Below are positions 1 through 64,000 of a stretch of 64,000 nt of DNA, piece by piece (the stretch's first letter is position 1; every line of letters begins with the position of its first letter). Under the pieces are notes generated by a model. The model ran no database searches. It had not been told where the DNA came from and worked only from the letters and a program-made list of their open reading frames with translations. The translations under genes were made by a program, and so were the position numbers. Source of the DNA: Sphingobacteriales bacterium (GTDB lineage Bacteria > Bacteroidota > Bacteroidia > Chitinophagales > CAIOSU01). The stretch lies in assembly GCA_027483645.1 (NCBI GenBank), contig JAIXUD010000002.1:124001-188000 (forward strand), in the 5' to 3' direction.

Positions 1-2
1 TT

Positions 3-461
3 GCCACTAGCGGGCTGGCCATGGGGCAGCAGTTGCTGCAAGGCACCATCTTTGGCGTGGCAACGGCGGTGCTGGCCCTAGCGCTGATTCGCACCGAGTG
101 GTTTACCGAAAGCAGGAGCTACTTCCAGAAGTTCATTACCGAGCTCAACCCGTCATTGCCCGAGATAGTGTTCTATTCCTTCTGCGCCGGCGTGGGCGAA
201 GAGTTGCTTTTCCGCGGGGGCATACAGCCTTGGCTGGGAGTGTGGATTACGGCCATCATCTTTATCGCCCTGCATGGCTACCTCAGCATAAGCGACGTAA
301 CCACTACGGTGTATGGGCTGCTGATGATTTTGATAAGCGCAGGCCTAGGCTACCTGATGGAGCGGGTGGGGCTGTTCAGTGCCATTACTGCCCACTTTTG
401 GTTCGATTTGGTGATGTTTGCCTACCTAAAGTGGGGGCACAGGTCGAAGTATGTGAAGTGA
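3..461 (+). CDS. CPBP family intramembrane metalloprotease (5' end outside window)
   Basis: This is the C-terminal part of a CPBP (Rce1-like, ABI) membrane protease. The reading frame is open to the window edge, so the start lies upstream; the ATG at 21 is probably internal. Visible family motifs are EELLFRG (the glutamate pair and arginine of motif 1), an HG in the next helix (LHGYLS), and AHFWFDL near the end with the third-motif histidine. At least four hydrophobic helices are present, so it acts in the inner membrane. CPBP proteins cleave prenylated or small membrane substrates, and some protect against bacteriocins, but the substrate here cannot be read from the sequence. It converges with the arginase gene 20 bp downstream. 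Confidence 0.85.
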   Translation, partial: ATSGLAMGQQLLQGTIFGVATAVLALALIRTEWFTESRSYFQKFITELNPSLPEIVFYSFCAGVGEELLFRGGIQPWLGVWITAIIFIALHGYLSISDVTTTVYGLLMILISAGLGYLMERVGLFSAITAHFWFDLVMFAYLKWGHRSKYVK

Positions 462-481
462 GTGGCTTCGTGGGCCGTTCA

Positions 482-1429
482 TCACTCCGCGGTGAGCTCG
501 TTTACCACTATTTGCAGTATCTCGAAAGCCGTTTCAGCCATGCGGTTTTCCTTGTCGAGCGTGGGGTTTACTTCCGTTACTTCAAAGGCGCACACCTTAT
601 CCGCTTCCACCAGGTTCAGTATCAGTTGCTTTAGGTCGCGCTCGCTGATGCCGTTGGGCACTGGGGTGCCGGTGCCTTTGCTCACCTTCGGGTCTATGCT
701 ATCCATATCCAGCGAAATGTAAATCATATCACAAGCCTTTAGGTGCTTAAACACTTGCAGGGTTACCTTTTCCACCCCGTGCTTCTTGAGGTCTTTTACG
801 GTTATCTTTTTGATTTTGTGCTTAGCGATAAGAGAGTTCTCCTGCGGCTCGGTATCGCGAATGCCAATAAAAACCAGGTGTTCGGGCCTGATGGCGGGCA
901 CCACGCCCGAGGCGCTTTTTAGCTTTTCCCAGTGCTCAATGGCTTGGGGGCTGGGGGTGTTTACCAGTTGCTCGCGGTTATCAAAACCCAGCAGGGCCGC
1001 CAGCGGCATGCCGTGTACGTTGCCACTGGGCGTGGTGTAGGGCGTGTGCATATCGGCATGGGCATCTATCCATATTACGCCAATCTTTTTCTTGGGGTAG
1101 GCCTTGCGCACGCCAGCAATGAGACCACCGGCAGAGCTATGGTCGCCCGTAAGGATGATGGGGAACGAGCCCTCCAGCAGCGTTTCTTTCACGGTTTCGG
1201 CCATGCGCTCGTACATGGTGCTTATGCCACGGATACGCTTGGCAAAGGGGGTTTCCTCAGGTTCCCAAAGCAGGTAGTTCTCGTCGGGCACGGCTACTAC
1301 CTCAAATTGCTTAAAGAACGGGCTGCGGTAATCGAGCGCGGCAATGCGTATGGCATCGGGCCCCATGCTGGCGCCACGGGTACCCGCACCCAGCTCCGAG
1401 CGCACTTCTATAATCTTTACTTTCTTCAT
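482..1429 (-). CDS. rocF: Arginase (ureohydrolase family)
   Basis: Mn-dependent ureohydrolase that would split L-arginine into ornithine and urea. The metal-binding motifs are all visible: GDHS, DAHADMHTP and SLDMDSIDP. The longer frame starts at 1498, but its first 23 residues do not resemble the family, whereas the ATG at 1429 opens with MKKVKIIEVRSELGAG, the normal first beta strand and an ExGAG-type motif. The length from that start is 315 residues, normal for arginase. It is divergent from glpK, with about 74 bp between starts. A CAAAGATT near 1480 (minus-strand AATCTTTG) resembles the -7 promoter box with one mismatch. Agmatinase or formiminoglutamase specificity cannot be fully excluded. 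Confidence 0.88.
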   Translation of the reverse strand: MKKVKIIEVRSELGAGTRGASMGPDAIRIAALDYRSPFFKQFEVVAVPDENYLLWEPEETPFAKRIRGISTMYERMAETVKETLLEGSFPIILTGDHSSAGGLIAGVRKAYPKKKIGVIWIDAHADMHTPYTTPSGNVHGMPLAALLGFDNREQLVNTPSPQAIEHWEKLKSASGVVPAIRPEHLVFIGIRDTEPQENSLIAKHKIKKITVKDLKKHGVEKVTLQVFKHLKACDMIYISLDMDSIDPKVSKGTGTPVPNGISERDLKQLILNLVEADKVCAFEVTEVNPTLDKENRMAETAFEILQIVVNELTAE

Positions 1430-1494
1430 CTGCCCGAAATATTCTAGTTTTATCTGCCCTTTCGGGCATCCGAAATTTACAAAGATTCCGCTAA

Positions 1495-2997
<1,503 letters not shown>

Positions 2998-3223
2998 CTA
3001 TTATTTGTATAGTGCGAAGTTCGAATCTGCGTCACGCCCAGATCCCGCAACGTGTCATGGTGCGCGGAGGCTTGGTTTTAATATTGTTTAATAACATTGT
3101 TACTCGTTTCCTTCCACTCCCACCTTGGGCAATTCTGTATAATCCAACTAACCCATTCCACACCCATCATTTTACCATTACTAATATTCACCCACCCCTA
3201 TAGCCATTCCACGGGTTATGCCC

Positions 3224-3231
3224 TACCTTTG
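3224..3231 (+). promoter_or_regulatory. Bacteroidota -7 promoter box of glpD
   Basis: TACCTTTG matches the TAnnTTTG -7 consensus of the Bacteroidota primary sigma factor. Transcription should start about 7 nt downstream, near 3238, which rules out the GTG at 3231 and supports the ATG at 3249 as the glpD start. Confidence 0.6.
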
Positions 3232-3248
3232 TGGTATTATCCTCAACC

Positions 3249-4889
3249 ATGGCGCATCTATCCCTTTCATCCCTCAACCGGGAGCATACCCTACAAGAGT
3301 TTCAGCAACAAACCTTCGACCTTTTAGTGATTGGCGGCGGCATTACCGGTGCCGGTATTGCGCTAGATGCGGTGGCGCGCGGCATGAGCGTGGCCTTGGT
3401 GGAGAAAAACGACTTTGCCTCGGGCACCAGCAGCCGAAGCACGAAGCTCATACACGGTGGGCTGCGCTATCTAAAGCAGTTTGAAATAGCCCTGGTACGC
3501 GAAGTGGGCCGCGAGCGCGACATTATTTGGCGCAACGCCCCGCATGTGGTGCACCCAGAGAATATGCTGTTGCCGATAGTGGAGAAAGGCTCGCTGGGCA
3601 AAAGCTCTACTTCGGTAGGCCTGTACGTATACGATGTGCTGGCAGGCGTAAAGCGCAGCGAACGCCGCGTAATGCTGGACAAAGACCAAACCCTGAGCCA
3701 AGAACCGATGCTGCGCCCAGATATAGTGCGCGGCGGCGGCCTCTATAAAGAATACCGCACCGATGATGCCCGCCTCACCATTGAGGTGCTGAAGACGGCC
3801 CGCCAACGCGGCGCTACCATACTCAACTATGTGCAGGCACAGAAGTTTGTGTACGAAAACAACAAGGCCGTAGGGGCTTTGGTGGAGGATGTAATTGGCG
3901 ATAGTACTTTCGAGATTAAGGCACACAAAATAGTGAACGCCGCCGGCCCATGGGTAGATGAGCTTCGCCAGAGCGATGGCTCATTGAAGGGCAAGCGCCT
4001 GCACCTTACCAAAGGTGTGCATATTGTGGTGCCCTATGAGCGGTTGCCATTGAAACAGGCCATCTACTTTGATGTGGCAGGTGGGCGGATGATATTTGCC
4101 ATACCGCGCGATAAAGTGACCTACATTGGCACTACCGATACCAACTATAAAGCCGACATCGACAGCCCTACTACGAGCAAAGCGGATGTGGACTATCTAC
4201 TCAACGCCATTAACGCCATCATCCCTGGGCAGCAATTGGTTGTGGCGGATATTACCTCGAGCTGGGCAGGCTTGCGCCCGTTGATACACGAGGACGGCAA
4301 AGACCCATCGGAGCTGAGCCGTAAGGATGAGATTTTCCTAAGCCCGAGCGGGGTGATTTCCATTGCGGGCGGTAAGCTTACCGGTTTCCGTAAGATGGCG
4401 GAACGCACCGTAGACTTGGTGGCAGAGCAACTTACCAACGAACAAAAGAAGAAATACCAGCCTTGCACTACCGAAACCATCAAACTGAGCGGTGGCGACT
4501 TGGGCAACCCAGGTGCCATAGGTAGGCTTATTGAGGAGGTGCAACAGACCACCGGCCTTAAAGGCTTGGATGCCCGCATACTGGTAGAGAAATATGGTAG
4601 CAATACCCCAACCATCATTGCCAATGCCAAAACCAAGCAAGGCACTTGGCCCGAGAAGCTACTGCTGGCTGAAATAGAATATGCTATAACCGAAGAACTG
4701 GTATATACCCCTGCCGACTTCTTAGTGCGCCGCACCGGCCGCCTATATTTCGACCGCGAAAGCATCGAGGCAATTTTACCAACAGTTATCGATACACTTT
4801 TCACCACCCTCAAATACAGCCAAGAGCAGCGTGAGCGCTTTGAAGCGTGGTTTACTGCGGAGTACCAGCAGGCGGTGCTGTTTGAATAG
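3249..4889 (+). CDS. glpD: FAD-dependent glycerol-3-phosphate dehydrogenase
   Basis: Oxidises sn-glycerol-3-phosphate to dihydroxyacetone phosphate, passing electrons to quinone at the membrane. The N terminus carries the FAD-binding LLVIGGGITGAGIALDAVARG Rossmann motif followed by an acidic strand end (ALVEKND) and the family stretch ASGTSSRSTKLIHGGLRYL. The C-terminal domain with RRTGRLYFD is the DAO_C part. The frame could start at GTG 3231, but a -7 promoter box ends at 3231, so ATG 3249 is chosen. It forms the glycerol pathway with glpK. Its last 13 codons lie inside a 50-bp direct repeat that recurs at 5499-5548, where the opposite strand encodes the end of the MFS transporter. Confidence 0.96.
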   Translation: MAHLSLSSLNREHTLQEFQQQTFDLLVIGGGITGAGIALDAVARGMSVALVEKNDFASGTSSRSTKLIHGGLRYLKQFEIALVREVGRERDIIWRNAPHVVHPENMLLPIVEKGSLGKSSTSVGLYVYDVLAGVKRSERRVMLDKDQTLSQEPMLRPDIVRGGGLYKEYRTDDARLTIEVLKTARQRGATILNYVQAQKFVYENNKAVGALVEDVIGDSTFEIKAHKIVNAAGPWVDELRQSDGSLKGKRLHLTKGVHIVVPYERLPLKQAIYFDVAGGRMIFAIPRDKVTYIGTTDTNYKADIDSPTTSKADVDYLLNAINAIIPGQQLVVADITSSWAGLRPLIHEDGKDPSELSRKDEIFLSPSGVISIAGGKLTGFRKMAERTVDLVAEQLTNEQKKKYQPCTTETIKLSGGDLGNPGAIGRLIEEVQQTTGLKGLDARILVEKYGSNTPTIIANAKTKQGTWPEKLLLAEIEYAITEELVYTPADFLVRRTGRLYFDRESIEAILPTVIDTLFTTLKYSQEQRERFEAWFTAEYQQAVLFE

Positions 4890-5548
4890 GGGCGGGGGCA
4901 AATCGTTTGAATTTTTAGTATTTTTCTGGAAAGGAATGGTATGAGAGCAATACTGTTAGTTGCCTTAGGATGCATAGTTTCTTTCACTGCTGTTTCCCAA
5001 GATTCAAGCAGCTTGGGAGTGCTCACCAATTCTTATACAGCAATATTCCAACTTACTAATCCTACCTTAAACTATACATACCGAGATGCGGAACAAATTC
5101 ATGATTATTCAGGCAACTGGGATTTAGATGGGGACGGCATTTTAGATAGCGTAATGTTTGTTGGCAATGGTGGAGTTCATCTATATTTTCATTTATTGCT
5201 TCAGCTAAGTTCAGAAAATGTCCAACAAAGTTTCCCAATGCTTAGCCTAGATATGCCCGTACATCAACCAGTAGATAGCCTTTGGAAGAACTATGGTACC
5301 GTTGAAGGATTCCCGCAACTGATTGTCCACGATTTTAATGGTGATGGCAACAGTGACATTTACTTATATGTGGCAGGTATAGAAAAGCACCCTGATGTGA
5401 GAGGTTTAGGTATAACTTCTAGGCACATCGTATTAAGTTATGCAGCAGGTGACGTTGTTATTAAAAACTATCAGCCATAGTTTTGCCTAAATGTCCGCTT
5501 ACTGCGGAATATCAGCAGGCGGTGCTGTTTGAATAGGGGCGGGTGCAA
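4852..5548. repeat. 50-bp direct repeat pair flanking an inserted segment
   Basis: Positions 4852-4901 and 5499-5548 match at 47 of 50 bases. The first copy holds the last codons and stop of glpD. In the second copy the minus strand encodes the last residues and stop of the MFS transporter. The 597 bp between the copies carry one small gene. The simplest reading is that glpD and the transporter once converged and overlapped at their 3' ends, and that an insertion duplicated the shared segment. Confidence 0.85.
4941..5480 (+). CDS. Small secreted protein with two DxDGDG-type calcium loops
   Basis: A 179-residue hypothetical protein. Residues 1-19 form a clear signal peptide (hydrophobic core and an SFTAVSQ cleavage region). 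Two acidic loops, DLDGDGILD around residue 61 and DFNGDGNSD around residue 133, resemble the calcium loops of FG-GAP/VCBS or dockerin-type repeats, so an extracellular or periplasmic location is likely. No enzyme motif is seen. The base composition is visibly richer in A and T than the surrounding glpD and transporter genes, and the gene sits exactly between the two copies of a 50-bp direct repeat, so it looks like a recent insertion. Function unknown. Confidence 0.7.
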   Translation: MRAILLVALGCIVSFTAVSQDSSSLGVLTNSYTAIFQLTNPTLNYTYRDAEQIHDYSGNWDLDGDGILDSVMFVGNGGVHLYFHLLLQLSSENVQQSFPMLSLDMPVHQPVDSLWKNYGTVEGFPQLIVHDFNGDGNSDIYLYVAGIEKHPDVRGLGITSRHIVLSYAAGDVVIKNYQP

Positions 5549-6719
5549 TATACCGTATCAATACAATGCAGGCTAGCGATGCTGCTACGGCAACAAAGCC
5601 TACGTACATATAGTTTTCCAGTTGGCCGGCTTCGTTTTCCACTATTATGAGCCCAGCTACAAATGCCGCCGAGGCCGATGCTATTTGCTGTAGGCTAGTG
5701 GCCACCGTCATAAAACCGCCGCGGTTTTGTGGTATGGCTGTTGAGGTCATTATGGTGAGGGCCGGAATCATCCTGCCCCCAATAAAGATGAAGAACAAGG
5801 TAGTTGGTATCAGCGCCACATACATGGGCACTTGCGGCAGATTGGTAATCGCCACTATGGGTATAAGGGCTAGCAGGCCCATAACGGTAAACATCCGCAC
5901 ATTGCCATACCTATCGCACCAGCGGCCAAAGAGCGGCGAAGTGAAGAGCGTAATGGCACCACCAATCAAATAAATATAGCTCAGGTCGAGCTTACTGAAA
6001 CCGATATTGCTGCGCATATAGGGTGCGATAAAAGGCACTATGCTAAACTGCCCGAACATTAACAGCACCATTAATAGCAAAGCCAGCTGCTGATTGCGCT
6101 TGTTGAAGATGTTGATGACAAACTCTACTGGGCTGCGCTTTTGGGCGTTCGCCATGTGGCCCGTCATGCTCGGCATAAAGGCAATGATGCCAAAGAAAAT
6201 GGCGATGCTTGCCCCACCCAATAGTATAAACGGCGCTTGCCAATTATACAGCGAGGCGAGATACAAGCCAAACGGCACGCCAAATACCGATGCCGCCGAG
6301 AACGCCCCCATTACATAACCCATCGCCGCCGACCGCCGCTCCACGGGGAACACATCGGCTACTATAGATAGCACCAAGGCACCGAGTATGCCCCCGAAGG
6401 CGCCGGTAAATATGCGTGCAGCAATAAGCAAGTGGTGGGTAGGGGCAAACGCGCAGGCCATAGTGCCAATGGTAAAGCCTGCAAAAAGATATACCAGTGC
6501 TCGTTTCCTATCAAACTTATCGATAAAGAAGGCCCCCAGAAACCCAAAGATACCGGCACTAAACCCATAGCTGCTTACAATGGCGCCAAACTGCGCTGGC
6601 GTAATATCGAACGCATCCATGAGCTGATCGCCGAGGGGCATGATGATGATGAAATCCATCATGTGCACAAACTTGATGATGGTTAGTATAGCCAGTATTA
6701 TTTTCTCGTTGCGGGTCAT
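5499..6719 (-). CDS. MFS transporter
   Basis: A 406-residue major facilitator superfamily permease with about twelve hydrophobic segments. The sequence between helices 2 and 3, FIDKFDRKRALVYLFAGF, is the motif-A loop (D-(R/K)-x-x-R-R-like), and a second copy of the pattern, GRWCDRYGNVR, sits in the second half. Drug:H+ antiporter-1 type proteins of the AraJ/Bcr kind look like this; the substrate is unknown. The last residues (APAPIQTAPPADIPQ) are encoded on the reverse of a duplicated glpD 3' end, and the stop codon is the first three bases of that repeat. A CAAAGATG at 6728 is a near-match to the minus-strand -7 box. Confidence 0.9.
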   Translation of the reverse strand: MTRNEKIILAILTIIKFVHMMDFIIIMPLGDQLMDAFDITPAQFGAIVSSYGFSAGIFGFLGAFFIDKFDRKRALVYLFAGFTIGTMACAFAPTHHLLIAARIFTGAFGGILGALVLSIVADVFPVERRSAAMGYVMGAFSAASVFGVPFGLYLASLYNWQAPFILLGGASIAIFFGIIAFMPSMTGHMANAQKRSPVEFVINIFNKRNQQLALLLMVLLMFGQFSIVPFIAPYMRSNIGFSKLDLSYIYLIGGAITLFTSPLFGRWCDRYGNVRMFTVMGLLALIPIVAITNLPQVPMYVALIPTTLFFIFIGGRMIPALTIMTSTAIPQNRGGFMTVATSLQQIASASAAFVAGLIIVENEAGQLENYMYVGFVAVAASLACIVLIRYIAPAPIQTAPPADIPQ

Positions 6720-6840
6720 TTCGGGTGCAAAGATGCGGGTAAAAAACGTTTAAACATTGATTGGGTGGAAGGGGTTCCAAGAAACACCGCTCATTGCGAG
6801 TCTTTTCCCCATATTACAACACAAACCGTGGAAACCAGCG

Positions 6841-6876
6841 TGACACCCTGAGCCCTTCGACAGGCTCAGGGTGACA
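6841..6876. repeat. REP-like hairpin (CCCTGAGCC...GGCTCAGGG)
   Basis: A palindromic unit with arms reading GACACCCTGAGCC and GGCTCAGGGTGAC around the loop cttcgaca. This word is a widespread dispersed intergenic repeat in Bacteroidota. Degenerate relatives occur here at about 21119-21160 and 45417-45449. It sits upstream of the MFS gene and downstream of the DUF4476 terminator. Confidence 0.7.
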
Positions 6877-6905
6877 CACCATTCGAAAACCTAACACAAA
6901 CTCAA

Positions 6906-6936
6906 TAAAAAAGGCCGCCCCTGTCTTGGGGCGGCC
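6906..6936 (-). terminator. Rho-independent terminator of the DUF4476 gene
   Basis: A perfect 9-bp stem (GGCCGCCCC / GGGGCGGCC) with a 6-nt loop. Read on the minus strand it is followed by six T. It lies about 25 bp past the stop of the minus-strand DUF4476 gene. Confidence 0.88.
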
Positions 6937-6960
6937 TCAATAATTTATGCTTTCAAGTTA

Positions 6961-7923
6961 CTACCTGCGGAAGCCATTAATATACTCATTCAACTCATCA
7001 ACCGATGAGGAGAAGGTAAAGGCATCGTTTACTTTGAAGTAGTTACCCAAGTCGAAGGTGCGGCCGTAGGCGAATTTGGCAAACTCCAAGCGGGTACCCT
7101 CAAAGTCGAAAATGAGCATAATCTCCTTTACCTGGCTGCTGGTAAGGCAGTTGCTATTGAAAATTTGCTGGGCAATGGCATACTGGCTATCGCTAAAGGG
7201 CTGCTTCTGTATGCTGGCCTTGGCGCCGGCAAAGTCACCATCGCTCATCGGCCATGGGCAACCTACTGGGCCATTGTAACCTGGCATTACATATACTGGC
7301 GGCTGCGCTGGCACTGGTGTTGGTGCAGGGGTGCTGGTGGAAGTAGTGGTGGTGGTAGTGGTTACGGAGGTGTTCTCTTCGTAGTACACACCCGTACCAT
7401 CGTTAATGGTCACGTTCATACCGAAGCCGGGTACACCCACGCCTACGTTTACGTTTACACCATTGTTTACTACTGGCGTGCCCACAGTGGTAGTGGTGGT
7501 GCTATGCGTTACGGTGGTAGCTACCGGTGGTGCAGGGGTAGTAGTGTAGGTAACTACGGTGGTAGAAGGGGGTGTAGGTGGGGCCTGTGCGATAGGCACT
7601 TCGCCCATCCACCTTACTACATACTTGCCATTCTTGTCTTTGCGGACGTTAAAAGTTACTTCCGAAGGAAACTCAGGCGTGGGGATGGTTTTATCAATTT
7701 CGCCCAAAGCCTTATCGGCAAAAATGATTTTGGCCTTTATCACCATGGCATTCACGTTCTGCACCTTCACATTGGTTTGGGGCTCTTCATTTTGGCGGAT
7801 GCCATTGATGATTACGAAAAACGCTTCGCCTTGCTCGGCAAAGAAGATAAAATTACTGCCAGTTTGCGCAAAGGCACTTACTGCATAAAAAGCTACTACG
7901 AGGGTAAAGATTAACTTTTTCAT
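6961..7923 (-). CDS. Secreted protein with C-terminal DUF4476 domain
   Basis: A 320-residue exported protein. Residues 1-19 are a signal peptide ending in AVSAFA-Q. Residues about 20-110 are a beta-rich N-terminal domain. Residues 115-220 are a low-complexity linker of Thr, Pro and Val with repeated TTTTT and PAPTP runs. The last 95 residues, from about GCPWPMSDGDFAGAKASI to the end, match DUF4476, a helical domain common in Bacteroidota secreted proteins. Its role is unknown. The gene is followed by a strong terminator on its own strand and stands alone. The antisense strand of the Thr/Pro linker holds long open frames, which are composition artefacts. Confidence 0.9.
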   Translation of the reverse strand: MKKLIFTLVVAFYAVSAFAQTGSNFIFFAEQGEAFFVIINGIRQNEEPQTNVKVQNVNAMVIKAKIIFADKALGEIDKTIPTPEFPSEVTFNVRKDKNGKYVVRWMGEVPIAQAPPTPPSTTVVTYTTTPAPPVATTVTHSTTTTTVGTPVVNNGVNVNVGVGVPGFGMNVTINDGTGVYYEENTSVTTTTTTTSTSTPAPTPVPAQPPVYVMPGYNGPVGCPWPMSDGDFAGAKASIQKQPFSDSQYAIAQQIFNSNCLTSSQVKEIMLIFDFEGTRLEFAKFAYGRTFDLGNYFKVNDAFTFSSSVDELNEYINGFRR

Positions 7924-7953
7924 TGTGTTTTTTAATTTGGATTAAGAAATAGT

Positions 7954-8110
7954 TTATTGGTTAATTGGTTAACTGGTTAACTGGTTGATTGGTGCTCGTT
8001 TAATAGATTATTGATATAATGATCAGAAATAAACCCCTCAGTAATATTTCTGTTATAACAATAAACTAATTAACCAGTCAACAAATCAACTAATCAACAA
8101 GCCACCAATT
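7954..8110. repeat. Inverted arrays of a GGTTAACT-type word
   Basis: Positions 7954-7993 repeat the word ttattGGTTAAyTGG about five times. Positions 8065-8110 carry the complementary word (attAACCAGTcAAC, aATCAACtAATCAAC). The two arms can pair into an imperfect hairpin with a loop of about 70 nt. The right arm runs into the stop codon of the acyl-CoA dehydrogenase gene. Confidence 0.75.
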
Positions 8111-9248
8111 AGCGAAGTATATCGCGAGATATTACGATACGCTGAACCTCAGAAGTCCCCTCGTAGATTTGCGTAATCTTGGCATCCCGCATTAGTCGTT
8201 CCACATGATATTCCTTCACATAGCCGTAGCCACCATGAATTTGTACGGCCTCCACCGTCACCCACATTGCAACTTCGCTAGCTACTACTTTCGCCTGCGC
8301 TGCTGCTCTCTGGTAATCTTGGCCTTGGTCTTTCAACCAAGCCGCTTTATAAATCAACAACCTTGCCGCCTCAATCCTAGTGGCCATATCGGCCAATTTG
8401 AATTGGATGATTTGGTGGTTTGCAATTTCTTTGCCAAAAGCTTTACGTTGCTTGCTGTATGCCAATGCCAACTCATAAGCACCACTGGCTATACCCAGTG
8501 CTTGGCTGGCGATACCGATGCGACCACCATCCAAAGTTTTCATGGCAAACTTGAACCCGAAGCCATCCTCGCCAATGCGGTCTTCCTTTGGTACCACTAC
8601 ATCTTGGAACATAATGGAGTGCGTATCGCTACTGCGGATGCCTAGCTTATTTTCCTTCAACCCACGGCTTACACCTGGGGCGTTGGCATCTATAATTAGT
8701 ACGTTAATACCCCTGTGGGCCTTCTCCCTGTCCGTCTGCGCTATGACCAAATAAATGGACGCTTTGCCCCCATTCGTTATCCAGTTTTTAGTACCATTTA
8801 CGATGTAATGGTCCCCCATATCCACGGCAGTGGTGCGCTGGCTGGTGGCATCGCTGCCCGCCTCAGGTTCGCTTAGGCAAAACGCGCCTAGCTTCTCGCC
8901 CTTGGCCAATGGCACTAGGTACTTTTGTTTTTGTACTTCGGTGCCGTAGGTCTCCAATCCCCAGCAAACCAAAGAGTTGTTTACCGACATGATAACCGAG
9001 CTACTCGCATCCACCTTGCTTATCTCCTCCATCGCTAGCACGTAGCTAGTGGTATCCAGCCCGCTACCGCCGTATTCCGGTGCCACCATCATACCCAGGA
9101 AACCCAGTTCGGCCATTTGTTTTACCTGCTCGGTAGGGTAGCTTTGGGTTTCATCGCGGTCAATTACGCCTGGTTTGCAATCGTTCTGGGCGAAATCGCG
9201 AGCCGCCTTTTGTATCATCAAGTGTTCTTCTGAAAGCTGGAAAAGCAT
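8109..9248 (-). CDS. Acyl-CoA dehydrogenase
   Basis: FAD-dependent enzyme that introduces the first double bond into acyl-CoA in fatty-acid or branched-chain amino-acid breakdown. The 379-residue length is standard. Signatures include AFCLSEPEAGSDA (FAD contact), TKNWITNGGKA, the central DGGRIGIASQALG, and the C-terminal QIHGGYGYVKEYHVERLMRDAKITQIYEGTSEVQ, which contains the catalytic-base region with YEGT just before the end. Short-chain acyl-CoA (butyryl-CoA) dehydrogenases are most similar in these motifs. It is a single gene; the exact chain-length preference cannot be read from sequence. Confidence 0.94.
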   Translation of the reverse strand: MLFQLSEEHLMIQKAARDFAQNDCKPGVIDRDETQSYPTEQVKQMAELGFLGMMVAPEYGGSGLDTTSYVLAMEEISKVDASSSVIMSVNNSLVCWGLETYGTEVQKQKYLVPLAKGEKLGAFCLSEPEAGSDATSQRTTAVDMGDHYIVNGTKNWITNGGKASIYLVIAQTDREKAHRGINVLIIDANAPGVSRGLKENKLGIRSSDTHSIMFQDVVVPKEDRIGEDGFGFKFAMKTLDGGRIGIASQALGIASGAYELALAYSKQRKAFGKEIANHQIIQFKLADMATRIEAARLLIYKAAWLKDQGQDYQRAAAQAKVVASEVAMWVTVEAVQIHGGYGYVKEYHVERLMRDAKITQIYEGTSEVQRIVISRDILR

Positions 9249-9475
9249 TGTATAGGTAGGGTTTATAATGATGGTACAGGGATTTACCTTTACCAGTTAA
9301 CAAAAATACCTAAAATGCGGTTTAGTTGGTAGGGAAAGTTTTTTGGGTGGGGAGGTGTTGGTATAATACTTTTCAGGTAATGAGTGGTCGGACGAATACT
9401 TAGCTGTGAGCATTGCGTTCTCGATGCTTTCATATCCGCTTCATTCTTATATTTTACTGAAATCAACAACTTCTT

Positions 9476-9483
9476 TACTTTTG
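9476..9483 (+). promoter_or_regulatory. -7 promoter box of the 53-aa gene
   Basis: TACTTTTG matches TAnnTTTG and ends 5 bp before the ATG at 9489, so the message would be leaderless or nearly so. Confidence 0.5.
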
Positions 9484-9488
9484 TATCT

Positions 9489-9650
9489 ATGCCTATCCTA
9501 CTCACAGATTTTAGAGACCTTCAAGACAAATACTACGGCATGCAAGGTACGCTCGAAAGGAAACAGTATGAAGCTACCTATCGCAATCAAATAAATAAAA
9601 TCCGATTAGAGAGGATGGTAAAGAAGATAAAGGCAAATGCGAAGCGATAA
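9489..9650 (+). CDS. Small basic protein, 53 residues
   Basis: A short gene starting at the ATG at 9489, directly behind a perfect -7 promoter box; the same frame extends upstream to 9384 but that extension would precede the promoter. The product, MPILLTDFRDLQDKYYGMQG through the end, is hydrophilic and strongly basic at its C terminus (LERMVKKIKANAKR) and probably one or two alpha helices. It has no recognisable domain or signal peptide. A basic helical protein of this size could bind nucleic acid, but that is only a guess. It stands alone between acyl-CoA dehydrogenase and mutL. Confidence 0.5.
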   Translation: MPILLTDFRDLQDKYYGMQGTLERKQYEATYRNQINKIRLERMVKKIKANAKR

Positions 9651-9855
9651 ATTGTAATCTATAAGATAGCAATTGTTATCTATCCTATTGGTAGCATCCA
9701 TTCCCAACCTTACATGGAATCTCCATTATTTAAACCTTCCACCTGTGCACCTTGCGTGATGGTAAATTTCTTTTCTGCACTTGCTGGTTAAAACCACATG
9801 AATGTCATTTGCAAAAGGTAAATGCTTTGTGAATAGGTGTTTTACACCAAGCTCC

Positions 9856-11748
9856 TCACCGCGCCGAAAACCTTCCATCCAACTCCCTAAAATCAAAGGT
9901 GCTGATGGTTTGCCTACCGCCGGGGGCAATGTAGGGCTGCTCGCAGGCGAAGAGCTCGTCTATGAGGGTTTTCATTTCCGTTACTGTGAGGCTTTGGCCG
10001 GCTTTGATGCTGGTTTGGCGGGCAAGGCTGCGGGCAAGGCTCTCGCGCTTGTCCAGCTTTAGTACGGCCAGGTTATTCTTGTAGTCTTCCAGCAGGCTCT
10101 CTACTATCTGTTGCTCGTTGCCGCCTTTAAGGTCGGCGGGCATGCCGTGGATTACAAAATCGTGGTTGCCGAACTCCTGTATATCGAAGCCGAGGGCGTT
10201 TATCTCCGGCAGCACCTCGCGCAGCAGGGCCGCATCTTGCGGGGCACACTCAATGGTTTGCGGGAAAAGCAATTGCTGGCTGCCCTGGTTGCGGTTGGCC
10301 ATGTGGCGCAGCACGTGCTCGTACTGTATGCGCTCGTGCGCGGCCTGTTGGTCAATGAGTATAAACCCGCTTCGTATGGGCGAAATGATGTAGCGGTTAT
10401 GCAATTGCGTGGGCGTGCGGTCTGCCGGGCCCTCAAACAGGCGCTCGGTGCCGCCCTCTACCTGCTCATGGCGCTCAAAGTCGCTCTCGAAGGTAATGCT
10501 GTCAGCGGTTTCCTTCTTTATCTCGGGTATATCGTATAGGTCTTCCCAGTGGCGGCGGTTGCTCTTTTGCAAGGGCTTGTCGCGGTGCGAGGGGCCACTG
10601 CCGGTGTAGCTAGGGTCGTTGCCGGCGCTGGGCACGGTGCGGAACTGCTGCGGGTCGTCTACCTTGGGCCAATCGCGGGGCTTGGTTTGGCTATCGTCGC
10701 CAAAGGCCTGTAGAATGTTGAAACCTTGTTCTTGGTTGAAATCCAACGACGGGGTTACGCTGTACTTGCCCAACGCATGGCGCACAGATACCCGCACAAA
10801 CCCGTAAACCGACCGCTCATCGTCGAACTTGATTTCTTGCTTGGTGGGGTGTACGTTGATGTCGATGCGGGTGGGGTCGATGTCGATATAGAGGCAGAAG
10901 AACGGGAAGTGCTCGCGCGGAATCAAATCCTCATAGTTCACAAACACCGCGTGGTTGAGGTAGTTGTTGCGTACGTAGCGGTTGTTAATGAAAAAGTACT
11001 GGTCGCCGCGGGTCTTTTTGGCCGAATCGGGCTTGCCGATAAACCCGTAGATGCGGATGAAATCCACCTGCTCCTCCACCTGCACCAGCCTGCCATCGTA
11101 CCCCTTGCCGAACATTCCCACAATGCGTTGCTTAACGTTGCCCGCCTTTAGGTGGAACAGCTCGTGCTCGTTGTGGTGCAGGCTAAAGCCCACGCTGGGG
11201 TGCGCCATGGCCACCCGCTGAAACTCCTCGATGATGTGCTTCAGCTCCACCGGGTTGCTCTTCAAGAAGTTGCGGCGCGCCGGTACGTTATAAAACAGGT
11301 TTTTGATGCTCAGGCTCGTGCCATCGGGGCACTGGCAGGGCTCCTGCTGTTTCACCTCGCTGCCCTCTATCCGTATGTAAGTGCCCAGCGTATCGCCGGT
11401 CTGTTTGGTTTTCAGTTCCACCTGCGCCACGGCGGCAATAGAAGCCAGCGCCTCGCCACGGAAACCCATGGTGCGGATGGCAAAGAGGTCGTCAATTTTT
11501 TTGATTTTGCTAGTAGCGTGGCGCTCGAAGCTCATTCGGGCATCCGTTTCGCTCATTCCGCAGCCATTGTCTACTACCTGAAGCAGGGTTTTGCCCGCAT
11601 CGCGCACAATCAGTTGCACCATGGTAGCCCCCGCGTCAATCGAATTCTCCAGTAACTCCTTCACCGCGCTCGCCGGCCGCTGAATCACCTCTCCCGCCGC
11701 AATCTGGTTGGCCAGGGCATCCGGCAGTAGCTGTATGATGTCCGCCAT
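9856..11748 (-). CDS. mutL: DNA mismatch repair protein MutL
   Basis: GHKL ATPase that couples MutS mismatch recognition to strand nicking. N-terminal ATPase motifs are clear: KELLENSIDAGAT, DNGCGM, GFRGEALASIAAV and a later DINVHPTKQEIKF. A poorly conserved acidic/polar linker follows, around residues 350-440. The C-terminal domain carries IDQQAAHERIQYE, which corresponds to the metal-binding DQHA(x)2E(x)4E endonuclease motif with His replaced by Gln; this Gln is common in Bacteroidota. Near the C terminus CEQPYIAPGGRQTIS replaces the CPHGRP-type motif. Length of 630 residues is normal. No adjacent mutS. Confidence 0.96.
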   Translation of the reverse strand: MADIIQLLPDALANQIAAGEVIQRPASAVKELLENSIDAGATMVQLIVRDAGKTLLQVVDNGCGMSETDARMSFERHATSKIKKIDDLFAIRTMGFRGEALASIAAVAQVELKTKQTGDTLGTYIRIEGSEVKQQEPCQCPDGTSLSIKNLFYNVPARRNFLKSNPVELKHIIEEFQRVAMAHPSVGFSLHHNEHELFHLKAGNVKQRIVGMFGKGYDGRLVQVEEQVDFIRIYGFIGKPDSAKKTRGDQYFFINNRYVRNNYLNHAVFVNYEDLIPREHFPFFCLYIDIDPTRIDINVHPTKQEIKFDDERSVYGFVRVSVRHALGKYSVTPSLDFNQEQGFNILQAFGDDSQTKPRDWPKVDDPQQFRTVPSAGNDPSYTGSGPSHRDKPLQKSNRRHWEDLYDIPEIKKETADSITFESDFERHEQVEGGTERLFEGPADRTPTQLHNRYIISPIRSGFILIDQQAAHERIQYEHVLRHMANRNQGSQQLLFPQTIECAPQDAALLREVLPEINALGFDIQEFGNHDFVIHGMPADLKGGNEQQIVESLLEDYKNNLAVLKLDKRESLARSLARQTSIKAGQSLTVTEMKTLIDELFACEQPYIAPGGRQTISTFDFRELDGRFSAR

Positions 11749-11900
11749 TTTGTTTGCTCCTCTTCTGGGTTGTTTGGAAGGGGTGTAAAGTTAGGGAGAA
11801 TAGTCGATGGTTTGAAGTAGATATTTTAAGCTTGCAGCAAAAGTAGAAGCAGGTGAGATTAGATTAGCAATGTTGAGGATTATAATACTGATCGCAGCGG

Positions 11901-12671
11901 TTAGGACTTATAGCAGTTCTCGTTATGATACTTTAGCAAATCAACATCTGGCAAAAATCGCGATGGAAGGATTATTGATTGGTTATCGAAGTTATGGAAA
12001 TATTGACTCGCGTAATCAGATTTTTCTATCAATAATTGAGGCGATACTTTGATGATATAATCTGGAGTTATTGTCAAATAGCCAAGTTCAAATGCTCTAT
12101 CATGAAGAGCATTGACCGCAATACCATTTCGGGGGTTCATTCTGTTTTTTTCATCTACTCCCCATGGGCTTATATGCCCTGCAATTAAGAAATCTCTATT
12201 GCTAATGCCGGTTATACAGCAAGTGTCATTATATGCTGACAGTACTGCTTTCCTAAAAAAATTCTGATTAACTCTTGCTTTAATTAACTGTTCGCGAGTT
12301 CGTCCTTCTAAACGTTTTTCTATCTCTGAAATCTCATTTAGTTCTTCAATAGTTTTATGGTTTTTCTTTGCCAGTAATAACTCGCTTTCATATGCCAGCA
12401 CATCCCAATGATGAAAAAACTCTTCCCAGATAGCTTTATCTAGCTTACTTGTATTGGCAGCGCCTTTTATTCCGCGCGCTTGCAAACTAGGATCAAGGCT
12501 CGCAAAATTGACTAGTTTATATGCAACTGCATTGGGAGTTCTATTTAATAAGGAAGCTAATTTTACTATATGTGGATTTCGACTATGCAGTCGCCCAAAA
12601 GGTAATTTGCAATAAAGATTTATAGCTAGGATTAGTTCTTCTCTGTTCCACAAAGTTTGCCCTTCTTTCAT
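11901..12671 (-). CDS. HNH endonuclease (HNH_2 type)
   Basis: A 256-residue protein. The N-terminal part has a helical region with a PNAVAYKL stretch, as in many stand-alone HNH nucleases of Bacteroidota. The catalytic module is at about residues 150-200: CCITGISNRDFLIAGHISPW, then NPRNGIAVNALHDRAFE, which gives the two histidines and the asparagine of the beta-beta-alpha-metal fold. The cysteine pair CC and GH follow the HNH_2 pattern (PF13391). The gene is AT-richer than its neighbours. Only 8 bp upstream is a 51-residue zinc-ribbon gene on the same strand, so they are probably cotranscribed. A role as a restriction or defence nuclease is possible but not shown. Confidence 0.82.
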   Translation of the reverse strand: MKEGQTLWNREELILAINLYCKLPFGRLHSRNPHIVKLASLLNRTPNAVAYKLVNFASLDPSLQARGIKGAANTSKLDKAIWEEFFHHWDVLAYESELLLAKKNHKTIEELNEISEIEKRLEGRTREQLIKARVNQNFFRKAVLSAYNDTCCITGISNRDFLIAGHISPWGVDEKNRMNPRNGIAVNALHDRAFELGYLTITPDYIIKVSPQLLIEKSDYASQYFHNFDNQSIILPSRFLPDVDLLKYHNENCYKS

Positions 12672-12679
12672 ACTTTAAT

Positions 12680-12835
12680 TTATTCTACGAGTTCAAATTC
12701 AAAATGGCACTTATTAGACGGGCATTTATGGTGTTGGTATATAATGGGGTATACCTTTTCTAATATTATCTCCGTTCTGGCTCCGCACTTAGGACAAGTG
12801 CTTGTTTGATCCGAAAATATGTAGGTTTCAAGCAT
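12680..12835 (-). CDS. Small zinc-ribbon protein, 51 residues, upstream of the HNH gene
   Basis: Reading the minus strand from the ATG at 12835 gives a 51-codon frame that ends 8 bp before the ATG of the HNH nuclease gene. The product has one CPKC knuckle at about residues 14-17 and a second CPSNKC at about residues 38-43, separated by 20 residues, so it is a typical zinc ribbon; the tail HFEFELVE is acidic. The arrangement suggests an operon in which the ribbon protein is made first. The function is unknown; ribbon partners of nucleases can bind DNA or modulate activity. The Cys spacing makes a chance frame unlikely. Confidence 0.62.
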   Translation of the reverse strand: MLETYIFSDQTSTCPKCGARTEIILEKVYPIIYQHHKCPSNKCHFEFELVE

Positions 12836-13479
12836 GTTTAAATTATTTCACTAAATTGACAATTCTTTTCGAAGTTTTATTTACATCACAGACTAACCAG
12901 TCATTGTAACAATTAAAAAATTGTCAAAAACTTTGACAATAAAATTATTGCCAACTCCCAACCGCACCAGCTCTTTAGCGTTCGGACGAAGCTTAACCAA
13001 CTCCTCCGCAAACCAGCAACACCCACCCCATCGCCAGCAAGTCGTCTGACCGCATATTGCGAAGCTTGGTATTGAAAATCAATGGTTTGTGTTGATAATG
13101 GTGCGCAACCCCCACAAAACCAACTCCTTACATCTTCCGTAAGCCATCACCCTGAAACCGTTGCCACCACTCACTTCTTGGACGACAAAATGAATGGTCG
13201 ACAGACGACGGACGACAGACCACAGTTGCTGCAAGCGATGAGAATATGAAGCAGCTCCCCTCCCTGCCTACCGGCAGGCAGGCTTCGCGTGGCGTTTTTG
13301 AGCGTTTGGCCAAGGAGGGGTTGGGGGTGGTCGCCGCAAACCCGCCTAAAACCTCACTTCGTGGACGACAAAACCCAAAATCAGACACAAGATATCAGAC
13401 ACAAGACACAAGACTACTTCAAACTATCGACTAACATGGTTCAATTTTTGCACCTACAAAATTCATATCTTACATCCCT
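12836..13479. other. Gene-free stretch with repeats
   Basis: 644 bp without a convincing gene. It holds a perfect CCTGCC/GGCAGG hairpin at about 13262-13284, two copies of a cACTTCkTGGACGACAAAA word (about 13170 and 13355), a GGACGACAGACC-type array at 13196-13225 and a run of the word agACACAAGA at 13381-13417. Open frames seen here on both strands follow the repeats and are not protein-like. Confidence 0.6.
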
Positions 13480-14082
13480 ATGAGGAACGGAGCGGTTTTA
13501 CTATTAATGATGACGATTGCCCTTGCCAGTTGCGATAACAGCAAGATTGGGGAGGAGGAGCGCGATGGGCTGGTGCAGGCTAGCATCGAGAAGTATTACC
13601 AGGAGCATGGGGCACATAAAACGGGGTACGAGTTTGTGTCGCTGGAGGTGATTAATACGGTGTATTATAAGGATAATATCGAGTTCCGCCGCAAGTACAT
13701 CCAAAAGGAGATTGACCACAACCGCGGTATGCTGGAGATTGCAACCCTAAAGCAGGATACCTTCCCTACCGTAAACTTTGCTGATAAGATTGCCGAGTAC
13801 CAAGGCAAGTTGGATAAGTATGAGCAGTTGCTGGCGGGCATCGATAGCCTTGATAAGGCGCTGGGCGATGAGGTAAAGGAGGTGGCGAGCTACACGTACC
13901 TCTTTAAGTGCAAAGAGCACAACGAGCAGGGCCAGCAGATTGAGAAGGCCTATTACGTGCAAACGGATCCTGGCTATGGGGTGCTGCGCTTTACGGATAA
14001 CAAGGAAGACCTTTTCCCCAACCCGAACGATTTCCCTGGCTACCATGATATGGCGGCCAAGATATTGGTGGACCCTTATTAG
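13480..14082 (+). CDS. Hypothetical lipoprotein
   Basis: A 200-residue protein with a type II signal peptide: MRNGAVLLLMMTIALASC, with the lipobox LASC giving a lipidated cysteine at position 18. After processing it would be anchored in the inner or outer membrane. The mature part is hydrophilic, with a predicted helical stretch around residues 75-125 (repeated Glu/Lys/Leu, possible coiled coil), followed by a beta-rich end containing YVQTDPGYGVLRFTDN. No known domain is recognised. The gene is monocistronic, with repeats upstream and a dispersed 50-bp repeat downstream. Confidence 0.78.
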   Translation: MRNGAVLLLMMTIALASCDNSKIGEEERDGLVQASIEKYYQEHGAHKTGYEFVSLEVINTVYYKDNIEFRRKYIQKEIDHNRGMLEIATLKQDTFPTVNFADKIAEYQGKLDKYEQLLAGIDSLDKALGDEVKEVASYTYLFKCKEHNEQGQQIEKAYYVQTDPGYGVLRFTDNKEDLFPNPNDFPGYHDMAAKILVDPY

Positions 14083-14110
14083 GCTCGGGATATTAACCTA
14101 GGTCTGATTG

Positions 14111-14166
14111 TGTTTTGCCACCTACATTGTGGATGGTTCGTAGTTCGACTGCACTCACTATGACAT
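14111..14166. repeat. Dispersed repeat copy 1 (TTTTGCCACCTACATT...ATGACA)
   Basis: This segment matches, in opposite orientation, the sequence at about 45121-45172. Shared parts include GTTTTGCCACCTACATT, GGATGGTTCG and CACTCACyATGACA. It lies between two convergent genes, the lipoprotein gene and hemW. Confidence 0.7.
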
Positions 14167-14238
14167 CTGCTAACCATGACACAATGAAGGTCTCTGAATA
14201 CTATCAAAACTGTTTGGAAGTCTAAACGGTATAATATT

Positions 14239-15366
14239 TCACACCCAAAACAAATCGCTAATCAGTGTATCGGCAATCAAGCGGCCAGGGGTGGTAAGGA
14301 TAAGATGATCATTGAACAAAATCACTTTGCCTTCAATAATATAGGGCGATACATCCATTAGCAACTGCTTACGAGCGGGCTCGCCAAATTGCAACGCCAC
14401 TTCCGGTAAAGGCACGCCCCACATGGTGCGTAGGCGCGTCATCAGGAACTCATTGTATTGGTCGGCAATGCTTAGGGTTTCTGTTTCGTGGTAGGGCTCG
14501 CCAGCATTAATAGCTTTAACATACTTATTGTTGTTTGCCACGTTCCAGCGGCGGCTATTGCCGTTGTAGGAGTGTGCTGCAGGGCCCACGCCCAAATAAG
14601 GCTTACCCTTCCAATAGCTGCTGTTGTGGCGGGCATAGTGGCCGTCTCGGGCCAGGTTGCTTATCTCGTAGTGCTCATAGCCAGCGGCGGTAGTCATTTC
14701 GGTAAGCATCAAAAAGTGCTTGTTTGCCGCCTCATCATCTACCGCAGGGGCGGTACCTTTCTTTACCATGTGGTTGAGGGCAGTACCCGTTTCTACGGTA
14801 AGGCAGTAGGCAGATAGGTGCTGCGGGCGTAGTTTTAGCGCAGTTTGCAGGTTTCGCTCCCAATCGGCATCGGTGCCGGTGGGCATGGCATATATCAAGT
14901 CAATTGAAATCGCCTCAAAACCCTTATCCTGTGCCAATTGTACGCAATAGGCCGCCTCTTGTGCATTATGGGCACGGTTCATATACCGCAAGTCCTCATC
15001 GCGAAAAGACTGTATGCCCACGCTCAACCGATTTACGGGTGTTTGCCGCAGCTCATCCAAGTAGGTGGACGTAAGGTCGTCAGGATTGGCCTCTAGGGTA
15101 ATCTCTGGGTTATCACCAATATGGTAGTGCTTATTGAGCGTGTCAAAAATCCTATCCAGTTCCGCCCGATTAAGCATCGAGGGTGTGCCCCCGCCGAAGT
15201 AAATAGTCTCCACCGTTTGCCCAGCCAACTCGCTTTGGCGCTGCGTAAGCTCCAATAGCATGGCATCCACTAGGGCTTCCTTCCCGCTCAAGTTGGTACT
15301 GAAGTGGAAGTTGCAATAATGGCAAGCTTGTTTGCAAAAAGGGATATGGAGGTATATGCCGGACAA
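14239..15366 (-). CDS. hemW: Radical SAM heme chaperone HemW
   Basis: A 375-residue member of the HemN/HemW family, formerly annotated as oxygen-independent coproporphyrinogen III oxidase. The radical SAM cluster motif is CKQACHYC near the start, preceded by YLHIPFC. Further family motifs are YFGGGTPSML, ANPDDLT, RLSVGIQSF and AYCLTVETGT. The protein lacks the extra N-terminal cysteine extension of true HemN, so the HemW role of heme transfer is more likely. A perfect -7 box (minus-strand TAATTTTG, 15405-15412) lies about 40 bp upstream. Confidence 0.92.
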   Translation of the reverse strand: MSGIYLHIPFCKQACHYCNFHFSTNLSGKEALVDAMLLELTQRQSELAGQTVETIYFGGGTPSMLNRAELDRIFDTLNKHYHIGDNPEITLEANPDDLTSTYLDELRQTPVNRLSVGIQSFRDEDLRYMNRAHNAQEAAYCVQLAQDKGFEAISIDLIYAMPTGTDADWERNLQTALKLRPQHLSAYCLTVETGTALNHMVKKGTAPAVDDEAANKHFLMLTEMTTAAGYEHYEISNLARDGHYARHNSSYWKGKPYLGVGPAAHSYNGNSRRWNVANNNKYVKAINAGEPYHETETLSIADQYNEFLMTRLRTMWGVPLPEVALQFGEPARKQLLMDVSPYIIEGKVILFNDHLILTTPGRLIADTLISDLFWV

Positions 15367-15404
15367 GGATTGGTTTCAGGTAGGAATATGTAACGGTGGT
15401 GGTG

Positions 15405-15412
15405 CAAAATTA
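15405..15412 (-). promoter_or_regulatory. -7 promoter box of hemW
   Basis: The minus strand reads TAATTTTG, a match to TAnnTTTG, with its downstream edge 38 bp before the ATG at 15366. No clear -33 TTTG is seen. Confidence 0.4.
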
Positions 15413-15546
15413 ATCAATTTGGTCGCGAAAGCCTTTAGGCATTTTTCGCCCGGTTACATTTCTCATAATACCTTTTACTTGTCGTCCCCATGCCGAGGAT
15501 GAAATATTATGGCAAGTCTGAAGACCTCTGCGGGAGATCCTTATTA

Positions 15547-16932
15547 TTACTTTCTATAAGGGATTTTAGAAGCGACAATATTTATTGAATTAACATCTAA
15601 GCCGTAATGCTCTAGAACTTTCTTAATCCCTTCTATAGTTTCCTGTTTCTCATGTACCGCAGGACCAACAATTATTTCCTTAATAGGAATTTTGTTATTG
15701 CCAAAGTCTAACTCAACAAATGGAATAATTCTCTTGTTTTTTTCAAAAGTATTAACTTTCTTTCCTTGGCCTTTCGTATCCTGCTGCCAAAACAATCTGA
15801 ATTCTTTCTCTTCAAAAAAAGAACTATCTTTCAGGTCTTGTATCCTAAAGAAGATTTGCTCACAAATATCATTAAGAGTATTTAATTTATCCACTTGGTT
15901 AGAAAATTCTTCGAACCTCATATCGGATTCCAAGTATAATTTACATATGTCCAAAATTTTACGTCGAACGTCATAGCAAACTCGATGATAATCATAATCG
16001 AGTGATCCGTTTAACAAAGAAAAGTTTTGACTGGTGGTATTATTTTGATAAAGCAGATTTAACAATTCAACGCTATCAAATCCAATGCATATCCCCTCCC
16101 CATCATCACCATATGCCCTCCATTGGCTCAAGAGATCTCTTTCCTTGCTAAAACAAGTCACAAAACAATCTAACTTTTTATATTCATCTATTCGCTTTTT
16201 TATAAACTCAAGGATATCCAAAACACGATCAGAGTCATTAAAACTTGTTATGCTAGCAACGGCCTCTTCAAAAACCATAAACCATATTTTATGTTCGTTT
16301 TTATCATTTAATCTTTTTAAATCACAGGCGCGCAAGGAGTTTGTTTTTAAAACTTCATTGATAGTGCTGAAACTAGTATAATGGTAAAGAATTTTATCGT
16401 CCTTAAAAACCATACCACTTTTTATTAAAACAAAATTTTCATCATAGTTACTGATGTAATTCAACGTTTTAATTCTTTCTTCGTAAATGTCAATCATTTC
16501 ACGTTGGCCGCCCTCTGCTATCAATGACTGTAGCTTGATCTGCTCTGCAACGTATATTTCAAATAATCGTTCTATTTGAAATGCATACAACTCATCCAGT
16601 TGTTTTACTAATGTTTCGGTTGCGATAATTTTGAAAGTAGATTTAAATGATTTATCAAGAAAAATTGTGTTTGACTTCACAATTTCAAATTTTGAGGAAA
16701 ACGAGCTTACGCATAAGGCAAATAACAACTCCCAGTCAAAGTCTTCCGTTAATCCTTTCGGATGTTCGATAGCTTGATAGTAAGGGATAAATTTTGAAAC
16801 ATAGTCAGTATACCAAACTTGGTTTTTTATACCTAGAGGTACTTTGCCGTAAAAGTTTTCATAAGTATTGATAACTTCATTTTCGAAGCCGTTTCGTAAT
16901 TTTTCAATATATATATCAAAATCGAATTGCAT
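15547..16932 (-). CDS. DUF2971 domain protein
   Basis: A 461-residue protein. The N-terminal 160 residues are helical and without known motif. From about residue 180 the DUF2971 domain begins: ILYHYTSFSTINEVLKTNSL, then LKRLNDKNEHK, CFVTCFSKERDLLSQWRAYGDDGEGICIGFD and a C-terminal FFEEKEFRLFW. DUF2971 is a family of unknown function whose genes often lie in mobile or defence-rich regions. The gene is clearly AT-richer than hemW and the sterol-desaturase gene on either side and uses different codons, a sign of horizontal transfer. The minus-strand TATCTTTA at 16967-16974 is a near-match to the -7 box. Confidence 0.85.
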   Translation of the reverse strand: MQFDFDIYIEKLRNGFENEVINTYENFYGKVPLGIKNQVWYTDYVSKFIPYYQAIEHPKGLTEDFDWELLFALCVSSFSSKFEIVKSNTIFLDKSFKSTFKIIATETLVKQLDELYAFQIERLFEIYVAEQIKLQSLIAEGGQREMIDIYEERIKTLNYISNYDENFVLIKSGMVFKDDKILYHYTSFSTINEVLKTNSLRACDLKRLNDKNEHKIWFMVFEEAVASITSFNDSDRVLDILEFIKKRIDEYKKLDCFVTCFSKERDLLSQWRAYGDDGEGICIGFDSVELLNLLYQNNTTSQNFSLLNGSLDYDYHRVCYDVRRKILDICKLYLESDMRFEEFSNQVDKLNTLNDICEQIFFRIQDLKDSSFFEEKEFRLFWQQDTKGQGKKVNTFEKNKRIIPFVELDFGNNKIPIKEIIVGPAVHEKQETIEGIKKVLEHYGLDVNSINIVASKIPYRK

Positions 16933-17183
16933 TGTTGCAGTTTAAATGTTGTTCATTAAAGATAATTAATAACTTCGTTTTAAAAAATTCAAGTCCCCAT
17001 TCAACATAAATAGTACCTTCCCCCAAAAGCCAAATTACTCTCCAAGTGAATCAATAGCATAAGGGTTTATTGTAATTATGGCCGTCGCAATATCATTGAA
17101 TCTATATTAAGAGAGTCATTCTCACATGAATCAAAATTAGTGAATTATTGATGCTACAAATGTGAACCTCTGAAACTTCCTCT
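16933..17183. other. AT-rich spacer
   Basis: AT-rich spacer upstream of the DUF2971 gene. Apart from the near-promoter at 16967-16974 I see nothing in it. The duplicated outer-membrane-protein fragment starts at its right edge. Confidence 0.4.
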
Positions 17184-17350
17184 CCCCTTTAATTTCCCTA
17201 ATTTAGCATCAAACCCCCTGACCCCACTCAATTAATGCGCCTGCTGCTCTTCATCGCCATGCTGCTGCCCCTGAGCATATTTGCACAAGGCAACTGGCAA
17301 TTGCAGCTTCGCCCGCAAAACTAGAATGTGGCGTTTTTTACCAAGAAACT
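17184..17350 (+). pseudogene. Truncated duplicate of the 5' end of the outer-membrane protein gene
   Basis: This segment repeats the region 19231-19393, including about 50 bp of upstream sequence (TTTCCCTAATTTAGCATCAA) and the first codons. The ATG at 17235 opens MRLLLFIAMLLPLSIFAQ, the same signal peptide as the intact gene, and continues GNWQLQLRPQ, but a TAG at 17322 replaces a Lys codon. Homology ends near 17350, just before the 3' end of the sterol-desaturase gene. The rest of the gene is absent. Confidence 0.85.
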
Positions 17351-17361
17351 ATAGTCAACCC

Positions 17362-18573
17362 TCACTGCGTCCCGTCCAATATCAAAAACTCCTTCGTAAT
17401 GGGTGGCTTGTAATAGATGGAGCCGAAGATGATTTTGAAACGGACGCGCCAGCTTTTGTTCATCCGCAGCTCGTACCCAATTTGCACAATGCCGCTAAAG
17501 ATGATGCGGAACGGGTTGTGCGATATAGGCGGTGTATTGGTAAGCCCTAGGGGAGGGGCCTCGTCGTATGGTGCCCTGTAAGTGCCAAATAGGCGGTCCC
17601 ACATCATAAAGGGGCCTGCACCCACATTTATCACTTGGTCGCCATCTTTGGCGGAGTGGTGCATGAGGTGGTATACGCCCCTGTCACCATAAAAGTGGCT
17701 TAGGTGACGTACGATGAAGTTTTTGTGGGCAAACGGATAATGCACAATGGAGTGGTTGAAAATCTCGAGCCAATAGCCCAGCAAAAAGTACAAGCTCAGT
17801 TCCATAACCAACGGCTCGGCATACACGAGTTTGGATACGATAAGCGCGACCAAACCAAACGGCAACGCCAACAAAAACTCAAACGCAAAGGCTGGCGGTG
17901 CCGCCAGTGGGTGCAAAAACTCCGGGCAATGGTGGCAGCGGTGGAACACATACCAAACAAACCTTGACTGATGCGATAGCCAATGCACGAAATACAACGG
18001 CAAGGAGGCTACGCTAATGGTAATACCCAACGCCAACCAGTATGATTTTACATTGAATAGCGACGGAATGTGGCTTTTTGTCCAGCCTTCGATGCCTAGA
18101 AAAACATCCTGCGCAATATTGGTATTGGCTAGTTGGTAGCCCGATAAGGTGAGTATGCCCGCTATGCCAAACAACAGTGCAAAACTGGCGATGGTAGCAA
18201 TAACAAACGACGAAAAGTAGGTAACAAAGTAATGGGCAAAAGCTTGCTCGCCGAGTACTTTCTTCGATTGTATGTAGCTAGCGATAATGACCGTGATGCG
18301 TATGGCAACACACAACATGGCCAAGCCTACCCATAGCTGCGGAAACCAAGGCTTCAAGCTACTGCTGCCTGATGGCAAATCGCCGCCTTTGGTAAAGAAG
18401 GTCCATACGTGGGTAAGGTTAAACGGCGCTGACTCGGGGTGCACGCCAAACAGCACTTCTGCCGAAACATATACTACCGCTATCAAAACAATGGCAACAG
18501 CAATAATGCCCAGGTAGGAAGGCTTTACTTCGCCGTACTCTATGTTCCAATATTTATGCAGTAGTTGTTTCAT
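17362..18573 (-). CDS. Sterol desaturase / fatty acid hydroxylase superfamily protein
   Basis: A 403-residue integral membrane di-iron oxygenase. Around six hydrophobic segments precede and surround the histidine boxes HWLSH, HRCHH and, further on, HLMHH, with another H in NHSIVHYPF. These bind two irons at the cytoplasmic face. Family members hydroxylate or desaturate sterols, carotenoids, fatty acids or ether lipids; no specific substrate can be assigned. The gene is single, on the minus strand, and lies between the broken and the intact copies of the outer-membrane protein gene. Confidence 0.9.
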   Translation of the reverse strand: MKQLLHKYWNIEYGEVKPSYLGIIAVAIVLIAVVYVSAEVLFGVHPESAPFNLTHVWTFFTKGGDLPSGSSSLKPWFPQLWVGLAMLCVAIRITVIIASYIQSKKVLGEQAFAHYFVTYFSSFVIATIASFALLFGIAGILTLSGYQLANTNIAQDVFLGIEGWTKSHIPSLFNVKSYWLALGITISVASLPLYFVHWLSHQSRFVWYVFHRCHHCPEFLHPLAAPPAFAFEFLLALPFGLVALIVSKLVYAEPLVMELSLYFLLGYWLEIFNHSIVHYPFAHKNFIVRHLSHFYGDRGVYHLMHHSAKDGDQVINVGAGPFMMWDRLFGTYRAPYDEAPPLGLTNTPPISHNPFRIIFSGIVQIGYELRMNKSWRVRFKIIFGSIYYKPPITKEFLILDGTQ

Positions 18574-18943
18574 GGTGCGGGCGCTCGGTAATAACCAGAC
18601 CTCAATTTAATGAAAGGGAAGGGAATATGGAAATGTGGCTTAATGCCTATTTCCTTATGAGGTTGCTAAAAAGATAACAATGTTTTAGGTAGTGAAATAA
18701 TTTGATGCTGCCCTATCAACCTTGGAAATCCGGAATGTCGTGCCGGATTTACAAACATGGAATTGAATTCTTAGTTTAATAAGCTTTTTCCCTACATGTA
18801 TAAAGATTCTGTATCTTTACAGTAGATTGTTTCTTCTTACAAAGAACGGTCAGAATAATTTTGAGCTGAAGAGCTATAAACTACGTGCCGATCATCCTTT
18901 CCCAGGCAGAATAAGTGGAAAGGTCACTCGTAAATCTTTAAAT

Positions 18944-19123
18944 ATGGATAACCATATTTTGGAGATCGGCACAGAAATATTAAACAGCCATTTGTCTGCC
19001 GACTCCTTGTTAATTGTGTTATTGTTAATGGCTGCCGTTAGGTGGTCAAGAGTTAGAATTGAGTTGAAACATAAAAGTTTCGAACTCAAAATTTGTGGCA
19101 ACTGTAAAACTAAGAAACATTAG
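18944..19123 (+). CDS. Possible small membrane protein, 59 residues
   Basis: A candidate short gene from the ATG at 18944: MDNHILEIGTEILNSHLSADSL, then a hydrophobic helix (LLIVLLLMAAVRW), then a basic tail ending in CGNCKTKKH. The same frame extends upstream to a TTG at 18827, which sits 8 bp behind a TATCTTTA box, so a 98-residue product is also possible. A strong plus-strand terminator 20 bp after the stop shows that something here is transcribed. No homologue is recognised; a small RNA would fit the same boundaries. Confidence 0.42.
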   Translation: MDNHILEIGTEILNSHLSADSLLIVLLLMAAVRWSRVRIELKHKSFELKICGNCKTKKH

Positions 19124-19144
19124 AGCCACTAATTAATTTTATTG

Positions 19145-19182
19145 ACGGTCCGGTAGTTTTATCTATCGGACCGTATTTTTTA
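19145..19182 (+). terminator. Rho-independent terminator of the small 18.8-19.1 kb transcript
   Basis: Stem ACGGTCCGgTAG / CTAtCGGACCGT with a 6-nt loop, followed by six T on the plus strand. It lies 20 bp after the stop of the small membrane-protein candidate and about 100 bp before the outer-membrane protein gene. Confidence 0.85.
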
Positions 19183-19280
19183 TGAAAAGGCCCTTTAGTT
19201 TGAGCGTACTTTACAGCAGATAAGATTAAGCACCCCTTTTATTTCCCTAATTTAGCATCAAACCCCCGTCTCTCCCATTG

Positions 19281-21056
19281 ATGCGCCTGCTGCTATTCAT
19301 CTCCATGCTATTACCCCTGTGCATCTATGCGCAAGGCAACTGGCAATTGCAGCTTCGCCCGCAGGATAAGGATGTGGCGTTTTTTGCTAAGCACCTTAAA
19401 ACTAAGGGTAATTACAACAGCGAGGCGCAACTGCGCAAAGAGCTAGGCGAGATGCTGCTGAAGCTTTATGATAACGGCTACCTCGGCGCCTCGGTGGATA
19501 GCTTGGAGTTTAAGGGTGATACCGCCATTGCTTGGGTGTATGGCGGTCCACAACTGGAGTGGGTGCAACTGCGCCCCGGCAATGTGGATGTGCCCATCCT
19601 AAGCCAAGCCGAGTACAAAGACCGCTACTTTACCGGCAAGCCCGTAAATTACCGTCAACTAAATGCCCTGCTGAACGATATACTCACTTATGCTGAGAAC
19701 AATGGCTACCCATTTGCGCAGGTGAAGTTGGATAGCCTGACCCTGACGGATAGCACGCTTTCAGCCAGCATCAATTTGCAGAAGAACCAGTTGATTGTTT
19801 ACGATACCATTGCCTTGGATGGCGACCCAAAGATTACCCGCGCCTACATCTACAACTACCTCGGCATACGCCCCGGCGACTTATACGACGAAAGCACCGT
19901 AAAGCGCATTAGCCAGCGCCTTGCCGATTTGGCTTTTCTGGGGGAGCTGCGCCCGCCTGAGATAATTTTTGAGGCGGATAAGGCCAAGATTACCCTATAC
20001 CTACAAAACCGCAAAACCAGCCGATTCGATTTACTAATAGGGGTGTTGCCAAACAACGAGATTTCTGGTAGAATACTGCTTACTGGCGAGGCCAATATTG
20101 AGCTGCAAAACGCTTTTGGGGCAGCGGAGGAGATACGCCTCAACTGGCGCAAAATGCAGACCGGCACTCAAAACCTGGATATCGCTGCCAAATACCCTTA
20201 CCTATTTTCGCTCCCTATTGGCATTGATGCCAACTTCCAGCTTTATAAGCGCGATACGCTGTTCTTGGATATCGATTACGAGTTCGGGTTACAATACCTG
20301 TTTGCGGGCAGGCACTATGTACGTGCCTTCTTCCACAACAAGGCCACCAACGTATTGAACGTGGATACGGCGTACATAATCAACAACCGAACCCTGCCAC
20401 AATACAACGATGTGCGCAATAGCCTCTTCGGGCTGGAATATTACTTGGAGAACCTCGATTACCGTTTCAACCCGCGCAGTGGGCAGTTGTTGCGGATATC
20501 GGCAGGGGCGGGTACGCGGCGCGTAAGGCCAAGCACTACTATAGAAACGCTTACCGACCCGGTGAACCCCGATACCACGTTTGCCTTTCTGTACGATTCC
20601 ATGAAACTCACCACCGTGCAGTACAAATTCACTTGGCATTTCGACCAATATTGGCCTGTCGGGCGGCGCAGTACCATCAAAACCAGCATCCGCGGCGGGT
20701 CGTTTATCAGCAACCCGGTATTTTTAAATGAATTATTCCGCATTGGGGGTAATAAACTGCTTCGGGGGTTCGATGAAGAAAGTATCTTTGTATCCACTTT
20801 CAATGTGCTTTCGGCCGAATTCCGTTTTCTGCTCTCCAAAAACTCCTTTTTTCAGGTATTTATGGATGCGGCTTATGTGGAAGACCGAACGCTGGACAAG
20901 TTCAGGAAGGATTTCCCATATGGCTTTGGTGCCGGCATTACGTTCGAGACCAAGGCGGGTATGTTTGCCGTAAACTATGCGCTCGGCAGCCAGCAGGGAA
21001 ACCCGATAGACTTCCGCTCATCGAAGGTGCATTTTGGGTATTATAATTTGTTTTGA
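19281..21056 (+). CDS. Outer-membrane protein of the BamA/TamA (surface antigen D15) type
   Basis: A 591-residue protein with an N-terminal signal peptide (MRLLLFISMLLPLCIYA-Q). Residues about 30-230 form POTRA-like alpha/beta repeats (one contains NGYPFAQVKLDS; another is YIYNYLGIRPGDLYDESTVKRISQRL). The rest is a predicted outer-membrane barrel with alternating strands; LFRIGGNKLLRGFDEESIF corresponds to the conserved (V/I)RG(Y/F) loop, and the chain ends in an aromatic residue (HFGYYNLF), as barrel proteins do. It may insert or translocate outer-membrane components. The TTG at 19278 just ahead is not needed; the ATG is used. A fragment of this gene lies at 17184-17350. Confidence 0.85.
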   Translation: MRLLLFISMLLPLCIYAQGNWQLQLRPQDKDVAFFAKHLKTKGNYNSEAQLRKELGEMLLKLYDNGYLGASVDSLEFKGDTAIAWVYGGPQLEWVQLRPGNVDVPILSQAEYKDRYFTGKPVNYRQLNALLNDILTYAENNGYPFAQVKLDSLTLTDSTLSASINLQKNQLIVYDTIALDGDPKITRAYIYNYLGIRPGDLYDESTVKRISQRLADLAFLGELRPPEIIFEADKAKITLYLQNRKTSRFDLLIGVLPNNEISGRILLTGEANIELQNAFGAAEEIRLNWRKMQTGTQNLDIAAKYPYLFSLPIGIDANFQLYKRDTLFLDIDYEFGLQYLFAGRHYVRAFFHNKATNVLNVDTAYIINNRTLPQYNDVRNSLFGLEYYLENLDYRFNPRSGQLLRISAGAGTRRVRPSTTIETLTDPVNPDTTFAFLYDSMKLTTVQYKFTWHFDQYWPVGRRSTIKTSIRGGSFISNPVFLNELFRIGGNKLLRGFDEESIFVSTFNVLSAEFRFLLSKNSFFQVFMDAAYVEDRTLDKFRKDFPYGFGAGITFETKAGMFAVNYALGSQQGNPIDFRSSKVHFGYYNLF

Positions 21057-21118
21057 GGGTGTTACAGTGGGGCAAGTGTAGTACTTACCGCACCAACCCC
21101 CTCCCAACCTCCCCCTGA

Positions 21119-21160
21119 CCCTTCGGCGAAAGCTCAGGATAAAATCCTGGGGAGGAGCTA
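21119..21160. repeat. Degenerate CCTGA...TCAGG repeat
   Basis: The sequence ccctgacCCTTCGgcgaaAGCTCAGGATaaaATCCTGG contains the CTTCG / GCTCAGG words of the REP-like unit at 6841-6876 and can form the small hairpin CAGGAT-aaa-ATCCTG. It lies between the outer-membrane protein gene and the DUF4271 gene. Confidence 0.5.
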
Positions 21161-21171
21161 AAAAATAATAA

Positions 21172-22275
21172 GTGCAAAAACTGCTTTACATATTCGGGTT
21201 GATGCTACTGGCGGGGTTGTCCTCTGCGCAGGTGTATGGCCCGTTGCGTACTTTGCCGCCAGCGCCGGTGAGGGACACCACGCCACTGGTATATGTAAAA
21301 GGAAAAGCCCCCATAGCCTCTAATGCAATAGATTCCAGTAAAGTAGATACCACCATCGCCATTGTGCCTTGTACCGACGAGTTGGTAGCCACCGAGCCCT
21401 TAATACCTTGCGTGGATACGCTCATCACTATTGATAGTAGCTGTTTCACTATCAATTGTTATGTAACCGTTGATTTGCTTTACCTGCGTTTTGCGCTCAA
21501 CGACAGCATCCTCAATTCCATTAAGCCTGCGTCAAGGGAATATACTGCCGAGTTCATTAATCAGCCGCCACCACCTCCGCACATACGGCCTGTAGTAGCC
21601 CAAAGCGAGATAAAACCCCTGCACCGCGAGCGCCGCAAAGGATGGCTATTTACCATACTTACCCTACAGTTTGTATTGATTGTATACTTGCGGGTGGGTT
21701 TTATCAGGTATGCCGAAGAGCAGTACCGCTCGTTTTTCAACCTCAATATCAGCCAGCAGGTATTTAGGGAACAGGAGTTGAGTATGCCGTTCCCGGCCTT
21801 ACTGCTTACCATTAATGGGGTGCTGTCGTACGCTATTTTGCTGTATTTGGGGCTCAATTACTTAAACCTGCTAAGTAGTTTGGGCGATTGGAATCTTTTC
21901 CTTGCCAGCCTCGGTATCATTTTGGGCATTGCTATATTTAAGTACCTTTTAATGTGGTTTGCCAGTGCTGTCTTCCCGTTTAGGGATGAAATGAATTTCT
22001 TCAATTTTAACTTCTTCCTCAACATCAAGATACTTGGTACGTTACTGCTGCCTATCAACTTCATCATTGCCTATGCCCCGCCTGAGCTTACACAGTGGGC
22101 AGTTTGGGCGGCTTTGGCACTGCTGGCGCTGGCCTATGTGGGTTTGGCAATCAAAGGGTTAGCAATTGCTAAAAATTACCTAGCCTTTTATAAATTCCAC
22201 TTTATTGTGTATATTTGCAGCCTCGAAATAGCCCCGGTGCTGATTGTGGTTAAGCTAGTGATGAATGCCGCGTAA
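21172..22275 (+). CDS. DUF4271 integral membrane protein
   Basis: A 367-residue protein that starts at a GTG (no in-frame ATG is near). Residues 1-20 are a signal-like helix. Residues 20-155 are soluble and periplasmic, with several Cys and Pro residues. Residues 160-365 hold about six hydrophobic segments, including GWLFTILTLQFVLIVYLRVGF, which match the Bacteroidota-specific DUF4271 family. This gene commonly precedes hemD in the phylum, as here with a 31-bp gap, so a cotranscribed pair is likely. Its function is unknown. Confidence 0.85.
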   Translation: MQKLLYIFGLMLLAGLSSAQVYGPLRTLPPAPVRDTTPLVYVKGKAPIASNAIDSSKVDTTIAIVPCTDELVATEPLIPCVDTLITIDSSCFTINCYVTVDLLYLRFALNDSILNSIKPASREYTAEFINQPPPPPHIRPVVAQSEIKPLHRERRKGWLFTILTLQFVLIVYLRVGFIRYAEEQYRSFFNLNISQQVFREQELSMPFPALLLTINGVLSYAILLYLGLNYLNLLSSLGDWNLFLASLGIILGIAIFKYLLMWFASAVFPFRDEMNFFNFNFFLNIKILGTLLLPINFIIAYAPPELTQWAVWAALALLALAYVGLAIKGLAIAKNYLAFYKFHFIVYICSLEIAPVLIVVKLVMNAA

Positions 22276-22306
22276 GCCATTTCGACCCATTTCTCCTCGG
22301 TATTAA

Positions 22307-23107
22307 ATGGCATATGCTATGGCAACGAAACCTACTCCTGAGTCATCTACCGCACTGCGAAAGATAAAAACTGTATTGGTTTCGCAACCAACCCCTGAGG
22401 CGGGAAAGTCGCCGTATGCCGAGGTGGAGAAGAAGTATGGCCTGCAGGTTGATTTCCGCCAGTTTATACAAGTGGAACCAGTAGCTGGGAAAGATTTCCG
22501 CAAGGATAAAATCAACATTTCCGATTATTCTGCCATCATACTCAACAGCCGCAACGCTATTGATCACCTTTTCCGAGTGTGCGAAGAGTTGCGCATCAAG
22601 CTATCGCAGGATACCAAGTTCTTCTGCATTTCCGAAGCAGTAGCCCTTTACCTTCAAAAGTATACCCAGTATCGCAAGCGTAAAGTGTTTTTTAGCAGCA
22701 ACCGCGAGCAGGGCTTGTTTGATTTGTTGTTGAAGCATAAGAACAATGAGCGTTTCCTGTGGCCATGCACCGATGCCCACCAGGAGGATATACCGGAGTT
22801 TATGGATAAGCACGGTTTTAAGTGGGACAAAGGCGTAATGTACCGTACCGTATCGGCCGACTTGAGCGACCTTGCCGAATTGGATTATGATTTGATTATT
22901 TTTTACAGTCCGCTGGGTATCAAGTCTTTGTTCGAAAATTACCCTGACTTCATTCAGCGCGATAAGCACATTGCCGCCATGGGCCCCACTACCGCCGAAG
23001 CGGTGAAAGAAGCAGGACTCGTGCTTAGTTTCCAAGCCCCTACAGCCGAAGCACCTTCCATTACCAAGGCTTTGGAATTGAGGCTGCAAGTGACGAATAA
23101 GAAGTAG
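22307..23107 (+). CDS. hemD: Uroporphyrinogen-III synthase
   Basis: A 266-residue HemD-family protein, which cyclises hydroxymethylbilane to uroporphyrinogen III in tetrapyrrole synthesis. Sequence conservation in this family is low. Visible features are the KTVLVSQPTPEAGKS opening strand, SAIILNSRNAIDHLF, FFCISEAVALYLQKY, DYDLIIFYSPLGIKSLFENYP and HIAAMGPTTAEAVKEAGL, which together give the two-domain alpha/beta pattern with the conserved (F/Y)xSP and GxxTA motifs. The start could be the ATG at 22307 or at 22319. It follows the DUF4271 gene. No other heme gene is adjacent. Confidence 0.88.
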   Translation: MAYAMATKPTPESSTALRKIKTVLVSQPTPEAGKSPYAEVEKKYGLQVDFRQFIQVEPVAGKDFRKDKINISDYSAIILNSRNAIDHLFRVCEELRIKLSQDTKFFCISEAVALYLQKYTQYRKRKVFFSSNREQGLFDLLLKHKNNERFLWPCTDAHQEDIPEFMDKHGFKWDKGVMYRTVSADLSDLAELDYDLIIFYSPLGIKSLFENYPDFIQRDKHIAAMGPTTAEAVKEAGLVLSFQAPTAEAPSITKALELRLQVTNKK

Positions 23108-23222
23108 GAGCTAGATTTTAGAAGCAAGACACAAGATTTGCTTAATTATCAGCGCGGACAAAATTATCTGCCTGAATTTCCTTGCGTAATTTTAGACCTT
23201 CTTGGTGTCCTTTGTGGTTATA

Positions 23223-23257
23223 AACCCTCAACTCATAACTCGTAACCCGCAACTACC
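23223..23257. repeat. Array of the CGTAACYCG word (single arm)
   Basis: The words aactCATAACTCGTAACCCGCAACT run directly into the start codon of the flavoprotein gene at 23258. This is one of six arrays of the same word in the window. Confidence 0.65.
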
Positions 23258-24220
23258 ATGCAAACCCGCATCACCCACCTCTTCAACATACAGTACCCCA
23301 TTATACAGGCAGGCATGATATGGTGCAGCGGCTGGCGGTTGGCGGCTGCGGTAACCAATGCCGGTGGGCTGGGCATGATTGGTGCCGGTAGCATGTACCC
23401 CGAGGTGCTACGCGAGCACATACAAAAATGCAAGGCCGCGGTGGGTGGCAAGCCATTTGCCGTAAACGTGCCGCTGCTTTACCCTGATATTGTGGATATT
23501 ATGGAAATCATTGTGCAAGAGGGCGTGCCGATAGTATTCACCTCAGCAGGTAGCCCAAAGACTTGGACGGCTCAATTGAAGAGGCACAACATTATGGTAG
23601 TGCACGTGGTGAGCAGTGTAAAGTTTGCCATAAAGTGCCAGGAAGCGGGTGTGGATGCCGTGGTGGCCGAAGGCTTTGAAGCGGGCGGTCACAATGGCCG
23701 TGAGGAAACTACTACCCTGTGCCTGATACCGATGGTGCGCGACGCCATTACCATACCGTTGATAGCAGCAGGTGGCATAGCCAACGGCCGCGCCATGATG
23801 GCCACGATGGCGCTAGGTGCGGATGGTGTGCAGGTGGGCTCTCGCTTTGCGGCCAGCTTGGAGAGCAGCGCCCACGACAACTTTAAAACCAGCATTGTAA
23901 ACGCCCAAGAAGGCGATACCCTGCTTACTATGAAGCAGCTTACTCCAGTGCGATTGATTAAGAACAAGTTTTTTGACCAAGTACAAGAAGCGGAGCTTCG
24001 CGGTGCCAGCCGCGAAGAGTTGGCTCTATTGCTGGGCCGAGCACGTGCAAAGAAAGGTATGTTTGAAGGAGACCTTGACGAGGGTGAACTGGAAATAGGC
24101 CAAGTAGCCGCCCAAATAACCGACGTGAAACCCGCCGCCGAAATATTGAAGGACATGTGGGAGGAGTTTGTAGCTACGCAGAAGCAAATAGCTTCGTGGA
24201 TCATGGACCAAGGACGATAG
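23258..24220 (+). CDS. Nitronate monooxygenase-like flavoprotein (NPD family)
   Basis: A 320-residue TIM-barrel FMN enzyme. Motifs are PIIQAGMIWCSG at the first strand, GGLGMIGAGS, EGFEAGGHNG with the catalytic histidine, AAGGIANGR and ALGADGVQVGSRF for phosphate binding. Members oxidise nitronates such as propionate 3-nitronate or act as enoyl-ACP reductase II (FabK). The spacing favours the NPD/nitronate group but FabK is not excluded. The last five residues (MDQGR) and the stop codon lie within the GGACCAAGGACGA repeat at 24201-24228, so the C terminus has been shaped by the repeat. Confidence 0.88.
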   Translation: MQTRITHLFNIQYPIIQAGMIWCSGWRLAAAVTNAGGLGMIGAGSMYPEVLREHIQKCKAAVGGKPFAVNVPLLYPDIVDIMEIIVQEGVPIVFTSAGSPKTWTAQLKRHNIMVVHVVSSVKFAIKCQEAGVDAVVAEGFEAGGHNGREETTTLCLIPMVRDAITIPLIAAGGIANGRAMMATMALGADGVQVGSRFAASLESSAHDNFKTSIVNAQEGDTLLTMKQLTPVRLIKNKFFDQVQEAELRGASREELALLLGRARAKKGMFEGDLDEGELEIGQVAAQITDVKPAAEILKDMWEEFVATQKQIASWIMDQGR

Positions 24221-24323
24221 ACCATGGATGCTTCAAAATAAGTCACACTGAACTAACATCAACATTTAACAATTAACTATCTAAATTCGTGGACCGTGGA
24301 CCATCGACTGAGGACTGTGGACC
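24201..24323. repeat. Two arrays of the GGACCATGGACGA word
   Basis: Positions 24201-24228 and 24288-24323 are short direct arrays of a 7-8 bp word (GGACCAt, GGACGAt, GGACCgt). The first covers the stop codon of the flavoprotein gene. The second is in frame with rlmD and would add a spurious 16 residues if the GTG at 24289 were used as a start. Confidence 0.75.
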
Positions 24324-24336
24324 AAATTACTGCACT

Positions 24337-25737
24337 ATGGCTGAACCGATTAGGGAAATACTGGGACTGGAGATTTTGGATATGGACATCCATGGCCGTG
24401 GGTGGGCGAAGTACAACGGCCGCACCGTGCTAGTGGAAAATGCCTTGCCTGGAGAGGTGGTAGATGTAAACGTATACCGTAAGGATAAAGGTATGCTGTT
24501 GGCGCGCCCTACCAACTTCATTAAAACCAGCCCCGAACGGGTGGAGCCTACTTGTAAGCACTTCGGTGTGTGTGGTGGCTGCAAGTGGCAAAACGTGGAA
24601 TATACTAGCCAACTACAATACAAAACGGCTTTTGTGGCCAAAGCCTTCAAACAACTGGAGCACTTGGATTTGCCTACCATGAGGCCGATTGTGCCTAGTG
24701 ATAACCTGTTGCACTACCGCAACAAAATGGACTATGGCTTTACCAGCCGCCGCTGGCTTACCGCCGCCGAAATGGCTGATGGCCCAGTTACTGAGGGTTT
24801 GACAGGACTTGGCCAACACCCGAGTGGCGCTTTTGATAAAATACTGCACTTGGATGAATGCTTTCTGTTGGAAGAGCCAGGCAATACCCTGCGCCTAGCG
24901 GTAAAGCAGTTTGCGGATGAGCAGGGCATTACCTTTCATGACCACCGCGCCCGTGCAGGCTACCTGCGCCAACTAATATTGCGCAACAGCAGCCTTGGTG
25001 AGTGGATGATCATATTAATGGTGGGCGAAACCGACCCTACCGATGCCCAAAAGATATTGGATTTTATAGAGGCTAACTTCCCGCAGGCGAAGAGCTTCTT
25101 CTATGTAATTAATGATACGCTCAACGATTCTATCTTCGGGAAGGAGCTGGTGCATTATAAAGGGCAAACGTACATCAATGAAAAGCTGGGCGAGGTGATG
25201 TTCCGCATTGGGCCGCTGTCGTTCTTTCAAACCAACCACGCTCAGGCTGTAAAGCTGTACAACGTGGCCGCTGAAATGGCCAACCTGAAACCGCACGAAA
25301 CCGTGTACGACCTCTATACCGGCACCGGCAGCATCGCCCTATATATTGCCAACCAAGTGAAGCACGTAACGGGTATTGAATTGATACCCGAAGCCATTGC
25401 CGATGCTTGGGACAATGCCCGCCGAAACAACATTACCAATGTGCACTTCATTGCTGCCGATATGAAGGATGTCATCAAAAAAGACTACTTCAAAAACCTA
25501 CCAAAACCCGACTTGCTCATTACCGACCCGCCACGCGCTGGTATGCACCCTAAGGTAGTGGAAGCGCTGCTAGAAGCAGAGATACCGCGCATAGTGTACG
25601 TAAGCTGCAACCCCGTTACCCAAGCTACCGACCTACTCGGCCTAAGCAAAAAGTACCGCATTACGGCCATACAACCCGTGGATATGTTCCCGCAAACATA
25701 CCATGTGGAGAATGTGGTGGCGCTGGAGTTGATTTGA
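24337..25737 (+). CDS. rlmD: 23S rRNA (uracil-5-)-methyltransferase, RlmD type
   Basis: Methylates a uridine of 23S rRNA (U1939 in E. coli) using S-adenosylmethionine. A TRAM domain forms residues about 5-60. The iron-sulphur cysteines are in CKHFGVCGGCKW. The methyltransferase domain has YDLYTGTGSIALYIANQ (SAM motif), DPPRAGMHPK and the nucleophile and base region VYVSCNPVTQ. The frame is open from GTG 24289, but those codons are the GGACCAT repeat, so ATG 24337 (MAEPIREILGLEI) is the natural start. It is monocistronic. Confidence 0.93.
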   Translation: MAEPIREILGLEILDMDIHGRGWAKYNGRTVLVENALPGEVVDVNVYRKDKGMLLARPTNFIKTSPERVEPTCKHFGVCGGCKWQNVEYTSQLQYKTAFVAKAFKQLEHLDLPTMRPIVPSDNLLHYRNKMDYGFTSRRWLTAAEMADGPVTEGLTGLGQHPSGAFDKILHLDECFLLEEPGNTLRLAVKQFADEQGITFHDHRARAGYLRQLILRNSSLGEWMIILMVGETDPTDAQKILDFIEANFPQAKSFFYVINDTLNDSIFGKELVHYKGQTYINEKLGEVMFRIGPLSFFQTNHAQAVKLYNVAAEMANLKPHETVYDLYTGTGSIALYIANQVKHVTGIELIPEAIADAWDNARRNNITNVHFIAADMKDVIKKDYFKNLPKPDLLITDPPRAGMHPKVVEALLEAEIPRIVYVSCNPVTQATDLLGLSKKYRITAIQPVDMFPQTYHVENVVALELI

Positions 25738-25799
25738 GGCACTGCCGAAACTGAAAGGGTATTTGAACCATTCAACCCCATCCTTCGGTATATAGCTAC

Positions 25800-26276
25800 A
25801 TGGCCGATTATAAAATCCCGAAGATAAAGGTGCCACGCTTTTGCGAGGCCCAAGGGTTTTATACCACGCCCGCCCGCAGCAAAATGATGGCTAAAATAAA
25901 GGGCAAAAACACCAAGGCGGAGTTGCAGTTGCGCAAAGCCCTATGGGCAGCAGGCGTGCGGTTTAGGGTAAACGTAAAGACCTTGCCCGGTAAACCCGAC
26001 GTTGCTTCCAAAAAACTAAAGTTTGCCATATTCGTGGATGGAGGCTTTTGGCATGGCTACCAATGGGATGTACGCAAGTCGAAATTGAAAGAAAACAAGG
26101 ATTTCTGGATACCCAAAATAGAGCGAAACATGCAGCGCGACGAAGAGGTAAACCTAGAGTTGCAGCATAAGGGCTATGCTGTATTCCGCTTTTGGGACCA
26201 TGAGGTAAAAGCCAACTTGGGCGAATGCTTGAAGCAAATATTTGAATACGTAGAACATAAAGCACGCTCGGCATAA
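25800..26276 (+). CDS. Vsr-like very short patch repair endonuclease
   Basis: A 158-residue PD-(D/E)xK family protein. The Vsr pattern is visible: MMAKIKGKNTKAELQLRKAL, GVRFRVNVKTLPGKPDV with the catalytic Asp, FAIFVDGGFWHGYQW with the His of the FWH motif, FWIPKIERNMQRD, and FRFWDHEV. In E. coli Vsr a zinc ion is held by Cys66, His71, Cys73 and Cys117; here those positions appear to be Gly, Tyr, Trp and His, so the structural zinc site is missing. There is no cytosine methyltransferase gene beside it. It may be an orphan repair nuclease. Confidence 0.8.
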   Translation: MADYKIPKIKVPRFCEAQGFYTTPARSKMMAKIKGKNTKAELQLRKALWAAGVRFRVNVKTLPGKPDVASKKLKFAIFVDGGFWHGYQWDVRKSKLKENKDFWIPKIERNMQRDEEVNLELQHKGYAVFRFWDHEVKANLGECLKQIFEYVEHKARSA

Positions 26277-26322
26277 GGTATTTTGGCTTACGATTTGTAA
26301 TCTTTACCAAAAACCACCCTGC

Positions 26323-26793
26323 ATGAAACCGATTTGGAAAATAGTAATAGCCGTAGTTATTTGCCTAGTAGTGGGTAGCCTTTCTGGCGTAGCCACAAGT
26401 AGCGCCATAGCAGGCTGGTATGCCACACTTAACAAGCCATCTTTCAATCCGCCCAATTGGGTTTTTGGCCCAGCGTGGACGTTGCTTTACATACTCATGG
26501 GTATTGCCGCTGGCTTAGTATGGAGTGCCGGTTGGGATAGGAAAGAAGTGAAAGCTGCCCTCACTATTTTCGGCATACAGTTGTTGCTTAATGGCTTATG
26601 GTCCATCATCTTTTTTAGCTTGGAAAGCCCCTTATGGGCATTGGTAGAAATAGTGGTACTGCTGCTGTTTATCATACTCACCATTATCCGGTTCAAACCC
26701 ATCAATAGTACCGCCGCCTATCTGCTTATACCATATTTACTTTGGGTAAGTTTTGCAACGGTGCTTACGGGCAGTATCCTATACTTAAATTAA
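26323..26793 (+). CDS. tspO: TspO/MBR family protein
   Basis: A 156-residue membrane protein with five predicted helices. The family hallmarks are SAIAGWYATLNKPSFNPPNWVFGPAWTLLYILMG and the GLWSIIFFSL stretch (fourth helix). TspO proteins bind porphyrins, heme or cholesterol and influence tetrapyrrole handling and stress responses. It is about 50 bp downstream of the vsr-like gene. The upstream TAATCTTTA resembles a -7 box. Confidence 0.93.
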   Translation: MKPIWKIVIAVVICLVVGSLSGVATSSAIAGWYATLNKPSFNPPNWVFGPAWTLLYILMGIAAGLVWSAGWDRKEVKAALTIFGIQLLLNGLWSIIFFSLESPLWALVEIVVLLLFIILTIIRFKPINSTAAYLLIPYLLWVSFATVLTGSILYLN

Positions 26794-26921
26794 AGGCTGG
26801 GCAAGTGTTATTATCATTGATAGAAGTTAGGTATTTCGAACATTGCATAATAACGATAAAAACTCTTAGGTTGTGTTTTTTCAGGTGAAGCTTGGGGATA
26901 TGAGGTGCTTAGTTGTTTGCT

Positions 26922-27449
26922 CTACCGTAATACCGAAACCAAGGTAAGCAGCCCAATTACTGCTACTACCCATAGCCTGGTAGAGAGCCAAGCATAAATT
27001 ACATCGCTCAAGGAGTTAATGACAGTTGGTTGTATTAAGCTAAAAAAGAGGGACGCCCATACACCGATAAACTCCAGTAATCTTAATATTTCGCCCACCC
27101 AAACCAGGATAGGGTGGTAGAAGATATTTCGGCTCAAAAGAAGTATAGCTCCAGCAAAAAATACAGCTCCTAACGAAATCCCAGCTAAAAGCAAGCGAAA
27201 ATACTGCGCTTGGGTAAGGCCTTTGCGAAGCTTAGCTAACCGCATAGTAAAAAGCCCCAAGTAAACCATTGCCAGCCCACAATAAGAGATAAGCCTTGCC
27301 TCTAACCCAAATGGCCAACTTTGCAGTGTGAGCAGCAAACTGGCGAATAGCATCACTATTGAAAGGGACTCAATTATCCTAATTGCCGCCGCCAATCGGG
27401 TGCTTTGATAATACTGTGGCTCGTTCGGGTTGTCGAGGATATCGCTCAT
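26922..27449 (-). CDS. Hypothetical membrane protein
   Basis: A 175-residue protein with a short polar N terminus (MSDILDNPNEPQYYQ) and four to five hydrophobic segments spaced through the rest. No residue pattern points to a known family. It is in the same orientation as the ABC exporter gene 105 bp upstream and converges with tspO. A shared transcript is possible but not clear. Confidence 0.7.
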   Translation of the reverse strand: MSDILDNPNEPQYYQSTRLAAAIRIIESLSIVMLFASLLLTLQSWPFGLEARLISYCGLAMVYLGLFTMRLAKLRKGLTQAQYFRLLLAGISLGAVFFAGAILLLSRNIFYHPILVWVGEILRLLEFIGVWASLFFSLIQPTVINSLSDVIYAWLSTRLWVVAVIGLLTLVSVLR

Positions 27450-27554
27450 AGCAATGCTAAAGTAAAAGATTTGGTGCGTACTAGTATCAATTTACACATC
27501 TTGCTGAAGCTCATGGATTCTCGTTTTCGGCTTGCTGCGGTACAATATCCACCC

Positions 27555-29351
27555 TCACTCCTCTGCAAACTGCAGTTTCAATAAGTGGTTATACAACCCT
27601 TCTTCTTTAGCAGCCAGCTCAGTATGTGTGCCACTTTCGGCAATTTGACCTTCGTTGATTACCAAAATACGATCCACCTTGCGGATGGTGCTGAGGCGGT
27701 GGGCAATAACGATAGAGGTGCGGTCTTTCATCAGCGTTTCTAATGCCTGCTGTACCAATAGCTCCGATTCGGCATCCAGCGAGCTGGTGGCCTCATCCAG
27801 TATCAGTATTGCCGGGTCTTTAAGGATGGTGCGGGCAATGGCCACGCGTTGCTTTTGTCCGCCGCTTAGTTTCACCCCGCGCTCGCCCACTAGGGTATCC
27901 AATCCATCGGGGAACTGGCTAATGAAGTTCCAGGCATTTGCCTGCCGGGCTGCCGCAATAATCTCCTCGTCGCTAGCGCCAGGCTTGCCATAGGCTATGT
28001 TTTCGCGGATGGTACCGCCAAACAGCGTAATATCTTGCGGCACAATGCCTATGTTGTAGCGTAGGTGCAAAAGCGCATAATCATCCAAATCTTTTTGGTT
28101 GATGCTGATGCGGCCATTGCTGATGTGGTAGTAGCCCAATAATAGTTGGGTGATGGTACTTTTACCTGCACCGCTTGGTCCCACTAGCGCTATTTTTTCG
28201 CCATTTTTTATTTCAAAGCTGATGCCTTTCAGCACCTCCACATCGGGGCGGCTTGGGTAGCGGAATTGCACATTATCAAATACAATGTGCCCTGAGGGCA
28301 GTTTCTGCAACAATGCGGCACCGGCCTTAAAATCAAGCTCTGCCGGTTCGTTGATGATTTCTAGCAAGCGCTCTGTGCCGCCTATGGTGCTCTGTATTTT
28401 GGCATACAGCTCGCCCATACCCGCCAGTGCACCGCCTACAAATATGGTGTATAGCACAAAGCCCATAAGTTGGTTTACCTCCATTTCGCCCTGCTGCACC
28501 AAAAAGGCACCGTACCACATGACCAATATAATGCCCCCGAAAAGACCTAGTACCAATGCCGAGATAAATGCCCCACGGTACTTGGCCAGCGTAAGCGATA
28601 CCTCAATTACTGAATCCATACTACGGCGATAGCGGTTGCTTTCGTACTGTTCGTTGGTAAAAGCTTTCACGGTATTTACGGCATGGAAGGTTTCATCAAC
28701 CACGGTGTTGGTCTCGGCGAGGGTGTCTTGTGCTTTTTTGGATAATTTACGAATAAACTTGCCGAACACTACCAAGATTATTACAATAAGCGGGAACGTA
28801 GCCAGCATTAGCAACGTAAGGGTAGGGGAGTACCAAAGCAAGAAAATAGGGCCGATAACCAAGGTGGCTATTTGCCTAAAGAACTCTGCTAAGGACAGCG
28901 AAAGGGTTTCTTCCAGTTTGCTTACATCGCTGGTAATGCGGCTAATGAGCTCGCCCACGCGCTTGTTCTCAAAGAAGCCCACGGGTAGGCTGATTATGCG
29001 GTCGTAGATATCGGTGCGTACATCGGCTGTGGTTTTGGTGGTAACGTAATAGAACGTATACACTCGCCCATAAGAGAAGATAGCCTGCACAATCAATATG
29101 CCAATGAGCGCCAGCACTACTTGGTCTACCGAGCTAAAATATTCGCTCTTAAGCTCGGCCGCAGCTACCAGTTCGCTAATGAGGAACGGCAGCAACAGCG
29201 AGGCAATGGTTGATACAATCAGGAACCCGATACCCGCACCATAAATGTATCTATATGGCCCAATATAGCGGAACACCCCAAGCGCTTTCTTCATATCGCT
29301 CCAGGTAACTCGTTTCTTAGGTGTTTCGGTAATTGTGGTATCAGCAGCCAT
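27555..29351 (-). CDS. ABC exporter, fused permease and ATPase (MsbA/MdlB-like)
   Basis: A 598-residue half-transporter with six membrane helices in residues about 35-330, then an ATPase domain. ATPase motifs are GPSGAGKST (Walker A, about 400), LSGGQKQRVAIAR (signature) and AILILDEATSSLD (Walker B), followed by IVIAHRLST. It would dimerise and export a lipid, drug or peptide; the substrate is not predictable. A perfect -7 box (minus-strand TAACTTTG, 29356-29363) ends 4 bp before the ATG, so the message is likely leaderless. A second exporter of the same class, on the plus strand, is less than 1 kb away; they are not adjacent partners. Confidence 0.95.
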   Translation of the reverse strand: MAADTTITETPKKRVTWSDMKKALGVFRYIGPYRYIYGAGIGFLIVSTIASLLLPFLISELVAAAELKSEYFSSVDQVVLALIGILIVQAIFSYGRVYTFYYVTTKTTADVRTDIYDRIISLPVGFFENKRVGELISRITSDVSKLEETLSLSLAEFFRQIATLVIGPIFLLWYSPTLTLLMLATFPLIVIILVVFGKFIRKLSKKAQDTLAETNTVVDETFHAVNTVKAFTNEQYESNRYRRSMDSVIEVSLTLAKYRGAFISALVLGLFGGIILVMWYGAFLVQQGEMEVNQLMGFVLYTIFVGGALAGMGELYAKIQSTIGGTERLLEIINEPAELDFKAGAALLQKLPSGHIVFDNVQFRYPSRPDVEVLKGISFEIKNGEKIALVGPSGAGKSTITQLLLGYYHISNGRISINQKDLDDYALLHLRYNIGIVPQDITLFGGTIRENIAYGKPGASDEEIIAAARQANAWNFISQFPDGLDTLVGERGVKLSGGQKQRVAIARTILKDPAILILDEATSSLDAESELLVQQALETLMKDRTSIVIAHRLSTIRKVDRILVINEGQIAESGTHTELAAKEEGLYNHLLKLQFAEE

Positions 29352-29355
29352 GGGG

Positions 29356-29363
29356 CAAAGTTA
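29356..29363 (-). promoter_or_regulatory. -7 promoter box of the ABC exporter gene
   Basis: TAACTTTG on the minus strand, 4 bp before the ATG at 29351. Confidence 0.5.
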
Positions 29364-29411
29364 TGGTAATTGTACCTTGTGTAGACGGTTGTGCAGTAGG
29401 GATATTTTTAA

Positions 29412-29560
29412 GGGGACCAAGGACCATAGACCAAGGACGATGGACAATAGACCACTGCTGCAGAACAGATAGTGCTGGCGATTGTTCAAACCCATCCGTT
29501 GTCAATATACAAACACATTTTGAAGCAAAAACCATTGACCATCGACTGTTGACCGTGGAC
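29412..29560. repeat. Two arrays of the GGACCATAGACC word
   Basis: Positions 29412-29455 and 29531-29560 carry direct arrays of a 7-8 bp word (GGACCAA, GGACCAT, AGACCAA, TTGACC). They occupy most of the 230-bp space between the divergent ABC exporter and truA genes. The right array stops 7 bp before the truA -7 box. Confidence 0.75.
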
Positions 29561-29567
29561 TAATCAT

Positions 29568-29575
29568 TACCTTTG
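29568..29575 (+). promoter_or_regulatory. -7 promoter box of truA
   Basis: TACCTTTG, ending 7 bp before the ATG at 29583. Confidence 0.55.
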
Positions 29576-29582
29576 CACCGCA

Positions 29583-30335
29583 ATGCAGGAGTTACAACGG
29601 TATTTTTTGGAAATAGCCTACCGCGGCACCAACTTTAGCGGTTGGCAGGTGCAACCCAACGCTCCCACCGTACAGGAGAAGATGAACATCACGCTACAGC
29701 GGCTGTTCCGAGACCCAGGCGTATACTGTGTAGGCTGTGGCCGCACCGATGCGGGTGTACATGCAAGCCAGTTTTTCCTGCACTTTGATGCGAACCCAGA
29801 GTTGCCAGAGAACTTTTTCTTTAAGCTCAACCGAATGCTGGACCCTGATATTGCCGTAAAACGTATCATTCCCCTGCATTACAATGCCCATAGCCGGTTT
29901 GATGCCACCAAGCGCACCTACCATTACCACATCCACTATAAAGAGAACCCGTTTTTGAAAGGGCTGAGCTACTTCTACTTTAGCGAGTGGGATTTGGATA
30001 AAATGAACTCGGTGGTAGATTTGCTAATGCAGTACAACGATTTCAACCCGCTGTGCAAGCACAATCCCGATAATAAAACTACCCTTTGCAACTTAAGCCA
30101 CGCCCGTTGGTTTCATGATGAGGAAGCGGGCACGCTGCGGTTCGAGATTACGGGTAACCGTTTCCTTTGGAATATGGTGCGCATGATAACAGGATTAAGT
30201 TTGATGGTTGGGCGCGATAGAATGAACTTAGCCGACGTGAAAAGTGTAATGGACAGTAAAGAAAAATTTCAGTACATATTGCCGGTGCCCCCGCAGGGGC
30301 TATTTTTAAGCAAAGTGGAGTACCCGTATTTGTAA
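29583..30335 (+). CDS. truA: tRNA pseudouridine synthase A
   Basis: Isomerises uridines 38-40 in the tRNA anticodon arm. The family catalytic motif GCGRTDAGVHA with its aspartate is at about residue 50. Other markers are YRGTNFSGWQVQPN at the start, FDATKRTYHY, and the C-terminal RFLWNMVRMITG. The length of 250 residues is usual. A -7 promoter box lies directly upstream, and the next ABC exporter gene starts 6 bp after the stop, so they form an operon. Confidence 0.95.
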   Translation: MQELQRYFLEIAYRGTNFSGWQVQPNAPTVQEKMNITLQRLFRDPGVYCVGCGRTDAGVHASQFFLHFDANPELPENFFFKLNRMLDPDIAVKRIIPLHYNAHSRFDATKRTYHYHIHYKENPFLKGLSYFYFSEWDLDKMNSVVDLLMQYNDFNPLCKHNPDNKTTLCNLSHARWFHDEEAGTLRFEITGNRFLWNMVRMITGLSLMVGRDRMNLADVKSVMDSKEKFQYILPVPPQGLFLSKVEYPYL

Positions 30336-30341
30336 TTACCC

Positions 30342-32114
30342 GTGGCAGAGAAACAACAGAACATAAGCGGTAGCGTATTCGATTGGCCCTTGCTTAAGCG
30401 CATTATCGGCTTGGCGCGCCCTTACCGTACCTACTTTGCGCTAGCCAGTGTGCTTGCCATTGCCATTGCCGTTATCTCTCCGCTTCGCCCTTTTTTAATA
30501 CAGTATACCGTGGATGGCTACGTGCTGCGCATGGATAGCCAAGGGCTGATAATGATGACGATGATACTCATCGCTATGCTCATTGTGGAGTCGCTGTTGC
30601 AGTACGGGTTTATCTACATTACCAGTTGGCTGGGGCAATCCGTAATCCGTAATTTGCGGGTACGGGTGTTCGGGCATGTAATTGGGCTCAGGTTGCAATA
30701 CTTTGATCGCACACCTATTGGCACTGTTACTACCCGCACCATTAGCGATGTGGAGACCATCAATAACATCTTCTCGCAAGGCCTCGTACAAATTATTGCC
30801 GATCTGCTTACCATTATCGCCATCATTGCCTTTATGCTGGCCACCAACTGGAAGCTCACCCTAGTCAGCTTGGCTACGTTCCCTTTGCTTCTCTACAGCA
30901 CTTACGTGTTTAAGGAGAGCATCAAGACGGCATTCCAATCGGTACGGAACCAAGTGGCGAAGCTGAATGCCTTTACGCAAGAGCACATTACGGGCATGCG
31001 CATGATCCAGATTTTCAACGCGCAAAAGCGCGAAATGGACCGCTTTAAGGAAATCAATAAAGACCACCGTGACGCGCACATTCAAAGCATTTATGCCTAC
31101 TCGGTGTTCTTCCCCGTGGTGGAAGTAATACTGGCAAGCGCTATCGGCCTTATGGTGTGGTACGGTGCCAACCGCGTGGTGCACTACGAAACTACCATTG
31201 GTACGCTTATCGCCTTTATCCTATACCTCAACATGTTGTTCCGCCCGTTGCGAATGTTGGCCGATAAATTCAATACCCTGCAGATGGGTATGGTAGCCGC
31301 CGACAGGGTTTTTGCCTTGCTTGATAGAAAGGACATCGTAGAAAACCAAGGGCACCACAATCCTGACACGGTGCAAGGCGATGTGCGGTTTGAGCAAGTT
31401 TGGTTTGCCTACGAAGACGAAAACTATGTGCTAAAAGGCATCGACTTCCACATTAAGTCAGGTGAAACCTTGGCCATTGTAGGTGCCACCGGCTCCGGCA
31501 AAAGCTCCATCATCAACATCCTCAACCGCTTTTATGAAATACAGAAAGGCAGCATTAAGGTCGATGGTGTTGATTTGAAGGATTATAAGTTAGATGGCCT
31601 GCGCAAGCAAATCGGTATGGTGTTGCAAGATGTGTTCTTGTTTAGCGGCACGGTGCTAGAGAATATTACCCTGCGCGATACCGCCATTACCCGTGAGCAG
31701 GTAATTGAGGCTGCCAAGGCAGTGGGTGCGCACGAGTTTATTATGCGCCTGCCTGGTGGCTACGACTATAAGGTGATGGAGCGCGGCGCCACCCTATCCA
31801 TGGGGCAGCGACAGTTGATTTCATTTATCCGGGCATTGGTGTTCAACCCGGCCATCCTCATCTTGGATGAGGCTACTTCCAGCATTGATACTGAAAGTGA
31901 GATGATTATTCAGCATGCTATTGATAAAATGGTGGTCGACCGCACCTCTATCGTCATCGCCCACCGCCTTAGCACCATCCAGAAGGCCGATAAAATTATG
32001 GTGATGGACAAAGGCGAGATAAAAGAAGCTGGCACCCACGATGAGCTGCTGCAGCTAGACGGCTACTACCGCAAGCTGTACGACATGCAATTTAAGCAGA
32101 GCATGACTGCTTGA
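30342..32114 (+). CDS. ABC exporter, fused permease and ATPase
   Basis: A 590-residue half-transporter starting at a GTG 6 bp behind truA. Six membrane helices occupy residues about 25-310. The ATPase domain has IVGATGSGKSS (Walker A), an unusual signature LSMGQRQLISFIRAL in place of LSGGQ, and AILILDEATSSID (Walker B), then IVIAHRLST. The Met in the signature is a conservative variant that occurs in the MdlB/YheH heterodimeric subfamily, so it may pair with another half-transporter. Substrate unknown. Confidence 0.94.
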   Translation: MAEKQQNISGSVFDWPLLKRIIGLARPYRTYFALASVLAIAIAVISPLRPFLIQYTVDGYVLRMDSQGLIMMTMILIAMLIVESLLQYGFIYITSWLGQSVIRNLRVRVFGHVIGLRLQYFDRTPIGTVTTRTISDVETINNIFSQGLVQIIADLLTIIAIIAFMLATNWKLTLVSLATFPLLLYSTYVFKESIKTAFQSVRNQVAKLNAFTQEHITGMRMIQIFNAQKREMDRFKEINKDHRDAHIQSIYAYSVFFPVVEVILASAIGLMVWYGANRVVHYETTIGTLIAFILYLNMLFRPLRMLADKFNTLQMGMVAADRVFALLDRKDIVENQGHHNPDTVQGDVRFEQVWFAYEDENYVLKGIDFHIKSGETLAIVGATGSGKSSIINILNRFYEIQKGSIKVDGVDLKDYKLDGLRKQIGMVLQDVFLFSGTVLENITLRDTAITREQVIEAAKAVGAHEFIMRLPGGYDYKVMERGATLSMGQRQLISFIRALVFNPAILILDEATSSIDTESEMIIQHAIDKMVVDRTSIVIAHRLSTIQKADKIMVMDKGEIKEAGTHDELLQLDGYYRKLYDMQFKQSMTA

Positions 32115-32197
32115 GGTAATTATGTATAATTACTACAATAAAGTGTTGCGGTAGATAACAGCTTGATAGTGATGATTAACGAAGCTATCTTTACCAA

Positions 32198-33298
32198 ATG
32201 TTTAAAAACCTGCCCCACTGGTACGTAGTTACGATAACCATTTTCATTATCCTGCTGGCCGCGTACTTTTTTGCCAATGTTATTACCTACCTGCTGGTGG
32301 CCGGATTGCTGTCTTTTGCAGGACGGCCCATTATGCGTTTTTGGAAACGTAGTAAAATAAAAGGTAGGAGCCTGCCAAATGCTGTATGTGCACTGCTCAC
32401 CATAATGGCGATGTTGATTTTTACTTTATCCATATTGGCTGTATTTGTACCACTCATCGGTATGCAAGTAAGGCAAGTGGCGCAAACTGATATGAAAGAG
32501 CTCGCTGTGAAACTGCAACCATCGCTAATGTGGGTGGAGGTGCAGCTAAACCAATTTGGCATTACCGATTTCGAGGGTCAAGCCTTATCCGATTATTTGC
32601 TCAACAAAGCACAAACTGTTTTCAACTTTACTTTTGTCTCCTCCTTTATCAACAACATATTCAGTATACTGGGTAGCATTGCTATTGCCGTAGCATCGGT
32701 AATATTTATCCTCTTTTTCTTCTTGAAAGACCGTGACCTGTTTCAGAGAATATTGGCGTTGTTGGTAGATGATGAATACGAAGACAAAGTATTAGCAGCC
32801 ATCGATAAAACCAAGGATATGCTTACACGCTATGTGCTAGGCATATTGCTACAACTAGTGTGCAACTTTGCGGTTCTGGCTATTGTGCTAGGGGTAATGG
32901 GCATCAATAACTTTTTGTTGATTGCGTTGCTGGGCGCGGTGTTCAACATTATTCCTTATTTGGGGCCGCTTTTAGGCCAGATAGCTGGTTTGTTGATAGC
33001 CATAACAGGGCACTTAGATATGGATTTCAGTACCGAGTTGGTACCGACTGTATTAAAGGTGGTGCTCACTTTCGGCATTACCCAAATGTTTGATAATTAC
33101 ATCCTGCAGCCCTATATCTTTAGCAAGAGTGCCAACGCACACCCTTTGGAAATATTCGTGGTGATACTGGCTACGGGCACCATTGGCGGCATCGGGGCCA
33201 TGATTATTGCCATCCCGGCTTACACCATCTTCCGCGTAATCGCCAAGGAGTTCTTTAGCGACAGCAAATTGATAAGTGCGATAACGAAGGATTTTTAG
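32198..33298 (+). CDS. AI-2E family (PerM-like) transporter
   Basis: A 366-residue membrane protein with about eight hydrophobic segments: two at the N terminus, a soluble helical part around residues 95-150, and the rest toward the C terminus. The signature segment is FNIIPYLGPLLGQIAGLLIAI and the later DNYILQPYIFSKSANAHPLEIFVVILATGTIGGIGAMIIAIPAYTI, typical of UPF0118/AI-2E. Members include TqsA (autoinducer-2) and Na+/H+ antiporters; no substrate can be assigned. TATCTTTA upstream resembles the -7 box. Confidence 0.92.
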   Translation: MFKNLPHWYVVTITIFIILLAAYFFANVITYLLVAGLLSFAGRPIMRFWKRSKIKGRSLPNAVCALLTIMAMLIFTLSILAVFVPLIGMQVRQVAQTDMKELAVKLQPSLMWVEVQLNQFGITDFEGQALSDYLLNKAQTVFNFTFVSSFINNIFSILGSIAIAVASVIFILFFFLKDRDLFQRILALLVDDEYEDKVLAAIDKTKDMLTRYVLGILLQLVCNFAVLAIVLGVMGINNFLLIALLGAVFNIIPYLGPLLGQIAGLLIAITGHLDMDFSTELVPTVLKVVLTFGITQMFDNYILQPYIFSKSANAHPLEIFVVILATGTIGGIGAMIIAIPAYTIFRVIAKEFFSDSKLISAITKDF

Positions 33299-33374
33299 GG
33301 AATATGGGTGAATTTTCCTGAAACACACAACGTCGCGAGGACAAATGCAATTCCGGAAAGAACTTTTTTAGACT

Positions 33375-33698
33375 TTACAAATGCTCCAAGGCATGCACAT
33401 GGCAGTGCGGCTTGGTCATATCGGCTGGGGTGCCAGCTTTTACATATTCTATCTTGATGGTGCGCTCGCCATCATAATCTAATAGGTAAATGGCTTTCTT
33501 ATCGGGCGATAGCTGATACTTTACCGCAGTACTGTCTTGCTGGTAGTATATCTGTTTTACCGTATCAATCGGCTCTTCTAGAAAAATCTGATAGTAAAAG
33601 GTAGGCAGTTCAGGCTGCGTGGGCACAGTCTGCGCACTCATTGCCTTAAAACAAAAAGCCAACATCACGGTTGCACATATTCTCATCATATCTCTCAC
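33375..33698 (-). CDS. Small secreted protein
   Basis: A 107-residue protein with a signal peptide (MRDMMRICATVMLAFCFKAMSA-Q). The mature part of about 85 residues is beta-rich and contains YYQQDSTAVKYQLSPDKKAIYLLDYDGERTIKIEY. It ends HCHVHALEHL, a His-rich tail that could bind metal. No family is recognised. It is divergent from the ArsC-like gene. Confidence 0.65.
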   Translation of the reverse strand: MRDMMRICATVMLAFCFKAMSAQTVPTQPELPTFYYQIFLEEPIDTVKQIYYQQDSTAVKYQLSPDKKAIYLLDYDGERTIKIEYVKAGTPADMTKPHCHVHALEHL

Positions 33699-33767
33699 TT
33701 ATTGTTTTATGAATTTACGGAAAATACTGCTACGGCAGCCACTAATTAACTAAATTTAGTGCCAGTT

Positions 33768-34124
33768 ATGAAAAAGAAGATATACTACCTAGCCAGTTGC
33801 AGCACCTGCCAACGCATAATGAAAGCTGTTGGCGTTGATGATTCTTTTGAGCAACAAAACATCAAAGAGGAGGCTATTACGCCTGCCCAATTGGATGAGA
33901 TGTATAAATTGGCGGGCAGCTACGAAGCCCTCTTCAGCCGCCGCTCTATGAAATACCGTGAGTGGAACTTGCAAGACAAGGAACTGACCGAAAACGACTA
34001 CCGCGACTTGATACTGAAGGAATATACCTTTTTGAAACGCCCGGTATTCGTTATCGACAAACAGGTATACATTGGCAACACTAAACAGGTAGTTGAAGAG
34101 GTAAAGAAAGCATTAGCCAAATGA
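33768..34124 (+). CDS. ArsC/Spx/MgsR family thioredoxin-fold protein
   Basis: A 118-residue protein with the family opening KIYYLASCSTCQRIM, which has a CxxC pair at about residues 11-14, and the later RRSMKYREW and FLKRPVFVIDKQVYIG. The family includes arsenate reductase (ArsC), Spx regulators and YffB. The motif RPhhh of ArsC is present as KRPVFV. A role in arsenate reduction or as an Spx-like redox protein cannot be decided. The frame opens at GTG 33759, but ATG 33768 fits the family start. It overlaps the hydrolase gene by 4 bp (ATGA). Confidence 0.82.
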   Translation: MKKKIYYLASCSTCQRIMKAVGVDDSFEQQNIKEEAITPAQLDEMYKLAGSYEALFSRRSMKYREWNLQDKELTENDYRDLILKEYTFLKRPVFVIDKQVYIGNTKQVVEEVKKALAK

Positions 34125-35125
34125 ATTTCCGCAAAAAGAGATATTGGGTACTGGGGCTGATGCTCATTGGCATTGCCTATTGGGTATGGCTTGCGCGGGC
34201 ACCGCATTATGAGTATGCGCAGCAAAAGCTCCCTGCCGATTTCGATACTTACTACCAACAGCAACTACAAACAAGCGCTGATCTTAATGCCCGCCCGGGC
34301 AATGAAGAGAAGCTGATACGCTTTGCACCAAAAACGGGCATGGCGTTCTTATACATACATGGCTTCACGGCCAGCCGTGCCGAGGGCGAATATGTGATGG
34401 ATAGTATGGCCAACCTATACCAAGCCAACACCTACTACCTACGCCTGCCTGGCCATGGCACCAATAAATACGACCATGCCGCGGCCTCGTTTCGCGATTA
34501 TTTGGATGCAGGCATGGATGCCTTGCTGATGGCGCAGCAGCTTGGCGATACGGTTGTGGCAGTGGGTGTAAGCATGGGTGGGCTAGTGGCTACCTACCTT
34601 ACCTCGCAACGGCCCGATTTGGTGGATGCGCTGGTGCTGTCCTCGCCATTTTATGATTATGGATTTGCTGCTGGCCATGCGCTTAAAGTGCCAGGTGTGC
34701 TACAAGTCATTCAATGGATGGATGGGCCTGATAGGCCGATGGAGAAGTCGGAGGAGTTTAAGAAACGCATTAGGCCAGGGTATGATGGCTATTGGTATCC
34801 GGAACAATTGTACCAATCGGTACAATCATTAGAAGACCTGCGCAACTTTGCTGCCCGCGATAAGTATTTTGAAAAAGTATCGCCCCCAGTATTGCTGATG
34901 TATTATTACAAAGACGAGGAGCACCAAGACCGTGCTGCCAACGTGGCGGATATGCTGGATGCCTATGCCCAGTTTGAAAGCAGCCGCGAGCAAGACCCCC
35001 GCAACAAACTGGTTGCTATGCCAGAAGGCGAGCATGTAATGATGAGCGCTTATGTAATGTGCAACCAAGCCCCTGTTTTTGAGGAGATAGAAGGGTTTAT
35101 CGGAAGGTTGAGGGTAGGGAAGTGA
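34121..35125 (+). CDS. Alpha/beta-hydrolase (serine aminopeptidase S33-like)
   Basis: A 334-residue protein with one N-terminal membrane-anchor helix (YWVLGLMLIGIAYWVWLA), so it is tethered to the inner membrane or exported. The hydrolase core shows AFLYIHGFTASRAEG (oxyanion loop), LRLPGHGTN, GVSMGG with the nucleophile serine, and near the end PEGEHVMM with the catalytic histidine. Members are lysophospholipases, carboxylesterases or peptidases; the substrate is unknown. It overlaps the ArsC-like gene by 4 bp and is likely translated with it. Confidence 0.86.
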   Translation: MNFRKKRYWVLGLMLIGIAYWVWLARAPHYEYAQQKLPADFDTYYQQQLQTSADLNARPGNEEKLIRFAPKTGMAFLYIHGFTASRAEGEYVMDSMANLYQANTYYLRLPGHGTNKYDHAAASFRDYLDAGMDALLMAQQLGDTVVAVGVSMGGLVATYLTSQRPDLVDALVLSSPFYDYGFAAGHALKVPGVLQVIQWMDGPDRPMEKSEEFKKRIRPGYDGYWYPEQLYQSVQSLEDLRNFAARDKYFEKVSPPVLLMYYYKDEEHQDRAANVADMLDAYAQFESSREQDPRNKLVAMPEGEHVMMSAYVMCNQAPVFEEIEGFIGRLRVGK

Positions 35126-35165
35126 AAAACGTGTTACGGCAATCGTGATAACGTTTTTCGCCTAT

Positions 35166-35894
35166 TCACACCACCTTCGCCAGCGCCAACTCCAATTGAT
35201 GCTCGATGGCATCCACGCTGTTGTATAGCTGCTCGTATGAGTCGATGATGTAGTATTCCACCTGGAACTTCTCCTTTACATAAGGACTGTTGAAGATAGC
35301 CTGTATATCGAAAGGTTTGCGCTGTGGCACCTCAGATTCCAAAGAATACACCGATTCGCCGATGGAGGACAAGATGCCCGCTCCGTAAATCTCGGTGCGA
35401 CCATGTTCTTTTATCAATCCAAACTCAATCGTAAACCAGTATAGGCGGCTCATGAGCTCCACTGCCCATGGGTTGTTAATGTGCTTGAGCGCAATGCGGC
35501 TGATGCCTTGCAAGAAATCGACGTATGGCTGGTTTACCAGCAGCGGCATGTGGCCAAATACGTCGTGAAACATATCGGGCTCCTCTAAATACTCCAGTTC
35601 GCTCATCTTGCGTATCCAGGTAGTTGCAGGGAATTTCTTTTCGGCCAACAGCTCAAAGAAGTGGTCGTCTGCCACTATACCGGGTACTTCGTAAATAACC
35701 CAGCCGGTAAGTTTTGCCAAGCGCTCGTTTACCTCACTAAACTTAGGGATGCGGTCGGGCTCAAAGCCTGCCAGTTCAATCCCTTCGAGGTAGGCGGCAT
35801 TGGCTCGGCCTTTCAGGTTTTCGATTTGCTTGCCGAATAGGATAGACCATACCTGATGGTTCTCCGCGGTGTATAGGTCGTATTGTTGTTTCAT
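35166..35894 (-). CDS. phhA: Phenylalanine-4-hydroxylase
   Basis: Iron- and pterin-dependent aromatic amino acid hydroxylase that converts phenylalanine to tyrosine. The 242-residue length matches the single-domain bacterial type without a regulatory domain. The active-site motif is DMFHDVFGHMPLL, which supplies the two iron-ligand histidines, followed by the FTIEFGLIKE segment with the glutamate ligand, and the C-terminal GAGILSSIGE. The leader between 36150 and the start carries a predicted tyrosine-responsive attenuator, which implies an anabolic role in making tyrosine rather than only breakdown. Confidence 0.95.
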   Translation of the reverse strand: MKQQYDLYTAENHQVWSILFGKQIENLKGRANAAYLEGIELAGFEPDRIPKFSEVNERLAKLTGWVIYEVPGIVADDHFFELLAEKKFPATTWIRKMSELEYLEEPDMFHDVFGHMPLLVNQPYVDFLQGISRIALKHINNPWAVELMSRLYWFTIEFGLIKEHGRTEIYGAGILSSIGESVYSLESEVPQRKPFDIQAIFNSPYVKEKFQVEYYIIDSYEQLYNSVDAIEHQLELALAKVV

Positions 35895-35896
35895 GG

Positions 35897-36023
35897 TAGT
35901 TATTAATTACTGGTTATTAGTTATTGGTTTTACTTGTTATTGGGTATTAGTAGTGAGAGAATAGGTACTTTTCTTGATTCCATAATATTACCAATCAACC
36001 AATAACCAATTCGCCAATAACTA
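35897..36023. repeat. Inverted arrays of a GGTTATTAGTTATT word in the phhA leader
   Basis: Positions 35897-35954 repeat the word TTATTAgTTATTGG; positions 35989-36023 carry the complement (CCAATcAACCAATAACC, CCAATAACTA). The arms are separated by about 34 nt and lie between the phhA attenuator terminator and the phhA start, so they belong to the untranslated leader. Confidence 0.7.
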
Positions 36024-36060
36024 AACAAAAAAAGGCCCACTCCAAATGGGGCGGGCCTTG
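36024..36060 (-). terminator. Intrinsic terminator of the phhA attenuator
   Basis: The minus-strand RNA reads AAGGCCCGCCCC, loop AUUU, GGAGUGGGCCUU, then a run of seven U. Ten base pairs plus a G-U pair and one A-C mismatch form the stem. It lies 130 bp upstream of the phhA start and downstream of a short Tyr-rich reading frame. Confidence 0.88.
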
Positions 36061-36112
36061 TATCTATATTATTAGAGTATCAAAACACTATCCCCTATTT
36101 GCCTGTTGGCAA
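36043..36112 (-). promoter_or_regulatory. Antiterminator and pause hairpin of the phhA leader
   Basis: Minus-strand RNA segments: segment 1 and 2 pair as UUGCC-AACA-GGCAA (36099-36112). Segment 2, CAAAUAGGGG (36092-36101), also pairs with CCCCAUUUG (36043-36051), the loop and part of the 5' arm of the terminator, giving 9 pairs with one bulged A. The pairings 1:2, 2:3 and terminator 3:4 are mutually exclusive, as in classical amino-acid attenuators. Confidence 0.68.
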
Positions 36113-36150
36113 TAGTAAGCGGGATAATAACTGTTGATACGAATGTTCAT
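36088..36150 (-). CDS. Tyrosine-rich leader peptide of phhA, 20 residues
   Basis: ATG at 36150, stop TAG at 36090-36088 (minus strand). The peptide contains the block YYPAYY at residues 8-13: four Tyr in six residues, in a 20-residue peptide. The last two Tyr codons end just before segment 1 of the leader RNA. A ribosome stalled on them would cover segment 1 and let segment 2 pair with segment 3; a ribosome reaching the stop codon would cover segment 2 and let the terminator form. The downstream gene makes tyrosine, so the codon choice fits the product. Confidence 0.65.
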   Translation of the reverse strand: MNIRINSYYPAYYCQQANRG

Positions 36151-36616
36151 GACGTGAAGGTAATGCGATTATAGTGCCAAAACAATAGAAACAAGCTTTT
36201 TCGTTAAATTATTGTTCGTTGGCTATTTGTACTCATTCATCAGTATAATATACTACCGATTATTCGGTAAGGGTTAGTACTGATATTACCTGTAAATACA
36301 TATTTTTGCATCGTTAAACCCTTGATTTGTGCCATTCATCGGTTGTTTTTGTCTGTTCACCGAGTATACATCAATCAAATAAACTATCCGTAGTATATTT
36401 GCCACTGTAATAAATGGGACGTGATAAAAGATTAACAAAATACTTAACGAGTGCCTAGATTAATTCAACGGCTAATTTATTCCGTTTAACGATTTGTTGT
36501 GGCGCATTGAGAACATTAAGATTAATATTGCGTTGTATTTATGAAACTATTGGGGCACAATACATTGTTACATCAATAAGTAAGTATCATTTTTTAAAAA
36601 CAAAAAAATATCTGCC
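36151..36616. other. Regulatory spacer between the phhA leader and the ArsR-like gene
   Basis: 466 bp, AT-rich, no gene. It must hold the phhA leader promoter (minus strand) and the promoter of the ArsR-like gene (plus strand). Two adjacent small palindromes are visible, AGTAT-aat-ATACT (36242-36254) and TACCGA-ttat-TCGGTA (36254-36269). The minus strand reads TACCTTCA just before the leader ATG, a poor -7 match. No other feature is seen. Confidence 0.5.
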
Positions 36617-36937
36617 ATGAATTATTTGAATAAAGAAGAAATGGAAGTTTTGAGCCGCGTAAAATCTAAAGTACGTGCCTTGTACCACCCACTACGCCAA
36701 AGCATCCTGATGCTTATTAACGACAGCGGCAACCGCATGAACGTTACCGAAATCTATGTGAAATTGCGTATCGAGCAGTCTGTTGCTTCTCAGCACTTGG
36801 CTATCTTGCGCAACGAAGGTTTTGTAAACACTGAGCGCGAAGGCAAAACCATTTGGTACAGCGTAAGCGAAGAAACCATTAAGAGCTTTGTAGCCCATGC
36901 TGCTGAAGTTTTGGATTCTGTAAACAACAATGCCTAA
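36617..36937 (+). CDS. ArsR-family winged-helix transcriptional regulator
   Basis: A 106-residue protein with the ArsR wHTH layout: VRALYHPLRQSILMLIND, VTEIYVKLRIEQSVASQHLAILRNEGFVNTEREGKTIWYSV. The recognition helix is SVASQHLAILRNEG. There is no cysteine in the whole protein, so the usual Cys-based metal-sensing site of ArsR/SmtB proteins is absent; it may respond to another signal. The gene is followed by a very strong terminator and is monocistronic. It might bind the palindromes in its own upstream region. Confidence 0.88.
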   Translation: MNYLNKEEMEVLSRVKSKVRALYHPLRQSILMLINDSGNRMNVTEIYVKLRIEQSVASQHLAILRNEGFVNTEREGKTIWYSVSEETIKSFVAHAAEVLDSVNNNA

Positions 36938-36965
36938 GCAATAGCTTTTGTACAATTGAGTTGAT

Positions 36966-37002
36966 AAAAGAGGCGCCCCTGCCCCGGGACGCCTCTTTTT
37001 TA
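36966..37002 (+). terminator. Rho-independent terminator of the ArsR-like gene
   Basis: Perfect 10-bp stem AAAAGAGGCG / CGCCTCTTTT with an inner CCC/GGG extension, followed by a run of T. It lies 30 bp after the stop. Confidence 0.92.
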
Positions 37003-37048
37003 TTTTACAGGATCCTAGCCGTACCTTTACCGTATAACCCCGCCCCAT

Positions 37049-37690
37049 TTGGATACGCTAGAAACCTTACCTTACGAACAGTTGGCCATTGATGTGGCCG
37101 AAAAAGGTTATTCCATATTGGATGGGTTTCTCTCTGATAAGGAAGTGGATGCAATCCTAATGGTGCTGAATGCCCGACTGGAAGATGACGAATTCAAAAA
37201 AGCAGGTGTAGGCAGTGGCACCGATTACAAACAGTTGCACAACCTGCGTGGCGATTACATTCGCTGGATTGAGCCAGAACTTGCTTTGCCCCCTACCCAG
37301 GTTGTATTAGGCCGCATTACTCAAGCTATGCAAACCCTAAACCGCGTATGCTACCTTGGGCTAAAGGATTTCGAGACGCACTTCACCTACTACCCCGCAG
37401 GTAGCCGTTATGCCCGGCATATTGACCAGTTTAAAACCGACGACCACCGCCGCATATCGTTTGTATGCTACCTAAATACAGAATGGAAGCCTGGCGACGG
37501 CGGAGAGCTGCGCATATTTCTACCTAATACGGACGGCACAGAAGAGATAATAGATGTTGAGCCCGTTGCAGGCAGATTGGTTTGTTTCCGTGCCGATACC
37601 ATTGAGCACGAAGTACTCACCGCATATAAAACCCGCTACAGCCTCACTGGCTGGATGCTAGACCAATACCAGGAATTGAAGTTTTTGTGA
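37049..37690 (+). CDS. 2-oxoglutarate/Fe(II)-dependent oxygenase (P4Hc/Sm-20 type)
   Basis: A 213-residue protein starting at a TTG, since no in-frame ATG is near and the sequence aligns from there; TACCTTTA at 37022-37029 is the likely promoter box. The double-stranded beta-helix core has RYARHIDQF with the HxD iron ligands, EHEV with the distal histidine, and KTRYSLTGW with the 2-oxoglutarate-binding arginine. The domain is like prolyl 4-hydroxylase catalytic units and could modify a protein such as a ribosomal protein or elongation factor; the target is unknown. Confidence 0.85.
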   Translation: MDTLETLPYEQLAIDVAEKGYSILDGFLSDKEVDAILMVLNARLEDDEFKKAGVGSGTDYKQLHNLRGDYIRWIEPELALPPTQVVLGRITQAMQTLNRVCYLGLKDFETHFTYYPAGSRYARHIDQFKTDDHRRISFVCYLNTEWKPGDGGELRIFLPNTDGTEEIIDVEPVAGRLVCFRADTIEHEVLTAYKTRYSLTGWMLDQYQELKFL

Positions 37691-37815
37691 GGTTATTTTG
37701 TAAGTAACATAAGTACTGCGTCCAAAAGTTATAAATGAACCGCATTGCGTTAAGTGTTTGATATTAGGGTTTGAACTATTAACTTCATCCTACGTTACAT
37801 AAAAAAACAGGTTCA

Positions 37816-38049
37816 ATGAACACTTGGCATGGCATCATAACATCTTCCCCCAACATTATGATGGGAAAACCGACCATCAAGGGTACCCGTATTACCGTTG
37901 AATTGGTGATGGAAAAACTTTCAGATGGCATGAAGACAGATGAATTGCTGCAAGCCTACCCCCACATTACGGAACTGCAAGTGCAGGCTTGCTTAGCTTA
38001 TGCTTTAGATCATTTGAAATTTGATGTGGAATATTCTTTAGTATCCTGA
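37816..38049 (+). CDS. DUF433 antitoxin-like protein
   Basis: A 77-residue protein of the DUF433 family: IMMGKPTIKGTRITVELVMEKLSDGMKTDELLQAYPHITELQVQACLAYALDHL. This is a small winged-helix DNA-binding domain that acts as an antitoxin and usually precedes a DUF5615 gene. The stop overlaps the next start by one base (TGATG). It would bind the toxin and repress the operon. Confidence 0.9.
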   Translation: MNTWHGIITSSPNIMMGKPTIKGTRITVELVMEKLSDGMKTDELLQAYPHITELQVQACLAYALDHLKFDVEYSLVS

Positions 38050-38402
38050 TGAAGTTCTTCTCTGATGAAAGCGTGGACAATAGGATAACCCTTTTCTTAA
38101 AAAAGGAAGGTTTTGATATATCATCAGTTCACGAAAATACTGTCGGCATTCCTGATGATGAAGTTCTTGAACTAGCCTATAGTCTTTCGGCTATTTTAAT
38201 TACTGAAGACCGAGATTTTGGCTATCTGGTAGTTCAACTTAACAAAAGACATAAAGGTGTTGTGCTTTGCAGAATGAAAAACATGGATATCCAAACAAGA
38301 TGCAAGCTTGTTAAAGAGACCCTAGAAAAGTATGCAGATGAAATTCAGGGTAATTTCACTGTAATAGCTTCTGATAGTGTAAGAATTAGATACTTGGCTT
38401 AG
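38049..38402 (+). CDS. DUF5615 PIN-like toxin
   Basis: A 117-residue protein of the PIN-like DUF5615 (Mut7-C-like) family. Acidic residues of the nuclease site are in FFSDESVDNR near the start, GIPDDEVLELA, and ITEDRDFG. It likely cuts RNA when released from its DUF433 partner. The AT content and the presence of a compact toxin-antitoxin pair between housekeeping genes suggest acquisition by transfer. Confidence 0.88.
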   Translation: MKFFSDESVDNRITLFLKKEGFDISSVHENTVGIPDDEVLELAYSLSAILITEDRDFGYLVVQLNKRHKGVVLCRMKNMDIQTRCKLVKETLEKYADEIQGNFTVIASDSVRIRYLA

Positions 38403-38458
38403 GAGTAACAATAGCACCCCAGCAAATATTACAAAGCACATCAAGAAAATTGCAGCAA

Positions 38459-38491
38459 CCATGGTCCATCGTCCATGGTCCATCGTCTAAC
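38459..38491. repeat. CCATGGTCCATCG array at the purF stop
   Basis: A direct array of the 7-8 bp word GTCCATSG ending one base into the stop codon of purF. The same word in other orientations lies at 40501-40532 and 40621-40651, on the other side of purF. Confidence 0.75.
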
Positions 38492-40392
38492 TAGTACGCC
38501 CTCTTATCCTTGCCCTCGTAGTAGTTCATAAACGACTGGTTTACCACGCGGTTGCCACCAGGGGTAGGGTAGTCGCCACTGAAGTACCAATCGCCAGTAT
38601 GCTCGGGGCTGGCTTTGTGCAGGTTCTCTATAGTTTGGAAGATAATCTGCACATCACTAAAGATGTGCTTTGGCTTCAATATCTCGGCAGCTTTGGCACT
38701 AATTTCTTCAGGGGTAAAAGGTGCGTATATAGCCTTCACCTCGTTGCGCACATCATGCAATGGCATTTGGTTGGCCGCTTTGCACTTCTCGTATGTTTCT
38801 TTAATTATGTGCTCTTGGTTAGTATCTTTCAACAGTGCAATAGCTGCGCGGAAGGCCACAAACTCGTTCATGCGAGACATGTCGATACCGTAGCAATCGG
38901 GGTAGCGTATTTGTGGGGCCGATGATACAATGATGATTTTCTTCGGCCCAAGGCGGTCAAATATATTCAGGATGCTTTGCTTTAAGGTAGTACCCCGAAC
39001 GATGGAGTCATCAAGCGCTACGATGGTATCGATACCATTGCGAATGAGCCCGTAAGTAACGTCATACACGTGCGATACCAGCTCGTTGCGCGAGGCATCG
39101 GCAGTAATGAAGGTGCGCAGCTTAATATCTTTAATCGCCAGCTTTTCTAACCGTGGCGACATCGTTAGTATCCGCTCCAGTTCTTCTTCGGTTATGTTCG
39201 CCCCAAGTGACTTAATCTCATCTTTACGGTATTGCTTCAGGTGATCCAGAATGCCATCCACTAAGCCATAATAAGCAGTTTCTGCAGTATTGGGGATGAA
39301 GGAAAAGATGGTATTCTCAAAATCGTGGTTTACCGCATCCAGCACCGTTTTGGTAAGCAGATGCCCGAGCTTCTTCCGCTCTTGGTAAATGTCTTTATCG
39401 TTTCCGCGAGAGAAGTATATACGCTCAAAGCTACAAGAGCGCTTAGGCTTTTGCGGGGCGCATTCCACGTGGCTTACCTGTCCATTCTTTTTAATGATAA
39501 CGGCATGGCCGGGGGTAATCTCGCGTATCTTCTCCACCGGTATGTTGAAGGTGGTCTGTATGGCTGGGCGCTCGCTGGCTATTACTACTACTTCATCGTC
39601 TTGGTACCAGTATGCCGGGCGAATGCCGTTCGGGTCGCGGATAACAAATGCGTCCCCGTGGCCTATCATCCCGGTCATTACATAGCCGCCATCCAAATCT
39701 TTCATAGAGCGGGCCAGTACACGCTGCACATCCAGCTCATCGGCAATCATGTGGGTAATGTCGTTGTTGCTGTAGCCTTGACCTTTAAACTGGTCGAAAA
39801 GGCGCTGTATCTCTACATCCAGAAAGTGCCCGATTTTCTCCAATACAATCACCGTATCGGTCATTTCCTTGGGGTGCTGGCCGAGTTCCATTAACTGGTC
39901 AAACAACTCATCCACGTTGGTCATGTTGAAGTTGCCCGCTAATACCAAGTTCCTGGTCATCCAGTTATTTTGGCGCAGGAATGGATGGCAGGCCTCAATA
40001 CTGTTGGTACCGTGGGTACCATAGCGCAGGTGGCCCATCATTACCTCGCCAATGTACTTCATGTTGTGCTTCAGCCAATTAGCATCGCGCATTTTGGCAG
40101 GGTCGGTCTTTTCCAGCTCACCAAAGGGCTCAAAAATCTCCTTGAACACATCTTTTATCGGCTGGGGGCTGTTGCTTCGTCGGCGGCTTATGTATCGGTT
40201 GCCGGGCACAGGGTCGAGTTTGATGGTAGCCACACCTACGCCATCTTGGCCACGGTTGTGCTGTTTCTCCATCAGTAGGTACAATTTGTTGAGGCCGTAA
40301 AGGGCCGTACCATATTTCTCTTGGTAAAACTCCAGGGGCTTCAGTAATCGAATGACGGCAATACCGCATTCATGCTTAATGCTCTCGCTCAT
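38491..40392 (-). CDS. purF: Amidophosphoribosyltransferase
   Basis: Catalyses the first step of purine synthesis (PRPP to phosphoribosylamine). The N-terminal glutaminase domain starts MSESIKHECGIAVIRL; the catalytic Cys is at position 9, so a short propeptide must be removed or the form differs from E. coli. The PRPP-binding motif is VALDDSIVRGTTL. At 632 residues it is about 120 longer than the E. coli enzyme and matches the large Bacteroidota variant; a shorter typical PurF may exist elsewhere. The promoter upstream is a model Bacteroidota one (TTTG, 19 nt, TATCTTTG). Confidence 0.9.
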   Translation of the reverse strand: MSESIKHECGIAVIRLLKPLEFYQEKYGTALYGLNKLYLLMEKQHNRGQDGVGVATIKLDPVPGNRYISRRRSNSPQPIKDVFKEIFEPFGELEKTDPAKMRDANWLKHNMKYIGEVMMGHLRYGTHGTNSIEACHPFLRQNNWMTRNLVLAGNFNMTNVDELFDQLMELGQHPKEMTDTVIVLEKIGHFLDVEIQRLFDQFKGQGYSNNDITHMIADELDVQRVLARSMKDLDGGYVMTGMIGHGDAFVIRDPNGIRPAYWYQDDEVVVIASERPAIQTTFNIPVEKIREITPGHAVIIKKNGQVSHVECAPQKPKRSCSFERIYFSRGNDKDIYQERKKLGHLLTKTVLDAVNHDFENTIFSFIPNTAETAYYGLVDGILDHLKQYRKDEIKSLGANITEEELERILTMSPRLEKLAIKDIKLRTFITADASRNELVSHVYDVTYGLIRNGIDTIVALDDSIVRGTTLKQSILNIFDRLGPKKIIIVSSAPQIRYPDCYGIDMSRMNEFVAFRAAIALLKDTNQEHIIKETYEKCKAANQMPLHDVRNEVKAIYAPFTPEEISAKAAEILKPKHIFSDVQIIFQTIENLHKASPEHTGDWYFSGDYPTPGGNRVVNQSFMNYYEGKDKRAY

Positions 40393-40417
40393 GTACGGTG
40401 GGGCAGCAATTGAATGA

Positions 40418-40448
40418 CAAAGATAACCTTTCCATTTAGGCTGTCAAA
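40418..40448 (-). promoter_or_regulatory. purF promoter (TTTG-N19-TATCTTTG)
   Basis: Minus strand: -33 TTTG at 40445-40448, a 19-nt spacer, and -7 TATCTTTG at 40418-40425. The start ATG is 25 nt beyond. One of two perfect consensus promoters in the window. Confidence 0.7.
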
Positions 40449-40500
40449 AACAACTTTTAGGAAACAATGTGGTAACACGGAGATGGGCGGAAGGGTTCCT

Positions 40501-40651
40501 TTGGTCCACGGTTGACAGTCGATGGACCATGGAAAAAGAAAAACGAAAAGAAAAACGTACGCAAATTATAACGCTACCCAAACCAATAACTAACAACCAG
40601 TAACATTTAACCTATTTTCAACCATGGTCTATCGTCCATAGTCCATCGACC
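40501..40651. repeat. Inverted arrays of the GGACCATGG word upstream of purF
   Basis: Left arm 40501-40532 (ending TCGATGGACCATGG), right arm 40621-40651 (starting ACCATGGTCTATCG). The loop of about 90 nt has the AT-rich words AACCAATAACTAAC. The right arm ends 2 bp before the 3' end of the mevalonate kinase gene, on its opposite side. Confidence 0.7.
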
Positions 40652-40653
40652 AA

Positions 40654-41613
40654 TTAAAACCGCTTAATCACCTTAATTTGGTGTTCGCCGAGGTGCTCTT
40701 TGGCCTTTTCAAGGTCTTCAGTAAAGCCGAGGATGAAGCCACCGCCGCCGGAGCCGCAAAGCTTTAGGTAGTAGGCGCCGCTGTCCAAGCCGCGTTTCCA
40801 TACATCGCGGAAAAGCTTGGGTACCATGGGCTCCAGGTTCTCTAATAAGAAGTAAGAGAGGTGGTATAGGTTGGCGAAGAGCGATTTGGTTTCACCTTTC
40901 AGGAAGTCTTTAATACACTGGTCGTTGTAGGGGATAAATTTCTCCCTACACATTTCGCGGAAATCTTGATGCTCACAACGCTCCAAAAAGTATTGTACCA
41001 AAGGTTGTGTGCGGCCTGGGCGGCCAGTATCGATCAAAAATATAGCGCCCTGTCCAGCTTTATCGGCTGGCAGTTCAACGGTATCCAGATTGGTTTTGCT
41101 TTTGATAAGTACTGGCAAATCGATGTAACATATCAGTGGGTCCATACCAGAACTAGTGCCGTGGAAGTAAGACTCCATTTGCGAGAAAATCTTCTTCAGG
41201 TCTTTCAGTCCCTTTTTGTTGATTTGCTCCGCTTCAATCTTATCTAGGGCATACTCATCGTATAAGGCTGCCACTAATGCGCCAGAGCTGCCTACACCAA
41301 ACCCCTGAGGGATGGATGATTCGAAGTAAATACCCTTTTCGATATCGTCAAACAAGCGTACTAGATCCATTTGGACTAGCAATTCGCCCTTGTCTTGAAG
41401 TGTCTTTAGGTAATCGGCAAAGCGGTGCAGAGATGCATTACTTTCGGTAACGGCGTTGGCAGTAGGGGAGTCGACACCTTGATAGGCCAGCTTGCCTTTA
41501 AAACTATCGTAAGGGATCGAAAGACCCATCGAGTTTTGGATGATTCCGTACTCGCCAAACAACAATATCTTGGAGTGGAAAGAACCTTCCCGCTCCCGTT
41601 TAGCCTTCTTCAT
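40654..41613 (-). CDS. Mevalonate kinase (GHMP family)
   Basis: A 319-residue GHMP kinase. Family motifs are FHSKILLFGEYGII near the start, IPQGFGVGSSGALVAAL (phosphate-binding GLGSS motif) and the C-terminal LCGSGGGGFILGF. It would phosphorylate mevalonate with ATP for isoprenoid synthesis. It overlaps the diphosphomevalonate decarboxylase gene by 14 bp, which sits just upstream on the same strand, so the two are translated together. Phosphomevalonate kinase is not in the window. GHMP kinases are hard to tell apart, but the neighbour supports mevalonate kinase. Confidence 0.85.
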   Translation of the reverse strand: MKKAKREREGSFHSKILLFGEYGIIQNSMGLSIPYDSFKGKLAYQGVDSPTANAVTESNASLHRFADYLKTLQDKGELLVQMDLVRLFDDIEKGIYFESSIPQGFGVGSSGALVAALYDEYALDKIEAEQINKKGLKDLKKIFSQMESYFHGTSSGMDPLICYIDLPVLIKSKTNLDTVELPADKAGQGAIFLIDTGRPGRTQPLVQYFLERCEHQDFREMCREKFIPYNDQCIKDFLKGETKSLFANLYHLSYFLLENLEPMVPKLFRDVWKRGLDSGAYYLKLCGSGGGGFILGFTEDLEKAKEHLGEHQIKVIKRF

Positions 41614-42712
41614 GCTCCAATTTTAAAGGACCGCTGCCAACCCGGTCGGCAATCCAGTAATTGCCTTCGCAATATACAACAAGTTCTTCTCTTATGAACC
41701 TTTCCACTATGCCGCTCTCTGCCTCAGGGTACAACACATGCACATTGGGTCCAGCATCCAGCGTAAAACAGATATTATAACCCGTTTCTTGCCTAAATGT
41801 TCTCAAACGGTTGATGATTTCCCATGTATTTGGTTTAAACAGCACTACCGAAGGGTTTGACACCATCATAAGCGCGTGTAAAGATAGTGCCTCATGCTCC
41901 ACCAAGCGAATAAAATTTGTTACGTCACCGTTACCAATGGCTTGCAGCAAAGCGGCCAAGTTAACCTCCGCATCAGCGTAGCGAGCCTCGGCATATGGGT
42001 GGCCATCCATTAAGGCATGCCCAGCGCGGCTGCTTACCTCTTTCTCGGTGCGGCTCACTATCAATACCGCATCCTTATACTTGCGGAACGTCGGGTGGAT
42101 TTGTGCTTCGGTAAGCGCTACGCCATATTCGTTGTTGCTGCCTTCCAAAGCTTCGGTTTTACCCCAAGCTACTAAGCCGCCGTAAACTGAGCGGCAAGCA
42201 CTGCCACTGGCCAATCGTGCAAAGTGCGATGCCCGCTGATAGAAGGCCTCATCTTGCGGCAAGCCCTCAATAGCGGCCTCCATGGTACACAGGCACATAG
42301 CCAGCGCACTCATACTGCTAGCTGAAGAGGCGATGCCGGTAGAATGCGGGAAAGAGTTGCGGGAAGCAATGTTCAAGCTGTATTGCTCTAAGAATGGCAT
42401 TTCCAGCATGATGCTTTCCAGAAATTTGGCAATCTTCTCCTGAAACTTATAGTTAAGCTGGCCTTCAAAGGTAAATTCCAAATCTATACCCGGCGTATTT
42501 TTGGCCTTCCATGCTAGGTGCATATCGGTATGTGCATCTTGCAGCGTAAAGCTGATGCTGGGGTTGGCAGGTATCTGGCGGCCCTTTTTGCCCCAATACT
42601 TTACCAAGGCTATGTTGCTGGGGCAGCGCCAAGCGGCGGTTCCGGTAAGGGTGGGGTTTTCGCTGTTCTGCTTTAGTGTCTGGTTCATTGGGCTGGTTTG
42701 CACACGGTTCAT
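41600..42712 (-). CDS. mvaD: Diphosphomevalonate decarboxylase
   Basis: Converts mevalonate-5-diphosphate to isopentenyl diphosphate. At 370 residues it is of normal size. Signatures are CPSNIALVKYWGKKG in the first strand, NSFPHSTGIASSASSMSAL (the ATP-binding loop), and FTLDAGPNVHVLYP near the end. With mevalonate kinase it gives part of the mevalonate pathway, which Bacteroidota of this type use for isoprenoids. Minus-strand TATTTTTA just upstream is a near -7 box. Confidence 0.93.
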   Translation of the reverse strand: MNRVQTSPMNQTLKQNSENPTLTGTAAWRCPSNIALVKYWGKKGRQIPANPSISFTLQDAHTDMHLAWKAKNTPGIDLEFTFEGQLNYKFQEKIAKFLESIMLEMPFLEQYSLNIASRNSFPHSTGIASSASSMSALAMCLCTMEAAIEGLPQDEAFYQRASHFARLASGSACRSVYGGLVAWGKTEALEGSNNEYGVALTEAQIHPTFRKYKDAVLIVSRTEKEVSSRAGHALMDGHPYAEARYADAEVNLAALLQAIGNGDVTNFIRLVEHEALSLHALMMVSNPSVVLFKPNTWEIINRLRTFRQETGYNICFTLDAGPNVHVLYPEAESGIVERFIREELVVYCEGNYWIADRVGSGPLKLEHEEG

Positions 42713-42892
42713 ATACTCGGTGTAAAAATAACACCCTTACCTGGATAACTTATCAAACCAGAGGTATTTAAGGAGTTTTAACGTGCTGGGGACGGTATGA
42801 ATGAAATTTGGGACGGACTAGACCTTGTCCCAGCTTGTGGTTTAGGTGTTTCGGATAATGATGGCTAATTTGCAGCTGATAACATTGATATA

Positions 42893-43687
42893 ATGCCCCA
42901 ACCACCCGAGATAAGAACGGTAAACGTAACCCGATATGTAACGCCCTTGCGCGAAGGCGGCTCCATGCCTGCCATTGCCGAGGCCGATGACGATTTTCTG
43001 TACGTACTTAAGTTCCGGGGCGCGGGGCAGGGCATGAGGGCCTTGATTTCCGAACTGATAGGTGGAGAGATTGCCCGTGCGCTGGGTTTGCGCATACCCG
43101 AAATAGTATTCGCTAATCTAGATATAGCTTTTGGCCGCTCAGAGCCAGACGAGGAGATACAGGATTTGTTGAAAAGCAGTGTTGGCCTAAATCTGGCGCT
43201 CCATTATCTTTCGGGCTCAATTACTTTCGACCCGACCGTAACTACCGTAGATGCTAAATTGGCCTCGCAAATTGTTTGGCTTGATTGCCTGATTACCAAT
43301 GTAGACCGCACCTGCCGCAACACCAACATGTTGCTGTGGAACCAGCAACTTTGGCTAATTGACCACGGCGCTGCCCTATTCTTCCATCACTCGTGGCACA
43401 ACTGGGAAGAGAAGGCCAAAGGGCCGTTTGCCTATGTAAAAGACCATGTGATGCTAGCACAAGCCACAGAGTTGGAGCAGGTAGATGTGGAGTTCCGCTC
43501 GATACTTACCCCAGAGCGCATTGAGGCCATTGTATCATTAGTGCCCAATGATTGGTTAGTGCGCGATTCGCCATTTGAGACCGCCGACGAACATCGTGCC
43601 GCATATACCAAGTTTTTGCAGATACGTGCTGCCCATTCAGAATCATTTGTAAAAGAAGCCCGAGATGCAAGAGAAAGACTTGTTTGA
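42893..43687 (+). CDS. HipA-like kinase (HipA_2 type)
   Basis: A 264-residue protein of the HipA-like kinase family (PF20613). The nucleotide-binding region is near YVLKFRGAGQG, with the Lys expected to contact ATP. The catalytic loop is in WLDCLITNVDRTCRNTNMLL (DxxxxNxDR...N) and the metal-binding IDHG in LWLIDHGAALFF. It lacks the N-terminal domain of classic HipA and has no HipB antitoxin beside it. It overlaps the DUF3037 gene by 23 bp, an arrangement known for this family, so the two proteins probably act together. Confidence 0.85.
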   Translation: MPQPPEIRTVNVTRYVTPLREGGSMPAIAEADDDFLYVLKFRGAGQGMRALISELIGGEIARALGLRIPEIVFANLDIAFGRSEPDEEIQDLLKSSVGLNLALHYLSGSITFDPTVTTVDAKLASQIVWLDCLITNVDRTCRNTNMLLWNQQLWLIDHGAALFFHHSWHNWEEKAKGPFAYVKDHVMLAQATELEQVDVEFRSILTPERIEAIVSLVPNDWLVRDSPFETADEHRAAYTKFLQIRAAHSESFVKEARDARERLV

Positions 43688-44048
43688 GTACGCCGTTATT
43701 CGTGTGGTACCTAGGGTAGAGCGCGAAGAGTTCCTCAATGTGGGCATCATCTTGTATAGCCCTAAGCAGAAATATCTCGGGGCGAAGTTTGAACTGGATG
43801 AAGCACGCCTGAAAGCTTTTGCGCCGAAAATGGATGTTGAGGAGGTGAAATCGTATCTAGTGGCCTTCTGTAAAATCTGCAAAGGAGAACCTGATAGCGG
43901 CCCGATAGGAAAACTGCCCATCGCCGAGCGTTTCCGGTGGTTGAGTGCTACCCGTAGTACGGTGGTGCAGACTTCCAAAACCCATCCAGGTCTTACTTCA
44001 AACCCAGAAGAGACTTTATTGCGGTTGCATGCGGAATTGGTGCAGTAG
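43665..44048 (+). CDS. DUF3037 protein, partner of the HipA-like kinase
   Basis: A 127-residue protein with the DUF3037 core: FEYAVIRVVPRVEREEFLNVGIILYSPKQKYLGAKFELDEARLKAFAP. The family always seems to sit next to HipA_2 kinases. Its function is unknown; it could be substrate, activator or inhibitor of the kinase. The 23-bp overlap points to translational coupling. Confidence 0.88.
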   Translation: MQEKDLFEYAVIRVVPRVEREEFLNVGIILYSPKQKYLGAKFELDEARLKAFAPKMDVEEVKSYLVAFCKICKGEPDSGPIGKLPIAERFRWLSATRSTVVQTSKTHPGLTSNPEETLLRLHAELVQ

Positions 44049-44053
44049 CGGAA

Positions 44054-44578
44054 TCAAAACATCCCCTTCACTTCTTGATGTATAATACCAATAGCCTTTT
44101 GTGCGGGGGTGTTGCTGCCGCCTTGCCCGTTCACTTCTATCAGTTTCATGGCGAGGTCTTTACTTACCGCATCGGGGGGTAGGCTGGCGGTTATCATATT
44201 CATCATGCGTATGGTGTCATCTTTCACAAAACGCACCGCTATCCAAGATTGCTCGGTTACATAAATCTGCTGGCTGATGTTATGGTCGAACTCGGCTTGA
44301 ATGCTCGCGATAAGAAGCCCTTGATATTCCTTCAGGCTCAAATCGCTATCCAACAGGCGCATGGCTAAGGTATCCAACTGGTTGCGCTCCAAGAAAATAA
44401 TCAATCGCTCATAAGCTTGTAGGCGCAACGGCAACGTATCCTTCTGGAAACCAAACCTACGCTCTTGATCTACCTTTTTGGTTATGTGCTCCAAGGCTGA
44501 ATTTACCAGCAAATAGGCTGTTGCAAACACAATAAGGGAGGGTAAGGTATACTTGAGTATTTCTAAGAAGGTTTCCAT
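44054..44578 (-). CDS. Hypothetical membrane-anchored protein
   Basis: A 174-residue protein with one N-terminal membrane helix (LPSLIVFATAYLLVNSAL) and a soluble helical rest: QERRFGFQKDTLPLRLQAYERLIIFLERN, then LIASIQAEFDHNISQQIYVTEQSW. Similar single-helix proteins are common in Bacteroidota; no function is known. It converges with the DUF3037 gene 5 bp away. Confidence 0.75.
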   Translation of the reverse strand: METFLEILKYTLPSLIVFATAYLLVNSALEHITKKVDQERRFGFQKDTLPLRLQAYERLIIFLERNQLDTLAMRLLDSDLSLKEYQGLLIASIQAEFDHNISQQIYVTEQSWIAVRFVKDDTIRMMNMITASLPPDAVSKDLAMKLIEVNGQGGSNTPAQKAIGIIHQEVKGMF

Positions 44579-44672
44579 TGGGGGGCTTGTTAACAGGGGT
44601 CAAATCTAAACAAATACTTACCAGTTTCTTAAATAAACGAGGATGAAACCCTTTTATTGGTTTATTGGTTGT

Positions 44673-44680
44673 TATTTTTG
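44673..44680 (+). promoter_or_regulatory. -7 promoter box of the IscA-type gene
   Basis: TATTTTTG ending 25 bp before the ATG at 44706. The upstream region has three repeats of a TTATTGG word. Confidence 0.45.
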
Positions 44681-44705
44681 CAAAACGTAAAAGGAAATAG
44701 AACCC

Positions 44706-45053
44706 ATGAGCACCCAAACCGCATCATCAATCGTAAACATTACCCCTACTGCCATTTCGGAGTTTAAGCGCCTGCTTACCGAAAAGTCGGTACCAGATGG
44801 CCATGCATTGCGCGTTGGCGTTAAGGGTGGCGGTTGCGCCGGTTTTTCTTACATTTTGGGCTTTGACAACCCTACCGACCAAGACGAGCACTTAGAGCTT
44901 GACGGCCTGCCGGTATTGGTAAACCGTGCCCACGCCATGTACCTGCAAGGCATCGAGATTGATTATCACGATGGCTTGAGTGCCCGTGGTTTCGTATTCA
45001 ACAACCCGAACGCTACCAAAACCTGCGGTTGCGGTGAGTCATTTGCTTCGTAA
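44706..45053 (+). CDS. Iron-sulphur cluster carrier of the IscA/ErpA (HesB) family
   Basis: A 115-residue A-type carrier. The three conserved cysteines are in GVKGGGCAGFSYILGFD and the C-terminal TCGCGESF. It accepts Fe-S clusters from a scaffold and passes them to target enzymes. There is no isc or suf gene nearby, so it may be an ErpA-like carrier acting alone. Confidence 0.95.
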   Translation: MSTQTASSIVNITPTAISEFKRLLTEKSVPDGHALRVGVKGGGCAGFSYILGFDNPTDQDEHLELDGLPVLVNRAHAMYLQGIEIDYHDGLSARGFVFNNPNATKTCGCGESFAS

Positions 45054-45120
45054 GGATAATTAAAGCCTCCAGATCCATAATTAAGTTAGAATCTTTGCTT
45101 TTGCGATGCATCCTCAATTT

Positions 45121-45250
45121 TGTCATGGTGAGCGTAGTCGAACCATCCATAATGTAGGTGGCAAAACACTGTATATTAGTAACAATCCAAGTAACTTTGT
45201 ACATATTATGTGTACGTATTGCGGATGGTTCGGCTCCGCTCACCATGACA
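45121..45250. repeat. 28-bp inverted repeat, TGTCATGGTGAGCG...CGAACCATCC
   Basis: Arms 45121-45148 and 45223-45250 match at 26 of 28 positions, with a 74-nt loop. The left arm and about 25 bp of the loop (ATGTAGGTGGCAAAAC) recur at 14111-14166 in opposite orientation. The unit looks like a small non-autonomous (REP/MITE-like) element. Confidence 0.8.
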
Positions 45251-45462
45251 CTCTGCAACCTCCACTTTCAAGTGGAGGAACACAATGGAACGCTTTTCAT
45301 CATTCCCTCGTTTACACCTCGTCGATGCCAATCCAATAATTTACTGGCATCCAACGAATCCTAATCGTATCTTTGCAACTTAATGCGTCCATTTTTCATT
45401 TATTAAGTCTTGAGAATTTTATCCTGAGCTTTTACCGAAGGGTGATACTCACTACTTGATAC

Positions 45463-45470
45463 TATCTTTG
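45463..45470 (+). promoter_or_regulatory. -7 promoter box of rlmN
   Basis: TATCTTTG ends 4 bp before the ATG at 45475, so the rlmN message should be leaderless. Confidence 0.55.
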
Positions 45471-45474
45471 CCAC

Positions 45475-46512
45475 ATGCCTACTATCGATATCCGTAAACT
45501 TTCTGCCGAGCAACTCAAAAATGCCATGGTAACTATGGGCGAAAAGCCTTTCCGTGCCAAGCAGGTACATGAGTGGCTGTGGAAGCGCTCGGCTATGTCG
45601 TTTGAAGAGATGACGAACCTGAGCAAGGAGCTGCGCGTGAAGTTGGAAAGCGAGTTTATGATTCGCCCGATGGTGGAGGATGTGATACAAAAAAGCAAAG
45701 ACGGCACCATAAAAATACGCTACCAACTGCACGATGGCAATATGATTGAGGGCGTGCTGATACCAGTTGAAGGACGGGTAACGGCCTGCGTATCTAGCCA
45801 AGTGGGTTGTAGCCTTAGCTGTAAATTCTGCGCTACGGGCTTTATGGGCCGCAAGCGCAACTTGGACCCTGCCGAGATATACGACCAGATTGTATTGCTC
45901 AACCGCCGCTCGCTAGAGAATTATGATATGCCGCTTACCAATGTAGTGTTTATGGGTATGGGCGAGCCGCTGCTTAACTATGCCAACGTAATGCAAGGTA
46001 TTGATTATGTAGTGTCGCCTGATGGATTGAACATGTCTGCCAAGCGTATTACGGTATCCACTGCAGGCATTGCCAAGATGATAGTGAAGCTGGGTGATGA
46101 CGGGGTGAAGTTTAACCTGGCCCTTTCGCTTCATGCTGCCAACGATAACAAGCGCAATACCATAATGGCCATTAACGAAACCAACAACCTCAACGCGTTG
46201 GTACAGGCCCTCAACTACTTTTACGATAAAACCGGCGGGCGCATTACTTTTGAGTACATCCTGTTCGATAAATTTAATGATAGCCGCACGGATGCAGAAG
46301 AGCTGGTAAAGCTTTGCCGCAAAGTACCGGGAGCCAAGGTGAACATAATTGAGTACAACAACGTGCAAGACGTGCCCTATACTAAAACCAACGAAACCCG
46401 CCGCGATGAGTTTATCCATTACTTGGAAAGCAACGACGTGGTGGCTAATGTGCGCCTAAGCCGCGGCAAAGACATCGACGCTGCTTGCGGGCAGTTGGCA
46501 AATAAAGCATGA
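45475..46512 (+). CDS. rlmN: 23S rRNA / tRNA adenine-C2 methyltransferase
   Basis: Radical SAM enzyme that methylates C2 of A2503 in 23S rRNA and A37 in some tRNAs. The cluster motif CSLSCKFCATG is present, along with FRAKQVHEWLWKR, FMGMGEPLLNY, KRITVSTAGI, LSLHAAND and, toward the end, NVRLSRGKDIDAACGQL with the second catalytic cysteine. The length of 345 residues is standard. The promoter box lies 4 bp before the start. Confidence 0.96.
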   Translation: MPTIDIRKLSAEQLKNAMVTMGEKPFRAKQVHEWLWKRSAMSFEEMTNLSKELRVKLESEFMIRPMVEDVIQKSKDGTIKIRYQLHDGNMIEGVLIPVEGRVTACVSSQVGCSLSCKFCATGFMGRKRNLDPAEIYDQIVLLNRRSLENYDMPLTNVVFMGMGEPLLNYANVMQGIDYVVSPDGLNMSAKRITVSTAGIAKMIVKLGDDGVKFNLALSLHAANDNKRNTIMAINETNNLNALVQALNYFYDKTGGRITFEYILFDKFNDSRTDAEELVKLCRKVPGAKVNIIEYNNVQDVPYTKTNETRRDEFIHYLESNDVVANVRLSRGKDIDAACGQLANKA

Positions 46513-46517
46513 TGCTC

Positions 46518-46558
46518 CAAATTTGAAGATGTGGAAATTTGAAGATTTGAAAATGAGG
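46518..46558. repeat. Array of a GAAGATTTGAAAATTT word
   Basis: The words AAATTTGAAGATgTGG, AAATTTGAAGATTTG and AAAATGAGG follow the rlmN stop codon. A hairpin CCTCGCC-aaa-GGCGAGG at 46591-46608 lies just beyond, between the convergent rlmN and repeat-protein genes, but has no T-run. Confidence 0.65.
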
Positions 46559-46619
46559 ATTGGATTTGTTTATAATTGGCAACCAATAACCCTCGCCAAA
46601 GGCGAGGCAAGCTAATCAA

Positions 46620-47723
46620 CTATTTTGCAAGTAACTGCTCAATCATTGCCTTATTTACGTTTCCTTCAAATAGGCATTGCCACACCCCGCCGTTTTGGCC
46701 GAGCTGTTTTGCGTCCCATTTCTTCCAGTACTTCTCGATAAGGTTGATTGACCATGGTAAGTCGATATTACTGCACAAGCCATGAGAGCTACTAAAATCC
46801 CACTTGGTTTCGTATTTGGCAATCAAGCCTTCGCTCCATGGTAGGGCGTAGTTACTGCTAAGGCCAAACTCTGCCCATTCCAACTCATTTTTATGCTGCT
46901 CGATAAGCTTTACACTCCATGGTAGGCCTAGGTTTCGGCTCATGGCTTCCCAGTTCCAATGTTCATGGTTGACATTGATGAACTGCTCCGTCCACACAAA
47001 ACCATGATTGCTGCTAAGGAAGTAGAGGTCAATATCCTCCGCATATTTTTCCAGCAAGTCCATCGTCCAAGGCAGTCCGCCGTTGGCAGATAGGGCCGGC
47101 CAGGCAATCTGTTCTTTATACTTTTCAATCAGTTCGTTGGTCCATGGCAGGCTTTCGTTAGCACTAAGGGTTTCCCACTCCAGCACATTTTCCAGTTGCT
47201 CCAGCATTTCGGCAGTCCAAGGGATATGTTCGTTCATGCTCAAAAACTCGAAGTTCCAAAGCCCAAGGTAACGCTCAATAAACTCCGTGCTCCATGGTAA
47301 GCCAGCGTTAAAGCTCAGTTGATCCCACACCCAATAATCGGTATGGCGGTCGATAAATTCTGGTGTCCAGGGTAATTTGGCGTTTAGGCTAATGGCAACT
47401 GGATTCCAGTCGTCATAATATTTCACCAGTAGGTCTTCGGTCCATGGCAGGGTATAATTGCTGCTCAGTATATTCCAGTTCCAGTGGTTGGCAAATTGCT
47501 CAATCAGTTCGGGGGTCCAGTTTATAAACCGGTTTGCACTTACATTTTGCCAGTTCCAGCGTTCGGCGTACTTATTGAGCATTTCCGCATTAAGGGGATA
47601 ATACTGCGAAACAAGGTCGATAAACAAACGCGGGTGCGCTTTGCTGAAACTTAACAGCATTTCTTCGGAGGTTACCTGTACGGCCGCATCCGAAATAGGC
47701 GGTTGAGGTTTTGAGTCAATCAT
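46620..47723 (-). CDS. Protein of twelve tandem 25-residue LPWTxELIEKY repeats
   Basis: A 367-residue protein. After about 45 N-terminal residues it consists of twelve tandem units of 25 residues (two are 27-28 long), each close to PWTxELIEKYxxxWxWxxLSxNxxL. Conserved in each are the Pro-Trp-(Thr/Ser) start, a Leu/Ile-Ile/Leu-Glu helix, a central Trp and a Ser-x-Asn turn. There is no signal peptide or membrane helix, so it is probably cytoplasmic. I do not recognise a named family. Such helical solenoids usually bind proteins. The minus-strand TATCTTTA at 47749-47756 is a near -7 box. Confidence 0.8.
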   Translation of the reverse strand: MIDSKPQPPISDAAVQVTSEEMLLSFSKAHPRLFIDLVSQYYPLNAEMLNKYAERWNWQNVSANRFINWTPELIEQFANHWNWNILSSNYTLPWTEDLLVKYYDDWNPVAISLNAKLPWTPEFIDRHTDYWVWDQLSFNAGLPWSTEFIERYLGLWNFEFLSMNEHIPWTAEMLEQLENVLEWETLSANESLPWTNELIEKYKEQIAWPALSANGGLPWTMDLLEKYAEDIDLYFLSSNHGFVWTEQFINVNHEHWNWEAMSRNLGLPWSVKLIEQHKNELEWAEFGLSSNYALPWSEGLIAKYETKWDFSSSHGLCSNIDLPWSINLIEKYWKKWDAKQLGQNGGVWQCLFEGNVNKAMIEQLLAK

Positions 47724-47835
47724 TGTGGTTCTTGCTTTTTCCCGTGTCTAAAGATACAGAAGTAAGCCTTTCTACGTAGCAATATCTAGAAAGTTCTACG
47801 AACAATAAAAAAAACACAAGCCAAATTTGTAAACT

Positions 47836-48582
47836 TTATTGTACAAATCCGGCCAATACATAGAGTGGCCACTGTACGGTTCTCACCTCATCATTGTTGC
47901 CCCAAGCGGCCGATAGTTTGGGCCACAAAGCTTGTAATGGATTGGTTTTATGCTGTTTAATATAAGCCTGCACGCTCGACCAGGTACTCAGGTAGCCTAC
48001 CAAATCTTCCAAGTTCCAATGCTGTTCCATCGTCATCGGCGGTACGTTAATTTGCGTAAACGGGAAGGGAATATCCGCGTATTCGTTATCAAGGTATTTG
48101 CGCTCGGGTGGCCAGTAAGCACCGATGGTACCGTGGTAAAAGTCAGTAATGACGGCATCTACAGCCGGGTGTATAGTATGTAAGCCATAGCCCCAAACCA
48201 ATATCAATGCTCCCGGCTTGGATACGCGCTTTGCCTCCGCATAAAATTGCTCAAAATTAAACCAGTGTAGCGCTTGCCCCACCGTCACCAAATCCATTAT
48301 GCCACTAGGCAGGCCGCTCGCCTCGGCAGGGGCAATGCTGTAGTCTACATTAATGGCTGGCATAGCATTCTCAATCTGTTTGGCACTCGGGTCGGTGGCA
48401 TAAACGTGCTCAAAATACTCGCTTAGCACTACAGCCACCTGCCCGTTGCCGGTGCCGCAATCCCAAGCTGCTTGGCTGCCACTGGTATTGAGCAGTATAA
48501 AATCGTACAGCTCTTGCGGGTAGTCGGGGCGGTATTTAGCGTAGTCGGCGGCTTGGGTAGAGAAGTGGTCTTTGAATTCCAT
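47836..48582 (-). CDS. Class I SAM-dependent methyltransferase
   Basis: A 248-residue methyltransferase. The SAM-binding motif is AAWDCGTGNGQVAVVLSEYF, with VYATDPSAKQIENA as the acidic second motif, then DLVTVGQALHWF. The opening FKDHFSTQAADYAKYRPDYP is typical of the UbiE/TMT1-like group, which includes trans-aconitate and small-molecule methyltransferases. The substrate is unknown. Monocistronic or followed by nothing on the same strand within 100 bp. Confidence 0.88.
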   Translation of the reverse strand: MEFKDHFSTQAADYAKYRPDYPQELYDFILLNTSGSQAAWDCGTGNGQVAVVLSEYFEHVYATDPSAKQIENAMPAINVDYSIAPAEASGLPSGIMDLVTVGQALHWFNFEQFYAEAKRVSKPGALILVWGYGLHTIHPAVDAVITDFYHGTIGAYWPPERKYLDNEYADIPFPFTQINVPPMTMEQHWNLEDLVGYLSTWSSVQAYIKQHKTNPLQALWPKLSAAWGNNDEVRTVQWPLYVLAGFVQ

Positions 48583-48632
48583 GGCTATGTAAGGTTCTAT
48601 TAGATATTTAGTTAGACAAAGGGTTAATGGCC

Positions 48633-49091
48633 TTATCTCGAAGGAAACACTCTCTCCAATTCTTCCGCGTCGACTTGATAGACATATTTTTGCAAGACCC
48701 TATATAATTCATCAAAGGTTGGAGCATTGTGAATGGCATGCTTTAAATGCTCTGGCTCTATGAATTGAGTGAGTATATCATCGTCTTGGTCCACACAATG
48801 TGAAAGTACTGCTTGCAACTCCTTAACTGGGTATGGCCCTAGTTTGGTCCACACAGCCCTTACCTCCATCATGGGATTATAAAATGTATAGGCCAATATT
48901 TTAGAAGTAAAACTGATTGCCCTACTGCCAACAAGTTTGTAACTCCATTTTTCTCCATTCCTATCGAAAGCTACATTTTCTTGTTGCCTTAAAACTACAA
49001 TTACTGCTGCGCTGCTTAGCTCTCCCGCTGCCTCTACGATTAGCGGCATTTGGTTCTTGTAAACAATGATTAACGGAAATGGTGGTTCCAT
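48633..49091 (-). CDS. Hypothetical protein
   Basis: A 152-residue soluble protein with no signal peptide or membrane helix. The N-terminal half is beta-rich (PFPLIIVYKNQMPLIVEAAG) and the C-terminal half helical. No domain is recognised. The codon use is slightly AT-rich. It follows rpsT on the same strand but is separated from it by a terminator. Confidence 0.65.
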   Translation of the reverse strand: MEPPFPLIIVYKNQMPLIVEAAGELSSAAVIVVLRQQENVAFDRNGEKWSYKLVGSRAISFTSKILAYTFYNPMMEVRAVWTKLGPYPVKELQAVLSHCVDQDDDILTQFIEPEHLKHAIHNAPTFDELYRVLQKYVYQVDAEELERVFPSR

Positions 49092-49116
49092 GCATTGAAG
49101 TTGCTGAATAAATATA

Positions 49117-49155
49117 AAAATAAGAAAAGCACGCCCCTTAACAGGAACGTGCTTT
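49117..49155 (-). terminator. Terminator of rpsT
   Basis: On the minus strand an 8-bp stem AAAGCACG / CGTGCTTT with a 14-nt loop is followed by a T-rich tract. It lies about 30 bp past the rpsT stop. Confidence 0.7.
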
Positions 49156-49183
49156 CAAATACCTTAATTTATAGTTCGGTAGC

Positions 49184-49441
49184 TTAAGCTGCCAAACCGT
49201 TTACGAACTTCGTGATCTTAGATTTAAGATTCGAAGCTTTGTTTTTGTGGATGTTCCTGCGCTTTGCCAACTTGTCGATTTTAGACAGTACCAAAGGCAA
49301 TTGCTTTTTGGCTTCTGCTGACTCGGTGGTAGCACGTAGCGTGCGGATTAGGTTACGGGTGGTTTTACCATGGTAACGGTTCTCCAAACGACGCTTGGCT
49401 ATTTGACGGATACGCTTCTTTGCTGACTTGTGATGTGCCAT
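49184..49441 (-). CDS. rpsT: 30S ribosomal protein bS20
   Basis: An 85-residue basic protein: AHHKSAKKRIRQIAKRRLENRYHGKTTRNLIRTLR, then a lysine-rich helical end. It binds 16S rRNA early in small-subunit assembly. The gene has a perfect consensus promoter and its own terminator. Confidence 0.97.
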   Translation of the reverse strand: MAHHKSAKKRIRQIAKRRLENRYHGKTTRNLIRTLRATTESAEAKKQLPLVLSKIDKLAKRRNIHKNKASNLKSKITKFVNGLAA

Positions 49442-49480
49442 TGCTGAAAATGATTCTATACTAGTTTAAAAACTGGATTG

Positions 49481-49511
49481 CAAAGATAGCGCTAATTTTT
49501 GTGTTTGCAAA
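49481..49511 (-). promoter_or_regulatory. rpsT promoter (TTTG-N19-TATCTTTG)
   Basis: Minus strand: -33 TTTG at 49508-49511, a 19-nt spacer, and -7 TATCTTTG at 49481-49488. The start codon is about 40 nt downstream, so the 5' untranslated region is about 30 nt. Confidence 0.75.
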
Positions 49512-49520
49512 TAAAAATGT

Positions 49521-49711
49521 AGTTGCGGGTTAAGAGTTACGGGTTACGGGTTGGTTTTAACTGAACAACTTGATTTTAAACCGCTCATCACAGGCAGTTT
49601 CCGCTACTCAATGCAAAGAAACACTTGTGAACTCTATTGCCTAAAATCAAGAATACATTATCTTGCATTATAAATAATCAACCCGTAACTCGCAACTCGT
49701 AACCCGTAACT
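49521..49711. repeat. Inverted arrays of the CGTAACYCG word before radC
   Basis: Left arm 49521-49553 (AGTTGCGGGTTaagAGTTACGGGTTACGGG), right arm 49679-49711 (AACCCGTAACTCGCAACTCGTAACCCG). They are imperfect inverted copies separated by 125 nt. The left arm is near the rpsT promoter; the right arm ends 3 bp before the radC start codon. Confidence 0.78.
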
Positions 49712-49714
49712 AAG

Positions 49715-50410
49715 ATGTACCCCAACGATAAACTTACCATCAAGACTTGGGCAGAGGAAGACCGCCCACGCGAAAAGCTGTTGCTAAAGGGCAAACGTGC
49801 CTTGAGCGATGCGGAATTGATAGCCATCCTCATCGGCTCGGGCAATGCTACCGAAACCGCTGTGGACTTGAGTAAACGTATATTGGCTGGCGTGGGCAAC
49901 AACCTCAACCAGTTGGGAAAGATGACGGTGGCCGACCTGTGTAAATACAAGGGCATCGGGGAGGCGAAGGCCATATCGATTGTGGCAGGGCTTGAGCTGG
50001 GCGCACGCCGCCAAGTAAGCGAGGCTGTAAAAAGCGACCTAATTAGCAGTAGCCGTGACGGTTACGAAATACTGCGCCCCATTATAGCCGACTTACCGAC
50101 TGAGGAGTTCTGGGTGCTGTTCCTCAACCGTGCTAATAAGGTAATCATGAAAGACCAAGTAAGTGCTGGCGGGGTTAACGGCACGGTGGTGGATTTGAAA
50201 GTAATCTTCAAGAAGGCATTGGAGTTATTGGCATCAGGCGTGATACTGGCGCACAACCACCCATCGGGCACCGCCCGCCCCAGCCGCGAAGACGACATTA
50301 TGACCAAACGATTGGTAGAGGCTGGCAAGCTGCTAGAGGTTCCCGTGCTGGACCACCTAATTATTACTGACAACGGGTATTTTAGCTATGCGGATGAGGG
50401 GAAACTGTGA
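49715..50410 (+). CDS. radC: RadC family JAB-domain protein
   Basis: A 231-residue protein. The N-terminal UPF0758 helix-hairpin-helix part is residues 1-95 (DRPREKLLLKGKRALSDAELIAILIGSG, with GIGEAKAISIVAGLELGARR). The C-terminal MPN/JAB metalloprotease-like domain has the metal motif LAHNHPSGTARPSREDD. RadC was thought to act in DNA repair but its function remains uncertain. It starts 3 bp after an inverted repeat array. Confidence 0.92.
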   Translation: MYPNDKLTIKTWAEEDRPREKLLLKGKRALSDAELIAILIGSGNATETAVDLSKRILAGVGNNLNQLGKMTVADLCKYKGIGEAKAISIVAGLELGARRQVSEAVKSDLISSSRDGYEILRPIIADLPTEEFWVLFLNRANKVIMKDQVSAGGVNGTVVDLKVIFKKALELLASGVILAHNHPSGTARPSREDDIMTKRLVEAGKLLEVPVLDHLIITDNGYFSYADEGKL

Positions 50411-50414
50411 TTTG

Positions 50415-50613
50415 GACCACGGACGACAGACCACGGACCACAGTTTGCTTCAAAAATGGTTAATTGTTTTTTGCCAAGCGGCCTAGCAACTACATTTCAG
50501 CGAAGTTAATATGCAAGCGTCATCCGGAAACTAAGGGGTAAGCTGTTCAATATGCAACGAGCTCGAACACCTAAATGAAGTGTCTTGTGGTCCGTGGTCT
50601 GTCGTCCGTGGTC
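50415..50613. repeat. 28-bp perfect inverted repeat, GACCACGGACGACAG word
   Basis: The arms at 50415-50442 and 50586-50613 are exact reverse complements over 28 bases, each made of the word GACCACGGACG/ACAGACCACGG. The loop is 143 nt. The right arm overlaps the YkuK-like stop codon by one base and the left arm starts 4 bp after the radC stop, so the pair fills the space between two convergent genes and could form a long hairpin in either transcript. Confidence 0.85.
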
Positions 50614-51086
50614 TAGATAACTTTATCAGCACAACAGCTACTGGCAAAAGCGTGGGGCTTGGCTTTAAAGGCAAAGCCCATACCTAGGATGTAGCCCATG
50701 GCCTCGTTAAGGGCTGGGTTCGATTTGAAATTGGGATTGGTGTTGATGTCGGCATGTACTTCAAGGGCAACATCATACTGGTCTAGCAAGTCGCAAAGGG
50801 CAAAAGAGATTTCGATGGAGCGGGCTACTTCGTTAAGCAAGCGCTCTTTCAGTGGCATTATCTGGTGCACCACCTCATTGTTGATGAGCATAAACCCGCC
50901 CTTTTTCTCCCTAAGGAAAACGATGACCGTGGCAAACTCCACCTGCTTGCCCCGCACCTCGCTATCGGTACCTATGCAAATCTTGAGCCTGTTGCCAGCT
51001 GCCGTTTCCCGCAGTATAAGGCTTTCAACTTCTTCTTTAATGGGTACGGTAAGGTGTTCTCCGTTGAAGCGTCTCCAAATTTTCAT
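50613..51086 (-). CDS. Ribonuclease H-like YkuK family protein
   Basis: A 157-residue protein of the YkuK (DUF458) family: RLKICIGTDSEVRGKQVEFATVIVFLREKKGG, then EVARSIEISFALCDLLDQYDVALEVHADINTNPNFKSNPALNEAMGYILGMGF. The acidic residues in GTDSE, SIEIS and HADIN fit an RNase H-like fold. The function is not known. It converges with radC across the 28-bp inverted repeat. Confidence 0.85.
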   Translation of the reverse strand: MKIWRRFNGEHLTVPIKEEVESLILRETAAGNRLKICIGTDSEVRGKQVEFATVIVFLREKKGGFMLINNEVVHQIMPLKERLLNEVARSIEISFALCDLLDQYDVALEVHADINTNPNFKSNPALNEAMGYILGMGFAFKAKPHAFASSCCADKVI

Positions 51087-51307
51087 ATTCTAGGGGTTTT
51101 GGGGTGAAGGATGTGGTCTATAAGTCGGCGGTTTTTAATTGGATATTAAGATAAGGAATTAATGGATATGGTGGTTGCCTTGGGGAAACAGTTTAGAAAA
51201 AACAGTGCAACTACGTTAAAGGTTTTTACCTGTGTGCTGTATTCCCGATTTGTCATGGTAAGTACAACGATTCTTTTCGGAATTACCCTTAGCTATTGAC
51301 ATTTTTT

Positions 51308-51388
51308 TCCGTGTCTTTCCGTGCCTACTCCGTGCCTTCCGTGGTTTGTTTTTTTACCACGGAGAACACGGAAAAAACCACGGAGGAC
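51308..51388. repeat. Inverted CCGTG / CACGG hairpin array
   Basis: Left arm 51308-51344 and right arm 51355-51388 consist of short CCGTG/CACGG words. A similar array class is common between genes in several bacterial phyla; here it lies between the YkuK-like and rpmE2 genes. Confidence 0.72.
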
Positions 51389-51460
51389 TAGGGAAGTAGC
51401 ATTACGTCATTGGCAGCCTCGATAGTCTTAGGTTTTCAAAAACAAAAAAAGTACGCTTGG

Positions 51461-51491
51461 TTGATTTTTTGCTAAAACCTGTGTATATTTG
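51461..51491 (+). promoter_or_regulatory. rpmE2 promoter
   Basis: TTG at 51461-51463, a 20-nt spacer and -7 TATATTTG at 51484-51491, 22 bp before the ATG. Confidence 0.6.
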
Positions 51492-51513
51492 CATTCCTTA
51501 AAAGAATCGAGTA

Positions 51514-51765
51514 ATGAAACAAGACATCCATCCTAAATCATACCGCTTTGTGGTGTTTGAAGATATCTCAGCCGGATACTCTTTCCTAACCCGCTCTACC
51601 ATTAACTCTCGCGAGACCGTGAAATGGGAAGATGGCAACGAATACCCTGTAGTTCGCTTGGAGATTTCTGACAAATCCCACCCGTTCTTCACTGGCAAAA
51701 TGAAGTTCATCGATACCGCCGGTCGTATCGAGAAATTCCAAAAGAAATACGCTACCAAGAAGTAA
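51514..51765 (+). CDS. rpmE2: 50S ribosomal protein bL31, type B
   Basis: An 83-residue protein: [21 protein letters not shown], with [37 protein letters not shown]. It lacks the zinc-binding cysteines of type A bL31, so it is the zinc-independent form. Its own promoter and a strong terminator flank it. Confidence 0.97.
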
Positions 51766-51790
51766 TTTTGGTATTGATTACATACTTAAG

Positions 51791-51823
51791 AGCTGCCACG
51801 CACCCGCGTGGCGGCTTTTTTTG
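51791..51823 (+). terminator. Terminator of rpmE2
   Basis: Stem AGCtGCCACGC / GCGTGGCgGCT with an ACCC loop, followed by seven T. Confidence 0.9.
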
Positions 51824-51904
51824 TTTATGGCTTGCTTTGGTACATTTAGGGTACAATATTTGCCTATAGAGGTACATTAGCGTTGTTCAACAAACTGCTC
51901 GTTT

Positions 51905-52204
51905 ATGTTCTATCTGTTTCTTACCTGTGCATGGTTGGCGGCTGCACCCGCCTTTATGGGCTATGTGGCCAACAGCAGGGGCGAACCGATAGTGGGAGCC
52001 ATCATTTCCATCAAAGGCCCCAATTACGAGGTGGATGGCCCCACCGATGCGGAAGGCTACGGCATGATCTACCTAAATGAAGCTATCGCGGGCGATACTT
52101 GCCACGTGCTTGTTTCCGCCAGAGGGTATGTTTCCTTTAAGGATACCATTGTGATGACCCGGGATACTTTTGTAGAGTATCGGTTGAGGCGGGTTGGGGA
52201 GTAA
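51905..52204 (+). CDS. Secreted protein with carboxypeptidase-regulatory-like domain
   Basis: A 99-residue protein. Residues 1-18 are a short signal peptide (MFYLFLTCAWLAAAPA). The rest, GYVANSRGEPIVGAIISIKGPNYEVDGPTDAEGYGMIYL, then LVSARGYVSFKDTIVM, is the Ig-like beta-sandwich found in CarboxypepD_reg domains, which often appears as the N-terminal domain of TonB-linked proteins; here it stands alone. The surface role is unknown. Confidence 0.75.
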   Translation: MFYLFLTCAWLAAAPAFMGYVANSRGEPIVGAIISIKGPNYEVDGPTDAEGYGMIYLNEAIAGDTCHVLVSARGYVSFKDTIVMTRDTFVEYRLRRVGE

Positions 52205-52257
52205 TAATCTAATACTTTATCCAAGGTGATGATATATGACCGTGCAATGCAAATTTA

Positions 52258-52443
52258 TCTGAATTTGGATTTTCCAGATTTACGGATTAAAAAGGATTAA
52301 ATAAGGAATGCAGAAATTTTTCATTGCTTTCGATATAATAGTGAAAGGAATCCAAAAAATCCTTCAATCTGACGCACCTTTTCACGCTTTAGCGTAATCC
52401 AAATTCAGACAAACTCGCAACCCGTAACTCGCAACCCGTAACT
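52258..52443. repeat. Inverted TCTGAATTTGGATT repeat and CGTAACYCG array
   Basis: 14-bp arms TCTGAATTTGGATT (52258-52271) and AATCCAAATTCAGA (52396-52409) are exact reverse complements; the words AGATTTACGGATTAAAAAGGATTAA follow the left arm. A CGTAACYCG array occupies 52411-52443, ending just before lpxH. The 263-bp space between the small secreted-protein gene and lpxH contains only these. Confidence 0.75.
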
Positions 52444-52467
52444 ATTTTTACTATTTTCACCCACCAA

Positions 52468-53295
52468 ATGAACCACCTCACCTCCATCCCGCATTTTGAC
52501 GTTCCCGAGGGGAAGAAGGTGTACTTTATTAGCGATGTTCATCTCGGTACACCCGATGCCAATAGCAGCCGGGTACGCGAGAGTTTGCTAGTGGATTGGC
52601 TCACGGAGATTAGCGTAGATGCCGCGGCTTTGTTTATTGTGGGCGATTTGTTCGACTTTTGGTTTGAGTACCGAAAGGCCGTGCCGAAGGGCTATGTGCG
52701 GGTGCTGGGCAAACTGGCCGAACTGCGCGACAAAGAGCTGCCCATTTACTTCTTTACTGGCAACCACGACCAATGGATGTGGGACTATATGCAAAACGAG
52801 CTGGGCATACCCGTTTTTAAGAAGTACCAGCATACCAGCATCAACGGTAAGAAATTCTGCATCGGCCACGGCGATGGCCTCGGGCCGGGCGACCATGGCT
52901 ATAAGTTCATCAAAAAGATATTTACCAATCCCTTCTTTCAGTGGTGCTTTCGGTGGGTACACCCTGATATTGGCATAGGCATTGCTGAGTTCTGGAGCAG
53001 GCGTAGCCGCTACGCCAATGGCCCCGTGCTGGAGCGCTACTTGGGCGATGATGATGAATGGCTGTTGCAATATTGCAAAGGTGTGCTGGAAAAGGAGTAT
53101 TTTGATTACTTTATCTTCGGCCACCGCCACCTAGCTTTGGATGTTACCTTCCCTTCGGGCAGTAGGTACCTTAACCTGGGCGATTGGCTGAATTACTATA
53201 CTTATGCTGTTTTCGATGGGCAAAATGTACAAATGCTTTCGTATCGCGACACTGACCCTAGCCTTGATGTGGTGGTGCGGCAGCTTAATGGCTAG
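52468..53295 (+). CDS. lpxH: UDP-2,3-diacylglucosamine diphosphatase (LpxH-like)
   Basis: A 275-residue calcineurin-like phosphatase of lipid A synthesis. The metal-binding motifs are FISDVHLG, VGDLFDFWFEY, TGNHDQWMWDY, IGHGDGLGPGD and FGHRH. It would hydrolyse UDP-2,3-diacylglucosamine to lipid X at the inner membrane. No other lpx gene is near, but the motif set and length favour LpxH over a general phosphodiesterase. It overlaps the next gene by about 80 bp in another frame. Confidence 0.9.
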   Translation: MNHLTSIPHFDVPEGKKVYFISDVHLGTPDANSSRVRESLLVDWLTEISVDAAALFIVGDLFDFWFEYRKAVPKGYVRVLGKLAELRDKELPIYFFTGNHDQWMWDYMQNELGIPVFKKYQHTSINGKKFCIGHGDGLGPGDHGYKFIKKIFTNPFFQWCFRWVHPDIGIGIAEFWSRRSRYANGPVLERYLGDDDEWLLQYCKGVLEKEYFDYFIFGHRHLALDVTFPSGSRYLNLGDWLNYYTYAVFDGQNVQMLSYRDTDPSLDVVVRQLNG

Positions 53296-54031
53296 CAACT
53301 ACACGCTAGTATATAGCCAGCCCATTAAGGGCTCCGTACTTACTTCCGACAAGTTTGGATCGGCCTATGTAATTACGGGCAAAAAGGAGCTCATCAAATT
53401 CGACCCGATTTACAATCGCTTTGTGGCGTATAGCCTACTCAAATTTGGCCAGCCCACGCATATTGATGCCAGCAACCCGCTTAGGCTGATGTTGTTTTTT
53501 AATGATTACGACATCATTGTTTTTTTGGATAATACCCTTTCTGAGAAGTCGGTAATACGGCTGCAAAGCATGGGCCCGCAACAGGTGGATGTAACCTGCC
53601 TAGCGCTGGATAACAACATCTGGATATACGACGAGCTGGTGTACAAGCTGCGCAAGATCGACGAGCAGCTCAACATCATCCGCGAGAGCGACGACCTATC
53701 GTTGCTGTTTAATAGGTCAATAAGGCCCAACTTCCTATTAGAAGCCGATAATCGCCTATTTGTAAACGAGCCTGAAAAGGGCGTGCATGTATTTGATGTA
53801 TTCGGGGCTTTTAGCCAAACCATACCACTGAAGGGTTTGGATAACTTCCAGGTGTTTCTGGGCCAATTGGTATACTTCCAAAATGGGCAGCTATTTAGCT
53901 ACAACCTTCAAACCTTTGATACCCGCCCCATACCCCTACCAGAAGTAACCGGAACCATACTAGATGTGCATATACAAAGCGAGCGCTTGTTGGTGTTGAC
54001 GGAGAGCGAATTGCTGGTGTATTCGTATTGA
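53216..54031 (+). CDS. Secreted beta-propeller-like protein
   Basis: A protein of about 271 residues. The N terminus is a signal peptide (CFRIATLTLALMWWCGSLMAS). Candidate starts are ATG at 53204, 53216 or 53225; all overlap the end of lpxH. The mature part is made of repeated short beta strands with KFDPIYNRF, WIYDELVYKLRKID, HVFDVFGAFSQT and LFSYNLQTF, resembling the blades of a propeller. No enzymatic motif is visible. Translation is likely coupled to lpxH, so it may serve the outer membrane, but this is only positional evidence. Confidence 0.7.
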   Translation: MGKMYKCFRIATLTLALMWWCGSLMASNYTLVYSQPIKGSVLTSDKFGSAYVITGKKELIKFDPIYNRFVAYSLLKFGQPTHIDASNPLRLMLFFNDYDIIVFLDNTLSEKSVIRLQSMGPQQVDVTCLALDNNIWIYDELVYKLRKIDEQLNIIRESDDLSLLFNRSIRPNFLLEADNRLFVNEPEKGVHVFDVFGAFSQTIPLKGLDNFQVFLGQLVYFQNGQLFSYNLQTFDTRPIPLPEVTGTILDVHIQSERLLVLTESELLVYSY

Positions 54032-54090
54032 AAAGAGTTGCGGGTTGCGAGTTACGGGTTGTGAGTTGAATTTAAATGAGATTATGTATA

Positions 54091-54768
54091 AGTCCCCTTG
54101 GGGACGATAGGTTGGTAGCAGAAAAATCGCCACATTTCATATAATCCCTTTAGGGATGACACACCCATAACAGGTACGTTTATCACCCAAACGAGAATAC
54201 ATTTATGGCTAACACTTATACTCAGATACATTTGCAATTCGTATTTGCAGTTAAGTATCGTGAAGGACTTGTAAACAGGGAATGGAAAGAAAGGCTGCAC
54301 ATGTACATTACGGGTATTGTACAGGGCAACAAGCACAAACTGTTGGCTATTAACGCCATGCCTGATCATACCCACATATTTGTAGGTATGCGTCCTCATC
54401 AATCAGTTTCAGATTTATTGCAAGATATTAAAGCTGGGACATCCAAATGGATAAATGATAACAAGTTGGTTAGGGGGAGGTTTGAGTGGCAAGAAGGTTA
54501 TGGGGCTTTTTCTTATGGCGCATCGCAAATAGATGAAGTGGTTAATTATATCAACAATCAAGAGGAACACCATAGGCACTTTTCTTTTCGGGAGGAATAC
54601 TTGAATTTTTTAGAGAAGTTTAAAGTGGAGTATGACGAGCGGTATGTTTTTAAGGATTTGGTTTAGCCTAGTGGTTGCGGTTGTGGTGTGGGTACGTGTC
54701 GTCCCTACGGGACTTTAAGGGTGGGGTGGCTTTGGTTGCTACCAACCTTACGTCCCCAAGGGGACTTA
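54091..54768. mobile_element. IS200-like element with hairpin ends
   Basis: Positions 54091-54121 and 54738-54768 are inverted repeats that agree at 29 of 31 bases (AAGTCCCCTTGGGGACG and GGTTGGTAGCA). Each arm contains the perfect hairpin GTCCCC-tt-GGGGAC. A second hairpin follows inward on each side (ATCCC-ttta-GGGAT on the left, GTCCC-tac-GGGAC on the right). This layout, hairpin ends around a Y1 transposase, is like a RAYT or IS200 unit; long inverted repeats are unusual for IS200. Confidence 0.82.
54205..54666 (+). CDS. tnpA: IS200/IS605-like Y1 (HUH) transposase
   Basis: A 153-residue transposase. The HUH motif is PDHTHIFV, preceded by the first strand TQIHLQFVFAVKYREGL. The catalytic tyrosine is in the WQEGYGAFSYGASQIDEVVNYINNQ segment, which is the usual position. 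It would cut single-stranded DNA at hairpins. The frame is intact, so the element may be active. A RAYT assignment (REP-associated) is also possible. The gene is flanked by the hairpin ends listed for the element. Confidence 0.92.
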   Translation: MANTYTQIHLQFVFAVKYREGLVNREWKERLHMYITGIVQGNKHKLLAINAMPDHTHIFVGMRPHQSVSDLLQDIKAGTSKWINDNKLVRGRFEWQEGYGAFSYGASQIDEVVNYINNQEEHHRHFSFREEYLNFLEKFKVEYDERYVFKDLV

Positions 54769-54882
54769 AAAATTAAAAAGGGGTAGGTTGAAAATTAAAG
54801 AAATTGCTCTTGACCCTATTTCGTTCTCGATATTTTCAACTCGTAACCCGTAACTCGTAACCCGCAACTCGTAACTCGTAAC

Positions 54883-54890
54883 TATCTTTG
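54883..54890 (+). promoter_or_regulatory. -7 promoter box of prfA
   Basis: TATCTTTG, ending 6 bp before the ATG at 54897, so the start is almost leaderless. The box begins at the last base of the CGTAACYCG array. Confidence 0.55.
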
Positions 54891-54896
54891 CACCCT

Positions 54897-55970
54897 ATGC
54901 TAGACAAACTAGAGCAATTAAAACAAAAGTGGGAAGACCTGGAACAGCGCCTCTCAGACCCAACCGTATTGGCCGACCAGAAACGCTTTAAGCAAACCAG
55001 TAAGGAATACAAAGACCTGGGGGTGATAGTGGCTGCATACCGAAAGTACAAGAACGTGGTGGACAACATCCGTAACAATAAAGACTTGCTGCGCACGGAG
55101 AAAGACGAAGAATTTCGCGCCATGGCGAAGGAGGAGCTGGACTTGCTAGAGCCTCAGAAGGAGCAAATGGAGGCCGACATCCGCCTAATGCTAGTACCTA
55201 AGGATGCCGAAGACGAGCGCGATGTAATATTGGAGATACGATCGGGCACGGGCGGCGATGAGGCCAGCATTTTCGCGGGCGACCTTTACCGCATGTACAC
55301 CCGCTACATTGACAACAAAGGCTGGAAGTGGGAACTGATAAACGATAGCCCAGGCACCGCGGGCGGCTATAAGGAAGTGGTGATAAACGTGAGCGGCGAG
55401 GAAGTGTATAGCGTAATGAAATACGAGAGCGGCGTGCACCGCGTGCAGCGTGTACCAGCCACAGAGTCGCAGGGCCGGATACATACCTCGGCAGCATCGG
55501 TGGCGGTAATGCCAGAGGCTGATGAGGTGGATGTGGACCTGGATATGAAAGACGTAAAGGTGGACACCTTCCGTAGTAGTGGTGCTGGCGGACAGCACGT
55601 AAACAAAGTGGAATCGGCAGTGCGGATGACGCACATACCTACCGGTATAGTGGTGGAGTGCCAAGCTGAACGTAGCCAGATGAAGAACCGTGAATCAGCA
55701 TTGAAGACATTACGTACCCGCATGTATGAAGCCGAATTGGAAAAGCGCAATGCGGAAATAGCCGCTACGCGCAAAACCCTCGTTTCTACTGGAGACCGCA
55801 GTGCCAAAATACGTACTTACAACTACCCGCAAGGCCGCATTACCGATCACCGAATAGGCTTTACCAGCTACAACCTACCAGACTTTATGGGCGGTAATAT
55901 CGAGGAAATGATACAAGCCCTGCAGCTTGCGGAGAATATGGAGAAGCTGAAGGCTGGGGGGTTGGCTTAA
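54897..55970 (+). CDS. prfA: Peptide chain release factor 1
   Basis: Recognises UAA and UAG and releases the finished peptide. The codon-recognition motif is HRVQRVPATESQGRIHTS with PAT, and the catalytic GGQ is in RSSGAGGQHVNKVES. Length is 357 residues. The TTG at 54888 could start the frame, but it is part of the -7 promoter box, so ATG 54897 (MLDKLEQLKQ) is correct. Confidence 0.97.
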   Translation: MLDKLEQLKQKWEDLEQRLSDPTVLADQKRFKQTSKEYKDLGVIVAAYRKYKNVVDNIRNNKDLLRTEKDEEFRAMAKEELDLLEPQKEQMEADIRLMLVPKDAEDERDVILEIRSGTGGDEASIFAGDLYRMYTRYIDNKGWKWELINDSPGTAGGYKEVVINVSGEEVYSVMKYESGVHRVQRVPATESQGRIHTSAASVAVMPEADEVDVDLDMKDVKVDTFRSSGAGGQHVNKVESAVRMTHIPTGIVVECQAERSQMKNRESALKTLRTRMYEAELEKRNAEIAATRKTLVSTGDRSAKIRTYNYPQGRITDHRIGFTSYNLPDFMGGNIEEMIQALQLAENMEKLKAGGLA

Positions 55971-56040
55971 TCCAAAATCATGAACCTATTTTTAAAAATC
56001 GAATTTAACTGGTAGCTTGTCGGAAATAAATCCTAATCCC

Positions 56041-57318
56041 ATGCTTGCCATCCAACAACCCCGCAAAGTAGCCATTATAGGTTATAACCGCATCCCATTT
56101 GCACGCCAAAACACCGCGTATACCTTGGCTAGTAACCAAGATATGATGACGGCGGCCCTGAACGGACTTATTGACCGCTATAAGCTTCAGGGCAAATTGT
56201 TGGGCGAAGTGGCAGGCGGTGCGGTAATAAAAAGTAGCCTCGACCTTAACTTGATGCGCGAAAGTGTGCTTAGCACGTCGCTGGACCCGGCCACGCCGGC
56301 TTGTGATATACAGCAGGCATGTGATACGGGCATCGAGTCGGCCATATATATTGGCAATAAAATAGCTTTGGGGCAAATTGAAGTAGGCATAGCAGGTGGG
56401 GTTGATTCTACCAGCAATGTGCCGCTATTGCTCAATGCCAGCCTTACCAAAAAGCTATTGGCTGCCCGCCGCGCCAAAACCACTCGCGATCGCCTAAAAA
56501 CTTTCTTTAGCATACGCCCTAGCGACTTCACGCCCGTGCCTCCAGAAAATATGGAGCCTCGTACTGGCCTTTCAATGGGCGGGCATACGGAGATTACCAC
56601 CAAATACTACAGCATACCTCGCCAAGAGCAAGACCAACTAGCGTACGAAAGCCACCAAAAATTGGCCAAGGCTTATAATGAAGGCTTCTTTAACGATATG
56701 ATTACCCCTTATTTGGGCTTGCAGAAGGATAACGTATTGCGCCCAGATAGCACAATGGAAAAGCTGTCAACGCTAAAGCCAGCATTTGATAAAGCAAGCG
56801 GCTCCTTAACCGCAGGCAATTCATCGCCGCTTACCGATGGTGCCTCATGCATATTATTAGCCAGCGATGAGTGGGCACAGGCTAACAACTTACCAGTATT
56901 AGCCTACATCACCTTTGCTGAACTGGCAGCGATAGAGTACGTGCAGAACAAGCATAACCTGCTGTTAGCACCCATCAACGCCAGTAACCGCATGTTCAAG
57001 AAAGCAGGGTTGAAACTGCAAGACTTTGACTATTACGAGATACACGAAGCCTTTGCAGGGCAGGTACTGGCAACGCTTAAGATTTGGGAAAGCCCAGAGC
57101 TAAGCAAACAATTCGGCGTGGAAGCCCTAGGCAGCATTGACCGCAGCAAACTGAACGTAAATGGTAGCAGCCTGGCCACGGGCCACCCCTTTGCCGCAAC
57201 GGGCGGTAGGGTAATAGCCACTGCCGCCAAACTTTTGAACCAAAAAGGTTCGGGTAGGGCGTTTATTTCGGTGTGCGCCGCAGGTGGGCAGGGCATTACC
57301 ATGATATTGGAAAAGTAA
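56041..57318 (+). CDS. Acetyl-CoA C-acyltransferase (thiolase)
   Basis: A 425-residue thiolase. The acylated cysteine is in CDIQQACDTGIESA, the catalytic histidine in YEIHEAFAGQ, and the second cysteine in SVCAAGGQG. It carries out the last step of fatty-acid beta-oxidation or acetoacetyl-CoA formation. The opening is KVAIIGYNRIPFARQNTAYT. An upstream TTG at 56017 would add 8 residues; the ATG at 56041 is preferred. A terminator follows. Confidence 0.93.
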   Translation: MLAIQQPRKVAIIGYNRIPFARQNTAYTLASNQDMMTAALNGLIDRYKLQGKLLGEVAGGAVIKSSLDLNLMRESVLSTSLDPATPACDIQQACDTGIESAIYIGNKIALGQIEVGIAGGVDSTSNVPLLLNASLTKKLLAARRAKTTRDRLKTFFSIRPSDFTPVPPENMEPRTGLSMGGHTEITTKYYSIPRQEQDQLAYESHQKLAKAYNEGFFNDMITPYLGLQKDNVLRPDSTMEKLSTLKPAFDKASGSLTAGNSSPLTDGASCILLASDEWAQANNLPVLAYITFAELAAIEYVQNKHNLLLAPINASNRMFKKAGLKLQDFDYYEIHEAFAGQVLATLKIWESPELSKQFGVEALGSIDRSKLNVNGSSLATGHPFAATGGRVIATAAKLLNQKGSGRAFISVCAAGGQGITMILEK

Positions 57319-57334
57319 TACTTACAATTGCCTA

Positions 57335-57378
57335 AAATAAAGAAGGACACTAAGATTGCTTAGCGTCCTTCTTTATTT
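57335..57378. terminator. Bidirectional terminator between thiolase and the heavy-metal-domain gene
   Basis: 20-nt arms (AAATAAAGAAGGACaCTAAG and its near complement) pair at 19 of 20 positions with an ATTG loop. It begins 17 bp past the plus-strand thiolase stop and 14 bp past the minus-strand stop of the next gene. Poly-A and poly-T edges allow use on both strands. Confidence 0.9.
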
Positions 57379-57391
57379 AGATACTTAATGC

Positions 57392-57742
57392 TCAATGCCC
57401 GTGACCATCCTTTTGGCAGCAATGCGGCAGGCTAGTGCGGGTTTTGTCGTTGCCCGGTAATTCATCAGCGCTATAGCCCGTTTCGGTTACAGCCTTTTTA
57501 ATTGCGGCCGCATCTACCTTTTCTTTGTTGTAGGTTACTGTAAGCACTTTGGTTTTTACGTCCAAAACAGCCGATTTTACGCCTTTCAACTTTACCACAT
57601 TGGCCTCAATGCGCTCTTTACAGTGGCCGCATACGGCATCGGTTTGTATTTTAATGGTCTCCGTTTCGGTGCCAGCAAATACGTTAAGGCTCACCAAAAA
57701 GGTAAGGATAATGCTAAGGGTAAATGGTGCTATGTTTTTCAT
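57392..57742 (-). CDS. Secreted heavy-metal-associated domain protein
   Basis: A 116-residue protein. The frame extends further upstream, but the ATG at 57742 opens a clean signal peptide (MKNIAPFTLSIILTFLVSLNVFA-G). The mature part is a heavy-metal-associated fold with the CxxC site as CGHCKERIE and the TVTYNKEKVDAAAIKKAVTETGYSA second half, as in copper chaperones and MerP. The tail LPHCCQKDGHGH is a Cys/His-rich metal-binding extension. It may bind copper in the periplasm. The minus-strand TAACTTTA upstream resembles a -7 box. Confidence 0.86.
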   Translation of the reverse strand: MKNIAPFTLSIILTFLVSLNVFAGTETETIKIQTDAVCGHCKERIEANVVKLKGVKSAVLDVKTKVLTVTYNKEKVDAAAIKKAVTETGYSADELPGNDKTRTSLPHCCQKDGHGH

Positions 57743-57873
57743 GGTAATGATTTTTAAAGTTAAACAGTTATTTGTAGGTAGTAAGCAGTAATAATGCCAA
57801 GTGTTGTTTAATCGTTCAAATTTAACTGTTTTTAGCTTTCTGTGTTTCTTTTCAACCCTTGCCCCCAATTACT

Positions 57874-57881
57874 TACCTTTG
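57874..57881 (+). promoter_or_regulatory. -7 promoter box of purM
   Basis: TACCTTTG, ending 4 bp before the ATG at 57886. Confidence 0.55.
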
Positions 57882-57885
57882 CCCT

Positions 57886-59049
57886 ATGGATACCAATAAG
57901 TATGCCGCGCGGGGCGTATCGTCGCAAAAAGAAGATGTACACGAGGCTATCAAGCACTTGGATAAGGGTTTGTTCCCTAATGCTTTTTGTAAGATTTTGC
58001 CCGATTTGGCGGCAGGCTCGCCAGACCATTGCAACATTATGCATGCTGATACGGCCGGTACCAAAACCAGCTTAGCCTACCTCTATTGGCGCGAAACCGG
58101 CGATATGAGCGTATGGCGAGGCATTGTACAGGACTCACTGATTATGAACATAGATGACCTTATTTGCGTAGGCGCGGTGGACAATATCATCGTGAGTAGC
58201 ACAATCGGGAGAAATAAAAACTTGGTACCTGGTGAAGTGATAGCGGCCCTTATCAAAGGCAGCACCGATTTGATTGCCGAACTGGGTGAACTGGGCGTAA
58301 CGCTTCACCTAGCCGGTGGCGAAACTGCCGATGTGGGCGATATAGTGCGCACGCTGGATGTGGGTTACACTGCCTTTGCCCGCTTGCCGCGCAAAGATGT
58401 GCTGGAGAACAACATACGGGCAGGCCAAGTAATAGTGGGGTTGGCAAGCTATGGGCAGGCTACCTACGAAACCGAATACAACGGCGGCATGGGCAGCAAT
58501 GGCCTTACCAGTGCCCGCCACGATGTGCTGGGCCACTACTTAGCCGAAAAATACCCTGAGAGCTTTGACCCTAATGTGCCGCGTGAACTGGTATATGCGG
58601 GCAGCAAAAAGCTCACCGATATTGAGCCAGAAACGGGTTTGCCGATTGGTAAGCTCATCCTAAGCCCTACACGTACCTATGCGCCGGTAATAAAGCATGC
58701 GCTACAACAATACCGCAGCCAGATACACGGCATCATTCATTGCAGTGGTGGGGCGCAAACCAAGGTGATGAAATTTGCCCAAGGTGTGCACATCATTAAG
58801 GATAATTTGTTGCCAGTACCTCCCCTATTTAGGTTGATACAACAAGAGAGCGGCACTGGCTGGCGCGAAATGTACGAGGTGTTCAACATGGGCCACCGTA
58901 TGGAATTGTATGTGGATGAGGCCGCAGCCGAAGGGCTCATTGCCATCTCCAAATCGTTTGGTATTGATGCGCAGATTGTGGGTAGGGTTGAGGCTGCCGA
59001 AAGCATTAAGCTTACCATCAAAAGCCCCTATGGCAACTTTAATTGGTAA
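57886..59049 (+). CDS. purM: Phosphoribosylformylglycinamidine cyclo-ligase (AIR synthase)
   Basis: Makes aminoimidazole ribotide in purine synthesis. The 387-residue length is that of the Bacteroidota version, longer than the 345 residues of E. coli. Motifs are HADTAGTKTSLAYLYWRE, VQDSLIMNIDDLICVGA, LAGGETADVGDIVRT (the catalytic and ATP-binding loops) and GLTSARHDVL. A -7 promoter ends 4 bp upstream; the longer frame from 57859 would precede it. The distant purF is the only other purine gene here. Confidence 0.92.
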   Translation: MDTNKYAARGVSSQKEDVHEAIKHLDKGLFPNAFCKILPDLAAGSPDHCNIMHADTAGTKTSLAYLYWRETGDMSVWRGIVQDSLIMNIDDLICVGAVDNIIVSSTIGRNKNLVPGEVIAALIKGSTDLIAELGELGVTLHLAGGETADVGDIVRTLDVGYTAFARLPRKDVLENNIRAGQVIVGLASYGQATYETEYNGGMGSNGLTSARHDVLGHYLAEKYPESFDPNVPRELVYAGSKKLTDIEPETGLPIGKLILSPTRTYAPVIKHALQQYRSQIHGIIHCSGGAQTKVMKFAQGVHIIKDNLLPVPPLFRLIQQESGTGWREMYEVFNMGHRMELYVDEAAAEGLIAISKSFGIDAQIVGRVEAAESIKLTIKSPYGNFNW

Positions 59050-59145
59050 TTTTTCGCTAATTTTTTATGTAATTATTTGTTGAGAATATGTAAACCCATT
59101 ATCTTGGATACTTGCATTTTTTTAACCAAAAAAAACCACACAACT

Positions 59146-59574
59146 ATGTCAATTCTTGATCAAAATGTTACTGGAGAGGGCCTAGTAACGCCGCGCATGC
59201 GCGAAGCATTTGCCAACATGTCGCCTTGGATGCGCTTTATTGGCATTTTCGGTATGATTGTTTGCGTGCTATATGGCTTAATGATTATCATCACCCTTGC
59301 AGCAGGCAACAGTGCCCTATCGGCGTTCGGAGGCTTACCATTCGGAACAGGTATTTTCTTGGTACTACTGATTTTCATTGGCCTCGGCTTTTATTTAAGC
59401 TTGTTGATTTATCAATCTGGTAGCCGTATGAAAAGTTATGCCCGCTACAACGATTTGGCTGCACTAGAAGATGCCATTGTAAAGCAAAAGAACTATTGGG
59501 TAATTGCAGGCGCTTTGCTAGCCATCTATCTGGTTCTTGTTGTGTTATTCTTAGTGTACCTAGCAGTAATGTAA
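59146..59574 (+). CDS. DUF5362 membrane protein
   Basis: A 142-residue protein with three predicted membrane helices (about residues 25-50, 62-88 and 118-140) and short polar ends. The region SPWMRFIGIFGMIVCVLYGL and the soluble loop GSRMKSYARYNDLAALEDAIVKQKNYW fit the DUF5362 family of Bacteroidota. The ATG at 59146 is used; the frame is open further upstream. It precedes the SDR gene by 10 bp and is probably cotranscribed. Function unknown. Confidence 0.8.
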   Translation: MSILDQNVTGEGLVTPRMREAFANMSPWMRFIGIFGMIVCVLYGLMIIITLAAGNSALSAFGGLPFGTGIFLVLLIFIGLGFYLSLLIYQSGSRMKSYARYNDLAALEDAIVKQKNYWVIAGALLAIYLVLVVLFLVYLAVM

Positions 59575-59584
59575 TAATATCGAT

Positions 59585-60343
59585 ATGCCCAAAACTGCCT
59601 TAATAACCGGCGCCAGTAGCGGTATAGGTTACGAAACCGCCAAAACGCTCGCCAACCTTGGGTTTCAGTTAATTATTTGTGGGCGGCGGGAGGAACGTTT
59701 AAAGGAGTTGCAGGCAAGCCTGCAACTCCAAACTCCTGTCCATATCTTAGTATTTGATATTACCGATAGACAGGCGGTTACCCTTGCCTTAAATAGCTTG
59801 CCCACTGCTTTTAGCCAAATTGATTTACTGGTAAATAATGCCGGCAACGCCCACGGGCTTGGCCCCATTCACGAGGGCAACTTGGATGATTGGGACACGA
59901 TGATTGATCTTAATATAAAAGGCCTACTTTACCTTACCCGCCTTATTGCACCACAAATGGTGGCCCGAAAATCGGGTCATATCATTAATGTTGGCTCCAT
60001 AGCTGGCAAAGAAGTATATGCCAATGGCAATGTATACTGCGCTAGCAAACACGCCGTGGATGCCCTTACCCGCAGCATGCTCATCGACCTTAACCCTTTC
60101 GGCATAAAAGTAGGTGCCATCAACCCGGGCATGGTGGAAACCGAGTTTTCTATCGTTCGCTTTAAAGGTGACGAAGAGCGCGCGAAAAAAGTATACGACG
60201 GCCTACAACCCCTTACCGCAAAAGATGTAGCCGAAGTTATCGGCTTTATGGCAAGTCTGCCCCCGCATGTAAATATTAGTGATCTTACTTTGCTGCCAAC
60301 CGCGCAGGGTGCGGCTACAGTGGTGAAGAGGCAGATAGACTAG
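59585..60343 (+). CDS. SDR family NAD(P)-dependent oxidoreductase (YdfG-like)
   Basis: A 252-residue short-chain dehydrogenase. The cofactor motif is ALITGASSGIGYETA with ICGRREERL for NADP preference, NNAGNAHG, and the catalytic Ser in NVGSIAGKEV with the YxxxK in VYCASKHAVDAL. The C-terminal part resembles E. coli YdfG, which acts on 3-hydroxy acids and serine. The stop codon abuts the minus-strand FAD gene stop with no base between (TAGCTA). Confidence 0.92.
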   Translation: MPKTALITGASSGIGYETAKTLANLGFQLIICGRREERLKELQASLQLQTPVHILVFDITDRQAVTLALNSLPTAFSQIDLLVNNAGNAHGLGPIHEGNLDDWDTMIDLNIKGLLYLTRLIAPQMVARKSGHIINVGSIAGKEVYANGNVYCASKHAVDALTRSMLIDLNPFGIKVGAINPGMVETEFSIVRFKGDEERAKKVYDGLQPLTAKDVAEVIGFMASLPPHVNISDLTLLPTAQGAATVVKRQID

Positions 60344-61822
60344 CTAAGCAAATATCCCCTTAAGCGGCACACTCTCCAACAGATTTTCTTGCAACCCTTC
60401 TTTGCTGAAAATGGCATTGGCCGCTAGGGCGCCTGATGTATAGGCCGCCTCCATCAGCATACTGGGGTTGTCCATTTTCACCCAATCTCCCGCAAGGTAT
60501 AGGCCCGGCACATCGGTAGTAATGCCTGGGCGGTTGGCATAAAGGCCCGTATGGAATGCTGGGAAATCGTGCCGGTGTTGGAAGAATTCGTGTCGAATCT
60601 GTAAGTCCTTCAACTCAGGGAAATATTGAAAAAACTCATCCATCAGCGCTTGCTTTATGGCAGCATCGACTGTCAAGTCGTTGGGCAGGGCGTAAGAGTG
60701 CAGCTCAAAGATGCCACCGTTATGTTGCTGGCTCCAAGCGGCAGAGGTTTTTTCCATTTTATGGTAAAGCGTAATGCTATCTAATGCGCGTAGCCTATCG
60801 GTAAAGATAAAGAATGGCAAATCTTGCCTGGCCTCAAACTTATCCGTCCAAATGCGCAGCACCGCATACCTATCAGATGGTTTGAGGCCTGTGATGGCTT
60901 TGTTGAAATTCGAATATTGTTGTAGGCTGGGCGAGTGCTCTATAAGCGGGCCGATGTGCCTTACATCAGTACACAATACCACATAATCAAACAGCTCTCC
61001 ATTTACCGTAAAGCCATCGGGCTTGCGGGTAATCTGGTTAATCGGGGTGTTCTTTTGTATGGTGGCTCCGTGTTGGTGCATGTGACGCTCGCAGCAATCA
61101 ATAAAGGCCTTCTGGAAATCATCATCCAGCACATCGTACAGTAGACCATCTTCATTGCTCAAAAAGTAAAAATGGAAACCTTTAATCAGCTCCGCCATGC
61201 TCATTTTATCAGGCTCCGAGAAAAAAGCCCTGGCAAATGAATTGAACACCAGCCGCATGCGCTTCGGCATCAGCGTTCGGCGGGCATAGTTTTCAAAGCT
61301 CTCGTTATCGAAGTTCTTAAACGTCTTATCCCTATCATAGTTAAGCAAGCTGAGGAACGGCATGCTAAAAGGGCTGATCAACGTAAGAAAGTTGAATACG
61401 CCGCGCTTTCGCAAATCAAGCACATTAAGGCCGGGCGTGGGGTCAAGGTCTTTAAAGCCCATGCTTTGGCCGTCTTCCATCAGTATCAGGTAGTCGTCAA
61501 TCGGTATCAGGTTCTTAAAGGCATCGATGCGCTTCATGTACTCGCGCAGGTTGTAATACTGGCGGAAGAAAGCATGGAAGCCGTGCTCCACGTTCAAGGT
61601 TTCGCCATGGCTATCAAACGTCCACGCACCTACCTTCCCACCTAGGAAGTTGTCCTTCTCAAACAGCGTTACCTCAAACCCCCGCTCCGCCAAATTGCTG
61701 GTGGCCGATATACCCGCTAACCCGCCACCAATTACTGCTACCCGTTTGGTTTTAGCCAGCTTGGTAGGCAGTGCGGTATTAGGCTTGTTGAGGGCTACCC
61801 GGTAGTTTTGTAGCTTAGTCAT
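60344..61822 (-). CDS. FAD-dependent oxidoreductase (carotenoid/squalene desaturase-like)
   Basis: A 492-residue flavoprotein. The FAD motif is RVAVIGGGLAGISATSNLAERGFEVTLFEKDNFLGGKVG, with EHGFHAFF following, and a C-terminal GLYLAGDWVKMDNPSMLMEAAYTSG. It resembles zeta-carotene/phytoene desaturases and hydroxysqualene dehydroxylase. The ATG at 61822 is chosen because it overlaps the upstream Rieske gene by 8 bp (ATGACTAA). Pairing with a Rieske protein recalls isorenieratene synthase, where the two parts are fused; a carotenoid role is a possibility, not proven. Confidence 0.85.
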   Translation of the reverse strand: MTKLQNYRVALNKPNTALPTKLAKTKRVAVIGGGLAGISATSNLAERGFEVTLFEKDNFLGGKVGAWTFDSHGETLNVEHGFHAFFRQYYNLREYMKRIDAFKNLIPIDDYLILMEDGQSMGFKDLDPTPGLNVLDLRKRGVFNFLTLISPFSMPFLSLLNYDRDKTFKNFDNESFENYARRTLMPKRMRLVFNSFARAFFSEPDKMSMAELIKGFHFYFLSNEDGLLYDVLDDDFQKAFIDCCERHMHQHGATIQKNTPINQITRKPDGFTVNGELFDYVVLCTDVRHIGPLIEHSPSLQQYSNFNKAITGLKPSDRYAVLRIWTDKFEARQDLPFFIFTDRLRALDSITLYHKMEKTSAAWSQQHNGGIFELHSYALPNDLTVDAAIKQALMDEFFQYFPELKDLQIRHEFFQHRHDFPAFHTGLYANRPGITTDVPGLYLAGDWVKMDNPSMLMEAAYTSGALAANAIFSKEGLQENLLESVPLKGIFA

Positions 61823-62843
61823 TATCTTCTGCCTCAACCAGTTTTTCATCGGTATTTGCCTTAAGGTTTCGGTTCCAAAGTTTAGAGAACTCAAAGGTAA
61901 CAGCATCGCTCTGTATTAGTATATCGCGATGGCCGGTTTCGTCTTTTATGCGTTTGTTATTGGCTAAGAAAACCAGATCTTCCTCCACTATCTTGTTCGA
62001 TTTGCGCAGCATAAACGGCTTATCAAAAAAGAATAGTGGAAACTCGTTCAGTATTTTTTCCCAAGCCGTTATCTGGCACATCATGATGGTATCTTCATCT
62101 ACTTGGTAAAAATGCTCGTAGATAACCATGCGGCGCTTAGAGAAGTAGATATCGAGCTTGCTGGTATGCGGAAACCAAAACCCGAACTTGGTTTTTATCT
62201 CCTTATCAAACCCAAAGTAGAACTTCTCGAAAATACTGCCCTCGTTGTGGCGAGTGTATTCGCCTGTCATCCAACTATGCTGCACGTTCAGGTTGAAGTT
62301 CACATCCTCTGCACCCAAGTTGCCCATAAAGCTCTTGATACTCTTGCGGTGCACATGGTTAATGTGGTAAGCATCAAACAAACTTTCGGCAGCCAGTTTC
62401 AGGTCGGCTTTGCAATCGTGGTAATTGTACACAAACGGAAACTCGTCCAGCTCGTCCATGGGCGGGATGGTGGCCTTACTTTTGAGCGCCTCATCGCCAA
62501 TATATATCCATACGCCTTGGTGCTTTATCTCCACGGGGTAAGCTTGTATCTTCACGGTACGCGGTACTTTTTCGCCAGTGGGCAACGAGGGTATGCAGGT
62601 GCAAGCCCCTTGAGTATTATATTCCCAGCCATGGTAGCCACACTTTATGGCCTCGCCTTCTACCCTGCCCAGCGATAGGTTTACATTGCGGTGGCAGCAA
62701 CGGTCTTCGGTTACGCCAATTTTGCCGCTCTCGGTTTTAAATATCACCAATTCTTCGCCTACAATTTTCTTCGGTAGCGGGTTTTGGTGCTTCAGTTCAT
62801 CCAGCAAACACGCCAGGTACCACTGGTTTTTAATCATTTCCAT
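61815..62843 (-). CDS. Rieske [2Fe-2S] aromatic-ring-hydroxylating dioxygenase-like oxygenase
   Basis: A 342-residue protein. The Rieske cluster site is CCHRNVNLSLG with CGYHGWEYN (Cys-x-His and Cys-x-x-His). The mononuclear iron site is ESLFDAYHINHVH. It resembles the alpha subunit of PaO/VanA-like monooxygenases such as pheophorbide a oxygenase. Starts at 62843 and 62837 are equally possible. It is cotranscribed with the FAD gene, which it overlaps by 8 bp, and is driven by a promoter inside the end of the GmrSD-type gene. Confidence 0.87.
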   Translation of the reverse strand: MEMIKNQWYLACLLDELKHQNPLPKKIVGEELVIFKTESGKIGVTEDRCCHRNVNLSLGRVEGEAIKCGYHGWEYNTQGACTCIPSLPTGEKVPRTVKIQAYPVEIKHQGVWIYIGDEALKSKATIPPMDELDEFPFVYNYHDCKADLKLAAESLFDAYHINHVHRKSIKSFMGNLGAEDVNFNLNVQHSWMTGEYTRHNEGSIFEKFYFGFDKEIKTKFGFWFPHTSKLDIYFSKRRMVIYEHFYQVDEDTIMMCQITAWEKILNEFPLFFFDKPFMLRKSNKIVEEDLVFLANNKRIKDETGHRDILIQSDAVTFEFSKLWNRNLKANTDEKLVEAEDND

Positions 62844-62902
62844 ACACGTAAACTTACACAACAAACCACTGAAATGGTGAAATGTTTTTAGGGTTGCATA
62901 AC

Positions 62903-62935
62903 CAAAGGTATTGGAGATTAAATTTCCGAGTCAAA
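62903..62935 (-). promoter_or_regulatory. Promoter of the Rieske-FAD operon
   Basis: Minus strand: -33 TTTG at 62932-62935, a 21-nt spacer and -7 TACCTTTG at 62903-62910. The -33 box lies within the last codons of the upstream gene. Confidence 0.6.
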
Positions 62936-64000
62936 TTTGTAAAGTGCAATTAGTTTTTTTACCATCACCTGTGTGCGGGCTAAAATCAAATCTTGATTCC
63001 ATTCTGTTGTTTCGCCGAGACTTGTGGTTGTATCATCATGTTTAAATTTGAGATTGTTAATGCTCAAACCATTCTTATAACCAATTGTTAACTCTTCATC
63101 TCCCACCTTTTTAATTGAAAGATCTTGTTTTAATTTGAATGCTCTATTTGAAAGGTTTGAGTTGTATGCTGATAGCGTTAGGTTTCCGATTAAATGGACT
63201 ACTTTATATTGAATCTCTTTAGCCTTTTCTTCATCTCCATCGGCAATCATATCGATCCAATGCGCTGGTATATTTTGACCCTCTGGGAAAACATGCTCGA
63301 TAGTCCAAACATAATTGTCGTTGTTGGGGTTTCTCTGCCATAAATCTGGGGCGTATTCTCTAGTATGCCTAAGACTATCCAATTTCCATAGCAAGTATCT
63401 AGTCATGCCAACATTATTAAGATATACATCGCCAGACAATGAATCTTCAAATTCATCCAAACTAGCAGGTTTAGCTTTTGAATTTGCTGTATATGCCTCC
63501 ATAATATCACCCAACTCAATTTTATGATTTTCTTTTATGAGAGCATAGCATTTTTCTATAATTTCAATAGTAACCGCATCCAAATCTCTAGTATTTGGAG
63601 TATCTGTAACATTTCTTCTGACGTAGTATTTGATTATGAAATCTACGATCTGGGCAAACGAGGTTGAAGTTGAAATGTGCTTTTTATTGCTAAATAAAAA
63701 TAGCAACAATGTATATGAAGTAGCTGCACCAACCCTATTTAACTCTATGATTTTATTGTTTAGTTCTGAATCTGGATTAGGTAAGGTGCCTATTAATAAT
63801 CCATATTGATTCCCTTTTTCTAACAACTCAGTAAAAGTAAAGTCGGCATTATTTTTAATTAACCTCTCGTAGATTTGAAGTATGTTACTCTTTGTTGCCC
63901 TTGAAATCCTTTCATGTCTAATTTTTTCATAAACTTTAAATGCATTGTAATATTGTCGTAGAAATCTAAGCTGATTTTCGAAATCTGGAATGTAGCTGAG
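62918..64000 (-). CDS. GmrSD-type DUF262/DUF1524 protein (5' end outside window)
   Basis: The frame is open to the window edge, so the start lies beyond 64000; the TTG at 63826 is not the true start. The 361 visible residues end in a DUF1524 domain: YVWTIEHVFPEGQNIPAHW carries the EH...P HNH-type motif, then VHLIGNLTLSAYNSNLSNRAF, which is the conserved second half. In GmrSD systems an N-terminal DUF262 GTPase/ParB-like domain precedes it; that part is not in view. Such proteins act in defence against phage with modified DNA. The gene is AT-rich compared with its neighbours. Confidence 0.82.
   Translation of the reverse strand, partial: LSYIPDFENQLRFLRQYYNAFKVYEKIRHERISRATKSNILQIYERLIKNNADFTFTELLEKGNQYGLLIGTLPNPDSELNNKIIELNRVGAATSYTLLLFLFSNKKHISTSTSFAQIVDFIIKYYVRRNVTDTPNTRDLDAVTIEIIEKCYALIKENHKIELGDIMEAYTANSKAKPASLDEFEDSLSGDVYLNNVGMTRYLLWKLDSLRHTREYAPDLWQRNPNNDNYVWTIEHVFPEGQNIPAHWIDMIADGDEEKAKEIQYKVVHLIGNLTLSAYNSNLSNRAFKLKQDLSIKKVGDEELTIGYKNGLSINNLKFKHDDTTTSLGETTEWNQDLILARTQVMVKKLIALYKFDSEI

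Follow-up and report, generated by a model that had tools for sequence, protein, structure and literature searches.

A predicted tyrosine-sensing transcription attenuator ahead of phenylalanine hydroxylase genes in Bacteroidota

Why should a gene for phenylalanine hydroxylase, an enzyme that annotation usually reads as catabolic in the large group of bacteria concerned, be preceded by a short reading frame crowded with tyrosine codons and then by a transcription terminator? The locus lies on the minus strand of the window (the whole stretch of DNA analysed, 64,000 nucleotides), and all coordinates below refer to that strand. The gene, phhA (35166..35894), encodes a phenylalanine 4-monooxygenase of 242 aa, as judged from NCBIfam models NF008877 (283 bits, cut-off 247) and TIGR01267 (265.2, cut-off 264.75), from a match to PF00351, and from its closest solved relatives, which are bacterial phenylalanine-4-hydroxylases. 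We consider it highly probable that the region ahead of it regulates phhA as a ribosome-mediated transcription attenuator responding to charged tRNA-Tyr, and that the enzyme serves tyrosine synthesis. The anatomy, its conservation, the correspondence between codons and operon content, the predicted folds and the gene content are observations; stalling, termination, the response to tyrosine and the start of transcription are inferred without expression data.

The leader frame, MNIRINSYYPAYYCQQANRG*, occupies 36088..36150 (20 codons by translation; ATG 36150-36148, stop codon UAG 36090-36088) and is the Tyr-Tyr-Pro-Ala-Tyr-Tyr frame from which the initial annotation had argued. Its four Tyr codons (8, 9, 12 and 13; TAT TAT CCC GCT TAC TAT, 36112..36129) fall within six codons; that the frame is translated is itself inferred. 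Between it and phhA, the first gene, a pattern scan and folding place an intrinsic terminator, AAGGCCCGCCCC-AUUU-GGAGUGGGCCUU plus seven U (36027..36059; -18.6 kcal/mol), with its stem at 36059-36032 and the U run at 36033-36027. This terminator had also been recognized initially, and it is kept in relatives. The spacer from terminator to phhA (36026-35895) is filled with many imperfect inverted repeats, ATTGGTTATTGG / CCAATAACC, as it is in the genus relatives.

Three further segments complete the predicted switch. Segment 1 (GUAUCAA + UAUUAUCCC, 36121..36140) is the 5' arm of the 1:2 hairpin in the minimum free energy (MFE) fold, and overlaps Tyr codons 8-9. Segment 2 (36077..36103), defined by folds made with a ribosome in place, comprises the 3' side of that hairpin and the antiterminator 5' arm (CAAAUAGGGG at 36101-36092); the stop codon falls inside it, agreeing with the position first proposed. 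Segment 3, the antiterminator 3' arm CCCCAUUUG (36043..36051), lies within the terminator 5' half and loop, so that the antiterminator CAAAUaGGGG/CCCCAUUUG joins 36101-36092 to 36051-36043. The initial annotation had taken a small hairpin, UUGCC/GGCAA (36112-36108/36103-36099), as segment 1; that pairing is present, but it is only a minor part of a far larger 1:2 hairpin, GUAUCAA/UUGAUAC plus UAUUAUCCC/GGGGAUAG(UG). The earlier reading was thus right in substance, while overlooking this larger hairpin and, as described below, the leaderless start and the variants that combine Tyr with His codons.

Homologous leaders were found in three genus relatives (G002, MNNNSNIYYPLYYAPLVDRE; G003, MNFTSNIYYPAHYVPQVHRG; G004, MSFTSNIYYPAYYVPQVHRG), and despite diverged DNA their elements are arranged as in the window, with matching alternative folds. 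The YYPxYY motif is kept through synonymous TAT/TAC changes, with one change of Tyr to His in G003. A 1:2 hairpin is again predicted, its bases differing in places. The antiterminator as first described stands in the window, but only its GGGG:CCCC core is common to the relatives; the CAAAU:AUUUG half is found in the window genome alone, and in the relatives the helix grows in the opposite direction (GGGGAUAGGU / GCCUGCUCCCC). Compensatory changes are few, because only four sequences are available in the genus. A fifth genome, G001 (78% complete), gave no phhA match.

For a broader view we collected 199 phhA loci by tblastn coordinates and dereplicated them to 170. To count as a strict leader, an ORF upstream of phhA had to be 8-45 codons long, to have 4 or more Tyr within 10 codons, and to be followed by a terminator. 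Such leaders occur at 43 of the 170 loci on the sense strand and at none on the antisense strand. When all twenty amino acids were compared for leader enrichment, Tyr came top and Leu second (29 sense, 12 antisense). Counting weighted His along with Tyr relaxed the definition and yielded 70 dereplicated leaders, for instance the MNFTHNTYYYYYQAPKG.. of Marivirga and the MINSNAYYYHYYHNP.. of Roseivirga. Whether leaders of phhA homologues share the Tyr-rich frame and terminator was a question raised by the initial annotation, and at these 70 Bacteroidota loci they do. Diverged as they are, 51 of these leaders have their stop codon and terminator 20-41 nt apart, and the peptides share runs of Tyr with no fixed arrest motif. 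No such leader was found within 450 nt of phhA at 100 of the 170 loci. In Cyclobacteriaceae the leader is absent within 450 nt at 22 of the 42 dereplicated phhA loci, roughly half (L011, L015 and L025, for example).

As a control, we searched both strands of 0.82 Mb of flanking sequence from which the regions upstream of phhA were excluded, and obtained one leader-like match. This match, in a MAG (L050), consists of MNNIYYYYYRFKEIGVSGVCS and a terminator, and it stands ahead of aminotransferase-tyrA-phhA (L050:781-3735; the tyrA product scores 350.5 bits with NF006307). In L050 both routes to tyrosine seem to share one attenuator. The tyrA gene of another genome, G005, has no convincing Tyr leader ahead of it.

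Computational folding, which had been suggested at the outset, shows that the leader region of the window is more structured than chance would allow: its MFE is -46.9 kcal/mol, whereas 200 dinucleotide shuffles give -27.7 +/- 3.4 (z -5.6) and not one of them is as stable. Without a ribosome the long 1:2 hairpin forms, Tyr codons 8-9 in its 5' arm and the stop codon in its 3' arm, leaving the terminator free. With a ribosome placed at the Tyr codons, the RNA preceding the complete terminator folds to CAAAUaGGGG/CCCCAUUUG or to the GGGG:CCCC core, and with a ribosome at the stop codon of the window the antiterminator cannot form. In a partition-function model, sequestration of the terminator 5' arm is accordingly 0.82 when the ribosome sits at Tyr, 0.00 when it has reached the stop codon and 0.01 in its absence; a shuffled intervening region gives 0.45. 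The same model applied to the 70 leaders gives sequestrations of 0.69 for stalling at Tyr and 0.19 for arrival at stop, with the former exceeding the latter in 67 of them (Wilcoxon 5e-13). In the models, then, the antiterminator excludes the terminator, being freed at the Tyr codons and masked at the stop.

The pairings themselves vary in how well they stand out. Complementarity of segment 2 to segment 3 beats shuffles across the leaders (mean z -1.99; p<=0.05 in 40 of 70), and this, together with the modelled response to ribosome position, bears out the alternative pairing that had been predicted for homologous leaders. For the window, the 2:3 pairing taken as an isolated duplex is no better than shuffles (p 0.23, or p 0.62 with the shorter arm), while the co-transcriptional fold that contains it modestly beats them (-18.0 vs -12.1, p 0.024). 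The window protector UAUUAUCCC/GGGGAUAG overlaps the regulatory codons, and protection is weaker across the phylum, where sequestration of the terminator arm without a ribosome has a mean of 0.38. At equilibrium the terminator is dominant wherever the ribosome sits in the window and two of its three relatives, and most probable in the third; the switch must therefore be kinetic, as is usual for attenuators.

Promoters and start signals in Bacteroidota differ from those of E. coli, and the leaders are placed close behind a promoter of this kind. In the window a predicted -33 element, TTG (36183..36185), is separated by a 20-nt spacer from a -7 box, TACCTTCA (TAnnTTTG type, 36155..36162), which ends 4 nt ahead of the leader ATG. 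Of 69 leaders, 29 have a TAnnTT[TCG][GCA] box ending at exactly this distance from their start codon, where 0.3 would be expected, and the spacing from TTG to the -7 box is mostly 19-20 nt. For Flavobacterium psychrophilum the sigma-A -7 box has been located between -12 and -5, and only 5.5% of mRNAs are leaderless (accessible text of PMC9723704). Combining the two distances puts the predicted transcription start at the A of the ATG, and the leader mRNA is probably leaderless, its start site being an inference. Upstream of this promoter, at 36270-36253, is a weak terminator-like hairpin, TTACCGAATAATCGGTAG, of which the scan expects about one by chance.

Operon content offers a further line of evidence. 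Downstream of phhA, many Cytophagales carry hisH, mostly accompanied by hisA and hisF, and some have their phhA behind DAHP synthase; phhA heads a phhA-hisH-hisA-hisF cluster at L027:2950-6062, at L036, L003 and L075, and at other Cytophagales loci. Leaders at the phhA-his loci mix Tyr and His codons, as in MNPTPRTYIHHSHYYLQ of Algoriphagus. For 69 dereplicated leaders the sequence downstream was long enough to judge: two or more His codons occur in the Tyr cluster of 28 of the 29 with his genes after phhA, against 0 of the 40 without. The sole exception, L059, has hisH but neither hisA nor hisF within 3 kb. The two traits are phylogenetically clustered, each changing five times on the best PhhA tree, and well supported branches provide only one independent pair, too few for a sign test; with so few independent events, the raw p-value of the association is inflated by shared ancestry. 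With that caution, we read these operons as a natural experiment in which leader codons appear to follow operon content. Since the His codons come with his biosynthesis genes, codon starvation fits better than a nascent-chain sensor. Queuosine is common to the tRNAs for Tyr, His, Asn and Asp, and we had entertained it as the reason for the His codons; that idea was dropped, as His codons track his genes.

We hold it rather likely, with less assurance than we have for the attenuator of the window, that leaderless leader peptides with a start codon at +1 occur phylum-wide and that their regulatory codons change with the gain and loss of genes in the phhA operon: only Tyr where the operon is phhA or aminotransferase-tyrA-phhA, and both Tyr and His where it is phhA-hisHAF. 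If this is true, the codon content of a leader would tell which amino acids an operon makes.

The gene content of the genus agrees with a biosynthetic role. TyrA (PF02153) was not detected in any of the five genus genomes, of which two are at least 97% complete, nor was HgmA (homogentisate dioxygenase) detected in the genus; it does have pterin-4a-carbinolamine dehydratase (PF01329), which recycles the pterin. None of the 7 family genomes (G000 included) gave a match to prephenate dehydratase (PF00800), for which all 14 control genomes match; each of the seven has chorismate synthase. Tyr thus seems to be made from Phe in the genus and not to be degraded by way of homogentisate. These findings, together with the L050 operon and published genetics in Echinicola (PMC7311316), support the initial inference that the enzyme serves tyrosine synthesis here. 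With no TyrA detected in the genus of the window, its tyrosine supply would depend on oxygen, the pterin cofactor and phenylalanine.

In Echinicola vietnamensis, phenylalanine hydroxylase (PAH) is important in some defined media, and the genetics point to a biosynthetic role (accessible text of PMC7311316). Two other Echinicola species (L036 and L071) have a Tyr leader, and their phhA precedes hisHAF. Transposon phenotypes of Echinicola PAH mutants could partly reflect polar effects on histidine synthesis, a possibility that follows from this gene order in L036 and L071 and not from E. vietnamensis data.

A link between the leader and TyrA loss was considered and rejected as a rule. Within the order, leaders occur in 22 TyrA-negative genomes and 0 TyrA-positive ones, but in another set of genomes TyrA is present in 18 of the 24 that have a leader, and loss of TyrA is therefore no condition for it. 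Weak PF02153 matches (about 20-39 bits) were scored as absence in this comparison.

The attenuator would work as follows. Transcription would start at the leader ATG or a few bases off. With ample Tyr-tRNA, the ribosome would pass the four Tyr codons and reach the UAG, covering segment 2, and the terminator would form before phhA. With scarce Tyr-tRNA, the ribosome would stall at the Tyr codons and break the 1:2 hairpin; segment 2, now freed, would pair with the emerging terminator 5' half, and RNA polymerase would continue into phhA. If the leader went untranslated, the 1:2 hairpin should form and termination follow. There are no transcript data, so actual control by tyrosine remains inferred.

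A possible objection is that the peptide, rather than its codons, is what matters: it might arrest the ribosome on free tyrosine or phenylalanine, in the manner of TnaC, and so induce phhA for catabolism. Proteobacterial phhA is indeed catabolic (the Pseudomonas PhhR system, as described in the accessible part of PMC1173090), and the YYPxYY peptide motif is conserved within our genus. We nevertheless give this reading only slight weight, for across the phylum the peptides have Tyr runs in place of a fixed arrest motif, His codons accompany his biosynthesis genes, HgmA was not detected in the genus, a Tyr leader stands ahead of tyrA in L050, and the models favour read-through when the ribosome stalls at Tyr codons.

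It could also be argued that some protein, a T-box or a different ligand-binding RNA governs the terminator region and that the Tyr-rich frame is incidental. Strong structure in the region would suit such control, as would weak sub-threshold Rfam matches to Thr_leader and PyrR. Hardly any credit can be given to it, however, when no Rfam family reaches its gathering score, Tyr enrichment is specific to strand and amino acid, and the frame has its start locked to the promoter and its stop to the terminator. That leaves an ordinary terminator of an upstream transcript behind a chance reading frame. Intrinsic terminators alone are common, and the window genome has 121 TATTAY..TAYTAY sites, compared with 104 for a reversed control. 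Among the 95 pattern matches listed of these 121, only the phhA leader has convincing architecture (L251, a second Tyr-rich candidate, was set aside, as its frame and weak hairpin precede no same-strand gene in the stretch examined), and the leader is conserved in genus and phylum. The comparative data already contradict chance, which we regard as practically excluded.

If the attenuator of charged tRNA-Tyr that we prefer is correct, the enzyme would be made only when tyrosine runs short. Tyrosine and a composite Tyr and His form would join the amino acids sensed by classical attenuators, which would be extended, with explicit anatomy, across Bacteroidota. The regulatory codons name the product, and thereby back phenylalanine hydroxylase as an enzyme of tyrosine biosynthesis. 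GapMind had proposed that it makes tyrosine in Dyella, Legionella and Echinicola (PMC7311316); the role is the same, regulation is not described in the accessible text of that paper, and here regulatory codons indicate the role in many Bacteroidota. Pseudomonas phhABC encodes an orthologous type of enzyme but is catabolic and activated by the sigma-54-dependent protein regulator PhhR, with no leader described in the accessible part of the source (PMC1173090).

The initial annotation knew of no such leader for this gene, and we too found none in the open literature or Rfam. No Rfam family reaches its gathering score, the best sub-threshold hits being Thr_leader (24.2 vs 55 bits) and Trp_leader (20.8 vs 41). 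No tyrosine leader peptide of this kind was found in the open literature, subscription papers (notably Lopatovskaya et al. 2010) being outside our scope. A list published in 2005, drawn from a prediction database, included attenuators ahead of tyrA operons in other phyla (accessible part of PMC1173090). Closest by phylum are those of F. psychrophilum, where there are strong clues to leader-peptide attenuation upstream of amino-acid biosynthesis operons; tyrosine is not among them in the main text of PMC9723704, and overlap with candidates in its supplement is not excluded. The class of mechanism is therefore known, and, as far as the open literature goes, what appears to be new is the Tyr specificity of a phhA leader, together with its leaderless start and the variants that have both Tyr and His. 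Like the trp, his and phe leaders of E. coli, the phhA leader combines a short ORF rich in codons for the end product, a stop codon in segment 2, a 1:2 protector, a 2:3 antiterminator, and a 3:4 terminator with its U run. Unlike them, it uses Tyr (or Tyr and His) codons, serves a target that is not a shikimate-branch operon, and stands behind a Bacteroidota promoter with its ATG predicted at +1.
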